Source: an uncultured Bacteroidales bacterium
GTDB lineage: Bacteria > Bacteroidota > Bacteroidia > Bacteroidales > UBA4417
NCBI GenBank assembly: GCA_903946925.1
Contig: CAJAXK010000419.1
Span: 1-40,165 of the forward strand
Length of the DNA: 40,165 nt
Direction of reading: 5' to 3'
Shown: positions 1 through 40,165 of the stretch, in pieces
Numbering within the stretch: position 1 is the first letter of the stretch
Layout: every line of letters starts with the position of its first letter
The notes under the pieces: generated by a model
Database searches by the model: none
What the model was told of the DNA's origin: nothing
Seen by the model: only the letters and a program-made list of their open reading frames with translations
Program-made: the position numbers and the translations under genes

Positions 1-7
1 TATCGAG

Positions 8-34
8 AATAACTCTATCGAGTTATTGCCCGAT
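8..34. repeat. Palindrome and left arm of a distant inverted repeat
   Basis: Bases 8-15 (AATAACTC) and 20-27 (GAGTTATT) form a perfect 8-bp inverted repeat around a TATC loop. Overlapping it, 23-34 (TTATTGCCCGAT) is the reverse complement, with one mismatch, of 1201-1212 (ATCGGGCACTAA). The two distant arms bracket the truncated jetA segment. Their role is unknown; they could be ends of a mobile or cassette-like unit, but no recombinase is visible. Confidence 0.4.
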
Positions 35-112
35 ATTAACAGTACAACAACAATAACAACATGTTAGATTAATTTAAAAAAGCTTAACTAGTGGTATGAA
101 GATAAGGGAGTA

Positions 113-841
113 CTATATTTTGCCCTTCTTAAAATTCCCAAATTGTTTTTCATAGATTTCGTTTGTGATTTTTCGGAAATTTTGTTCAACCTCTTTAAAA
201 TCTGATATAAGCTCTTTTGCGTCCTCTGTAATATTTGTATATCGTTCTTTTAACTGTATTTCAGAAAATGATTCAACCTTACCGGACATTTTAATTTTCC
301 GAATTTTTTCATCAATATCTGCCGTAAGTTCAGTTTTTTTCCTTTCCAATTCTTTGATTTTTTGTTCGGGATTTTCTGTGCTTTCTTCAATTAATTCATT
401 TAGTCGGCGAATAATATCACGAAATCTGGATTCAGTGCCCACAAATTCTCTTGGTTTTAAACTTTCCAACCAACGAATTGCACGTTCCGTATGAGATGTT
501 AATTCGTGCAAATTTTCACCTGTTTCATCTGGATATTGTCTTATAATATCTTGATTGCTCCATTCTTCAATCAATTTTTTAGCTTTTGTCAGATTATCCT
601 CAAACATTAAATTAGAATCCAGAGAAACATCTTGGATTTCATCAATATATTCAGCAAGTTTCTTTATAAGGTCTTGATTAGATACTGGTAAAGCATTATA
701 TTGTTTAAATTCACGATATAAGAAACTTATAATAAATGCAGCTTTATCTTTTTTTAATAATCGAATAATAGGCAAAGCATTACCGTCTTTGGGTGTAAGT
801 AAATTAAATAGATTGTCGTATTTAAAAAAGTTTAAGTCCAT
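113..841 (-). pseudogene. jetA: 3'-truncated JetA/DUF3375 (Wadjet condensin subunit) fragment
   Basis: The 242-residue product matches the N-terminal half of the DUF3375 family, also called JetA, EptA or MksF, the kleisin-like subunit of the Wadjet/MksBEF SMC complex that acts against plasmids. Recognisable blocks are a start with an early hydrophobic region (residues about 1-50), RAIRWLESLKPREFVGTESRF near residues 120-145 (conserved core W-L-E-S-L and F-V-G-T-E-S-R), a coiled-coil-like ELERKK stretch, and DFKEVEQNFR near 215. Family members are roughly twice this length; here a TAG ends the frame where the family normally continues after a K-G-E-[IV]-L motif. The 112 bases beyond contain no continuation in any frame, so this is a truncation rather than a simple frameshift. 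Start is the ATG at 839-841. The gene is visibly AT-richer than the polysaccharide genes. No jetB, jetC or jetD is present in the window, so the fragment is probably non-functional. Confidence 0.7.
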
Positions 842-867
842 TTATTAATTTTTCATTTAATAATTTA

Positions 868-892
868 GCACTACTACATTATGTTGTAGTGC
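868..892. repeat. Near-perfect 11-bp hairpin
   Basis: GCACTACTACA (868-878) pairs with TGTTGTAGTGC (882-892) with one mismatch across a three-base loop. It lies 27 bases upstream of the jetA-fragment start. No U-tract follows on either strand, so it is not an ordinary intrinsic terminator. It may be a recombination-site or repeat-element hairpin. Confidence 0.4.
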
Positions 893-1537
893 GTAGGCAA
901 AATGAAGGCTCTTTTAGCTGCGAAGCGCTCGTTTGTGTGTTTGGGCAGCCTAATGTGTCTGAATGTGTGGTTGCATCAAAATTTTTCTTCTCAATCTTAT
1001 TCAGCAAAAACTTTGTTGTTATTCTCTCGCCGAGTCGGTTTTTTAAAATAGACGCTAACCTCCCTCTAAACACAACCACTTATGTTTGTTTGAGTATTAG
1101 TCGTAACTTCGGTATTTCATTTGTATTTGCAAATCAGTGGTTTACAATATTTTTATCACATACATAAACTTCAAAATTTAAACTAAAACAACCAATTACA
1201 ATCGGGCACTAACGGTTTTTTCGATATAAAAGCCTTACTATATCCCGAAAAGCTTTCCAAAGGTAATCAATAACAAAACTTTCCCGACAAATTATTGTAA
1301 TTTATAGTTATTACAAATAAGTACTTCGCAACATGGCAAATAGGGCGGGTATTTTATCGAAAGAACCTTCCCAACACCGTGCAATCCCTTTAGCGTGGTT
1401 TACACTTTGTTTCAGATGCCATTTCTTCACTGCTATCTGCCATTGTTGCAATTAGGGCCGCCATTTTTGTATTGTCGGCAACCATTTTGCACCACACCGG
1501 CACACATCACCAACCGCCAAACAATCAATCCTCAAAA

Positions 1538-1570
1538 AAAAATCCCCGCCACACCGTAGCAGGGATTTTT
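1538..1570. terminator. Bidirectional terminator-like hairpin
   Basis: AAAAATCCC (1538-1546) pairs with GGGATTTTT (1562-1570), and the inner GC at 1548-1549 can pair with 1559-1560. The A-tract on one side and T-tract on the other let it work as an intrinsic terminator in either direction. No confident gene lies immediately beside it. Confidence 0.45.
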
Positions 1571-1959
1571 TATTCCAAAATTTACCCCTTAACCACATCA
1601 CCACATTTTCAAATCCCCACATTTTTAGTCCGCTCCGATAACCAAAAAATAAAGAAGCGCCACTAAGACACTACGACTCAAAGGTTCACAAAGCATAGTT
1701 ATTCAGCAATATAGACTGAGTGAACTTAGCGAAGCGGTATCACGCGATGTGTTGAGCTTGTCGAAATAAATTCCTTTAAAACTAAGCAATTATGAGTGAA
1801 CTTAGCGTCTTTGTGACACTTCGGCAGGCACATCGGCAGGGTCAGTGTGGCACTCAGTGTGGCACTTTGTGGCGAAAAAAGACTTGTCGGAGTGGACCCA
1901 ATTTTCAAATTCCCCAATTTTCAAATTATCGCAGTTTCAAATTTTCAAATCCCCAAATC

Positions 1960-2015
1960 CCCACATTCCCACATTCCCACATTCCCACATTCCCACATTC
2001 CCACATTCCCACATT
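1960..2015. repeat. Seven exact tandem copies of CCCACATT
   Basis: The 8-bp unit CCCACATT is repeated seven times without change, followed by degenerate copies (CCCAAATC, CCCACATT, TTCACATT). It sits just past the stop of the leftward membrane glycosyltransferase. Length variation by slippage would be expected. There are no spacers, so it is not a CRISPR array. Confidence 0.9.
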
Positions 2016-2061
2016 CCCAAATCCCCACATTTTCACATTTTCAAATTATCGCATTAACACA

Positions 2062-3249
2062 TTACCCCCTCTTCGCCCTCTCCCAATTTACCGATTGCGA
2101 ACCTTTTATGTACCTTTTAAATCCGAGGAAAACAGATAAGTTCATGATAAAAAAGTAGTAAGGGATAAACAGCACCTTTACTTTTATTGATTTGTTTTCG
2201 AGGTACCAGCCCAACAAAGCAGCGGCATAAAACAATATTTGTAACCAGAATAGGATGCTAAAGAACCCAAATTCCATAATCCCTTCGTTTAATGCCAGCA
2301 CCAAGCCAATAGGGATCATAAGCAACAACGACAAGGGTGCCAGTGTCCAACGAAGCACACGGTGCGATATATATTGAAAAGATAAGGTGCCGTATTTAAA
2401 AATATTGAGTAGCGAGCTTAGGCGGACAACCGATTGTATGCCACCCGCCGAAATACGGATTTTGCGTTTCAGTTCTTCTTTCACGTTGGCCGATGCAGTT
2501 TCGATGGCATACGCCTCGGGGTCGTATTGTATGGTGTAGCCTTCCTGGGCCACGCGCAACGAAATAATAAAATCGTCGAGCAGGGTATCGCGTTCCACTT
2601 CGCGGTAAAGGGGAGTGCGTATGGCAAACAATTCGCCGGCAGCGCCCACAACCGAGTACAGTTCGGCATCCCATTTTTTTAATGTAGATTCGTATTTCCA
2701 ATAAATCCCTTCGCCGGCTCCGGCAGCGGCATCTTTATCTTTGCTGATAATGCGTTTTTCGCCCGAAACGCAGCCCACCTTTGGGTTGCTAAAAAGGTTT
2801 ACAATCCTGCGTATCGACTCCTTGCCAAGCATGGTATTGGCATCGCAAAAAACCACTATGGGGGTGTTTACAAGTTTCATCCCACGGTTCATTGCGCCTA
2901 TTTTGCCGCTGCGTTGTGGCAAGTGGTGTACTTCCACGCCTTCAAATTGCCTCAGCAAATCGGGGGTTCCATCGTCGCTGCCATCGGTAACCCAAACCAT
3001 GTGCAACTTGTTGGCCGGGTAATCGAGTTCGCGCGAATTTTTTACTTTTTCGGCAACAAAATCCTTTTCGTTATACGCCGCAATAAAAAGGGTAACATCT
3101 GGCTCATAACCTGTATCCGCCAGCTTTTTAGCCGATAAGCCAAACATTCGTCGGATTTTGATAATTACATACAGTAAAATGCCATAACCGACATAGGCAT
3201 AAAACACTACAAACAGCAGTGACCAGAAAATTATTTTTAGAGCAATCAT
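2062..3249 (-). CDS. Membrane-bound family 2 glycosyltransferase
   Basis: This is a 395-residue GT2 enzyme that would add sugars from a nucleotide donor at the inner membrane face. The N-terminus is one hydrophobic helix (about 1-28). The GT-A domain follows, with the opening FIAAYNE, a V-T-D-G-S-D-D-G-T nucleotide-binding block, and the metal-binding D-A-N motif at about residue 136. DDFIISLR and KIRISAGGIQS follow at the positions of the acceptor and product-terminus motifs of the BcsA/IcaA-like group. Three hydrophobic helices fill roughly residues 295-380. I chose the ATG at 3247-3249; a TTG one codon upstream is possible but less likely. It is the last gene of the leftward run, 100 bases after the methyltransferase gene. 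The sugar and acceptor cannot be told from sequence. Confidence 0.85.
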   Translation of the reverse strand: MIALKIIFWSLLFVVFYAYVGYGILLYVIIKIRRMFGLSAKKLADTGYEPDVTLFIAAYNEKDFVAEKVKNSRELDYPANKLHMVWVTDGSDDGTPDLLRQFEGVEVHHLPQRSGKIGAMNRGMKLVNTPIVVFCDANTMLGKESIRRIVNLFSNPKVGCVSGEKRIISKDKDAAAGAGEGIYWKYESTLKKWDAELYSVVGAAGELFAIRTPLYREVERDTLLDDFIISLRVAQEGYTIQYDPEAYAIETASANVKEELKRKIRISAGGIQSVVRLSSLLNIFKYGTLSFQYISHRVLRWTLAPLSLLLMIPIGLVLALNEGIMEFGFFSILFWLQILFYAAALLGWYLENKSIKVKVLFIPYYFFIMNLSVFLGFKRYIKGSQSVNWERAKRG

Positions 3250-3349
3250 CAAGCAATTATTTAGGGTTTGTATTTAAACCAAGTTAATCCGGATATCGTC
3301 CTTTGGCTAACAGGGCCACATCCCACATTCCACCTCGCACCTCGCACAT

Positions 3350-4129
3350 CTAAGAATTCCTATTATATTTTTTTGCGAAAATATTGAATTCGTCAACTAT
3401 GCCATAATCAAAACTTGCGAACCTGTTCAACGAATCCTTAATCGAATCCTCGCCAGAGTGTTTGTCTTCCAATACAAAAGTGAGGTTTGGGAATGTGCGG
3501 ATAAATTGTTCGGCACCCAGCAATGCCAATGGCTCCATGCCTTCAACATCAAGTTTTACCAGGATGCGATCTTCTTTCTTTATACCGAGAGTGGGGTAAA
3601 TAGAATCGAAGGCGCTTATGTCAACGGTGCAATTACTGGTTTCGTTAGCTGCGGCTATGTGCGATGCGCCAGTGTTAACGGGGTTAAACACAAAGTCGGC
3701 AGCAAAGCTTTTATCGCCAAGCCCAATCGGAAAAGCTTCAACTTTAGATGTGAGTTTGTTCAACTCGAGGTTTTTCATCAGCACGGCGTAATTAAATTGT
3801 ACTGGCTCAAAGGCTATTGTGCGCAGGCCTAAGCGTGCCATTAAAATGCTGTACCCACCAACACAAGCGCCGCCATCAATAAACACGGTGTATTCCTTAT
3901 GATGATCGAGCAAATATTTTTTTACGCCCCATTCGTAATAATAATTTGCAAATTGAAAGTCGTTGGTGTTCTTTCGGCAATAAAAAATGCCCGCCGAGGT
4001 GCGGATTACCCTATCGGAACTGTGTGACTTCTTGGATACTATATATCTAAAAGAAGCAACCACCGAACCGAGATCGCCAAATTTCATATAATCCAAAAAA
4101 TACCTGAAATAGGTCAATAGTTTGTTCAT
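3350..4129 (-). CDS. FkbM-family SAM-dependent methyltransferase
   Basis: The 259-residue product has the FkbM methyltransferase layout. The SAM-binding motif I reads FIDGGACVGGYSI near residues 83-95, an acidic post-I residue lies in TIAFEPV, and the family block VKLDVEGMEPLALLGA lies near residues 190-205. FkbM enzymes in polysaccharide loci are thought to O-methylate sugar residues, which fits the surrounding glycosyltransferases, though the target here is unknown. There is no signal peptide or membrane helix, so it should be cytoplasmic. It starts at the ATG at 4127-4129 and lies 183 bases downstream of the acyltransferase gene. That spacer includes a weak CGGGTTA/TAACCCG inverted repeat at 4243-4269. 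Confidence 0.85.
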   Translation of the reverse strand: MNKLLTYFRYFLDYMKFGDLGSVVASFRYIVSKKSHSSDRVIRTSAGIFYCRKNTNDFQFANYYYEWGVKKYLLDHHKEYTVFIDGGACVGGYSILMARLGLRTIAFEPVQFNYAVLMKNLELNKLTSKVEAFPIGLGDKSFAADFVFNPVNTGASHIAAANETSNCTVDISAFDSIYPTLGIKKEDRILVKLDVEGMEPLALLGAEQFIRTFPNLTFVLEDKHSGEDSIKDSLNRFASFDYGIVDEFNIFAKKYNRNS

Positions 4130-4312
4130 TGTTTAAGTTTTAGGGTTTTACAAGTAAAGGATTGATGTTTTTTTAGGGTTTGTTTTTTTTTTGACTTGGT
4201 TAAATTCAAAATGTACGCATTGCGTTGTAGGTTTATTTTCAGCGGGTTATAATCGTAACTCGTAACCCGTAAATTGTAAATGCAAATTAAAACCCGGCTT
4301 TATGTAAAGGTT

Positions 4313-4933
4313 CTATTTATCAACACGTTCCCAAATACCGGTTTCCTGATTGAGCCGTTTTATTACCCGACAGGGGTTTCCAACAGCTATGGAAAAGGCT
4401 GGGATGCTTTTGGTAACCACGCTTCCGGCACCAATTTGCGTACGTTGTCCAATTGTAACGCCAGCCGTAACCACTGAATTTGCACCAATATGAACTTCGT
4501 CTTCAATTATAACTGGTTTAATATCGAGGGGTTGAATGCTTGAGTTTTTGGTGCCGTCCTTATACCCATGGTTGAACCCGCTAACAAAAACATGCTGCCC
4601 CAAACCTGAGCCATTGCCCATGGTAACAGGCCCAATAATCACGGATCCAATGCCAACCCTAACGCGGTTGCCGAGCAGTACGTTGCCCGATCCGTTGTTT
4701 ACCGTGCAAAAATCTTCGATGGTGGTCAAGTTCCCGATTTCGAAACGGTTCCAGGGAAAAACGTCAATACGCGAACGGCATCGTATGGTTGCGCCTTTGC
4801 CTTTTTTATGAACAAATGGGTTTAAGAACCAGCGCACCCAAAGGCGCGGCCTTGGGTTCCGCTTTGGGGCAATAGACCACAAAACGAATTCTTTGATTTT
4901 AGGGTTTGATTTTATTTTTTGAACGATTCCCAT
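4313..4933 (-). CDS. Hexapeptide-repeat acyltransferase (left-handed beta-helix)
   Basis: This 206-residue protein shows the [LIV]-G-x-x-x-x hexapeptide periodicity of the WcaF/LacA/NodL acyltransferases. Repeats run from about residue 65 (FEIGNLTTIEDF) to 190, ending with the typical VTKSIPAFSIAVGNPCRVIK closing segment. The conserved catalytic-type histidine sits in the loop GFNHGYKD near residue 120. Such enzymes usually O-acetylate (less often N-acetylate) sugar residues with acetyl-CoA; acetylation of the exopolysaccharide is the natural guess. The first 40 residues are basic and non-repetitive. It starts at the ATG at 4931-4933, only 17 bases after the preceding glycosyltransferase gene, so the two are very likely cotranscribed. 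Confidence 0.87.
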   Translation of the reverse strand: MGIVQKIKSNPKIKEFVLWSIAPKRNPRPRLWVRWFLNPFVHKKGKGATIRCRSRIDVFPWNRFEIGNLTTIEDFCTVNNGSGNVLLGNRVRVGIGSVIIGPVTMGNGSGLGQHVFVSGFNHGYKDGTKNSSIQPLDIKPVIIEDEVHIGANSVVTAGVTIGQRTQIGAGSVVTKSIPAFSIAVGNPCRVIKRLNQETGIWERVDK

Positions 4934-4950
4934 AAAACAGTATTGTTAAA

Positions 4951-6153
4951 TCACTTATGAGCAGTTACTTTTTCGATTGATTTGTAAATTTCCAGTACAT
5001 TGTTTTCCCAGGTATGGCTTAGGGCAAATGTGCGGCGTTCCTGTTGCTTTGCGGGGCTGTTTTCGGCCAAGGCTTTTTCGATAAGTGCGATATAATCATC
5101 GTGGCTGCTGCCCAAATAGGTAAATTCCCTGAAATATTCCATCGCCTCGGTTACGGTTGCAATGGTGGGTTTGCCCATAGCCAGATATTCATCAATTTTG
5201 CGCGGGTAATTCCCAATGGTGGCATCGTTTACAATTTGCGGGTTCATGCAAATATCAAAACCTTTGATGTAGTTAGGAAGCACCATCGAATCGCGTGAAC
5301 CTAAAAAGTGAACGTTTGGGATCCTGTGCAAATCGGATGCTTTAAAAACGTCATCCTCAGGGCCAACCAGAACAATGCTCCATGCAGGCCTTTGCCGGGC
5401 AATATGAGCGATTAACTGAATATCGAGGCGCCTCGACGATAAGAAGCCAACGTAGCCGATTATAGGGGAAGGGATAGCGGCAAGGTCCTCAGCGGCAACA
5501 ATTTCCCTGTCCACATCGTTGAACAACGAAACATCGCAGCCTTGTCCTACCATATAACAGTGTTTGTTGAACTGTTTGCCGTAATTTGTATAAAGCGTCG
5601 AATTGTTTACCACAACATCCGCTTTGCGTATCAATTCCGGTTCAAGCCTTACACCTTGTTTGCGCCAGTATGGGTTTTTGGTGAGATAATCGCGCATGTA
5701 ATACACATACGTTGAGGGTTTTAACAGTTCTTTCATGTAAAAGCCCTGAAACATGGAGCTATCGTTGAACAGGATATAATCCTTGAAACCCAGCTTTTTT
5801 ACTGCCGCGAGTATTGCTTTTGCAAAAATGCGGTTGTTGCGTTTGTTTAATACATCGTAAAGTAGGGGCGATTTTACCCAATTGATGGATTCAACTATGC
5901 CAATAGGGTTCAGGTTCCACATATTTGGCTGCAGTTCCACAAGGTCGGGCTCAAGCCCTTTCTGGACTTTAATGCGGTGCTGAATTTTGGGCGTGTGTTT
6001 TTCCTTGTACATGCTTACCCTGTCGAGAGGGGTATTTACATATAAAACACGGTTTTTTGTGGCAAACTCGATTGCAATATTTTTGCAGTTGCTACCAATT
6101 TCAATATCCCAAGGCTGTATGCCAATAACTATTATGTCACGGTTTTGTATCAT
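4951..6153 (-). CDS. Glycosyltransferase, GT4-like (TuaH-type)
   Basis: The 400-residue product looks like a GT-B glycosyltransferase of the TuaH/WsaF-like group. The N-terminal half begins with IIVIGIQPWD and has a DYILFNDSSMFQGFY segment and a YYMRDYL block. The C-terminal half carries the donor-binding region: IIGYVGFLSSRRLD near residue 235, then FDICMNPQIVNDATIGNYPRKIDEYLAMGKPTIAT near 310-345. In place of the usual E-x7-E motif it has K-x-D-E-Y-L-A-M-G-K-P, common in this subgroup. It has no membrane helix, so it should act at the cytoplasmic membrane face. It is 21 bases downstream of the next GT4 gene. The sugar specificity is not readable. Confidence 0.8.
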   Translation of the reverse strand: MIQNRDIIVIGIQPWDIEIGSNCKNIAIEFATKNRVLYVNTPLDRVSMYKEKHTPKIQHRIKVQKGLEPDLVELQPNMWNLNPIGIVESINWVKSPLLYDVLNKRNNRIFAKAILAAVKKLGFKDYILFNDSSMFQGFYMKELLKPSTYVYYMRDYLTKNPYWRKQGVRLEPELIRKADVVVNNSTLYTNYGKQFNKHCYMVGQGCDVSLFNDVDREIVAAEDLAAIPSPIIGYVGFLSSRRLDIQLIAHIARQRPAWSIVLVGPEDDVFKASDLHRIPNVHFLGSRDSMVLPNYIKGFDICMNPQIVNDATIGNYPRKIDEYLAMGKPTIATVTEAMEYFREFTYLGSSHDDYIALIEKALAENSPAKQQERRTFALSHTWENNVLEIYKSIEKVTAHK

Positions 6154-6174
6154 TTCAGGATGATTTAAAAACGG

Positions 6175-7329
6175 TTATACTTTCTTGGAGCCAATTTCCC
6201 GGTATATTTCGAGTACACTTTGAGCCATTGCTTTCCACGAAAACTTTGCTGCCTGCACAAAACCTTTTTCAACCAAATCGTCCCGTAACATTTTATCATC
6301 GAGTATTTTAATGATGGCTGCGGTTATTTCTTCGGGTTTGAAAGGGTCGATGATAAAAGCTGCCGTGCCTGCTACCTCTGGCATTGAGGAAGTGTTGGAA
6401 GTAATTACCGGAACACCACAAGCCATGGCTTCGAGCATAGGTATCCCAAAGCTTTCGCGCAACGAAGGATATAGGAATACATCGCTTTGGCAATAAATGG
6501 AAGGCAAATCGGTATTTACCACATAGCCGGTAAGCACAATGCGGTTTATGAGGCTTTTATCGCCAATTTCGTCCAATAGTTTTTCCAGTTCGGCATGGTC
6601 GTAATCGAGCATCACCAACCTGTGTTCGCTGCCTGTTTTTTTAATAAAATCCGAAAAAGCTTTTAACGTGCCCTTAGTGTTTTTCTTTGGGTCGGTATTG
6701 CCAAGGAAGAAAAAATACTTGTCCGGCAAGTGATATTTGTCCTTAACGCGTTTTAGCTCGACAGTATCAGTAACCGGTTTAAAGTGTTCGCTTACACCAT
6801 TGTAAACTGCGGTGAGCCGGTTGTCGCCTTTCATTCCGAAGAATTCGCCAATGCGGTTTTTCTCGAAATGGGAAACGGTAATTATCTTTTGGCTTTTCTT
6901 CACTATACGCGGCACAACCATTTTACGGTAAACGTTACCAAATTTCTGGTAAGGGGTTGCGCTTCCGGCCAATATTTTAGCATAGCCGCTTTCCATGTAA
7001 ATAATATCGTGCAGCGTTACCACCAATGGTATTCCACAATTTACTGGTGCTGTGTTGCTGGTACAATGCAATATTTCGCATCCGGCTTCGCGCGCAGCTT
7101 TTGGCAATGCGAATTGCTCCCACTTTGGGTAAAAGCCACCATCCAACTTTACAATTTTAAAATTGGCGGTTTCCTTCAAAACCGAATCGTCTTCATCGGG
7201 TGCGACAAAAACTACGTATTCGTTTTCGAAATCAATTTTCTGCAGGTTCCTGATAAGCTCCAAAGCTACCATGTCCATACCGTGTTTTTTCTTGCGAAAA
7301 AGCCTTTGGCCTTCTATCCCTATTTTCAT
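6175..7329 (-). CDS. GT4-family glycosyltransferase
   Basis: This is a clear GT4 (glycosyltransferase group 1) enzyme of 384 residues. It opens MKIGIEGQRLF with a K-K-K-H-G-M acceptor-side loop. The Rossmann-linked C-domain starts at KYFFFLGNTDPKKNTKGTLKAF (about residues 205-225). The nucleotide-sugar motif ESFGIPMLEAMACGVPVITSN, with its E-x7-E pair, lies near 290-310, followed by MPEVAGTAAFIIDPFKPEEI. Retaining GT-B enzymes of this kind often transfer mannose, glucose, galactose or rhamnose; the donor is unknown. The start is the ATG at 7327-7329, 30 bases after the stop of the upstream GT2 gene, consistent with a single transcript. Confidence 0.9.
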   Translation of the reverse strand: MKIGIEGQRLFRKKKHGMDMVALELIRNLQKIDFENEYVVFVAPDEDDSVLKETANFKIVKLDGGFYPKWEQFALPKAAREAGCEILHCTSNTAPVNCGIPLVVTLHDIIYMESGYAKILAGSATPYQKFGNVYRKMVVPRIVKKSQKIITVSHFEKNRIGEFFGMKGDNRLTAVYNGVSEHFKPVTDTVELKRVKDKYHLPDKYFFFLGNTDPKKNTKGTLKAFSDFIKKTGSEHRLVMLDYDHAELEKLLDEIGDKSLINRIVLTGYVVNTDLPSIYCQSDVFLYPSLRESFGIPMLEAMACGVPVITSNTSSMPEVAGTAAFIIDPFKPEEITAAIIKILDDKMLRDDLVEKGFVQAAKFSWKAMAQSVLEIYREIGSKKV

Positions 7330-7359
7330 ATTGCAATAATTAGGAGTGAATTAATGCGG

Positions 7360-8574
7360 TTATTTTTTTTGCGGAGTTTTTACTGCGCTGTGTTTCGTGT
7401 GGATAAATTGTTTGTTGGCACCCTTTATTTTTAACAGGGATCCAAACATGAGCAACATCCCTTTAGGCAAGCTGAGCAGTGCTTTAAAAGTCTGCATATT
7501 GTAAAACGAGCCAGGCACCGAAAATAGGAATGCCAGCAAACATAAACCAGCAAGCGTTAGCCATATAAGGTTAAACAAAAGGGCTATGCCAAAAAAATAA
7601 TTGAGAATTAACAAAAGCGCACTGATTGACATTACCGCACCTAAGAGTAAAATCCTTGGCGGTTGTATAAACTGTATCGCCTTGTCGAAATAATCAATAT
7701 TCCCTTTTGTTATAAAAGCTTTAAACGACGAACCTATATCCTTGCGGAAATAATGCAACTGTGCCGATAGCCAACGGCGGCGCTGATTGCTGAAAACCTC
7801 GGCTTTTTGCACTTTTTCGTCGTAAACCAAGGCATCATCCAGGTATTCTATTTTATGGCCATCCTGCAGCATCTTCAGCTCAATTTCTTTATCGAACCCA
7901 CCAATAGCGGTAACGGTTGACATCATGTTTTTAAAGAAATCGTATTTGAAAGCCATACCCGAACCAATTATGGCCGACGAAAGCCCCAAAACACGGTGCC
8001 CTTTGCGGAAAATATGGTTGTTTATTTCCTCGCTTGCGGCATCTAAAATTGCTAAAGCGGTATCCATGTTTTTAGCTGCACGGTGCCCTTGAACAGCCAT
8101 ATATTTTCCTTCAAAAGTTGTATTTACCTTTGTCAGGAAATCGGGAGCCATCACGTTATCGGCATCAAGAACAACCGCAATATCGTAATTATCAGCCAAT
8201 TGCTCCATAGCCTTGTTCAAAGCTTTCGACTTTGTGCTTTTGTCGAACTTAACCTCAATAACTATAATTGGGAGTTCTTTTAAGCGGGCAATTGTTTCGG
8301 GCTGAAACGAATCGGCAATAATTACAACATCGTATTTTTCGTGTGGATAATCCTGTATTAAGGCTTCGTTAGCAACTTCAATAATTACGTCATCCTCTTT
8401 ATAGCCAGGAATCAGGACAGCAATTTTTCGCAATTTAGGATTTTCGGCATAGCGCGGTTGTTTATAGAACAATCCTGCAAAGGCAAAAACAAAAATGTAC
8501 AATGTTGGTAAAAGCAGGGCCACAAACACTATGATTTGCAAAACCTGAAATGTGGATTGAAATGCCATGTTCAT
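7360..8574 (-). CDS. Membrane GT2 glycosyltransferase with QxxRW motif
   Basis: The 404-residue product is a processive-type GT2. An N-terminal helix (about 10-35) precedes the GT-A domain. That domain has VLIPGYKE, the metal motif D-A-D-N near residue 138, GGFDKEIELKM in the catalytic-base region, and Q-R-R-R-W near residue 260, the product-binding signature of cellulose- and chitin-synthase-like enzymes. Two or three helices follow from about 305 to 375, and the tail is basic. It may add several sugars or simply use the same fold for one transfer. An in-frame second ATG lies two codons downstream of the first; I kept the first at 8572-8574. It is 27 bases after the next GT2 gene. Confidence 0.87.
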   Translation of the reverse strand: MNMAFQSTFQVLQIIVFVALLLPTLYIFVFAFAGLFYKQPRYAENPKLRKIAVLIPGYKEDDVIIEVANEALIQDYPHEKYDVVIIADSFQPETIARLKELPIIVIEVKFDKSTKSKALNKAMEQLADNYDIAVVLDADNVMAPDFLTKVNTTFEGKYMAVQGHRAAKNMDTALAILDAASEEINNHIFRKGHRVLGLSSAIIGSGMAFKYDFFKNMMSTVTAIGGFDKEIELKMLQDGHKIEYLDDALVYDEKVQKAEVFSNQRRRWLSAQLHYFRKDIGSSFKAFITKGNIDYFDKAIQFIQPPRILLLGAVMSISALLLILNYFFGIALLFNLIWLTLAGLCLLAFLFSVPGSFYNMQTFKALLSLPKGMLLMFGSLLKIKGANKQFIHTKHSAVKTPQKK

Positions 8575-8601
8575 CTGTTGAAGGGATTAAATTGATTTGT
8601 G

Positions 8602-9516
8602 TTACAACATCGGATTGTGATGTACATCTTTAATAAACAAATGTTTAACATGCCACAATACAGCTTTGTTATATGCGAAAAAATGCCCTCTTTGCTTTTT
8701 GATCAGAAAAGTGGCAGCATTTTTTGGCACCGAAACAAATGTTTGATAAAGAAATGCAACCAGGAACTGTAAGCCTTTCACATTACGGCGCAAATACAAA
8801 ATGCGGGCACGGTTCATGTAATAGGTTTTAAAAGGTGTTAACCTGCCTGTAGAAATTGATTCTTTATGCATAACGGTTGAATTGTGGACGTACCACAATT
8901 CGTATCCCGCTGCACGAATCCGTGCGCCCCAATCAAGTTCTTCGTAATACAGGAAATAGATTTCGGCCATCAGACCAACTTTTTTTATCACCTGCATCGG
9001 TATCATCATGGCGGCACCATGCACAAAATTTGTGGTTGCATCAACATCAAACTGCCCAGTATCTACAACGCCATAACCATATCCATGACTTCGCATGGTA
9101 TAAGGATTTATAGGTGCTTGTCCCGAAAACTGAATGGTGTCGGGCTGGAAGTAGAATTTTATTTTTGGGCTAACGGCTCCTATTTTGCTGTTACTTTCAA
9201 GTTTTTCAACCAAAGGCTCCATAAAACCCGGGTAAACTTCAGTATCGTTGTTCAGCAATAATACATATTTGCCCTTGGCCTGCTTTATCCCGATATTGTT
9301 CCCACCTGCAAAACCTAAGTTTTTCTGGCTTTGGATAAATATTATTTCGGGATACGACTGCTTAATAATGGCTGGATCATCTTTGGGTGAAGCATTGTCA
9401 ACAACAATAATCTCGATATTGGGGTAGGTAATGTGCCGAAGTGATTCGAGCAAGGCGCATGTTACTTCCGGATGATCGAAACTAATTGTTACGATTGAAA
9501 CCAAGGGTGTTTCCAT
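8602..9516 (-). CDS. GT2 glycosyltransferase, rhamnosyltransferase-like (WbbL type)
   Basis: The 304-residue product resembles WbbL/RfbF-type rhamnosyltransferases. It begins VSIVTISFDHPE, then IEIIVVDNAS, the group signature NLGFAGGNNIGI near residues 65-77, and the LLLNNDTEV metal motif near 90. The last 60 residues contain a short hydrophobic region (FLVAFLYQTFVSV) that may bind the membrane. Rhamnose transfer would fit the rfbB and rfbD genes in this window, but GT2 specificity cannot be assigned from motifs alone. The start is the ATG at 9514-9516; a 156-base spacer separates it from rfbB upstream, so an internal promoter is possible. Confidence 0.85.
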   Translation of the reverse strand: METPLVSIVTISFDHPEVTCALLESLRHITYPNIEIIVVDNASPKDDPAIIKQSYPEIIFIQSQKNLGFAGGNNIGIKQAKGKYVLLLNNDTEVYPGFMEPLVEKLESNSKIGAVSPKIKFYFQPDTIQFSGQAPINPYTMRSHGYGYGVVDTGQFDVDATTNFVHGAAMMIPMQVIKKVGLMAEIYFLYYEELDWGARIRAAGYELWYVHNSTVMHKESISTGRLTPFKTYYMNRARILYLRRNVKGLQFLVAFLYQTFVSVPKNAATFLIKKQRGHFFAYNKAVLWHVKHLFIKDVHHNPML

Positions 9517-9672
9517 TTGAAAATGTTTTTTGTGTTTATCGGCAAATTAATCGCAGAAAAAATCTCTAAAAAGTTGAGGTTGTTCAATCTAACATCCAGA
9601 ATGTTCCATCATTAAATACATGACGTAAACTATTTTTGTAGCCTAAAGCAATGCTGATCTGCTACTTGAATG

Positions 9673-10725
9673 TTACCTGTCGCGGTACATTTTGTCGTAG
9701 TATTTAAGATAGTTGCCCGAAGTTACTTCATCCAACCACTGTTGGTTTTCGAGGTACCAGGTAACTGTTTTTTCAAAACCATCGTTGAATTGTACTTCAG
9801 GTTCCCAGCCTAATTGCTCGTAAATTTTTGTGGCATCAATGGCATAACGCAAATCGTGTCCTGCGCGGTCTTTCACGTAAGTAATCAGTTTTTCGCTTTC
9901 GCCTTCGGCGCGGCCAAGCTGGCGATCCATAATACGGCAAAGGGTTTTTACAATATCAATATTTTGCCGCTCGTTGTTGCCACCAATATTGTAAGTTTCG
10001 CCATTTATGCCTTTTTGATAAATAAGGTCGATGGCTTTTGCATGGTCAACCACATACAACCAATCGCGGATGTTGGTTCCCTGGCCATAAACCGGAAGTG
10101 GTTTGTTATGCCTTATATTATTTAGGATCAGTGGGATAAGTTTTTCAGGGAATTGGTTTGGCCCATAATTGTTGGAGCAATTTGAAATTACAACAGGCAA
10201 ACCATACGTGTGGTGGTACGCCCTCACAAGGTGGTCGCTACTTGCTTTGGATGCAGAATATGGGCTGCGTGGGTCGTAAGGAGTGGTTTCGAGGAATTTG
10301 CCCTCATCGCCAAGCGAACCATAAACCTCATCGGTGGAAACATGATAAAAACGTTTGCCTTCGAAATTATCTTTCCAATAAAAACGGGCCGCGTTCAGCA
10401 AATTTACGGTGCCAACAATATTGGTCATAATAAATTCCTTGGGGCTGGCAATGGAACGGTCCACATGCGATTCGGCAGCCAAATGAATAACACCATCGAA
10501 ACGATAGGCATCAAAAGTGGCCATGATAAAATCCTCATCCACAATATCGCCTTTTATGAACTCATAATTTGGCAAATCTTCAATATCGGTAAGGTTTGTA
10601 AGGTTGCCTGCGTAGGTAAGGTTGTCGAGGTTTGCAAAAAGCGTGTCGGGGTATTTTTTAACCAATAGCCGTACAAGGTGCGACCCAATAAAACCGGCTC
10701 CGCCGGTAACAAGAATTTTTTTCAT
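9673..10725 (-). CDS. rfbB: dTDP-glucose 4,6-dehydratase
   Basis: RfbB/RmlB converts dTDP-glucose to dTDP-4-keto-6-deoxyglucose using bound NAD, the second step to dTDP-L-rhamnose and other deoxysugars. The 350-residue length is standard. The Rossmann motif GGAGFIGSHL is at residues 8-17. HLAAESHVDRSI, which marks this dehydratase within the extended SDR family, is near 82. STDEVYGSLG contains the active-site T-D-E, and the Y-x-x-x-K pair is Y156/K160 in PYSASKASSDH. The downstream enzymes RfbC and the activating enzyme RfbA are not in the window; RfbD is encoded on the opposite strand at 30567. It starts at the ATG at 10723-10725, 106 bases after galE. Confidence 0.95.
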   Translation of the reverse strand: MKKILVTGGAGFIGSHLVRLLVKKYPDTLFANLDNLTYAGNLTNLTDIEDLPNYEFIKGDIVDEDFIMATFDAYRFDGVIHLAAESHVDRSIASPKEFIMTNIVGTVNLLNAARFYWKDNFEGKRFYHVSTDEVYGSLGDEGKFLETTPYDPRSPYSASKASSDHLVRAYHHTYGLPVVISNCSNNYGPNQFPEKLIPLILNNIRHNKPLPVYGQGTNIRDWLYVVDHAKAIDLIYQKGINGETYNIGGNNERQNIDIVKTLCRIMDRQLGRAEGESEKLITYVKDRAGHDLRYAIDATKIYEQLGWEPEVQFNDGFEKTVTWYLENQQWLDEVTSGNYLKYYDKMYRDR

Positions 10726-10831
10726 GACAATTTCAGTTTTAATTTTTATTGCACTGTTTCTGATTAGTTTTCAATGAAATTTTTACCGGTTTTTCAGCCG
10801 ATTTCTTGGGATATTATTAAAACGCTTCGGT

Positions 10832-11863
10832 TTAGGATTTTTTTGCTGCAAGGGCTTTTTCCCAATTCCAGGCGGCAAGCATCATTTCGTCCACATTTTT
10901 TTCGGCTTTCCAGCCTAATTCTTCGTTGGCAAACTGGGTATCGGCCCATACCATTTCCACATCGCCAGGCCTGCGGGGCACAATTTTATAGTTCAATTTT
11001 TCGCCACTCACTTTTTCAAATGCATTTATAACATCCATAACCGAATATCCAATACCGGTTCCCAGGTTGAAAATTTCCATATCGAGTTTGCATTTGCCAT
11101 TAAGCATCCGCTCAACAGCAATTACATGTGCTTTGGCCAAATCAACTACATGTATATAGTCGCGAACGGCTGTTCCATCGGGGGTGTTGTAATCGCCGCC
11201 AAAAACACTGAGGCAGGCACGCTGTCCGATAGCGGTTTGTGTAATAAACGGCACAAGGTTATTCGGCACACCTAATGGCAATTCGCCAATCAATGCGGTA
11301 TGGTGGGCACCAATTGGGTTGAAATACCTGAGCGCAATGGTATGTATTGGGTGTGCCAGTGTGGTAAATTTCAGAATGTCCTCGCACATTTGCTTGGTGT
11401 TGCCATAAGGCGACCAAGCTGGTTTTATAGGGGCTTTTTCTGTTACAGGCAACTCGTCGGGCTGGCCGTAAACGGTACACGACGATGAAAATACAAGATT
11501 GGAAATGCTGTTGTTTTTCATCCCTTCCAGCAGGTTGATCAACGATTGTACATTATTGCGATAGTAATGCAATGGTTTTTCCATCGATTCGCCAACTGCC
11601 TTAAAGGCCGCGAAATGGATTATGCCGGAAATGTCGGAATGCCGGCGCAAAAAATCGGAAGTGCGTTCTGCATCCGCAAGGTCGAATTGCTCAAATACGG
11701 GTTTTATGCCAGTAATTTTGGCAATATTATCCAGTACTTCTATTGTGGAATTGGAAAGGTTGTCAATAATAACAACATCATAACCATTCTGTTGCAATTC
11801 TACAACTGTATGCGAACCAATAAACCCCGTGCCGCCTGTTACTAAAATTTTCTTGTTGCTCAT
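10832..11863 (-). CDS. galE: UDP-glucose 4-epimerase
   Basis: GalE interconverts UDP-glucose and UDP-galactose (some homologues also the N-acetylated forms), supplying galactose donors. The 343-residue protein has the NAD motif GGTGFIGSHT at residues 8-17, DNLSNS near 36, FAAFKAVGESM near 83, the catalytic S-S-C-T-V-Y-G block, Y153/K157 in SPYGNTK, and the substrate-binding RYFNPIGAHHTALIGE block, all diagnostic of bacterial GalE. It starts at the ATG at 11861-11863 and follows the histidine-kinase gene by 87 bases. A short TTGCAC/GTGCAA palindrome lies in that spacer. Cytoplasmic. Confidence 0.95.
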   Translation of the reverse strand: MSNKKILVTGGTGFIGSHTVVELQQNGYDVVIIDNLSNSTIEVLDNIAKITGIKPVFEQFDLADAERTSDFLRRHSDISGIIHFAAFKAVGESMEKPLHYYRNNVQSLINLLEGMKNNSISNLVFSSSCTVYGQPDELPVTEKAPIKPAWSPYGNTKQMCEDILKFTTLAHPIHTIALRYFNPIGAHHTALIGELPLGVPNNLVPFITQTAIGQRACLSVFGGDYNTPDGTAVRDYIHVVDLAKAHVIAVERMLNGKCKLDMEIFNLGTGIGYSVMDVINAFEKVSGEKLNYKIVPRRPGDVEMVWADTQFANEELGWKAEKNVDEMMLAAWNWEKALAAKKS

Positions 11864-11950
11864 TTTGTTTTTTGTTGATATTATTAATTTTTCACTGTAA
11901 ATTTAACCGAATTATCTTGATTATTGCACTGCGTGCAAATATTTGCCTTA

Positions 11951-14900
11951 TTATAAAACTGTTCCAGCTTTTCGTTTTTCGCCCCAAAACCTGAATGCGT
12001 TCTGTAAGTCTTCAACCTTTAACGGCTTGGTAATATAATCGTCCATGCCTACTTCCATACATTTGTCCCTATCGCTTTTCATGGCATTGGCAGTCATTGC
12101 AATTATGATTGGCCTGTTGGTTTTCAAGTGGTCTATTATAATGCTTGTTGCCTCATATCCATCCATTTCGGGCATTTGTATATCCATAAAAATCAGTTCG
12201 TACTTTTGCCTTTTGACCGCTTCTATCACTTCCAGCCCGTTGGCAACAATATCGGCAGAATACCCGAGCAGTTTCAGCACGTTCCTAATCATTTTTTGGT
12301 TTATGATATTATCTTCGGCAACCAAAATCTCGAATGGATATTTTGATGCAAGTTGCCCCAGATCAGGCTCTACCGCAAATGTATTGGGTGTATTTGGCGA
12401 AAACGGTGAAAGTGTTTTCGTAAGGATTTCGGACAACTGCGAGTGTTTTATTGGCTTGTTTACGTAATAAGCAAACAAGTTCTGCATTTCCTCCTTTTGA
12501 AAATTGTAGCCAATAGAGGTCAACATTATCAAGGGAAGAGTCTTTTTGTCAATGGTCTTCCTGATTTCTTTGGCCAACATTAGTCCATCCATTTCGGGCA
12601 TTTGCATATCCAATATGCCAATATCGAATGTTGTGTTGTTGCCCAACAGCTTAAGTGCGGCTTTGCCGGATTCGGCAGAAACACATTTCATGCCCCAAAG
12701 CCCGCATTGAAGTTCTATTATACGTCGGTTGGTAGGGTTATCATCAACAATAAGCGCCCTCTTACCAGGTAAAATATTCAATGGATCATCGAGATTGTTT
12801 TTCTCTTTTACCGGAGTAGTATATTGGGTCTGTATTGTAAATCGGAAATCGGAGCCTTGTCCTTCCTTGCTTTCGACCCATATATTGCCTTGCATCAGTT
12901 TAACAAGGTTTGATGTGATTGCAAGGCCCAAGCCTGTTCCCCCATATTTTCGGGTTGTGGTGGTATCGGCCTGGCTGAAAGGCGAAAAAATGGATGATAG
13001 TTTGTTTTGAGGTATTCCTATACCAGTATCTTTAACCGAAAACTCGAGGGTAACATTGTCTTCAACCTTTCCTGCGACCTTTAGATGGACAAAAATTTCG
13101 CCACTCGAAGTAAATTTAATGGCATTGCCAATTAGGTTCACTAATATTTGCCTCAAACGGAAACCATCGCCAATAATAAATTGGTTCACATCGGCATCGA
13201 TAAAATACATGATTTCGAGGCGTTTTTCGAGAGCCTTGGGGGCAGAAAGATCCAACACGTCCTCAATACACCTTCTAATATCGAAAGCATTGTTTTCCAG
13301 CTCCATGCGGCCCGATTCTATTTTGGAGAAATCGAGTATTTCGTTGATGATGCTCAGTAAATTGTCGCCGGAGGTTTCAATAATTTCAATATATTCGCGT
13401 TGCAACGGGGTAAGTTCGGTATGGAGTAAAATGCTTGTCATGCCAAAAACACCATTCATCGGGGTGCGTATTTCGTGGCTCATGGAAGCCAAAAACTCCG
13501 ATTTTGCCTTGTCGGCAGATTGGGCACTTTCCATGGCAGCCCTTAGGTTTTCTTGTGCTTCGTAGCGGCGGATCGAATTCCTGACGTTGTTGGCCAACAT
13601 TTTGAGGGTGCTTTCCTCGCTCGCCGTCCATTGGTGTTCGATGGTACAATCGGCAAAACCTACCAAACCCCAGAACGATTCATCTTCAATATCAATAATT
13701 GGCACCACTATGAACGACTTTATCAATTGCCTTTCGAGAAGCACTTTCATTTGACCGCTAAACTTCGATGTGGTTGCATTTATAGGTTTGTGCTTCAATA
13801 GGTTAGCATACCATGCACTTTCGTCGTGGTGATATTCAAATTCTAATGCTTCGGCAGGTTTAATTTTGGCTAATACGGCAGGTGCGGTCCATTGATATAT
13901 ACTTTTCACTTTGCGGATGCCAGTGCTTTTGTCGGATTCGTTCTTGTAAACAAAAATCCTGTCAATCTGTGATATTTCCCCAATCACTTTCAGCGCTTTC
14001 ATAATAGAAACATCTGGGTTTTCGCCCGTCAGCAATTGGTTTGAGGCTTCGGCAAGACCTTGTAAAATGTTGCTTTGCCGCAGCAGTTGCGATTCGCCTA
14101 TGCGACGTTCCTTATTTTCTTTTTCCAATTCAACTTTTTGTTGATAAAAAACCTTTATCAACTGCGCAACCTGACTAAATTCGTCTTTGTTTTTCTCCAA
14201 TAAGCTCAATTCGGAAACATCACCATCCCTTAAGCTTGCGGAAATAATATTCAATGGTTTGCGGACCCATTTATACAGCACAACGAAAAAACTTAAAACA
14301 AGGAATAATAGGAAAATGCAAAGAAAAATAAAAACAAACCTGTTTATTTTGTTGAAGTTCGATAATTCGATATTTGATTTCTCGAATTGCAGTACAGTTG
14401 ATTCTTGGGCTTTTTCGTCCAATAAAACTTTATAAACAATAAGCGAATCGTTCTCTATTTTATACAAATCCTGCATGTTTGCCTGTTCGCTTTTGGTAAT
14501 GCTGCACGATGTGTTTTTTGAAAGCTCCTGCATGAAAGTATTGTCCCATTTTTTGGTCAACACAAAAATCCCTTTGGCAGGTGTACTGTGGTTGGTATCT
14601 AAGGTTGGATGTATGGTAGAGGCAGTAATTTCGATAATACCCTTTGGCGAATCGTAGAAATAGCGTAGGTGGCCATTTTGTAAAACAGTGTCCAAAACGC
14701 CCAGTTTTTGTAAGGAATCGGCAAAAATTTCGTCCTGCTTTAATCCGAAATTATAAACAAGCTGTTTATTGAGGTTGTAAACCGATATTGAACTAAGCTT
14801 GAAGGATTCGAGGCTGGTGCCAATATTGCTAACTGCCCAATTGAGATCGGGTTTGTTCACATAATAAATAAGGTCGTCCCAAATAGTGTAATCGTCGAGG

Positions 14901-15085
14901 ATTTGATCCAATTGCCCCGACTTAACATTAATTGCAGTGTTTACCAATTCAATCTGCTGCCCAACCGATGATTGCAGCATAAGGTCGTTTTGCTTTTTCT
15001 GTGATTTAAAAAAAAGGAATAATGCTGCTCCTAAAAGAATAATCGTTGCCGAAAACAAAAGCAGGATCCTGTTGCGTATGGTCAT
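11951..15085 (-). CDS. Hybrid sensor histidine kinase (CHASE4-GAF-HisKA-HATPase-REC-REC)
   Basis: This is a 1044-residue membrane sensor kinase. After an N-terminal helix (about 6-27) comes a periplasmic region whose DDYTIWDDLIYYV and DLNWAVSNI match a CHASE4 sensory domain. A second helix (about 249-271) is followed by a HAMP-like linker, a GAF domain (about 365-515), HisKA with H537 in SMSHEIRTPMNG, and an ATPase domain with NLIGNAIKFT, DTGIGIP and GTGLGLAI. Two receiver domains end the protein, with phospho-acceptor aspartates D826 (LDMQMPEMDG) and D968 (MDIQMPEMDG). No Hpt domain is present, so onward phosphotransfer needs a separate Hpt such as the one at 32055. I start at the ATG at 15083-15085; an ATG at 15188-15190 would add 35 residues with no recognisable role ahead of the membrane helix. 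It lies inside the polysaccharide run. The ligand is unknown. Confidence 0.93.
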   Translation of the reverse strand: MTIRNRILLLFSATIILLGAALFLFFKSQKKQNDLMLQSSVGQQIELVNTAINVKSGQLDQILDDYTIWDDLIYYVNKPDLNWAVSNIGTSLESFKLSSISVYNLNKQLVYNFGLKQDEIFADSLQKLGVLDTVLQNGHLRYFYDSPKGIIEITASTIHPTLDTNHSTPAKGIFVLTKKWDNTFMQELSKNTSCSITKSEQANMQDLYKIENDSLIVYKVLLDEKAQESTVLQFEKSNIELSNFNKINRFVFIFLCIFLLFLVLSFFVVLYKWVRKPLNIISASLRDGDVSELSLLEKNKDEFSQVAQLIKVFYQQKVELEKENKERRIGESQLLRQSNILQGLAEASNQLLTGENPDVSIMKALKVIGEISQIDRIFVYKNESDKSTGIRKVKSIYQWTAPAVLAKIKPAEALEFEYHHDESAWYANLLKHKPINATTSKFSGQMKVLLERQLIKSFIVVPIIDIEDESFWGLVGFADCTIEHQWTASEESTLKMLANNVRNSIRRYEAQENLRAAMESAQSADKAKSEFLASMSHEIRTPMNGVFGMTSILLHTELTPLQREYIEIIETSGDNLLSIINEILDFSKIESGRMELENNAFDIRRCIEDVLDLSAPKALEKRLEIMYFIDADVNQFIIGDGFRLRQILVNLIGNAIKFTSSGEIFVHLKVAGKVEDNVTLEFSVKDTGIGIPQNKLSSIFSPFSQADTTTTRKYGGTGLGLAITSNLVKLMQGNIWVESKEGQGSDFRFTIQTQYTTPVKEKNNLDDPLNILPGKRALIVDDNPTNRRIIELQCGLWGMKCVSAESGKAALKLLGNNTTFDIGILDMQMPEMDGLMLAKEIRKTIDKKTLPLIMLTSIGYNFQKEEMQNLFAYYVNKPIKHSQLSEILTKTLSPFSPNTPNTFAVEPDLGQLASKYPFEILVAEDNIINQKMIRNVLKLLGYSADIVANGLEVIEAVKRQKYELIFMDIQMPEMDGYEATSIIIDHLKTNRPIIIAMTANAMKSDRDKCMEVGMDDYITKPLKVEDLQNAFRFWGEKRKAGTVL

Positions 15086-15500
15086 GGTTCGGTATAAATT
15101 TAGTAATAGGCAAAATGAGTTAAACGAGTGTGGGGTGGATGTAAAAAATGGCTTTAACCTATATCCTATCAATAAACAGGATGAGTACATGTTTATTGAT
15201 AAAACAGTTAAAAGTAATAAATTATATGGCTCTTTATTACCAAATACCCCAAGTTATTTTTTTTATTTTTCCATGTGTTTTTCCATGATTATGAATGTAT
15301 AAAAATTGGATTTGGGTTTTTATGGCAAAGTGCTAAAGCACAATTGCTTGGGCATTTTGGTTTGTCGGCAAAACAAGAGTTGCTTCAGGTAATTGGTTGG
15401 CTGTATTGCCACTCAACCGCATTGTTATGGAAAATATTTATCTATTTCTGTACCCTGATTACATGGATACAGTATTTTTCAAGTGTTTTTACGAAGGAAT
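15086..15500. other. Gene-free spacer upstream of the histidine kinase
   Basis: About 415 bases separate the kinase start from the end of the polymerase gene. I see AT-rich sequence with no conserved frame and no complete Bacteroidota promoter (TTTG then TAnnTTTG). The length suggests that the kinase, and perhaps the genes after it, have their own promoter here. Confidence 0.4.
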
Positions 15501-16988
15501 TTACGCGTTTTCGGGTACAAGTTCTGGTTTTTGGTTTTTTATGGCATCCTCATCAAGCACTTCGGAATTCAGCATCAATGCCATTGATACATAAATAAGC
15601 ATACCTGTTGGCATAGTACCCAATACAGCATTGCCATACGAAGCAACCATAACCCCAAACATGCCCGATGCCAACGCTGCCATTTTCATTTTTACTATTG
15701 GGTCGCGAATCCTGAACATAATAAGGTATGACCCTTTTACCAAAACATAAAAAAGGATGAACAAGTGAAGGCTTAACCCAATTATGCCTTGTTCGGCCCA
15801 AATAAGCACGTACCAACTATCGGTGGCAACGTTAGAAAGGAATGCATTGGGAAGATATTTCTGGGCTTTTACGCCTGCATGGCCAATACCGCCACCCATA
15901 GGTCGCGAGGCAAGGTAAACTTTCAGTTTTTTCTGGTTTTCGAGCCGCACTTGCAGGGAAGCGTCATTCGGGTCGAATGCAGATCGCATCCTTCGGATTT
16001 GTTGGTTATCCTGCCCGATGAGTGTATATTTAAAAAATATAAAAACCGAAATAAGCAGGAAGAACCCCGAAATCATAACAGCTTTGTTCTTTTTAAGGAT
16101 AAAATAAAGAGTAAAACCGGCTAAAGGCACACTAATGGATCCGCGGGTTCCCGAGAGCAACATACCGTACAAAGCCATTATGCCGACCGTGAGCAAAAAA
16201 ATCTTCCGCCGTTTGTTCTTCTCCACCATTGACATTATTATCATCACAACGCCCGTATAGCCTTGGTTAGCACCAAATTGGCCTGCATCGCTCAAAAAAG
16301 AAAACACACGGAGTTTGCCAAAAAGAATGTGTGTAACGGCTCCTCCGCCATCAAGCCAGGCTTTTTCGAAGGGATCGACACCGATAGTGTTTTGTAATAT
16401 ACCTTTAAGTGTGGCTAAAAGGGAAAATACGCCCCAAAGGTTTATAAAAGTATCTGCCTTGCTGTTTGTGTTAAAAAAAAGCAAGGTAAGCGGAATCATC
16501 AACAGCATATACAGTGATATTCCCCGCATACCTGCTAACCAGGCCGGAACGCTTCTCGATTCGGGGTTGGCAACTTGAATAATTGAATATGCAAACCAAA
16601 TTACCGCAAGGATAGTAACATCTTTTTTTGCAGGTTTCCAATCAACCCTTTCGTTAAAACGATTGAATATCAACACAATATAGGTCAAAAACAAAATGCC
16701 ATCCATTGCCATGCCTAATTGCAGGCCTTTAATATACCGGCCAGCTCCAAGAATGATAAAACCAAGGCTTACAGCGGTGTATAACCCAATTTCAGGATAA
16801 CGGAAGAAAAAATTAAAGTAGATGAGTATAAAAGGGAGGAGTACAAGCCCAATGCCTGCCATTAGGCCCGTTTTGGCTATTAGTATGCCCGAAATTGCCG
16901 TTACGCTTAAAAGGAAAAGCACATATTTTGGCGTACCCAATTTGCTTGAGCCTGAAACTGATTCAAACGGGTTCAATTGAGTGTGCAT
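15501..16988 (-). CDS. O-antigen polymerase/ligase family membrane protein (Wzy-like)
   Basis: The 495-residue protein is strongly hydrophobic with about 11-12 predicted membrane helices. A long periplasmic loop between late helices carries R-P-M-G-G-G-I-G-H-A-G near residue 365. The segment MLLSGTRGSISVPLAGFTLYF near 275-295 matches the Wzy_C/WaaL core. Such proteins join lipid-linked repeat units, either polymerising them (Wzy) or ligating them to lipid A core (WaaL). Its place between a flippase and the rest of a Wzx/Wzy-type locus favours polymerase. It starts at the ATG at 16986-16988, 41 bases downstream of the flippase gene. The C-terminal tail is acidic and cytoplasmic. Confidence 0.85.
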   Translation of the reverse strand: MHTQLNPFESVSGSSKLGTPKYVLFLLSVTAISGILIAKTGLMAGIGLVLLPFILIYFNFFFRYPEIGLYTAVSLGFIILGAGRYIKGLQLGMAMDGILFLTYIVLIFNRFNERVDWKPAKKDVTILAVIWFAYSIIQVANPESRSVPAWLAGMRGISLYMLLMIPLTLLFFNTNSKADTFINLWGVFSLLATLKGILQNTIGVDPFEKAWLDGGGAVTHILFGKLRVFSFLSDAGQFGANQGYTGVVMIIMSMVEKNKRRKIFLLTVGIMALYGMLLSGTRGSISVPLAGFTLYFILKKNKAVMISGFFLLISVFIFFKYTLIGQDNQQIRRMRSAFDPNDASLQVRLENQKKLKVYLASRPMGGGIGHAGVKAQKYLPNAFLSNVATDSWYVLIWAEQGIIGLSLHLFILFYVLVKGSYLIMFRIRDPIVKMKMAALASGMFGVMVASYGNAVLGTMPTGMLIYVSMALMLNSEVLDEDAIKNQKPELVPENA

Positions 16989-17029
16989 AAAATATTCTGA
17001 GGGTTTGCTTGCTCAAAGTGTATTGCGAA

Positions 17030-18397
17030 TCACTTTGGCCGGTGTGTGTTTTTTCTGAATTTAGAATACATTTCCTTGTAAAAATCAATCCCGGCAGTAA
17101 AAATGAGTTTATAATCAAGTTTTAGCTCTTTGTTCAGGAAATGGTAACCCACCCAAACACCAATTATGGTAAACAGTATAGAGGCAACGGCCACCATCGC
17201 AAGTGATTTGAAGATAAAAATTGCTATCAGGTCGCCAACAACATTTGCCACCACCATAATAAACACTTTAATAAAATTCCGGTTTGGTTTGTTTATACTG
17301 TCGAGCCCAACGCCGGTCATCCTGTCGATAGGGAGCAGTAGGCCGTAAAGCGAAAATATCCTCACTATGTTGGCCGTATTTACACCGGTTATCGGGTCGT
17401 TTCCCATGTACTGGCTACCGCCCAATATCAAAACAAAAAAGTCGGCAAATACAAAGGTTCCAAGGCTTATAAATACGAATAGGTAGGTCATTGCCCCCGA
17501 ATAGGCATAAAAAATCGATTTCACCTCTTGCACTTTGCCCTGAATACTAGCTTTCGACATTTTTGGGAACGCTGTTGCAACAAAACTCCTCAAAGGTATT
17601 TGTTGCAGTTCTGTGAGTTTCATTGGGATACTGTAAAGGGCAACTGCCGCTGTTCCCATAGGGCTAAGGCTGATGATCAGAGTGTCGGCACTGCGCAACA
17701 GATTGGTTCCGATTAGCGTAAAAGTGGTGTATTTCCCGAAATCGAGCAAAACTTTATTGGTGCGCCTGGTTGCCTTGAATATATGCCTCAAACCATCCCA
17801 GCCATTTACAACACAAAGCAATGAAGTGGCGAGTACAATTATTAGCTGCGCCCAAACCAATTGCATCAGCTCCATTTTAAAAAACAAGTAATTAAGTAGC
17901 AGAACGAGAAAGAAACCACCACTGTTCAATGATTTTACCAACAATATTTTACCAAATTTTTGATCGGCCTGCATGATAACAAGTGCAGTATTTAGCGGCA
18001 GGTTAACAAATGCAAGTAGGGGATACCACGTAAAAAAAAGTTCGTAACCAGCGTTTTTTATAGGTATTGGGAAAAGCAAATGGCAAGTCCAGAGGATTAT
18101 GGCAATAAAAGTGGTGGCAATAAGCCCGATAAGACCGTTTGAACCAACAAATTTCAGCCGGTCGTCCTTTTCAACACCCGATAGGTAACGAATTATGGCT
18201 GTGTTGGTTATGCCAAAACGGAACATTTCGATAAAAGTACCGGACGAAATATACAATACCCATTGCCCAAAAATATCGACAGGGAAAGTACGAGCCAAAA
18301 GGGCAAAACCCGCAAAGCCAAAAAATGCGATGGTAAGGTTCCCTGTCAGTGACAGGAAGTTGGCTTCTTTTGTGATTTTTCCAATAGCTTTTTTCAT
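17030..18397 (-). CDS. Polysaccharide flippase (Wzx-like, MOP superfamily)
   Basis: The 455-residue product has 12-14 hydrophobic helices and the MOP exporter pattern: an N-terminal LARTFPVDIFGQWVLYIS block (the P-x-x-F-G-x-[WY] motif of the polysaccharide-synthesis group) and the mid-protein YSIPMKLTELQQIPLRSF segment. It should flip undecaprenyl-diphosphate-linked repeat units to the periplasmic face. It sits 9 bases after the copolymerase gene and 41 bases before the polymerase gene, exactly where a Wzx is expected. The start is the ATG at 18395-18397. The C-terminus is basic (KFRKNTHRPK). The substrate glycan is not predictable. Confidence 0.87.
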   Translation of the reverse strand: MKKAIGKITKEANFLSLTGNLTIAFFGFAGFALLARTFPVDIFGQWVLYISSGTFIEMFRFGITNTAIIRYLSGVEKDDRLKFVGSNGLIGLIATTFIAIILWTCHLLFPIPIKNAGYELFFTWYPLLAFVNLPLNTALVIMQADQKFGKILLVKSLNSGGFFLVLLLNYLFFKMELMQLVWAQLIIVLATSLLCVVNGWDGLRHIFKATRRTNKVLLDFGKYTTFTLIGTNLLRSADTLIISLSPMGTAAVALYSIPMKLTELQQIPLRSFVATAFPKMSKASIQGKVQEVKSIFYAYSGAMTYLFVFISLGTFVFADFFVLILGGSQYMGNDPITGVNTANIVRIFSLYGLLLPIDRMTGVGLDSINKPNRNFIKVFIMVVANVVGDLIAIFIFKSLAMVAVASILFTIIGVWVGYHFLNKELKLDYKLIFTAGIDFYKEMYSKFRKNTHRPK

Positions 18398-18406
18398 CCT
18401 TCAGTC

Positions 18407-21127
18407 CTATACATTATGTTTTGAGCCAAATTGCATCCGTACAATATTCTTGGTAATCCTCCTCAATTTGCTGCGTTTTTTTGGCAAATCGCCTAAAACA
18501 GATTCAACTACCTGCAATTCAACACCATTGAGCAGAGCCACTGGTTCGCGGGAAGTGGAGTTCTTTAAAATGTCCAACACACCTTGATCGGCACCTGTCC
18601 ATACACGGTTGGCACGGCAAACCATAATGGCGAGGTCGGCCGATGCAACAAGGTTAATTGGATAGGAATAATACAGGAATGCAGGCAGCTCAATTAGTAC
18701 ATAATCGGGTTTATCGTTATATGCCATCGAGTATTTTTCGAGCAGGTCTTTGTAGTTTCTTGCTGCAAAATAGGTATGGTCAACCTGATAAATCTGGTAT
18801 TCGAGGCTATCCAAATAAACATCTGGCTTTTGAAGGAAAGGGCTTGCCAAGTTCACCCTATTGTCGCCATAGCCAAGCAATCGGCCAACAAGCTGCATAA
18901 CACCGCCTGAGCTGAGCTTGTCAGTTGTTGTAACCGATTTGGAGTTTGACGGATAGCCAATCTGGCTGGTTTCGGTTTGCCGCAGCGATTCGCGCGAATA
19001 GTTGAGGTAAAGTACTTTTTTCCCTTGCTTTTTAAACTTCCATGCAATGTTTCCGGCTGCGACTGTTTTCCCTTCCGAGCTTAGCGAGCTCATAATAAGT
19101 ATGGTTCGGGGTTCGGTCAGGTCGGGCTTGTTTACGGTAAGCAAATCAATCTGCTGCATGTTCATTTCGAGCAGGCGATTGGTTACAAATGGGAAATTGA
19201 TAGATCCTGTTTTAAGGAAAATTTTTGGGAAAACCCCAATTGTTTGTAATTTGACTGTTTTTGTAGCCCTTTCAGGGTTTTTGAGCGTATCGTCGAAATA
19301 TTCCATAGCAAGTATGGAGGTGAGTACGAGCAAAAAGCCAACCAAGCCGGCAACAATAATCAGCATTTTGGTTTTTGTTGCATTAGGGGATAAAGGAAAG
19401 AACGGTGGATCCACAGCCTTGATAGATGAGGAAAGCTCGGCATCCTGCATTTTTAATTTTGCCAGGTTAAGCCCATGCAGTATTTCGAGGAATTCCTGCT
19501 CCGAAACTGAAATTTCGCGTTCTATGCGTTTCAGGTTTGCCCCTGCGGGAGCGTAAATGGCATATTGTTTTTGAAATTCTTTAATGCGTTCGCCCAAAAC
19601 TTCGATACCTGCTTTAGTATCTTCGTAATCAATTACATTTGCAATCCAATCGTTTAACAATGAGTTGATTGGAAGGCCATTGGTGCTGGTTCCATACGTG
19701 TATAAATCGTTTACCGAATTCCGGATCTCCTCTTTTAGCCTTTCGGAAGTTTGTTTCAGCTTAACCAATTCCTTTTCATCAATGGCTTTGCCAAAGCCTA
19801 TAATTTCGGCATCTGCAATTTGGGTGTTTACCTCGCTTAACTGATTCCGTTTTTCGAGGACAGAAGAGCTTTTAAGTTGTATTTGTTTTTGGACGCCCAA
19901 TTTTTCTTCAATCCGGTTTATAGCAGCTTTGGTACCAGCGAGTTTTATACGTTTGTTGTTATAGGCAACATCAAGGTCTTCCTTAACAACTGCAACAGCC
20001 TTGCTTTGCTCGTAGTAGTTTATAATATTGTTGTCCTCGTTAAATTTCAGTAGTTTATCTTCCCCAACTTTAAGTCGGCTCGAGGCTTGTTTAAGTTGGA
20101 ATTCAAAGTATTTGACAACGGCATCTGAACGGTTTTCCTTAATGGCTTTATAGTTTTTGATGCACACTTCTGTTAAGAGTGCAAGTGTTTGCTGGCAAAT
20201 CCCAGGTTCGTTGGCATCAAATTTCAATTTAACCAAATCGCTGCTTGAAATACGCTGTACATTAACAGCCGAAATAGCTTTAATTGAGTAATGGGGATGG
20301 CTGAAATACATTAATTTATACACATAATTTGTATCGCTGCTACCCATATATGCTATTAGGTTCAGCACTGTTTGTTCGAAATCGTCGTGGTTAACCGATG
20401 GAGGGATGGTGATCTTGTTATCGGAAGAGTATAAATCGGAAAAAGAAAATGCAGATACGCTATCAGGTTCAACACTTGTGGTGTCAATAGTGTTATTTTG
20501 GGGAGCATCGTCAAATACTTGGCCAACAATAAGTTCCTGCCCCACTTCCAAGCTGTTGCCTTCCAATTGGTTCATGTCTTCAAGATCAGCTACCGATAAA
20601 CCATACAATTGCGAAATCGAGAACAGGGTTTCCTTTGTTTTAACAATATGTGTCTGTGGCTGGTTACCGGGCTTGGGCGTGGCAGAAGCCTGGCCTGCAG
20701 GTTCCTTTTCCTGTTCTTGTTGTACGGCAGTTTGCTTGGCGTACCTGTTTACCACTAATGCCTTAACATAACTGGGCGTGGTTTTATGTAACTTGTTATA
20801 CGAATCCTTCGAAATATAGCGATTGTCGTATTTTGGTAACATCAGGTGTTGCGCCAATAACCGTATTGCCACTTCTTGCTGTGTTTCGCGCGATTTTATT
20901 ACGTTTATCAGGTTATCGAAAGCGGTATTTGTGGCAAAAAAGCTTAAAGTCTTTTCCATTTCCACGCTCGATCCCGAAGCAATGCCTGTATAAAGGGTTG
21001 TTTCGGACGAATAGCTGTAAACCGGCACACGGGTAAGGTACCAAACCAGGCTGGATAAAATAACAGGGGTAAACAAAAGGATTACCAGGTTTTTCTTAAC
21101 CAGCTTAATGATTTCAATTACCTTCAT
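18407..21127 (-). CDS. Wzz/Wzc-like polysaccharide copolymerase with inserted LysM domain and degenerate kinase domain
   Basis: The 906-residue protein follows the Wzc plan: membrane helix (about 13-32), long periplasmic coiled-coil Wzz/GNVR region, second helix (about 585-610) and a cytoplasmic P-loop ATPase domain. Two features are unusual. A LysM-like domain (about 159-203: THIVKTKETLFSISQLYG through VGQELIVG), preceded by a Q/E/P/A-rich linker, interrupts the first part of the periplasmic region. The ATPase keeps a Walker A (SSEGKT, K687), but Walker A' reads KVLYLNYS with Asn where BY-kinases have Asp, and Walker B reads YVLIELP with E813 in place of Asp. The C-terminus lacks the usual tyrosine cluster. 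It is therefore likely a chain-length or export scaffold with altered or no tyrosine-kinase activity. It starts at the ATG at 21125-21127, overlapping the TolC-like gene by 14 bases, which points to coupled translation. Confidence 0.87.
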   Translation of the reverse strand: MKVIEIIKLVKKNLVILLFTPVILSSLVWYLTRVPVYSYSSETTLYTGIASGSSVEMEKTLSFFATNTAFDNLINVIKSRETQQEVAIRLLAQHLMLPKYDNRYISKDSYNKLHKTTPSYVKALVVNRYAKQTAVQQEQEKEPAGQASATPKPGNQPQTHIVKTKETLFSISQLYGLSVADLEDMNQLEGNSLEVGQELIVGQVFDDAPQNNTIDTTSVEPDSVSAFSFSDLYSSDNKITIPPSVNHDDFEQTVLNLIAYMGSSDTNYVYKLMYFSHPHYSIKAISAVNVQRISSSDLVKLKFDANEPGICQQTLALLTEVCIKNYKAIKENRSDAVVKYFEFQLKQASSRLKVGEDKLLKFNEDNNIINYYEQSKAVAVVKEDLDVAYNNKRIKLAGTKAAINRIEEKLGVQKQIQLKSSSVLEKRNQLSEVNTQIADAEIIGFGKAIDEKELVKLKQTSERLKEEIRNSVNDLYTYGTSTNGLPINSLLNDWIANVIDYEDTKAGIEVLGERIKEFQKQYAIYAPAGANLKRIEREISVSEQEFLEILHGLNLAKLKMQDAELSSSIKAVDPPFFPLSPNATKTKMLIIVAGLVGFLLVLTSILAMEYFDDTLKNPERATKTVKLQTIGVFPKIFLKTGSINFPFVTNRLLEMNMQQIDLLTVNKPDLTEPRTILIMSSLSSEGKTVAAGNIAWKFKKQGKKVLYLNYSRESLRQTETSQIGYPSNSKSVTTTDKLSSGGVMQLVGRLLGYGDNRVNLASPFLQKPDVYLDSLEYQIYQVDHTYFAARNYKDLLEKYSMAYNDKPDYVLIELPAFLYYSYPINLVASADLAIMVCRANRVWTGADQGVLDILKNSTSREPVALLNGVELQVVESVLGDLPKKRSKLRRITKNIVRMQFGSKHNV

Positions 21128-21887
21128 CTGTCCCCGATATTTGGTTGGTTAATTGAAAATTTATGCCAACAATTTCCTGTAATACCAAATATGCGGTAAG
21201 GAAATCCATACGCGAAACTTCATAGTCAACTTCTGTCCGTGAAGCGGCTTCCGAGAGGCGGCTGTATTCTGTTAAAGGGATTACACCGTTTAGGAACTCA
21301 GTTTCAACCAATACCATGCTCATTTTGGAAGTCTCAAAAAATTTCGATTTTACTTTAAGCACACGCTGTTTCAACACAAGCTCATTGTACTGGCGTATTA
21401 CCAGTTGCCGCACTTCGTCGCGCTGCACTTCGGCCATTTTTTGTGCTTGGTCAACTTCCAAGCCCGCCATTTTAAGCTGGTTTTTTCGGTTTACCAATTC
21501 GTAAACGGGGAATTTTATATAAACGGCTCCGCCCCATTTTGTTTCGGCACGGTTAGTGGCAACAGCCGGGGGTTCAACACCACCTACAGTGTTTTGCGAA
21601 TAGTTGTAAAAATTGCCATATCGTACATCGGCTGAGAAGCCAATATTCCTCATCCATTCAATTTCATTGGATTTGCGTTTGCAATTGTTAACTATTACCT
21701 GTAAGTCCCTGAATTGGATGTAAGGGTTGTTGGCAATTGCCGAGTCCATAAGTGCGGCCAAGGGCGGGAGTAAGTTGCTAATGTCATCCTTTAATGGGTC
21801 GAAACGCTTAACTTGCTGGGCATTTAATGTGCCAGTAAAACCAAATTGGAGCAACAACAGAAAGGAAAGAATGGCTATAGTTCTCAT
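21114..21887 (-). CDS. Short TolC-like outer-membrane efflux family protein
   Basis: The 257-residue product begins with a clear signal peptide (MRTIAILSFLLLLQFGFTGTLNA, cleavage near A-Q-Q). It then shows one TolC/OEP-type unit: LPPLAALMDSAIANNPYIQFRDLQVIVNNCK, beta segments (ADVRYGNF, GGAVYIKFPVYEL), and long helices from about 135 to 245 (QAQKMAEVQRDEVRQLVIRQYNELV). Typical TolC proteins have two such units and more than 400 residues, so this is half length and might need to oligomerise differently. It directly precedes and overlaps the copolymerase gene, suggesting a periplasmic or outer-membrane partner for export in place of a Wza lipoprotein, which is not seen here. Starts at the ATG at 21885-21887. 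Confidence 0.75.
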   Translation of the reverse strand: MRTIAILSFLLLLQFGFTGTLNAQQVKRFDPLKDDISNLLPPLAALMDSAIANNPYIQFRDLQVIVNNCKRKSNEIEWMRNIGFSADVRYGNFYNYSQNTVGGVEPPAVATNRAETKWGGAVYIKFPVYELVNRKNQLKMAGLEVDQAQKMAEVQRDEVRQLVIRQYNELVLKQRVLKVKSKFFETSKMSMVLVETEFLNGVIPLTEYSRLSEAASRTEVDYEVSRMDFLTAYLVLQEIVGINFQLTNQISGTDEGN

Positions 21888-21916
21888 CGTACCTGCAAAT
21901 TTACAGTATTTTTGAG

Positions 21917-23149
21917 TTAAACCGTATCTTTCTGGAAAAGGGCTTTAAAAGTGCGGAGGATCAACCCGAAATCGTACCAAAAAGAATAATTGTCACCTGT
22001 AAAATGCTTTGAGTAGTCAACATCAAGCTTTTTCCGCTCTTCTTCCGACATATCCCCGCCTTTTCCTCGAAGTTCAACCTGCCAAAGACCCGTTATTCCT
22101 GCAGGTGCATCAAAACGGTATGCGGAATCGCCTTTTGTAAGTTCATTTGCTTCATAATCTGGTAAAGGACGGTTTCCTACAATAGACATATCCCCCTTTA
22201 TTACATTGATTAATTGTGGAAGCTCATCAATACTGGTATTGCGTATAAACCTCCCAACTTTGGTGATTCGAGGGTCATTTACTATCTTAATGAACGCCGC
22301 TTTGGATTTAGCTATCTCAGCTTTCTGATACAAGAACCAATATTCACATATGGGATGCTTACCCCCTTTTACGAAATCGGAACAATACTCCCCTTCAGGC
22401 AATTCACTGCATTTTGGACAAGGCGTTTCATAGTCTATTTCAGTTTGTTTGGCAGCTGTTGCATATTGGTTTTTATCCTTTGCCAGTTTTGCCAAATCGG
22501 CATCAGAGCCTGTGCGCATCGAGCGGAGTTTATAAAAATCAAATCGCCTTCCGCCTGCCCCAACCCGTTTAGATATGTAATAAACTTTCCCTTTCGATTC
22601 AAGCCGGATAGCAGCAATTACGATAAGTAAAATAGGTGAAAGTGCAAGCAAGGCTCCCGATGCCAATACAATATCGAAGATGCGTTTTGACTTTGGCATT
22701 ATAAATGGCACATCTTGTGTTGTAGCCGTTTGAGCAGCACCCTGAAGTGTTTTAATTTCAGCATTCCGGAATGTTTTCCGATACTCTTTTAAAAATTGTA
22801 TCCGACCCAATAACTGTGGAACAGCAGGTAATGGAAGGACATAGAAATCGTCAATTTTCCTGTTCAAAGACTCCTTATAAAGCTCTTCCCTAAATTCAAA
22901 AACAAGAATTATAAAACTTACATTATTTAATTCAGCTTGCTGGCGTACCCATTCATGCATTTCAAATCCGTCCCCACCAGGTAGGATCTTTTCGCAAAAT
23001 ATGGCATCGGGTATTTTACCGGATTTGAGGTGCTTTTCGGCGGCAAACCTATTCCTGAACTCGCTTATAGAAATTTGTTCATTTGCCTTAAAGTCATTAA
23101 TAGTTTCTGATGAAGAGCCTATGTAAACTATTTCAAGTATGTTTTCCAT
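21917..23149 (-). CDS. Sugar transferase A: degenerate receiver fused to polyprenyl-phosphate glycosylphosphotransferase
   Basis: This 410-residue protein would start repeat-unit synthesis by moving a sugar-1-phosphate to undecaprenyl phosphate. Residues 1-125 form a receiver-like domain that has lost the phosphorylation residues: the acidic pair is replaced in IVYIGSSS, the acceptor Asp is Glu (E53 in FCEKILPGGDG), and the conserved Lys is Leu in YVLPLP. Residues about 152-410 are the bacterial sugar-transferase domain: KRIFDIVLASGALLALSP membrane re-entrant helix, KLRSMRTGSD, RITKVGRFIR, catalytic dyad D308-E309 in SIDELPQL, GDMSIVGNRPL and GITGLWQVELR. Between the KLRSM and RITKVG blocks is an insert with C244-x2-C247-x8-C256-x11-C268, possibly metal-binding. 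I chose the ATG at 23147-23149; an upstream in-frame start would overlap the receiver gene. It follows that gene by 67 bases. Confidence 0.88.
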   Translation of the reverse strand: MENILEIVYIGSSSETINDFKANEQISISEFRNRFAAEKHLKSGKIPDAIFCEKILPGGDGFEMHEWVRQQAELNNVSFIILVFEFREELYKESLNRKIDDFYVLPLPAVPQLLGRIQFLKEYRKTFRNAEIKTLQGAAQTATTQDVPFIMPKSKRIFDIVLASGALLALSPILLIVIAAIRLESKGKVYYISKRVGAGGRRFDFYKLRSMRTGSDADLAKLAKDKNQYATAAKQTEIDYETPCPKCSELPEGEYCSDFVKGGKHPICEYWFLYQKAEIAKSKAAFIKIVNDPRITKVGRFIRNTSIDELPQLINVIKGDMSIVGNRPLPDYEANELTKGDSAYRFDAPAGITGLWQVELRGKGGDMSEEERKKLDVDYSKHFTGDNYSFWYDFGLILRTFKALFQKDTV

Positions 23150-23216
23150 AATTAACCAACTAAACTGTTTGTATTTATCACCAATATTACAGCAATAATT
23201 TGGATTGCCAAATGGG

Positions 23217-23612
23217 TTACCATTTTTTTGCGTATTGAATTGGGTGCAAGTTTTTCTCAACAACCGCCTCCAACTCTTCAGGGTTGAATGGCTTTTTTAA
23301 ATAATCCTGTGCGCCCAATTTGTAGCATTTTATCCGCTCCGCGCTGCCTTCCACACTCGAAAGCATAATTAAGGGTGTATGCTTGGTATATCCACGTTCG
23401 CGCATCCGTTCAACAAACTCTTTTCCATCCATTATTTCCATTTGGATATCGCAAATAATCAAATCAGGAGGCCGGTTGCCTTCAAGCCATTCAAGGGCTT
23501 CTTTGCCATTGTTCTTAATTGCTACATCGTAGTTGGCCGAGAGGAAGCTTTTTAAAAGCAAACGGATGCTACTTTCATCATCAATAGCCAGAATTTGGGG
23601 TTTTGCGCTCAT
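23217..23612 (-). CDS. Single-domain response regulator A
   Basis: The 131-residue protein is a receiver domain alone. It has the acidic pair D11-D12 in LAIDDES, the phospho-acceptor D55 in LIICDIQM, a Ser in the switch position (MLSSVEG) and K107 in YLKKPF, so it should be phosphorylatable. There is no output domain beyond a short conserved tail (NLHPIQYAKKW) shared with the second receiver at 25231. It lies immediately before sugar transferase A, whose own receiver-like domain is degenerate, suggesting pairing between the two products. Possible phosphodonors in the window are the Hpt protein at 32055 and the hybrid kinase. Starts at the ATG at 23610-23612. Confidence 0.92.
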   Translation of the reverse strand: MSAKPQILAIDDESSIRLLLKSFLSANYDVAIKNNGKEALEWLEGNRPPDLIICDIQMEIMDGKEFVERMRERGYTKHTPLIMLSSVEGSAERIKCYKLGAQDYLKKPFNPEELEAVVEKNLHPIQYAKKW

Positions 23613-23835
23613 TTGATTTGTTTTTATGCTGTTATGCGATTTGTTGGAATGTTTTTGGAAGATTGGAACTTCCGGACCCGAAACTTTTTTGATTTACTTA
23701 TAAATTATGGGCAATCAGGTTTCGGCAAGGGTTATTTGGTTTTAAATGATTTTCAACACTACAAACAAGTAAATTTGTCCTTATACCCAAGTAGTAAAAG
23801 TACAACATTTGGACTCGGGTTTTAGCGATTATTGT

Positions 23836-25023
23836 TCACTTTACAGAAAAACTCCGTAATAGGAGATTGAAATCGTACCAAAAAGAGTAGTTGTTACCAA
23901 TAAAATGATCGGAGTATGCAACATCGAGCATAATGCGCTCAGCGGCTGACATATTTCCATCTTTATTGCGCAATTCAATTTGGTAAAGCCCTGTCATGCC
24001 TGCCGGTGCAAGAAAACGCCTTGCCATTTCTCCCATCGAAAACCTTTCTGCCTCGTACAACTGCAAAGGCCTGTTGCCCACAATTGACATATCGCCTTTC
24101 AACACATTGATTAATTGAGGAAGTTTTTCGATGCCTGTTTTGCGGAGAAATCTTCCAACATTGGTAATATATGGGTCGTTTTCGTTTTTGATGTTTATTG
24201 TTCCATTTTTTTCAATCTCACGCGCTTGTACTGAATACCAATACTCGCAAATTGAATCGTGCTGAAAATGCATCAAGGTTGAACATGCTGTGCCTGGCCT
24301 TAACTGGCTGCATCGTGGACAAGGTTTCTCAAAATCAATTTCCATTTTTTGGGTGCCACTGTAACCACTGTTTCTTTGTGCCGAACGTTTGGTAGCATCG
24401 GAATCAACACCTTCGCGCATGGTACGGAATTTAAGGTAATCAAATATTCGGCCACCCGAACCTAATCGTTTAGTAACATATAAAACACTTCCCTTCGATT
24501 CGAGCAATATCGCTACCGAAACAATCAACAACAAGGGTGAAAGAACAACCATTCCGCCAAAGGCCACAATTAAATCGAAAAGCCTTTTCGATGTGGGCAT
24601 TGTGTATGTAATATCGCGGCTAAGTTCTGGTTCAACAGGTTTTAATTTCTTGCGGTACTCCCTTAGAAACAGGATCCTGTTCACCAATCCTTCCAATGGT
24701 GGCAAAGGGATAAGGTAGAAATCGTCAACTTGCTTACTGACAGACTCTTTATATACCTCTTGGTTAAAAACCGTATCCAAAAGCAAAAAGCAAATGCTGT
24801 CCAAATCACGCCTTTTGCGCACCCATTCGTGCATGGCAAGCCCATCGCCTCCCGAAATGGTCATTTCGCACAGAATGGCATCAGGTACCTGTCCGGATTG
24901 GAGATAGTTTTCGGCAGCAAGCACATTTCCCTGCAAGGTAAGCGAAATCCGCTTTTCTGCCCGCAAAGCAGTTATTGCTTCGGTTGAATTCCCAATGTAA
25001 ACTATCCTAAGCGCATTTTCCAT
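23836..25023 (-). CDS. Sugar transferase B: degenerate receiver plus sugar-transferase domain with altered catalytic dyad
   Basis: This 395-residue paralogue of the protein at 21917 shares the same architecture. The N-terminal receiver-like domain again lacks the acidic pair (IVYIGNS), has Glu at the acceptor site (E53, LCEMTISGGDG) and Pro/Leu in place of the Lys region (YLIPLP). The sugar-transferase domain has the membrane helix, KFRTMREG, the Cys insert (C235-x2-C238-x8-C247-x11-C259) and GDMSIVGNRPL. However, the family's catalytic Asp-Glu in DELPQ is Glu-Lys (E299-K300, GIEKLPQ), read directly from GAA AAA, and DPRITKVG is DPYITNVG. It may be inactive, have changed chemistry, or regulate sugar transferase A. 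The gene is intact with no frameshift. It starts at the ATG at 25021-25023, 207 bases after receiver B. Confidence 0.87.
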   Translation of the reverse strand: MENALRIVYIGNSTEAITALRAEKRISLTLQGNVLAAENYLQSGQVPDAILCEMTISGGDGLAMHEWVRKRRDLDSICFLLLDTVFNQEVYKESVSKQVDDFYLIPLPPLEGLVNRILFLREYRKKLKPVEPELSRDITYTMPTSKRLFDLIVAFGGMVVLSPLLLIVSVAILLESKGSVLYVTKRLGSGGRIFDYLKFRTMREGVDSDATKRSAQRNSGYSGTQKMEIDFEKPCPRCSQLRPGTACSTLMHFQHDSICEYWYSVQAREIEKNGTINIKNENDPYITNVGRFLRKTGIEKLPQLINVLKGDMSIVGNRPLQLYEAERFSMGEMARRFLAPAGMTGLYQIELRNKDGNMSAAERIMLDVAYSDHFIGNNYSFWYDFNLLLRSFSVK

Positions 25024-25111
25024 AAACAGTAAGCTCTTTCAGGTTCAAGCGTAAACCACATTTGTTAAGCTAATTAGCGTTTGTTTTACAACTTATCGTA
25101 TTCTTTTATTT

Positions 25112-25177
25112 ACGAATTACGGTTTTCGATGTACGATTATCTTTTAGCGGGATTAACTTGTAAATCGTAATTCGTAC
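25112..25177. repeat. 11-bp perfect inverted repeat
   Basis: TACGAATTACG (25112-25122) and CGTAATTCGTA (25167-25177) are exact reverse complements separated by 44 bases, in the spacer between receiver B and sugar transferase B. The transcript could form a stem here, perhaps affecting the level of the transferase relative to the receiver. No U-tract follows. Confidence 0.4.
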
Positions 25178-25230
25178 TTCGTTAATTAAGAATAACCCGC
25201 CATAAGGGACAGGCTCCAATTAACCAAACG

Positions 25231-25620
25231 CTACCATTTTATGTTGTAATGGATCGGGTTTAAGTTCTTTTTAATTATTTCGTGCAACTCTTCGGGGTTA
25301 AAGGGTTTTACAAGAAAATCCTGTGCGCCTAATTTGTAGCATTTCACACGTTCTTTGCTGCCTTCAACCCCTGATAGCATAACAACAGGCGTATTCTTGG
25401 TGTGCGTACGTTCGCGAAGCTTTTGTACAAAAGTGTAACCATCCATGTTTGGCATTTGCACATCGCAAATAATCAGGTCGGGCAAATTAGATTCAAGTTC
25501 CTCTAAGGCTTTAACCCCATCCTCCATGCAAACAACTTCATATCCGTTTTTATCAAGGAAGTTTGATAAAAGAAGCCGTATGCTTTTTTCGTCGTCAATA
25601 GCCAGTATTTTAGGTTTCAT
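25231..25620 (-). CDS. Single-domain response regulator B
   Basis: This 129-residue stand-alone receiver has a complete set of phosphorylation residues: D9-D10 in LAIDDEK, D53 in LIICDVQMPNMDG, Ser in VMLSGVEG and K105 in FLVKPF. It closely resembles receiver A, including the C-terminal NLNPIHYNIKW, so the two receiver-transferase pairs look like a tandem duplication. There is no DNA-binding or enzymatic output. It is the first gene of the leftward polysaccharide run, starting at the ATG at 25618-25620, with a 581-base divergent spacer upstream. Confidence 0.92.
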   Translation of the reverse strand: MKPKILAIDDEKSIRLLLSNFLDKNGYEVVCMEDGVKALEELESNLPDLIICDVQMPNMDGYTFVQKLRERTHTKNTPVVMLSGVEGSKERVKCYKLGAQDFLVKPFNPEELHEIIKKNLNPIHYNIKW

Positions 25621-26201
25621 ACGCTGGGTTTTATTTTTTTTAGTGTTTGCTCATTATTTTTGGTGGCCACTTGACTTGGGGTTGCCGTAACCATTTTTAA
25701 TCGCGCTGTAAAGTTCTTTATTTTTCCGAACAATTCGGTTTTTCGGAAAACTTTAATCGAAAAAATTGGGCCCTATCGAACAAGCGGTAAATTTGGTTTG
25801 CCCATTATTGATTAATGTTTTCGGGAATTGTAATACAAACCAAGCAAAAAAACACTAAAGATTAATGATAATCAGCCTTTTAACAAAGCAAAAAATCTGC
25901 TTGATTTGGAATGATAAATTTAGGCAAATAAATTAGAAAAAAATAAAACAATATTTTGTTGAACAATTTTAAAAATGATTTAGTTTCGCTTGTTACTTTT
26001 TGAAACAAATGCAATAAACAAAGTAAGAAAACCAATTCGTTTTTATTGTTATTGGCTCACAACATTCCTCCTCTGCTTGCTCCACTCCTTAGCTGCCCTC
26101 CCTGCATCATTTCGCGCTGCTTTCCTTAATAGATTGCATAATCCATGCAAAATAAATACATGAAATTGTAAGTCAAACTTTTAACCTTATAAAAATCAAC
26201 A
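25621..26201. promoter_or_regulatory. Divergent intergenic region between the two polysaccharide operons
   Basis: This 581-base AT-rich region lies between the leftward receiver B gene and the rightward asparagine-synthase-like gene, so promoters for both operons should be here. I could not find a complete TTTG/TAnnTTTG promoter on either strand. A 9-bp inverted repeat at 25722-25750 is the only structured element I see. No gene is supported. Confidence 0.5.
25722..25750. repeat. 9-bp inverted repeat in the divergent promoter region
   Basis: TTTTCCGAA (25722-25730) and TTCGGAAAA (25742-25750) are exact reverse complements with an 11-base centre. It sits about 100 bases upstream of the leftward operon's first start codon. 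It might be an operator, but no regulator gene is present to support this. Confidence 0.3.
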
Positions 26202-28073
26202 ATGGCGACAGATACGAATTTGAACCAAGGTACAATGTACGGGATGTTTTCGCAAAAAGCTGAAATCAAGGATTTGCTGAAACCCGAAGCCGGAACCAAT
26301 GACCTAAAAGGTAACATTTACAACAAAGGCTACCAAGTAGCCGCACGTGGAGGGAAAACCCTTTTCCTGTCGGAAAAAATTTACAATCTCGAGCAAATCA
26401 GGCTTCGATTGGGCTTACATACTGCCAGCGTGGCCGAGCTTGTTTTTGAACTTATTGAGCGAGAAGGCGTTATGGGTTGCCGTTTATTGAATGGGAAATA
26501 CACCATAATCCTAACCGAAAACGAAAACACCACCATTATCCGCGACCGGAACGGCGAAGGCAAAATGATTTATTTTACCAAAGATTTTTTTACCGATTCG
26601 TACCATGGCTTGTTCCAGTTTAAAAACTTTAAAGCCGTGCCCGACCAAACAGGGATTGCGACTTTTTTAAAAATCGGCTACATCCCGGCTCCGGTTACAT
26701 CCTTAGCTGGTGTAAGCAAAGTGCCTGCCGGCGAAGTGCTTTATGCTACCAAAGAAGGTTTCAGGTTCGAGAAACTGTTTGGTTACGATGAAATTATACA
26801 TGCCGAACGCAAACCAATCCCACTTCAGGAAGCAATAGAAACCTATAGCGATTTGCTTAAAAAATCGCTGAACATGCGTATTGGCAATGTTGACACAGTT
26901 GGCGTTTTGCTAAGCGGCGGTTACGATTCGGGCGGCAATATTGCCATGACCCGCAACGTTTACCCCGGAAAAATAAAAACTTATTCCATTGGTTTTAAGG
27001 ACAATCCGGCATCAGAACTTCCTTATGCCCGAATGATGGCCGAACAATATGGGGCCGATCACCACGAGTATGTAATGGATGGCACCGAAATTGAATTTAT
27101 GCCCGAAATTATTGATGCTTTGGGTGATCCTTTTTCTGAATCGGGTTTCATGCTCAACCATTCGGTAATGAAAATGGTAAGCAACGAAAACCTGCCTGTT
27201 ACCATTGGCGGCGATGGCAACGACCAATATTTTGGCGCTGGCATACGCGAAACTGCTTTGCATTACAAAATGAAGAATTTTGGGATAGCCCCTTTTTCCA
27301 ATGTTTTCGACAACCTAAGCAGCAACGGTACCTTCGACAAGGATAACCTCGCGTTCAGGGTGCGGTACCAAAACCAAAAAATCCTGAAAGTTATGGAGCC
27401 CGAAACCTTTGGCTTCCCCGATTTCCAGCTTAAAAAAATGATACCTTTAAGTAGTATCCCCCCACACAGCTACCTTAGCGTTATCCCCGATAAATTCAGC
27501 AGTTACGAGGAGCTTTTCTTGCAGCGCAATTACTATCTCCACCTGCAACATTCGGTTAACGAGGTAATCCTTTTCAAAGCTTCGCGCATGTCGGAATATT
27601 TCAATGTTAACCTCACTTTTTCATACACCGACCTCGATATTTACAATTTCCTGCAACATATCCCATTAAACCTGCGGGCAAAGGGAACTGTAGATGAATG
27701 TGCCAAAGGCAAAGGCGTTGCAAAATTCCTGCACAAGCAGTTGGTAAAACCCATGCTTCCCGATGCTGTAACGAACCGGCCAAAGCAAGGTGGGTTTTCG
27801 CCTCTCGAAATATTTTTTAACACTGCCGAACGAAGGAAAGCAATTTACAAATACATCAGGAATTCGGCTTTTGCCGGAACGTTACTGAAGAACAATTTCC
27901 TAAACGAATTCTTTGATCAATACGAAGCACTTGCAACCGGAAAATCATACTGGTTTTGGTACAAACAGGTGAAATCGAACCAGTTGATCAACCTGCTTAT
28001 CATCGCGCTCTGGTGGGATAGGGTTATCGAAAACAAGAAATCGCCCCATCTTTCGGACTACTTGATGAAGTAA
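26202..28073 (+). CDS. Asparagine-synthase-like amidotransferase lacking the glutaminase cysteine
   Basis: The 623-residue product has the AsnB two-domain layout. The N-terminal half resembles the Ntn-glutaminase fold (LNGKYTIILTENENTTIIRDRNGEGKMIYFT) but begins M-A-T, without the Cys2 nucleophile, so it cannot release ammonia from glutamine in the usual way. The synthetase half has the ATP-pyrophosphatase loop SGGYDSGG (S238) and the block TIGGDGNDQYFG, and ends with QGGFSPLEIFF and IIALWWD. Homologues of this type in polysaccharide loci are proposed to amidate uronic acids or act on other carboxylates; with UDP-glucose dehydrogenase next to it, uronate modification is a reasonable guess. 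It could use free ammonia or have a different adenylation-based reaction. First gene of the rightward operon; ATG at 26202. Confidence 0.82.
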   Translation: MATDTNLNQGTMYGMFSQKAEIKDLLKPEAGTNDLKGNIYNKGYQVAARGGKTLFLSEKIYNLEQIRLRLGLHTASVAELVFELIEREGVMGCRLLNGKYTIILTENENTTIIRDRNGEGKMIYFTKDFFTDSYHGLFQFKNFKAVPDQTGIATFLKIGYIPAPVTSLAGVSKVPAGEVLYATKEGFRFEKLFGYDEIIHAERKPIPLQEAIETYSDLLKKSLNMRIGNVDTVGVLLSGGYDSGGNIAMTRNVYPGKIKTYSIGFKDNPASELPYARMMAEQYGADHHEYVMDGTEIEFMPEIIDALGDPFSESGFMLNHSVMKMVSNENLPVTIGGDGNDQYFGAGIRETALHYKMKNFGIAPFSNVFDNLSSNGTFDKDNLAFRVRYQNQKILKVMEPETFGFPDFQLKKMIPLSSIPPHSYLSVIPDKFSSYEELFLQRNYYLHLQHSVNEVILFKASRMSEYFNVNLTFSYTDLDIYNFLQHIPLNLRAKGTVDECAKGKGVAKFLHKQLVKPMLPDAVTNRPKQGGFSPLEIFFNTAERRKAIYKYIRNSAFAGTLLKNNFLNEFFDQYEALATGKSYWFWYKQVKSNQLINLLIIALWWDRVIENKKSPHLSDYLMK

Positions 28074-28212
28074 CAATAGGACTCGAAACCGGGCGAGGTT
28101 TATTTTAAAAAAAAGATTGTTTTCAAATAATTTTCAAAAGAAACATTACTACATTTACAAAAATTAACAACCATCAAAGTTCAAACTTTATACTAACTAA
28201 AATCAATAACCA

Positions 28213-29538
28213 ATGAAAGTAGCAATTGTTGGCAGTGGGTACGTCGGTTTGGTAACCGGTACATGTTTTGCCGAAGTAGGTATTGATGTTGTATGTGTTG
28301 ACATCGACAAGAAAAAGATTGAAAATCTTAAAAACGGGATTATTCCAATCTACGAGCCAGGCCTTGAGGAAATGGTTCACAGGAACACAAAAAAGGGCAA
28401 ACTGCAGTTTACCACCAGTATTGCCGAAGCCCTCGAAGATTGCGAAGTGCTTTTCAGTGCCGTTGGGACACCTCCCGGCGAAGATGGAAGTGCAGATTTG
28501 CAGTATGTGCTGAGTGTTGCCCGCGATTGCGGAAAACACATGAAAGATTATGTGCTTGTTGTTACAAAAAGCACTGTGCCCGTTGGTACCGCGCTTAAAG
28601 TAAAAAATGCAATTCAGGAAGAACTGGCCAAACGTGGTGTAAACATTCCGTTTGATGTGGCTTCGAACCCCGAATTCCTGAAAGAAGGAGCCGCCATAAG
28701 CGACTTCCTGAAACCTGACCGTATCGTGGTTGGCCTTGATTCGCCAAGGGCTGAAGATTTGATGAAAAGCCTTTACAAGCCTTTCACCCTGAACGGGCAC
28801 CCGGTAATTTTCATGGATATTGTTTCGGCCGAAATGACCAAGTATGCCGCCAACTCCATGCTTGCCACCAAAATCAGTTTCATGAACGATATTGCCAACC
28901 TTTGCGAAATTGTTGGCGCCGATATAAATATGGTGCGCAGGGGCATTGGCAGCGACTCGCGTATTGGCAACAAATTCATTTATCCCGGCATTGGTTATGG
29001 CGGATCCTGTTTCCCAAAAGATGTAAAAGCGCTTATACACACTGCCGATGATTTCGGTTACGAACTCAAGGTACTTAAAGCCGTTGAAGCCGTAAACCAC
29101 GACCAGAAATCGGTGCTGTTCAACAAGGTAATGAAATTCTTTAATGGCGATATTAAAGGGAAAACCATTGCAATCTGGGGCTTGTCCTTCAAGCCACAAA
29201 CCGATGATATGCGCGAGGCTCCAGCACTTGTAATTATCCAGAAACTTCTCGATGCCGGTGCAAAGGTAAAAGCCTACGACCCAGTAGCCATGAAAGAAGC
29301 CAAGCATACCTTGGGCGATACCATTGTTTATGCCGATGATCAGTATGATGCCTTGATTGATGCCGATTGTCTTTTGTTGGTAACGGAATGGTCGGAATTC
29401 AAATTCCCGAATTTCAAGATTATGCGTAAATTGTTGACCCAGCCAGTTGTTTTCGATGGACGTAATATTTACGAAGTATCGGAAATGAAACGCAACGATT
29501 TTACCTACTTCTGCATAGGCATTGATACAACAAAATAA
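28213..29538 (+). CDS. ugd: UDP-glucose 6-dehydrogenase
   Basis: Ugd oxidises UDP-glucose twice with NAD to UDP-glucuronic acid, an acidic building block and the precursor of UDP-xylose. The 441-residue length is normal. Visible motifs are the NAD-binding [17 protein letters not shown] at residues 7-23, [39 protein letters not shown] near 155-177, the catalytic cysteine C266 in [10 protein letters not shown], and [16 protein letters not shown] near 327-342. The asparagine-synthase-like gene ends 139 bases upstream; the next gene, the UDP-glucuronate decarboxylase gene, follows after a 75-base spacer with a strong hairpin. Cytoplasmic. Confidence 0.96.
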
Positions 29539-29551
29539 TTTTTAACCTAAA

Positions 29552-29595
29552 AAGTAAAACCTAATTGCCCCAAACCGGGCTTTTAGGTTTTACTT
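29552..29595. terminator. Strong stem-loop between ugd and the UDP-glucuronate decarboxylase gene
   Basis: AAGTAAAACCTAA (29552-29564) pairs perfectly with TTAGGTTTTACTT (29583-29595), and inside it GCCC (29567-29570) pairs with GGGC (29577-29580) around a CAAACC loop. It ends 18 bases before the next start codon and is followed by GATTTTAAAA. It could be an intrinsic terminator or attenuator, or an RNA-processing or stability element setting different levels of the two enzymes. Confidence 0.65.
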
Positions 29596-29613
29596 GATTT
29601 TAAAACAACTATT

Positions 29614-30570
29614 ATGCTAAAGAAAAAGGTTTTGGTTACCGGTGGGGCAGGGTTTGTGGGATCGCAATTGTGCGAACGCCTGCTTAACGATGGCCACGAA
29701 GTTGTTTGTCTCGACAACTATTTTACCGGACAGAAAGCAAATATTGTCCATTTGATTGACAACCCATACTTTGAGTTGATACGCCACGATGTAACCATGC
29801 CATTTTTTATCGAAGTGGACGAAATTTACAACCTGGCCTGCCCGGCTTCGCCAATCCATTATCAGTACAACGCCATAAAAACCATGAAAACCTCGGTTAT
29901 GGGCGCTGTTAATATGCTTGGTTTGGCTAAGCGGATAAAGGCAAAAATACTTCAGGCATCAACCAGCGAAGTATATGGCGATCCACAAATCCACCCACAG
30001 GTTGAAACCTATTGGGGACATGTGAACCCTATTGGCGAACGCTCGTGCTACGACGAAGGAAAGCGTGCCGCCGAAACCCTGTTCATCAATTACAACAAAC
30101 AGAACGACGTAAAAATAAAAATCATCCGCATATTTAACACTTATGGGCCAAATATGCACCCTCACGATGGTCGTGTGGTTTCCAATTTTATCATGCAAGC
30201 CCTTAAAAACGAAGATATTACCATTTATGGCGATGGACAGCAAACTCGTAGTTTCCAGTATGTTGACGATTTGTTGGAAGGCATGATCCGCATGATGGCT
30301 TCGCGTGATGATTTTACCGGGCCGGTAAACATTGGCAACCCAAACGAGTTCACCATCCTGGAACTTGCCAACAAGGTGATTGAGCTTACCAATGCAAAAT
30401 CAAAAATAATCAGGATGCCGCTTCCTTCCGACGACCCAATGCAACGTCAGCCCAATATTGACCTGGCAAAAAAGGAATTGGACTGGTCGCCAAAAATACA
30501 GCTCGAAGAGGGTTTAACAAAAACAATTACCTATTTCGATGGCTTGCTTAAAGTTAACCCTGCATTATGA
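29614..30570 (+). CDS. UDP-glucuronate decarboxylase (UDP-xylose synthase)
   Basis: This 318-residue extended SDR enzyme should decarboxylate UDP-glucuronic acid, made by the upstream Ugd, to UDP-xylose. The NAD motif [15 protein letters not shown] starts at residue 10. The UXS signatures are strong: [22 protein letters not shown] (shorter core LACPASP), [10 protein letters not shown]146/K150 in SCYDEGKR, and [30 protein letters not shown]-type Q-x-R-S-F-Q-Y-V-D-D follows near 210. It lacks the N-terminal membrane anchor of eukaryotic UXS, so it is cytoplasmic. Its stop overlaps the rfbD start (ATGA, 30567-30570), so the two are translationally coupled. Confidence 0.93.
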
Positions 30571-31424
30571 GAATATTAATTACAGGTTCGAACGGACAGC
30601 TTGGGAACGAAATTAGGGAATTGGCAGGCTCATATCCACATTACCATTTCCAATATACCGATGTGGCTGAACTGGATATTGCCGATGCGGTAAAAATTAG
30701 CCAGTATTTTAGCACCCATAACCCGGATGTTATCATCAATTGTGCCGCTTACACTGCTGTTGATAAAGCCGAAACCGATAAGGATTTGGCCTATCTTGTA
30801 AATGCAGTGGCTCCCGGCAACCTGGCTTTTGCTGCTGAGCAGTCGGGGGCTTTTATGGTGCATGTATCAACCGATTATGTGTATAGTGGCAAAAACTACT
30901 GTCCGTATTCCGAAACAGATCCAACCAACCCTGTTTCGGTATATGCCAAAAGCAAAGCGGCCGGCGAAGACGCGGTAAAAAAATCGGGGGCCAATGCCTT
31001 GATAATCCGTACATCGTGGCTTTATTCCGCTTTTGGCAACAATTTTGTTAAAACCATGATGAAATATGGTGCCGAACGTGGCAAGCTCAACGTGGTTTTC
31101 GACCAAATCGGCTCTCCGACTTATGCTCACGACTTAGCAAAAGCAATCCTCGATATTTTACCAATGGCAATGAGCCAAGGTGGAACAAAAATTTACCATT
31201 ACTCCAACGAAGGTGTGGCCAGTTGGTACGATTTTGCCAAAGCCATTATCGAAATTTCAGGAATTGATTGCAAAATAAACCCAATCCCGACCAAGGATTA
31301 TCCTTTGCCTGCCGAAAGGCCGTTTTACAGCGTTTTGGACAAGGCTAAAATCAAAAAGGACTTTGCAATCGAAATACCGTATTGGATGGACAGCGTAAAA
31401 CTCTGCATACAACGGCTGAAGTAA
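30567..31424 (+). CDS. rfbD: dTDP-4-dehydrorhamnose reductase
   Basis: RfbD/RmlD reduces dTDP-4-keto-L-rhamnose to dTDP-L-rhamnose with NAD(P)H, the last step of the pathway. The 285-residue protein has GSNGQLGNE at residues 7-15, [13 protein letters not shown] near 52-64, [11 protein letters not shown], and the catalytic Y126/K130 in [29 protein letters not shown] and the [13 protein letters not shown] substrate block complete the family pattern. It begins with an ATGA overlap with the upstream decarboxylase gene. RfbB is encoded on the opposite operon, and RfbA and RfbC are not in the window, so they must be elsewhere if rhamnose is made. The Hpt-like gene follows after 35 bases. Confidence 0.94.
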
Positions 31425-31459
31425 ACAGTGGTAATTGGCTCATAAAAAATCTGCTGCAA

Positions 31460-31831
31460 ATGATAAACTGGGAAGAGTTTAATAGTGTTTACCAACCTTA
31501 TGGCAATGAGTTAATCATTGAAATCATCAATATGTTAGATGGGGATAAGGCTGAAAATCCTCCTGCACCATCATACGAAGAGCGGATGGAAATGCTGAAA
31601 AGAAGAATCGATGAACTGGATTTTAAGGAAATTCAATGGAATCTAAGTTCTATTAGAGGTCTAATTCGCAACTTTTATGATCCTGTGGCAAATGCAGCTT
31701 CAAATAGATTGAAAGAAATGGGATACTCAGAAACATCAGTTGGGTTATCGGAAGAATTCGAAAAATTTAAAATTGCTGCCGACAAACTTGTGATCGAACT
31801 CCGGGAATACCGCAAAACACTAACTGCCTGA
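31460..31831 (+). CDS. Hpt-like helical protein lacking the phospho-histidine
   Basis: The 123-residue protein is the paralogue of the Hpt protein at 32055 and aligns with it end to end (MINWEEFNSVYQPYG against MIDWEKFNETYQYYG; RNFYDP against VNFYDP; KIAADKLVIELREYRKTL against KIASEKLLIELKQHLKTL). At the position of the phosphorylated histidine it has serine (S63, in NLSSIRGLIRN, codon AGT at 31646-31648). It therefore cannot carry a phosphoryl group in the normal way and may compete with, bind or modulate the receivers. A 15-residue insert with prolines (about 33-45) is also absent from the other copy. I chose the ATG at 31460 because it aligns with the start of the paralogue; an upstream in-frame start would overlap rfbD. 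Confidence 0.75.
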   Translation: MINWEEFNSVYQPYGNELIIEIINMLDGDKAENPPAPSYEERMEMLKRRIDELDFKEIQWNLSSIRGLIRNFYDPVANAASNRLKEMGYSETSVGLSEEFEKFKIAADKLVIELREYRKTLTA

Positions 31832-31867
31832 AAAGCTAAAATTGGCTTTCGTACTTGTAAACTATTG

Positions 31868-31898
31868 AATAAATGCGCTTAAAATTAAAGCATTTATT
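31868..31898 (+). terminator. Weak terminator-like hairpin
   Basis: AATAAATGC (31868-31876) pairs with GCATTTATT (31890-31898) across a 13-base loop and is followed by a T-rich stretch. It lies 37 bases after the Hpt-like gene. It is AT-rich and may only partly stop transcription before the Hpt gene. Confidence 0.35.
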
Positions 31899-32054
31899 TT
31901 ATTTGGCAGGAATTGTAAATAATCAATTGCCTTTTAAACTTGAAACCTTGATAGGATTGCGGATTTGTTTATTTTTACCGCTTTCTTGAAAATGCCAGCC
32001 AAAGTTTGGAGTCTTTAAAAAATCAAAAAAGTTGAACAAAATACAAAGTAGATT

Positions 32055-32399
32055 ATGATTGACTGGGAAAAATTTAATGAAACATATCAATATTATGGGC
32101 GTGAGGTAGTTGGGGAAATAATCGAATTGTGGGAAACTGACTATGACGGACGTATAACAGAGCTTACAAAAAATATTGCCGAAAGGGATTTTAAGGCACT
32201 TGATGATACTGCTCATAGTTTTAAAGGCACTGTCGTTAATTTTTATGACCCCGAGCCTGTAAAATTCGCCTACCTCCTTGAGAAAATGGGGAAACTTCAA
32301 ATACCTGATGACGGAATAGAAGAAGTATTTGAACAATTGAAGATTGCGTCCGAAAAACTTCTGATAGAACTAAAACAACATCTTAAGACCCTAACTTAA
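32055..32399 (+). CDS. Histidine phosphotransfer (Hpt) protein
   Basis: This 114-residue all-helical protein fits the Hpt domain: H54 lies in LDDTAHSFKGTVVNF (codon CAT at 32214-32216), matching the A-H-x-[LF]-K-G signature in which the histidine carries phosphate between receivers. It has no other domain. As the hybrid kinase at 11951 has two receivers but no Hpt domain, this protein is the obvious candidate to pass phosphate from it to the single-domain receivers and to the GH130-receiver fusion. That link is inferred from gene content only. It is the last gene before the terminator at 32615. Confidence 0.85.
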   Translation: MIDWEKFNETYQYYGREVVGEIIELWETDYDGRITELTKNIAERDFKALDDTAHSFKGTVVNFYDPEPVKFAYLLEKMGKLQIPDDGIEEVFEQLKIASEKLLIELKQHLKTLT

Positions 32400-32914
32400 A
32401 GAAATTTAACCTCAACTAAGAAGAATAAAATTCAAACAGGATTTGAAATAATTTTTTCTTCAAATTGTTGATTCAGTTGCAAGGGTTAATTCTTTGTTTT
32501 TTATTCATTAAGATGAAGACTTGACTCGATTTATCAATCTAACAACCCACAATTAGTAAACCAGTAATAGTGGATTGGATAAATGAAAAACTGGTTTCCT
32601 CAACACCAATTTCCCCGTCCGGCAGACGGTTTTTTTACCCGCCTCCCTTTTTCCTGCCGTTTCTACCCTTTTTGCCTCTAAAGCAGTTGGTTGCATTTTT
32701 TTCCTACTTTAAGTGCAATAAAATCCCATTCCCATTTCCTTATTGTAAAGTGCTGCATAACCGGTAGGATTATCGAATCCCTTTCCTTCTTTTTAACGCA
32801 TCGAATAGGTTTTCAATAATTGTTTAGGTTTCGCATTAAAAATACCATTTTTGCCCAACACACAAAATTGTAAATCAATACACTAAATAGCAATAACTTA
32901 CCAAAACTGGCAGC
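32400..32914. other. Spacer with operon terminator
   Basis: This 515-base region contains the terminator at 32615-32636 and otherwise AT-rich or pyrimidine-rich sequence without a supported gene. The part from 32637 to 32914 probably holds the promoter of the following glycosyltransferase gene. A TAGGTTTC sequence near 32826 is one base from the Bacteroidota -7 consensus but has no good upstream TTTG partner. Confidence 0.45.
32615..32636 (+). terminator. Intrinsic terminator of the rightward operon
   Basis: CCGTC (32615-32619) pairs with GACGG (32625-32629) around CGGCA and is followed by seven T residues. There is no matching A-tract on the other side, so it acts on rightward transcripts, about 215 bases after the Hpt stop codon. 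Confidence 0.75.
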
Positions 32915-35128
32915 ATGAAAATAATCTGTTTGGGCAACTTCCCGCCGAGGCAATGCGGCATAGCGACTTTTACCGAAAATTTGGTGAATGCCATATTACA
33001 TGCTGCCAATATCCATTCCCTTTCTGTGGAAATAGAGGTAATAGCCATGAACGATGGCAATAAAACGTACCCGTATCCCGAAATTGTCAAGAAAACTATC
33101 AGGGAACGGGTGATGGGCGATTATATTCAAATGTCCGAATATATTAACAACTCTGGTGCGGATATTTTCCTTTTGCAGCACGAATATGGGATATTTGGAG
33201 GAGAAAGCGGTATATTGCTGCTGGCATTGCTGCGCCGGATAAAAATACCGGTTGTAACTACCTTGCACACAGTTTTGCAAAAACCGAGTTTCCACCAGCT
33301 CGAAGTAATGAAAAAAATCACTTCATATTCAACACAAATAGTTGTGATGAATGGCTTGGCAATCCGGTTTTTAACCGATGTTTATAATGTGCCGGTCGAA
33401 AAAATTTCGCGTATCGAGCATGGCGTCCCTGATTTTGAAGAGTGTAAAAACAGTTTGTTGCCCAAACCTAAAGAATGGGAAAACCGCAAAGTAATGCTCA
33501 CTTTTGGTTTGATTGGCCGTAGCAAAGGCATAGAGGTAGCTTTAAAAGCATTGCCAGCCATTGTTAGCAAACACCCTGAATTACTTTATGTTGTGCTTGG
33601 CAAAACACATCCCAACATTGTGAGCTATGCCGGTGAGGAATATCGGGATTTCCTCTATAACTTGGTAACAGAGTTAGGTTTGGAAAAAAATGTGCAGTTT
33701 ATCAATGAATATGTGAGCGAATTGGAGTTAATGTCGCACTTGAAAAATGCGGATATTTATGTTACCCCTTATCTCAACAAAGCGCAGATAACCAGCGGCA
33801 CTTTGAGTTATGCTGTAAGTGGTGGCTGTGCCGTAATTTCAACCCCGTATTGGCATGCCGAGGAATTGCTTGCCGATGGCCGGGGGCATCTTTTCGATTT
33901 CGGGAACCATAAACAGCTTTCAGGTATCGTAAACCAATTGCTCGACAATTCGGAATTGTTGCTACAGCAACAGCAAAAAGCGTATTCGTATGGAAAATCA
34001 ATTTCGTGGCCTATAATAGGGAAACTTTATTTAAACTTATTTGATGCATCTGCTTTCCAAAAAAAGCTTGAAAGCAAGCAAAATCCTATCGGTTTGCCAA
34101 TAAAGTACCCTGATTTCGATATTTCGCACCTAAAACGGCTTTCCGACGACACGGGCTTGTTACAACATGCACGTACCAGCATACCGTATTACAAAGCTGG
34201 TTACAGCCTCGACGATAATGCCCGTGCCATCATAGTTTGCCTTGCCGCTTGGCACAATTCAAAAGAAAAAGTTTATCTTGATTTGCTGGATAATTATCTC
34301 GCGTACACCACTTACATGCAACAAAAGGATGGCAGTTTTAAAAACTACATGACTTTTGACAGGATAATAATTGACGACACTTCGGACGATGCATTTGGAA
34401 GGGTATTCTGGGCACTTGGATACCTTATAAGGTATGCACCAGTAAATTCTGTTTTCCAATTAGGGCACGAGTTGTTCGAACACTCTTTGCCACACCTCGA
34501 AAGTTTAAGTTATGCAAGGGGTTATGCCAACTGTATTTTTGGCTTGTACCATTATGTAAAACGCTTTCCCGATCAGGAAAAATTCCTGAAATTGTTACAA
34601 GTGCTTTCCGACCATTTGTGTGATAAATTTAACCAGCATAAACGCGAAAACTGGAGTTGGTTCGAGGATAAGCTAACATACGACAACGGTTTGCTGCCAG
34701 CCGCTTTGTTCAAGGCTTTCGAGATTTCGGGCAATGAAAAGTATTTGGACATAGCAAATGAAAGTATGGCCTTTTTAGAATCGAAATGCTTTAAGGAAGA
34801 ATGGCTTTCGCTGATAGGCAACCAAAAATGGCTGCTTATGGATCAGGATTACAAAATGTTTGCCCAACAGCCTGTGGATGCCATGGCCATGGTATTGCTT
34901 TACGAAAGTGCCCTTGAAGCGACAGGTAAGCCTGAGTATATTGATAAACTCTTGCTTTCGTTTGATTGGTTTTATGGCAAAAACGACCTCGACGTACCTT
35001 TGTTCGATACCGAAACAAAAGGTTGCAACGATGGTATCGAAGATTTTAACATCAACCGCAACCAGGGTGCCGAAAGCAATATCGCTTATTTATTGTCGTG
35101 GCTTGTTGCCGAGCCTTTTTTCCGCTAA
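32915..35128 (+). CDS. GT4 glycosyltransferase fused to a C-terminal (alpha/alpha)-barrel-like domain
   Basis: The 737-residue protein has two parts. Residues 1-390 are a GT4 enzyme: GNFPPRQCGIATFTENL near 7-23, LLQHEYGIFGG, RIEHGVPD, LTFGLIGRSKGIEVALKALP near 195-215, and a donor-site region around SGTLSYAVSGGCAVISTPYW (about 293-312). Residues about 405-737 are helical with YYKAGYSLDDNARAIIV, DDTSDDAFGRVFWALGYL, DNGLLPAALFKAFEISGNEKYL and QQPVDAMAMVLL, resembling (alpha/alpha)6 toroids of sugar-acting enzymes. Proteins of this architecture often sit next to GH130 genes, as here, suggesting joint synthesis and phosphorolysis or trimming of a mannoside-type glycan. Its stop codon overlaps that of the opposing GH130 gene (35125-35128). 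Confidence 0.83.
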   Translation: MKIICLGNFPPRQCGIATFTENLVNAILHAANIHSLSVEIEVIAMNDGNKTYPYPEIVKKTIRERVMGDYIQMSEYINNSGADIFLLQHEYGIFGGESGILLLALLRRIKIPVVTTLHTVLQKPSFHQLEVMKKITSYSTQIVVMNGLAIRFLTDVYNVPVEKISRIEHGVPDFEECKNSLLPKPKEWENRKVMLTFGLIGRSKGIEVALKALPAIVSKHPELLYVVLGKTHPNIVSYAGEEYRDFLYNLVTELGLEKNVQFINEYVSELELMSHLKNADIYVTPYLNKAQITSGTLSYAVSGGCAVISTPYWHAEELLADGRGHLFDFGNHKQLSGIVNQLLDNSELLLQQQQKAYSYGKSISWPIIGKLYLNLFDASAFQKKLESKQNPIGLPIKYPDFDISHLKRLSDDTGLLQHARTSIPYYKAGYSLDDNARAIIVCLAAWHNSKEKVYLDLLDNYLAYTTYMQQKDGSFKNYMTFDRIIIDDTSDDAFGRVFWALGYLIRYAPVNSVFQLGHELFEHSLPHLESLSYARGYANCIFGLYHYVKRFPDQEKFLKLLQVLSDHLCDKFNQHKRENWSWFEDKLTYDNGLLPAALFKAFEISGNEKYLDIANESMAFLESKCFKEEWLSLIGNQKWLLMDQDYKMFAQQPVDAMAMVLLYESALEATGKPEYIDKLLLSFDWFYGKNDLDVPLFDTETKGCNDGIEDFNINRNQGAESNIAYLLSWLVAEPFFR

Positions 35129-37008
35129 TTGTGCTGTGCCAATATTTTTGCTATGCGGAGTATCAGTAATTTAGGGTCAACCGGTTTTTTGATGTATTCG
35201 GCAGCCCCCATTTTTAGACCTTTTTCTTCGTGTTCGGAACTTGTATGGCCCGAGAGGAAAATTAACGGGATATTGATATCGTGCCCTTTCATATATTCGA
35301 GCATCTGATAGCCATCAAGGTTAGGCATAGAAATATCCGAAAGTATCAGATCGTACTTTTCCTTTGCTATTTGCATAAGCGCAATAACGCCATCGGATGC
35401 AATATCAACATCATACCCTGCCGATTTCAATATGCTGCCAATAATTTTCTGGTTAATAACCTCATCGTCAACCACAAGTATGCGTGAATTGGTTTTGTCA
35501 AGTTTAGGCCTGCCAAGCTTTATATCAGAAGGCAATAGATTGGTAAGCAACTCCTTTAACGACAAAGTAGCATAGGTTGATGCTGTATCCGACATGGCGT
35601 AAGGGATAACCAATTCATCGTTATTGATGATTGACCCACAGGAATATACCACGTTCGGCACATAGCCTTCGCGTTCTTCCTCGTTGGGCAAAATCAGAGG
35701 CTCGTTCAATTGGCCAATAACTTTGGTCGGATCGTCCAGATCGAGTAGTATTGCACCAATTACATATTTACGCATCGGCCCTACACCATGGGTTATTACC
35801 AACCAACCAAATTCTGTTTCAATGGGCGAGCCGCAATTTCCAACTTGAATAAATTCCCAAGGGAATTTGGGCATTTGAAGTTTCACGGCATCGTGCCAAA
35901 GGTTTATGGTATCCGAAAACATTACATAATTGTTGATGCCGTCGAGGCGCGAAAGCATGGCATATTTGCCTTTTATTTTTCGTGGGAACAATGCCATGCC
36001 TTTGTTCTGGGCATTTTCGCCATGTATTGGCATTACTTCAAACTGATAGAAACTCTTGGTTGTAATCATCATTGGCATGATACTCACGCCGTTATAAGCT
36101 GTGTATGTGGCATAATAGCGCTCCAAGCCGTTGTCGTCGGTAAATTTAACAAACCGGGCATCTTCGATACCGTTGCTTTCGGCTGCCGAAATCGGGAATA
36201 TTACACGGTCGGAAATACTGGTATCCAACGAAAATGAAATCCTATAATGCGAATCGCCCAACCAACTTATTATCTGTAGCATTTTGCGTTGCTTGTCGTC
36301 GGGCTGCCTTTCCCTTTTTGTTTCGTCAATCGCCCTGTAAAGCTCGTTGTAGTCGAACTCGGCCCTGAGTTTTTGCAACACATAAGCCAAAATGGGATCT
36401 TCGCTTAATACTTCGCTACCACCATACACTTCGCAGAGTTTTTGGTAAAACACATCTTTTTTGTAAGTGAAATTATACACGTTCTCGGCTTCGTCAATGA
36501 GCCTTCCGGTCGGGATCATTTCCAGGTTATTGTTGGCATCGAGTATTCCGCCACGGAAAGCGATAGACGAAATATGGCCTTCGCCGGTTGCCCTGAAACT
36601 AATAATAACCCTTTTTTGCCCTTCCTGTAGCCCCGACTGGTCAGGGTCTTCGATCATGGATGGGTTGAAGAATGCAGCCGATTCAATTGAATATTCAGAG
36701 GAGAAAAATGCACCAATCAGCAGTTTTTTATACACAGATAAGGTGGTCAGGTCGCCAACCTTACCATTCATTATATCGCGTGTGCGGTCGAAATGTTTTT
36801 GAAATATCTTCGAAATATTACGGTGGCGTGCCGAAAAGTCGCGCAAAACCTGGTTCAAACTTAGCATGGCAGCTTCCTCCGGCATTTCCACAACCTTTTG
36901 GATAATGGTTTGTACCCTTGTTTCAGGTCCGGGGAAGAAAAATCTAACAATTACCCTTTTGGGGTCGCTATAAAAGCGGATCGGTTTGCGGTTTATGGAA
37001 GTGCTCAT
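35125..37008 (-). CDS. GH130-family glycoside phosphorylase/hydrolase fused to a receiver domain
   Basis: The 627-residue protein combines an enzyme with a signalling domain. Residues about 1-490 match the long, PH1107-related GH130 group, whose characterised members act on beta-mannosides by phosphorolysis or hydrolysis. Features include SIESAAFFNPSMIEDPDQSG, ISFRATGEGHISSIAFR, the core GIEDARFVKF with E282-D283, PRKIKGKYAMLSRLDG, NCGSPIETEFGWLVITHGVGPMR and VPNVVYSCG (each a standard family block). Residues about 505-627 are a receiver with VVDDE, phospho-acceptor D558 in LILSDISMPNLDGYQ, a Ser switch residue in FLSGHT and IKKPVDP. All phosphorylation residues are present, so phosphorylation could control the enzyme. 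Starts at the ATG at 37006-37008; no signal peptide, so cytoplasmic. It converges on the GT4 gene with a 4-base overlap. Confidence 0.88.
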   Translation of the reverse strand: MSTSINRKPIRFYSDPKRVIVRFFFPGPETRVQTIIQKVVEMPEEAAMLSLNQVLRDFSARHRNISKIFQKHFDRTRDIMNGKVGDLTTLSVYKKLLIGAFFSSEYSIESAAFFNPSMIEDPDQSGLQEGQKRVIISFRATGEGHISSIAFRGGILDANNNLEMIPTGRLIDEAENVYNFTYKKDVFYQKLCEVYGGSEVLSEDPILAYVLQKLRAEFDYNELYRAIDETKRERQPDDKQRKMLQIISWLGDSHYRISFSLDTSISDRVIFPISAAESNGIEDARFVKFTDDNGLERYYATYTAYNGVSIMPMMITTKSFYQFEVMPIHGENAQNKGMALFPRKIKGKYAMLSRLDGINNYVMFSDTINLWHDAVKLQMPKFPWEFIQVGNCGSPIETEFGWLVITHGVGPMRKYVIGAILLDLDDPTKVIGQLNEPLILPNEEEREGYVPNVVYSCGSIINNDELVIPYAMSDTASTYATLSLKELLTNLLPSDIKLGRPKLDKTNSRILVVDDEVINQKIIGSILKSAGYDVDIASDGVIALMQIAKEKYDLILSDISMPNLDGYQMLEYMKGHDINIPLIFLSGHTSSEHEEKGLKMGAAEYIKKPVDPKLLILRIAKILAQHN

Positions 37009-37240
37009 AAAACTAAATTTTCGATAAATATAGTAAAGAATAATTGAACACGGATTTTTTCGTAAATTTTTTTCAATTTCTACATCATAGCGCGCCGAAA
37101 AAGTTTTTTTACGTATTGTTACAAGAAGTCCATTGCTTTATGGTATCCTAATATTTTCGTGGTGGTTTCAATGTTCACGTTTTTTTTGTTCAAAACTTTG
37201 CATTCAATTGCTTCGCTTTCAATGTTCAATTGGCTTCTCC

Positions 37241-37288
37241 GTTCAAATGTTCGAATGTTCGAATGTTCAAATGTTCGAATGTTCAATT
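37241..37288. repeat. Tandem 8-bp GTTC[AG]AAT repeat
   Basis: Five consecutive 8-bp units read GTTCAAAT, GTTCGAAT, GTTCGAAT, GTTCAAAT, GTTCGAAT and are followed by a degenerate GTTCAATT. The GTTCGAAT units contain the palindrome TTCGAA. The period equals that of the CCCACATT array at 1960. Confidence 0.85.
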
Positions 37289-37313
37289 GTTTTCTTGTTC
37301 AAATCCTGAAACA

Positions 37314-37346
37314 AACTCGTCCAAAGTTCAAAACTTTGGACGAGTT
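37314..37346. repeat. Perfect 15-bp hairpin
   Basis: AACTCGTCCAAAGTT (37314-37328) and AACTTTGGACGAGTT (37332-37346) are exact reverse complements with a three-base CAA loop. No T-tract follows on either strand, so it is not a classical terminator. It lies about 300 bases upstream of the GH130-receiver start and could be a transcript-stabilising hairpin or a repeat element. Confidence 0.7.
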
Positions 37347-37430
37347 CAAAATAAATATCGAGTTAACGTTTGACTTATAGGAGGTTACATTTGATTTTTC
37401 GGATATTAGGGTCGAATTTTATTAAGCATA

Positions 37431-37454
37431 AAAAAAGCCCCTTCCGGGGCTTTT
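37431..37454 (-). terminator. Intrinsic terminator of the DUF349 gene
   Basis: On the minus strand a GCCCC/GGGGC stem with a GGAA loop (37437-37450) is flanked by AAAA and followed by a run of six to seven T residues (37431-37436). It lies seven bases beyond the DUF349 stop codon, so that gene ends its own transcript. Confidence 0.85.
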
Positions 37455-37460
37455 AATTTG

Positions 37461-39746
37461 TTACTGCTGCTCGCGTGCAACATTTTTAAGGATTTTCGAT
37501 TTGGCTTCTAAGGAAGCAAGTTCCTCCTTGGCATTGGCTATCTTGGCCTCAAATTCTGCTTTTAACAAATTAGCTTGCTTTGAGCGGGCAAAAAAACCAA
37601 TGTTGTTTTCCCAAAGTAGGATTTCTTCTTTTAGGCTGTCAATTTTGGTTTGTAAGCCTGAGCGTTCCCGGTTTATAATGCGTCCGGCATCGGGCTGATC
37701 CTTCACGTTTTCGTATCGCGCACGGTAGTTGTTTTGGTTGGCTTCCTGCGAATCGGCTTTCAGTTTGTCGTAAATTTTGTTTACGGCTGCTTTAAATTCA
37801 GCCTGGATGCGGTCTTTTTCCTTGATTGGGACATGGCCGGTTTCCATCCACTCGCGCTGCAACTCTTTAATCCTGTTGAGGCTTTCCTGACGGCTTTCGT
37901 TGAACTCGAAATTGTTCACCTTGCTCAGAATATCAAGCTTAATTTGTAAGTTGCCGCCTTCGCTGGCCTGCATGTTTTTGAAATACTCGTTTTTGGTATT
38001 AAAAAACTCATCGCAAGCCGTTCGGAAGCGTTTCCATATTTTTTCGCTATGCTTGCGTGGGGTAGGACCAATCTTTTTCCATTCTTCTTGCATTTTAACA
38101 AGTTCGCGCGAAGAATTTTTCCAGTCGGTACTTAACTTATGCGATTCGGCCTGCAGGCAAAGTTCAACTTTGAGGTTGTAGTTATGGAGCTGCTGATCTT
38201 TTAGCTTTCCAAAATATTCTTTCTTATTCGAAAAATAAAGGTCAAGTTGGGCCTTGAAGCGGTTCCAGATTTCGTTGTTTACCTTTTGTGGCGCTTGCCC
38301 AACTGATTTCCACATTTTAAGCAGTTCGTTCACCTGATGGGTACTGTCCTGCCATTGTTTTATGGAATTGAACTCGGTTGCAACAAGTTGTTCGGCTTTT
38401 TCGCAAAGCAATTCTTTGGCTGCAAGGTTCGCATCGAGGTCGCCCTGGATTTTTTTGTAAAAATCGTGGCGGCGGTCGTTAATCTTTTCGGTAGCGGTTT
38501 TAAAACGGTCCCAAACTTCTTCGCGTTTATCCTGTGCAACAGGCCCAACTTCTTTCCATTCCTCATGAAGTTCTTGCAAACGTTTGAACGACTGCGATAT
38601 GGATGATTCGAGAACCAGTTCCTCTGCTTTTTCGCATAATTCCATTTTGCGCTCAAGGTTTTTGCGCAGATCGAGGTCTTTTAGCTCTTTGTTGATTTTT
38701 ACTTTATCGAAAAACTTCTCGATAAGGAAATGATAGTTTTGCCACAAACCCTGGGCTTCAGCTTTGGGCACCATGCCAATACTTTTCCACAGATCCTGCA
38801 ACGCTTTAAACTCGTCGTAAGTTTTTTTAAGCGTTTCTTCAGAGTTGATCAATGTCCTCAACTCGTTAAGGATTTTAGTTTTGGCTTCCAGGTTTTGGAT
38901 TTTTATCTTCTCCTGGTCTTCGGTAAAGCGGAATTTGTTGTGTTTATATATGCCGAAAGCTACTTTGAAACGATCTTCCAATGGATCAACAACCTCAAAA
39001 TTTTCAGCTTCCTCGCTGGCGGCTGCATTTTGATACAATTCCTGTCGTTCCTTGTTGGCAAGTGCCAGATACGCCACTTTGATAAGGGCAACTTTCGATT
39101 TGATTTCGTTTACATCTTCTGATTTTACAGTTTCTTCGAGCAGTTCAACCAATTGTTCGCGCGACATGTGGGCATAATCAACCCCAGCGGATTCGGCGGC
39201 GGCAACTTCTGCCTCAATCACTTCGTCCATCGTTTCTGTTTCGTCAGCGTGTTCGGTTTCTGGGATTGTTGCTTCTGCAACAGGTTCAGCAACCTCAGCT
39301 TGCGTAACAACTTCCTCAACAGCAACTGCTTCGGTCGCAATCTCGGGTTCTGCTGCAATTTCTGCAACGGCAGCAATTTCAGGCTGAACTTCTTCAATAG
39401 GTTCAACTTCTGGTTCTGAAATGCCTTCAGGTTCTGCCGGTTCTTCAATTCCGGCTGGTTCCGGTTCCAAAATTGTTTCTGCCACAACTTCGGTTACAGG
39501 TTCAACTTCTGGTTCTGAAATCTCTTCAGGTTTTACCGGTTCTTCAATTCCGGCTGGTTCCGATTCCAAAATTGTTTCTGCCACAACTTCGGCAGCTATT
39601 TCGGTTTCAGGTTCTGCAACAGCAACTTCGGTTAACGATGCTGATTCTTCTACAGTGTTTACAGTATCTTCCAACTGTGAATTCTCCTCCTGGCTGAGCA
39701 TTGGAGCTTCTTCAGGATTTTGATCGGGATGTTTGGTAGGTTCCAT
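37461..39746 (-). CDS. DUF349-repeat protein with acidic N-terminal repeats
   Basis: The 761-residue protein has two regions. Residues 1-190 are very acidic and low in complexity (E, A, P, V, T), with a 33-residue tandem repeat (VVAETILExEPAGIEEP then PExISEPEVEP) present twice. From about 250 to 680 there are five DUF349 units, each with the W-[KM]-x-[IVT]-G-x-[VAT]-P core: LWKSIGMVP, EWKEVGPVA, MWKSVGQAP, EWKKIGPTP and EWMETGHVP. The end is a coiled coil (LQTKIDSLKEEILLWENN). DUF349 proteins are common in Bacteroidota and their function is not established. No signal peptide, so probably cytoplasmic. It starts at the ATG at 39744-39746 and has its own terminator, separate from the polysaccharide genes. 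Confidence 0.9.
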   Translation of the reverse strand: MEPTKHPDQNPEEAPMLSQEENSQLEDTVNTVEESASLTEVAVAEPETEIAAEVVAETILESEPAGIEEPVKPEEISEPEVEPVTEVVAETILEPEPAGIEEPAEPEGISEPEVEPIEEVQPEIAAVAEIAAEPEIATEAVAVEEVVTQAEVAEPVAEATIPETEHADETETMDEVIEAEVAAAESAGVDYAHMSREQLVELLEETVKSEDVNEIKSKVALIKVAYLALANKERQELYQNAAASEEAENFEVVDPLEDRFKVAFGIYKHNKFRFTEDQEKIKIQNLEAKTKILNELRTLINSEETLKKTYDEFKALQDLWKSIGMVPKAEAQGLWQNYHFLIEKFFDKVKINKELKDLDLRKNLERKMELCEKAEELVLESSISQSFKRLQELHEEWKEVGPVAQDKREEVWDRFKTATEKINDRRHDFYKKIQGDLDANLAAKELLCEKAEQLVATEFNSIKQWQDSTHQVNELLKMWKSVGQAPQKVNNEIWNRFKAQLDLYFSNKKEYFGKLKDQQLHNYNLKVELCLQAESHKLSTDWKNSSRELVKMQEEWKKIGPTPRKHSEKIWKRFRTACDEFFNTKNEYFKNMQASEGGNLQIKLDILSKVNNFEFNESRQESLNRIKELQREWMETGHVPIKEKDRIQAEFKAAVNKIYDKLKADSQEANQNNYRARYENVKDQPDAGRIINRERSGLQTKIDSLKEEILLWENNIGFFARSKQANLLKAEFEAKIANAKEELASLEAKSKILKNVAREQQ
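39405..39600. repeat. 99-bp tandem duplication inside the DUF349 gene
   Basis: The stretch coding for the acidic repeat is present twice with a 99-base period; for example AATTGTTTCTGCCACAACTT occurs at 39471 and again at 39570. The period is a multiple of three, so copy-number change would keep the frame. The copies differ at a few bases. Confidence 0.8.
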
Positions 39747-39782
39747 CTTTTGATGAGTTAGTAATTAAACTATTGATCAGTG

Positions 39783-39818
39783 TTAAATAAAAACCGCTAT
39801 TTCAATGAAATGGCGGTT
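39783..39818 (-). terminator. Terminator-like hairpin facing left
   Basis: AACCGC-T-ATTTC (39792-39803) pairs with GAAAT-G-GCGGTT (39807-39818) with one G-T pair. On the minus strand it is followed by TTTTTATTT, so it would end a leftward transcript entering from beyond the window. It lies only about 40 bases before the DUF349 start, leaving little room for a promoter on its downstream side. Confidence 0.55.
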
Positions 39819-40005
39819 GTATGTGTATTTTTCTCTCGAAAAAATTTACAAAGCAAAATCCCCCTGTTTTCTAAAAAAGGAATGCAAATTTAACAACATT
39901 TCCTTATGTTCGTCAATTTTATGGCGAAATCGGCTTAATCTTATTTTGAGGTGCTATCTGACTGTCATCAAATCCAAAACTTTGGTCAAACTTTTTTAGC
40001 TTTTT

Positions 40006-40031
40006 TTACTTTTTGCTTGATCAAAAAGTAA
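40006..40031. repeat. 10-bp palindrome with TTGATC centre
   Basis: TTACTTTTTG (40006-40015) and CAAAAAGTAA (40022-40031) are exact reverse complements around CTTGAT. The element looks like a dispersed AT-rich intergenic repeat, but other copies cannot be checked from this window. Confidence 0.5.
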
Positions 40032-40165
40032 CCAAAAATCAAGGCTCTATAAAAATACAATGTGTTTCTAATCCGAAGGTATCTTCCCGCAATACAAGGC
40101 ATGGGAGATGGCACAATCCCATACTTTTGTCGTTGCTGTGTATTGCTACGCACATGCCTTTCGCA

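Follow-up and report, generated by a model that had tools for sequence, protein, structure and literature searches.

A GH130 enzyme and a receiver in one reading frame

The window (the whole stretch of DNA that was analyzed, 40,165 nucleotides from an uncultured Bacteroidales bacterium) carries a gene for a single protein in which a short linker joins a long GH130 enzyme to a complete CheY-like receiver. Its parts, with the evidence for each in brackets, are:

35125..37008, minus strand: GH130-receiver fusion gene, 627 aa (ORF listing, Pfam, alignments)
35539..36714, minus strand: GH130 enzyme region, approximately residues 99-490 (Pfam 267-488 and invariant residues)
36160-36162, minus strand: codon of the general acid D283 (within the GH130 region)
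35485..35538, minus strand: linker, residues 491-508 (alignment of fused proteins)
35137..35484, minus strand: receiver domain, residues 509-624 (Pfam 510-619 and residue counts)
35335-35337, minus strand: codon of the phosphoacceptor D558 (within the receiver)

An earlier note on this DNA had described the gene as such a fusion, and this is borne out by one uninterrupted ORF, with an ATG start and no internal stops, in which both Pfam domains score far above their curated cut-offs: Glyco_hydro_130 at residues 267-488 (E 6.8e-28, 98 bits against a cut-off of 26) and Response_reg at residues 510-619 (E 8.7e-28, 97.2 bits against 30.2). The GH130 region would start at residue 99, judging from conserved blocks around N115 and R139. 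For comparison we collected 45 different fused sequences, almost all of them from Bacteroidota. The linker is 15-19 aa long in all 45, and identity among the fused proteins is 56% in the receiver, 75-83% in the GH130 blocks and 57% in the variable N-terminus, while a variable stretch within the GH130 region (residues 161-250) has a mean identity of 43.6%. The 19-residue mean hydropathy of the protein peaks at 1.12, and the protein is probably cytosolic.

The residue set of response regulators (phosphoacceptor Asp, acidic pair, Thr/Ser and Lys) is complete in the window protein, with D514/D515, D558, S586, Y605 and K608 all present. D/E514, D515, D558 and S/T586 are found in 45/45 fused sequences, K608 in 44/45 (L053 has R) and Y605 in 43/45 (F in one, I in one). 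It is clear that the receiver is intact, as the earlier note had read it, and this near-complete conservation rules out a degenerate receiver.

Distribution and ancestry of the fusion

Two further members of the genus have full-length copies in their genomes (94% and 89% identity) and the same fusion is present in three Bacteroidota lineages, so it is not an assembly accident; an artefact of assembly or frame is likewise ruled out by the 45 distinct sequences. Absence from relatives, which the earlier note had held out as grounds for dismissal, is thus not what we found, though the distribution is patchy: among 16 genomes of the genus, several of them incomplete MAGs, three carry the fusion, four carry receiver-less long homologues alone and in nine a search at E 1e-60 found no long homologue. 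A search of 295 genomes of the order gave a match in 57 and the fusion in nine, and a search of 395 genomes of the phylum gave 48 near full-length rows (46 genomes), two of which have a frame above 600 aa (the window and G141). The phylum search also showed GH130 frames above 700 aa in G018, G023, G065 and G073 and a 5430-aa frame in G251; double GH130 proteins are encoded in G065 and G073, and there was no receiver match among the ORFs listed from G065, G073 and one of the two G018 stretches.

The named strains with the fusion are Limnovirga soli KCS-6, Maribacter algarum RZ26, Flavivirga jejuensis and F. aquimarina, which opens it to testing. They were found by two exact peptide patterns, and since these were taken from fused proteins the set is biased towards fusions. 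It comprises 49 loci, 36 of which were counted as fused; left out were L083 (gene split in two frames), L089, L092, L093, L095 and L097 (truncated where the contig ends), L098-L100 (with just the receiver) and L084, L087, L088 and L090, which are unfused.

In the GH130 tree (85 rows, 45 of them fused) the fusion label requires two changes, a number that none of 500 shuffles reached; copies of included loci (L015-L018) and the distant L087, L088 and L090 were removed before the second such tree. In the receiver tree (57 rows), which predates the finding of the last eight fused sequences, 38 fused receivers lie on one side of a branch with an SH-aLRT of 99. The trees fit a single fusion event and a single loss, with L084, a homologue without receiver, placed inside the fused clade; L125, L124 and others form long branches whose positions are unsure. 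Several independent fusions are not supported, given the two changes in the GH130 trees and the one-sided placement of the receivers. Homologues without receiver outnumber the fused ones, which makes the receiver look like an added regulator.

Active site, gene neighbours and candidate phosphodonors

Membership in GH130, a family of mannan-processing enzymes, follows from the Pfam score above cut-off and from the catalytic Asp D283, which like N115, R139, E282, R285, R354 and D474 is the same in all 88 homologues compared (45 fused and 43 unfused). The reading that the GH130 core motifs are intact therefore holds at these seven positions but not at position 388, which is Gln in 87/88 family members, fused and unfused, and R/K in 5/5 aligned solved GH130 chains (9fj8, 7fip, 9eqq, 5b0p and 1vkd, the last through a linking alignment). 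K336 is present in 87/88 homologues and aligns with Lys in four of four aligned chains of beta-1,2-mannan enzymes (9fj8, 7fip, 5b0p, 9eqq), and it would be the equivalent of Lys199 of BT3780. Chain 9fj8 is one that we take to be a Teth514_1788/Teth514_1789 enzyme. Chain 7fip is assigned likewise by a table of PMC8950772. The available part of PMC4599007 proposes a Lys of this kind as the beta-1,2 determinant in BT3780-type enzymes.

Two of the three phosphate-ligand places are basic (Lys336 and Arg354) and the hydrolase Glu-pair places, equated by spacing only, are held by Arg354 and Gln388, with no Glu. The third phosphate-ligand place, presumably that of Lys212 in UhgbMP, is Gln388 in 87/88 members if this correspondence holds. 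Because Gln388 replaces the basic residue of the solved enzymes, ordinary phosphorolysis cannot be assumed, and the reaction may be phosphorolysis, hydrolysis or transfer. Of the phosphorylase/hydrolase output proposed earlier, the GH130 enzyme with its catalytic Asp thus stands and the phosphorylase label is uncertain. The NCBIfam model for beta-1,2-mannobiose phosphorylase, NF052550, gives 147.5 bits, below its curated equivalog cut-off of 450.

The fusion gene adjoins one gene for a glycosyltransferase:

32915..35128, plus strand: GT4 glycosyltransferase whose C-terminal domain weakly resembles barrels of the GH88/GH127 type (Pfam; C-terminal matches below cut-off)

The two genes converge with a 4-base overlap. 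The glycosyltransferase profile matches PimA/PimB-type mannosyltransferase chains and the C-terminus matches 7tem. No neighbour of the fusion gene is more constant than a GT4 gene, which lies within 1.5 kb in 38/45 fused loci (36 downstream and convergent, two upstream on the same strand); none was found at that distance in L052, L074, L077, L124, L125, L127 and L130, with L077 and L127 near contig ends. GT4 matches at E 1e-40 were absent from the genomes G506 and G635 and reached just 33-34% in G015 and G542. Since GT4 genes also adjoin many receiver-less homologues, the GT4-GH130 pairing needs no receiver.

In L122 and L123 the gene convergent with the fusion gene encodes a class I mannose-6-phosphate isomerase, and among three plasmid regions opened, one from Devosia has isomerase-GT4-GH130 in a row (the isomerase scoring below its Pfam cut-off) and one from Sphingomonas has mannose-1-phosphate guanylyltransferase-GT4-GH130. 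Such mannose-6-phosphate isomerase and GDP-mannose genes beside a few members suggest turnover of a self-made mannoside; in the annotated part of the neighbour clusters that recur in at least three loci no mannose-metabolism gene was recognized.

Among the relay-type genes of the window are the following, the first of which encodes a candidate phosphodonor for the receiver:

32055..32399, plus strand: small HPt-like protein with His54 in an HSFKG motif, candidate phosphodonor (PF01627)
11951..15190, minus strand: hybrid histidine kinase CHASE4-GAF-HisKA-HATPase-REC-REC (Pfam, translation)
31457..31831, plus strand: HPt-like paralogue without His (sequence comparison; no Pfam match)

The HPt-like gene lies 2.7 kb from the fusion gene, and its product matches PF01627 with E 2.1e-4 and 21.9 bits, below the 24.6 cut-off; it is one of five HPt matches in the window genome at E 0.01, two of which are above cut-off. 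The hybrid kinase lies approximately 20 kb away in the same polysaccharide cluster as the fusion gene, and it is possibly the start of a relay to the fusion. Relay parts in this cluster comprise the hybrid kinase with its two receivers, two stand-alone receivers and the HPt-like proteins.

Flanking DNA reached at least 5 kb on both sides in 30/45 fused loci. A single phmmer query found kinase genes in the flanks of three of the 45, at 0.1 kb in L130, 4 kb in L062 and 20 kb in the window; that of L130 encodes a PAS-GAF-HisKA-HATPase kinase and lies 103 bp upstream of the fusion on the same strand. HPt-like genes lie within about 3.3 kb in three loci of one genus (the window, L085 and L052), and none was found beyond these with the window HPt as phmmer query, by which distant HPts could be missed. 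Most fused loci have neither a kinase nor an HPt-like gene in the flanks covered. A split form, with a stand-alone receiver or kinase beside unfused homologues, was rejected as a general rule, signalling genes being present in 4/20 unfused regions: L101 has a hybrid kinase and a double receiver directly downstream, L112 a hybrid kinase at about 3 kb, L118 a kinase at about 2.5 kb and L108 a receiver at about 6 kb.

Role of the receiver and relation to known systems

Since dozens of related bacteria have kept the pairing with an intact receiver, cells probably switch the GH130 enzyme directly by phosphorylation. We favor, with a probability of about 0.55, the whole reading of the protein as an enzyme-output response regulator of a cytosolic long-GH130 subfamily that acts on beta-(1,2-)mannosides made by the cell itself with the GT4 enzyme, and whose activity is set by the receiver. 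A histidine kinase or an HPt relay would phosphorylate D558, and this would raise or lower catalysis, perhaps by changing how the receiver dimerizes or how, tethered by its short linker, it docks onto the five-bladed propeller expected of a GH130 enzyme. The substrate would be a beta-1,2-mannoside, most likely one made with the partner glycosyltransferase. Phosphorylation control is the most economical reading of the conserved phosphoacceptor residues, the near-constant linker, the window's HPt-like gene 2.7 kb away and the kinase upstream in L130. A more specific version, which we regard as somewhat unlikely, is that Bacteroidota control the turnover of a self-made, mannogen-like beta-mannan in this way, as an Asp-phosphate counterpart of glycogen phosphorylase control, with Gln388 marking a changed nucleophile or donor in place of plain inorganic phosphate; among the matches listed from CC-licensed PMC papers, mostly on Leishmania, no title concerned bacterial mannogen.

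The receiver might instead be a docking or localization module that recruits the enzyme, upon phosphorylation, to the kinase, the GT4 partner or the polysaccharide machinery. The constancy of the GT4 gene would fit such a role, and PMC5847659 (available part) proposes protein contacts as the mode of action of archaeal receivers that have no DNA-binding output, but GT4 genes also accompany receiver-less homologues and the short, near-constant linker suggests intramolecular coupling, so that we consider docking unlikely. The conservation of the four kinds of receiver position (phosphoacceptor, acidic, Ser/Thr switch and Lys) in 44-45 of 45 sequences despite divergence argues against a mere passenger, perhaps phosphorylated and without effect on the enzyme, although the receiver is less conserved than the GH130 blocks, about as much as the variable N-terminus, and is missing from L084; we think this improbable. 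Equally hard to credit is a reversal of roles, in which GH130 would sense a glycan and the receiver would drain or gate phosphate in an exopolysaccharide signalling network: relay parts are plentiful in the window cluster, but no such network appears at most other fused loci in the flanks covered, and the fused proteins have kept all seven catalytic-site positions, where binding alone would seem to need fewer. If direct control of the enzyme holds, two-component systems gain a glycan-processing enzyme among their enzymatic outputs, a simple sugar assay offers a way to measure how a receiver controls a soluble enzyme, and the family points to an uncharacterized mannoside pathway of GT4 and GH130 enzymes that has members in Bacteroidota, Fusobacteriota and Proteobacteria.

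Response regulators with enzymatic output include the PleD-type diguanylate cyclases, which like the window fusion combine a complete receiver with an enzyme, whereas here the receiver is C-terminal and the output GH130. The available part of PMC5847659 reports that bacteria have REC domains joined to standard metabolic enzymes, and archaeal Methanobacteriaceae have them joined to BcsA glycosyltransferases; the latter are a precedent for a complete receiver on a carbohydrate-active enzyme, from which the window fusion differs in the same two respects. Enzyme-output response regulators, metabolic enzymes included, are thus known beforehand, while a GH130 output was not found in the open-licence literature: in the accessible portions of CC-licensed PMC papers the two terms, where both occur, stand apart. 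The view that a GH130 output is unusual accordingly agrees with the papers searched, in which the architecture did not turn up as common and already characterized.

On the enzyme side the best solved-structure matches are the GH130 beta-1,2-mannoside phosphorylases Teth514_1788/Teth514_1789 (E 1e-43 and 7e-40; PMC4264767, available part), which share with the window protein the Glu-Asp catalytic pair, Lys336, Arg354, His407, Tyr415 and Asp474, and whose gene cluster, by a figure legend of that paper, has a GT4 gene like the fused loci; their chains differ in being 303-313 aa long, in lacking a receiver and in having R/K in place of Gln388. The beta-1,2-mannosidases BT3780/BACOVA_03624 (PMC4599007, available part) share the catalytic Asp, the adjacent Glu and the Lys proposed as beta-1,2 determinant, but none of the three basic phosphate ligands is present in them and a Glu pair is their candidate base, whereas the fusion family keeps Arg354 and has Gln388. 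The unfused long GH130 protein WP_013389265.1 of Ilyobacter polytropus pILYOP02 (48% identity over 74% of the query) has the same active-site motifs, Gln388 included, and an adjoining GT4 gene of similar length, and differs in having no receiver and in a gene row to which a short GH130 and another GT4 gene also belong.

The fusion protein and its receiver

Open reading frame 35125-37008 (-) encodes 627 aa, in which Pfam places a GH130 domain at residues 267-488 and a receiver at residues 510-619, both well over cut-off. The PDB matches divide likewise, the GH130 part matching the 1,2-beta-oligomannan phosphorylase 9fj8 and the C-terminal part matching receivers, e.g. PleD and CheY. These matches and a set of 45 distinct fused proteins bear out the fusion proposed in the earlier note. 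A simple hydropathy test (top 19-residue mean 1.12) pointed to neither a membrane segment nor a signal peptide, so a cytosolic location is probable. Searching the genome with PF04041 brought up one further GH130 (346-residue frame, contig C65).

The receiver residues singled out in that note (D558, the acidic pair, the Ser switch and the Lys) proved to be conserved: D515, D558, D/E514 and S/T586 are each kept in all 45 fused proteins and K608 in 44, while 605 is a Y in 43, the two exceptions being one F and one I. We take D515, D558, S/T586, residue 605 and K608 to correspond to CheY D13, D57, T87, Y106 and K109. The linker measures 15-19 aa throughout the 45. Fused proteins share on average 56% pairwise identity in the receiver (83% and 75% in the two GH130 blocks, 57% in the N-terminus and 44% in the stretch 161-250). 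The receiver is thus divergent, yet its phosphoacceptor residues are retained.

Enzyme type and the glycosyltransferase partner

Across 88 homologues (45 fused, 43 unfused) N115, R139, E282, D283, R285, R354 and D474 are invariant, and K336, H407, R413 and Y415 each occur in 87. A Glu before the Asp is common to the fusion family and to the GH130_NC pattern, as the available text of PMC4264767 gives it. K336 aligns with a Lys of 9fj8, 7fip, 5b0p and 9eqq, four chains that are known beta-1,2-mannan enzymes or carry such a title, whereas TM1225 (1vkd) has Arg; such a Lys has been proposed as a beta-1,2 determinant in the part of PMC4599007 available to us. Position 388 is R in 9fj8, 5b0p and 9eqq, K in 7fip and 1vkd, but Q in 87 of the 88 homologues (K in L124) and in three further long homologues, which are encoded on Ilyobacter, Devosia and Sphingomonas plasmids. 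The Q speaks against a simple phosphorylase; position 388 presumably corresponds to Lys212, the third phosphate ligand in UhgbMP. The claim of intact GH130 core motifs thus stands for the seven invariant positions but not for the basic residue at 388. Nor does the family look like the GH130 hydrolases, which have a Glu pair according to the same available text (PMC4599007), BT3780 itself not being directly aligned; the NCBIfam beta-1,2-mannobiose phosphorylase equivalog scored 147.5 against a threshold of 450 bits. We therefore class the protein as a GH130 enzyme of a separate long subfamily, its substrates probably being beta-1,2-mannosides. Proteins of 712 and 722 aa, each containing two GH130 stretches, are encoded in two genomes from a different family of the phylum (L156:1402-3540 and L157:1203-3371).

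The fusion gene adjoins a GT4 glycosyltransferase gene (32915-35128 (+), ~740 aa, C-terminal barrel-like domain), the two being convergent with a 4-base overlap. Of the 45 fused loci, 38 have a GT4 gene within 1.5 kb, downstream and convergent in 36 and upstream on the same strand in L122 and L123; the exceptions are L052, L074, L077, L124, L125, L127 and L130. Among these, L077 and L127 are close to contig ends, the genome of L127 (G602) has a 52% GT4 match at the edge of another contig, and in L074 a piece of a GT4 gene is found 7.4 kb upstream. Genomes G506 and G635 gave no GT4 match at E 1e-40, and G015 and G542 gave matches of 33-34% only. In L074 (4842-11021; Limnovirga soli) the fusion gene sits between cyanophycin synthetase-like and peptidase S51 (cyanophycinase-like) genes. 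The same GT4 partner accompanies many unfused homologues, frequently together with a short GH130 and another glycosyltransferase.

In L122 and L123 a class I mannose-6-phosphate isomerase gene (Pfam over cut-off) is convergent with the fusion gene. The three plasmid regions examined carry isomerase-GT4-GH130 (Devosia neptuniae, isomerase under Pfam cut-off), mannose-1-phosphate guanylyltransferase-GT4-GH130 (Sphingomonas paucimobilis) and GT4-GH130-GH130-GT4 (Ilyobacter polytropus). These mannose neighbours fit a scheme in which the GT4 would make its product from GDP-mannose and the GH130 would turn that product over, and a GDP-mannose pathway including such GH130s has been proposed (PMC4264767, available text). 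The mannose link rests on few cases, since no mannose gene was recognised among neighbour clusters recurring in at least three loci. GT4/GH130 modules are plasmid-borne in L138, L139 and L140; the Ilyobacter plasmid is typed conjugative, and the Sphingomonas module lies near dnaK and grpE.

Candidate phosphodonors

The window lies in an exopolysaccharide cluster with Wzy-like, glycosyltransferase, UDP-glucose dehydrogenase-like and RmlD genes, together with a CHASE4-GAF hybrid kinase with two receivers and two stand-alone receivers. Between the RmlD and GT4 genes is an HPt-like gene whose product carries His54 (E 2.1e-4, under Pfam cut-off); at E 0.01 the 6.17 Mb genome has five HPt matches, this one included. 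HPt-like genes also occupy that place in L085 and L052, which belong to the same genus. In L130 a PAS-GAF-HisKA-HATPase kinase without receiver lies 103 bp upstream of the fusion gene on the same strand; with L130 counted, a kinase gene was detected in the examined flanks of 3 of the 45 fused loci. Gene order hints that these HPt-like and kinase neighbours are candidate phosphodonors of the receiver. A split form of this control may exist in L101:7262-12631, where a PAS hybrid kinase gene and a double-receiver gene come after an unfused long GH130 gene, all three on one strand. Other features of the window are:

21917-23149, - strand, bacterial sugar transferase (PF02397) whose N-terminal part resembles a receiver (E 3.3e-4, under cut-off)
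23836-25023, - strand, second sugar transferase of the same cluster, sharing 52% identity with the first across almost the full length
31457-31831, + strand, HPt-like paralogue without the His, beside the copy with His at 32055-32399 (+)

The first sugar transferase is a second receiver-like enzyme fusion of the polysaccharide cluster, and by eye its phosphoacceptor place appears to be Glu. Searched as a whole protein, it has matches at E 1e-60 in 28 of 149 order genomes, 19 of them (window included) spanning nearly the whole 410 aa.

Distribution, origin and precedent

The earlier note had allowed for the fusion being absent from relatives; it is present in 3 of 16 genus genomes (window, G011, G015) and in 9 of 295 order genomes, 57 of which have a match, and the receiver was confirmed in each of the eight order fusions besides the window. 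Genus genomes G002, G004, G008 and G014 have only long GH130 homologues without receiver, and the other nine, several of them incomplete, gave no match at E 1e-60. The 395 phylum genomes gave 48 near full-length rows, and in two of these (window, G141) the frame exceeds 600 aa. A scan of 84,980 species, one genome per species, gave 49 loci, 36 of them full-length fusions; it is skewed towards fusions because its search patterns were taken from fused proteins. With the window these make 37 distinct proteins, and eight from the order complete the 45. Carriers in the scan are Bacteroidales-like MAGs, Chitinophagaceae (Sediminibacterium, Hydrotalea, Limnovirga soli) and Flavobacteriaceae (Maribacter, Flavivirga, Polaribacter). 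The L054 fusion, from a MAG labelled Verrucomicrobia, groups with Bacteroidota fusions, and this MAG may be misbinned.

On a tree built from the GH130 part (85 rows, 45 fused) the label must change twice between fused and unfused, as on the first tree (78 rows, 37 fused); which way the first change went would depend on the rooting. The fused rows stay together save for one unfused member, L084, which comes from an Akkermansiaceae MAG and has no receiver downstream of its GH130. A quick receiver tree puts the 38 fused receivers known before the last eight (L083's included) on one side of a branch (SH-aLRT 99), with 19 other receivers from these loci on the other. The trees suggest one fusion event, the placement of L124 and L125, both long branches, being unsure.

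In the literature text available to our searches, GH130 and response regulator stand apart with no link found, and the one text that matches response-regulator outputs together with a glycoside (or glycosyl) hydrolase describes hybrid two-component sensors. The earlier view of a GH130 output as unusual agrees with this, but REC domains joined to metabolic enzymes are known in general, as the available text of PMC5847659 has it. We therefore rate the fusion as a variant within a known kind, REC-enzyme pairing, whose GH130 output is apparently new within the literature searched.
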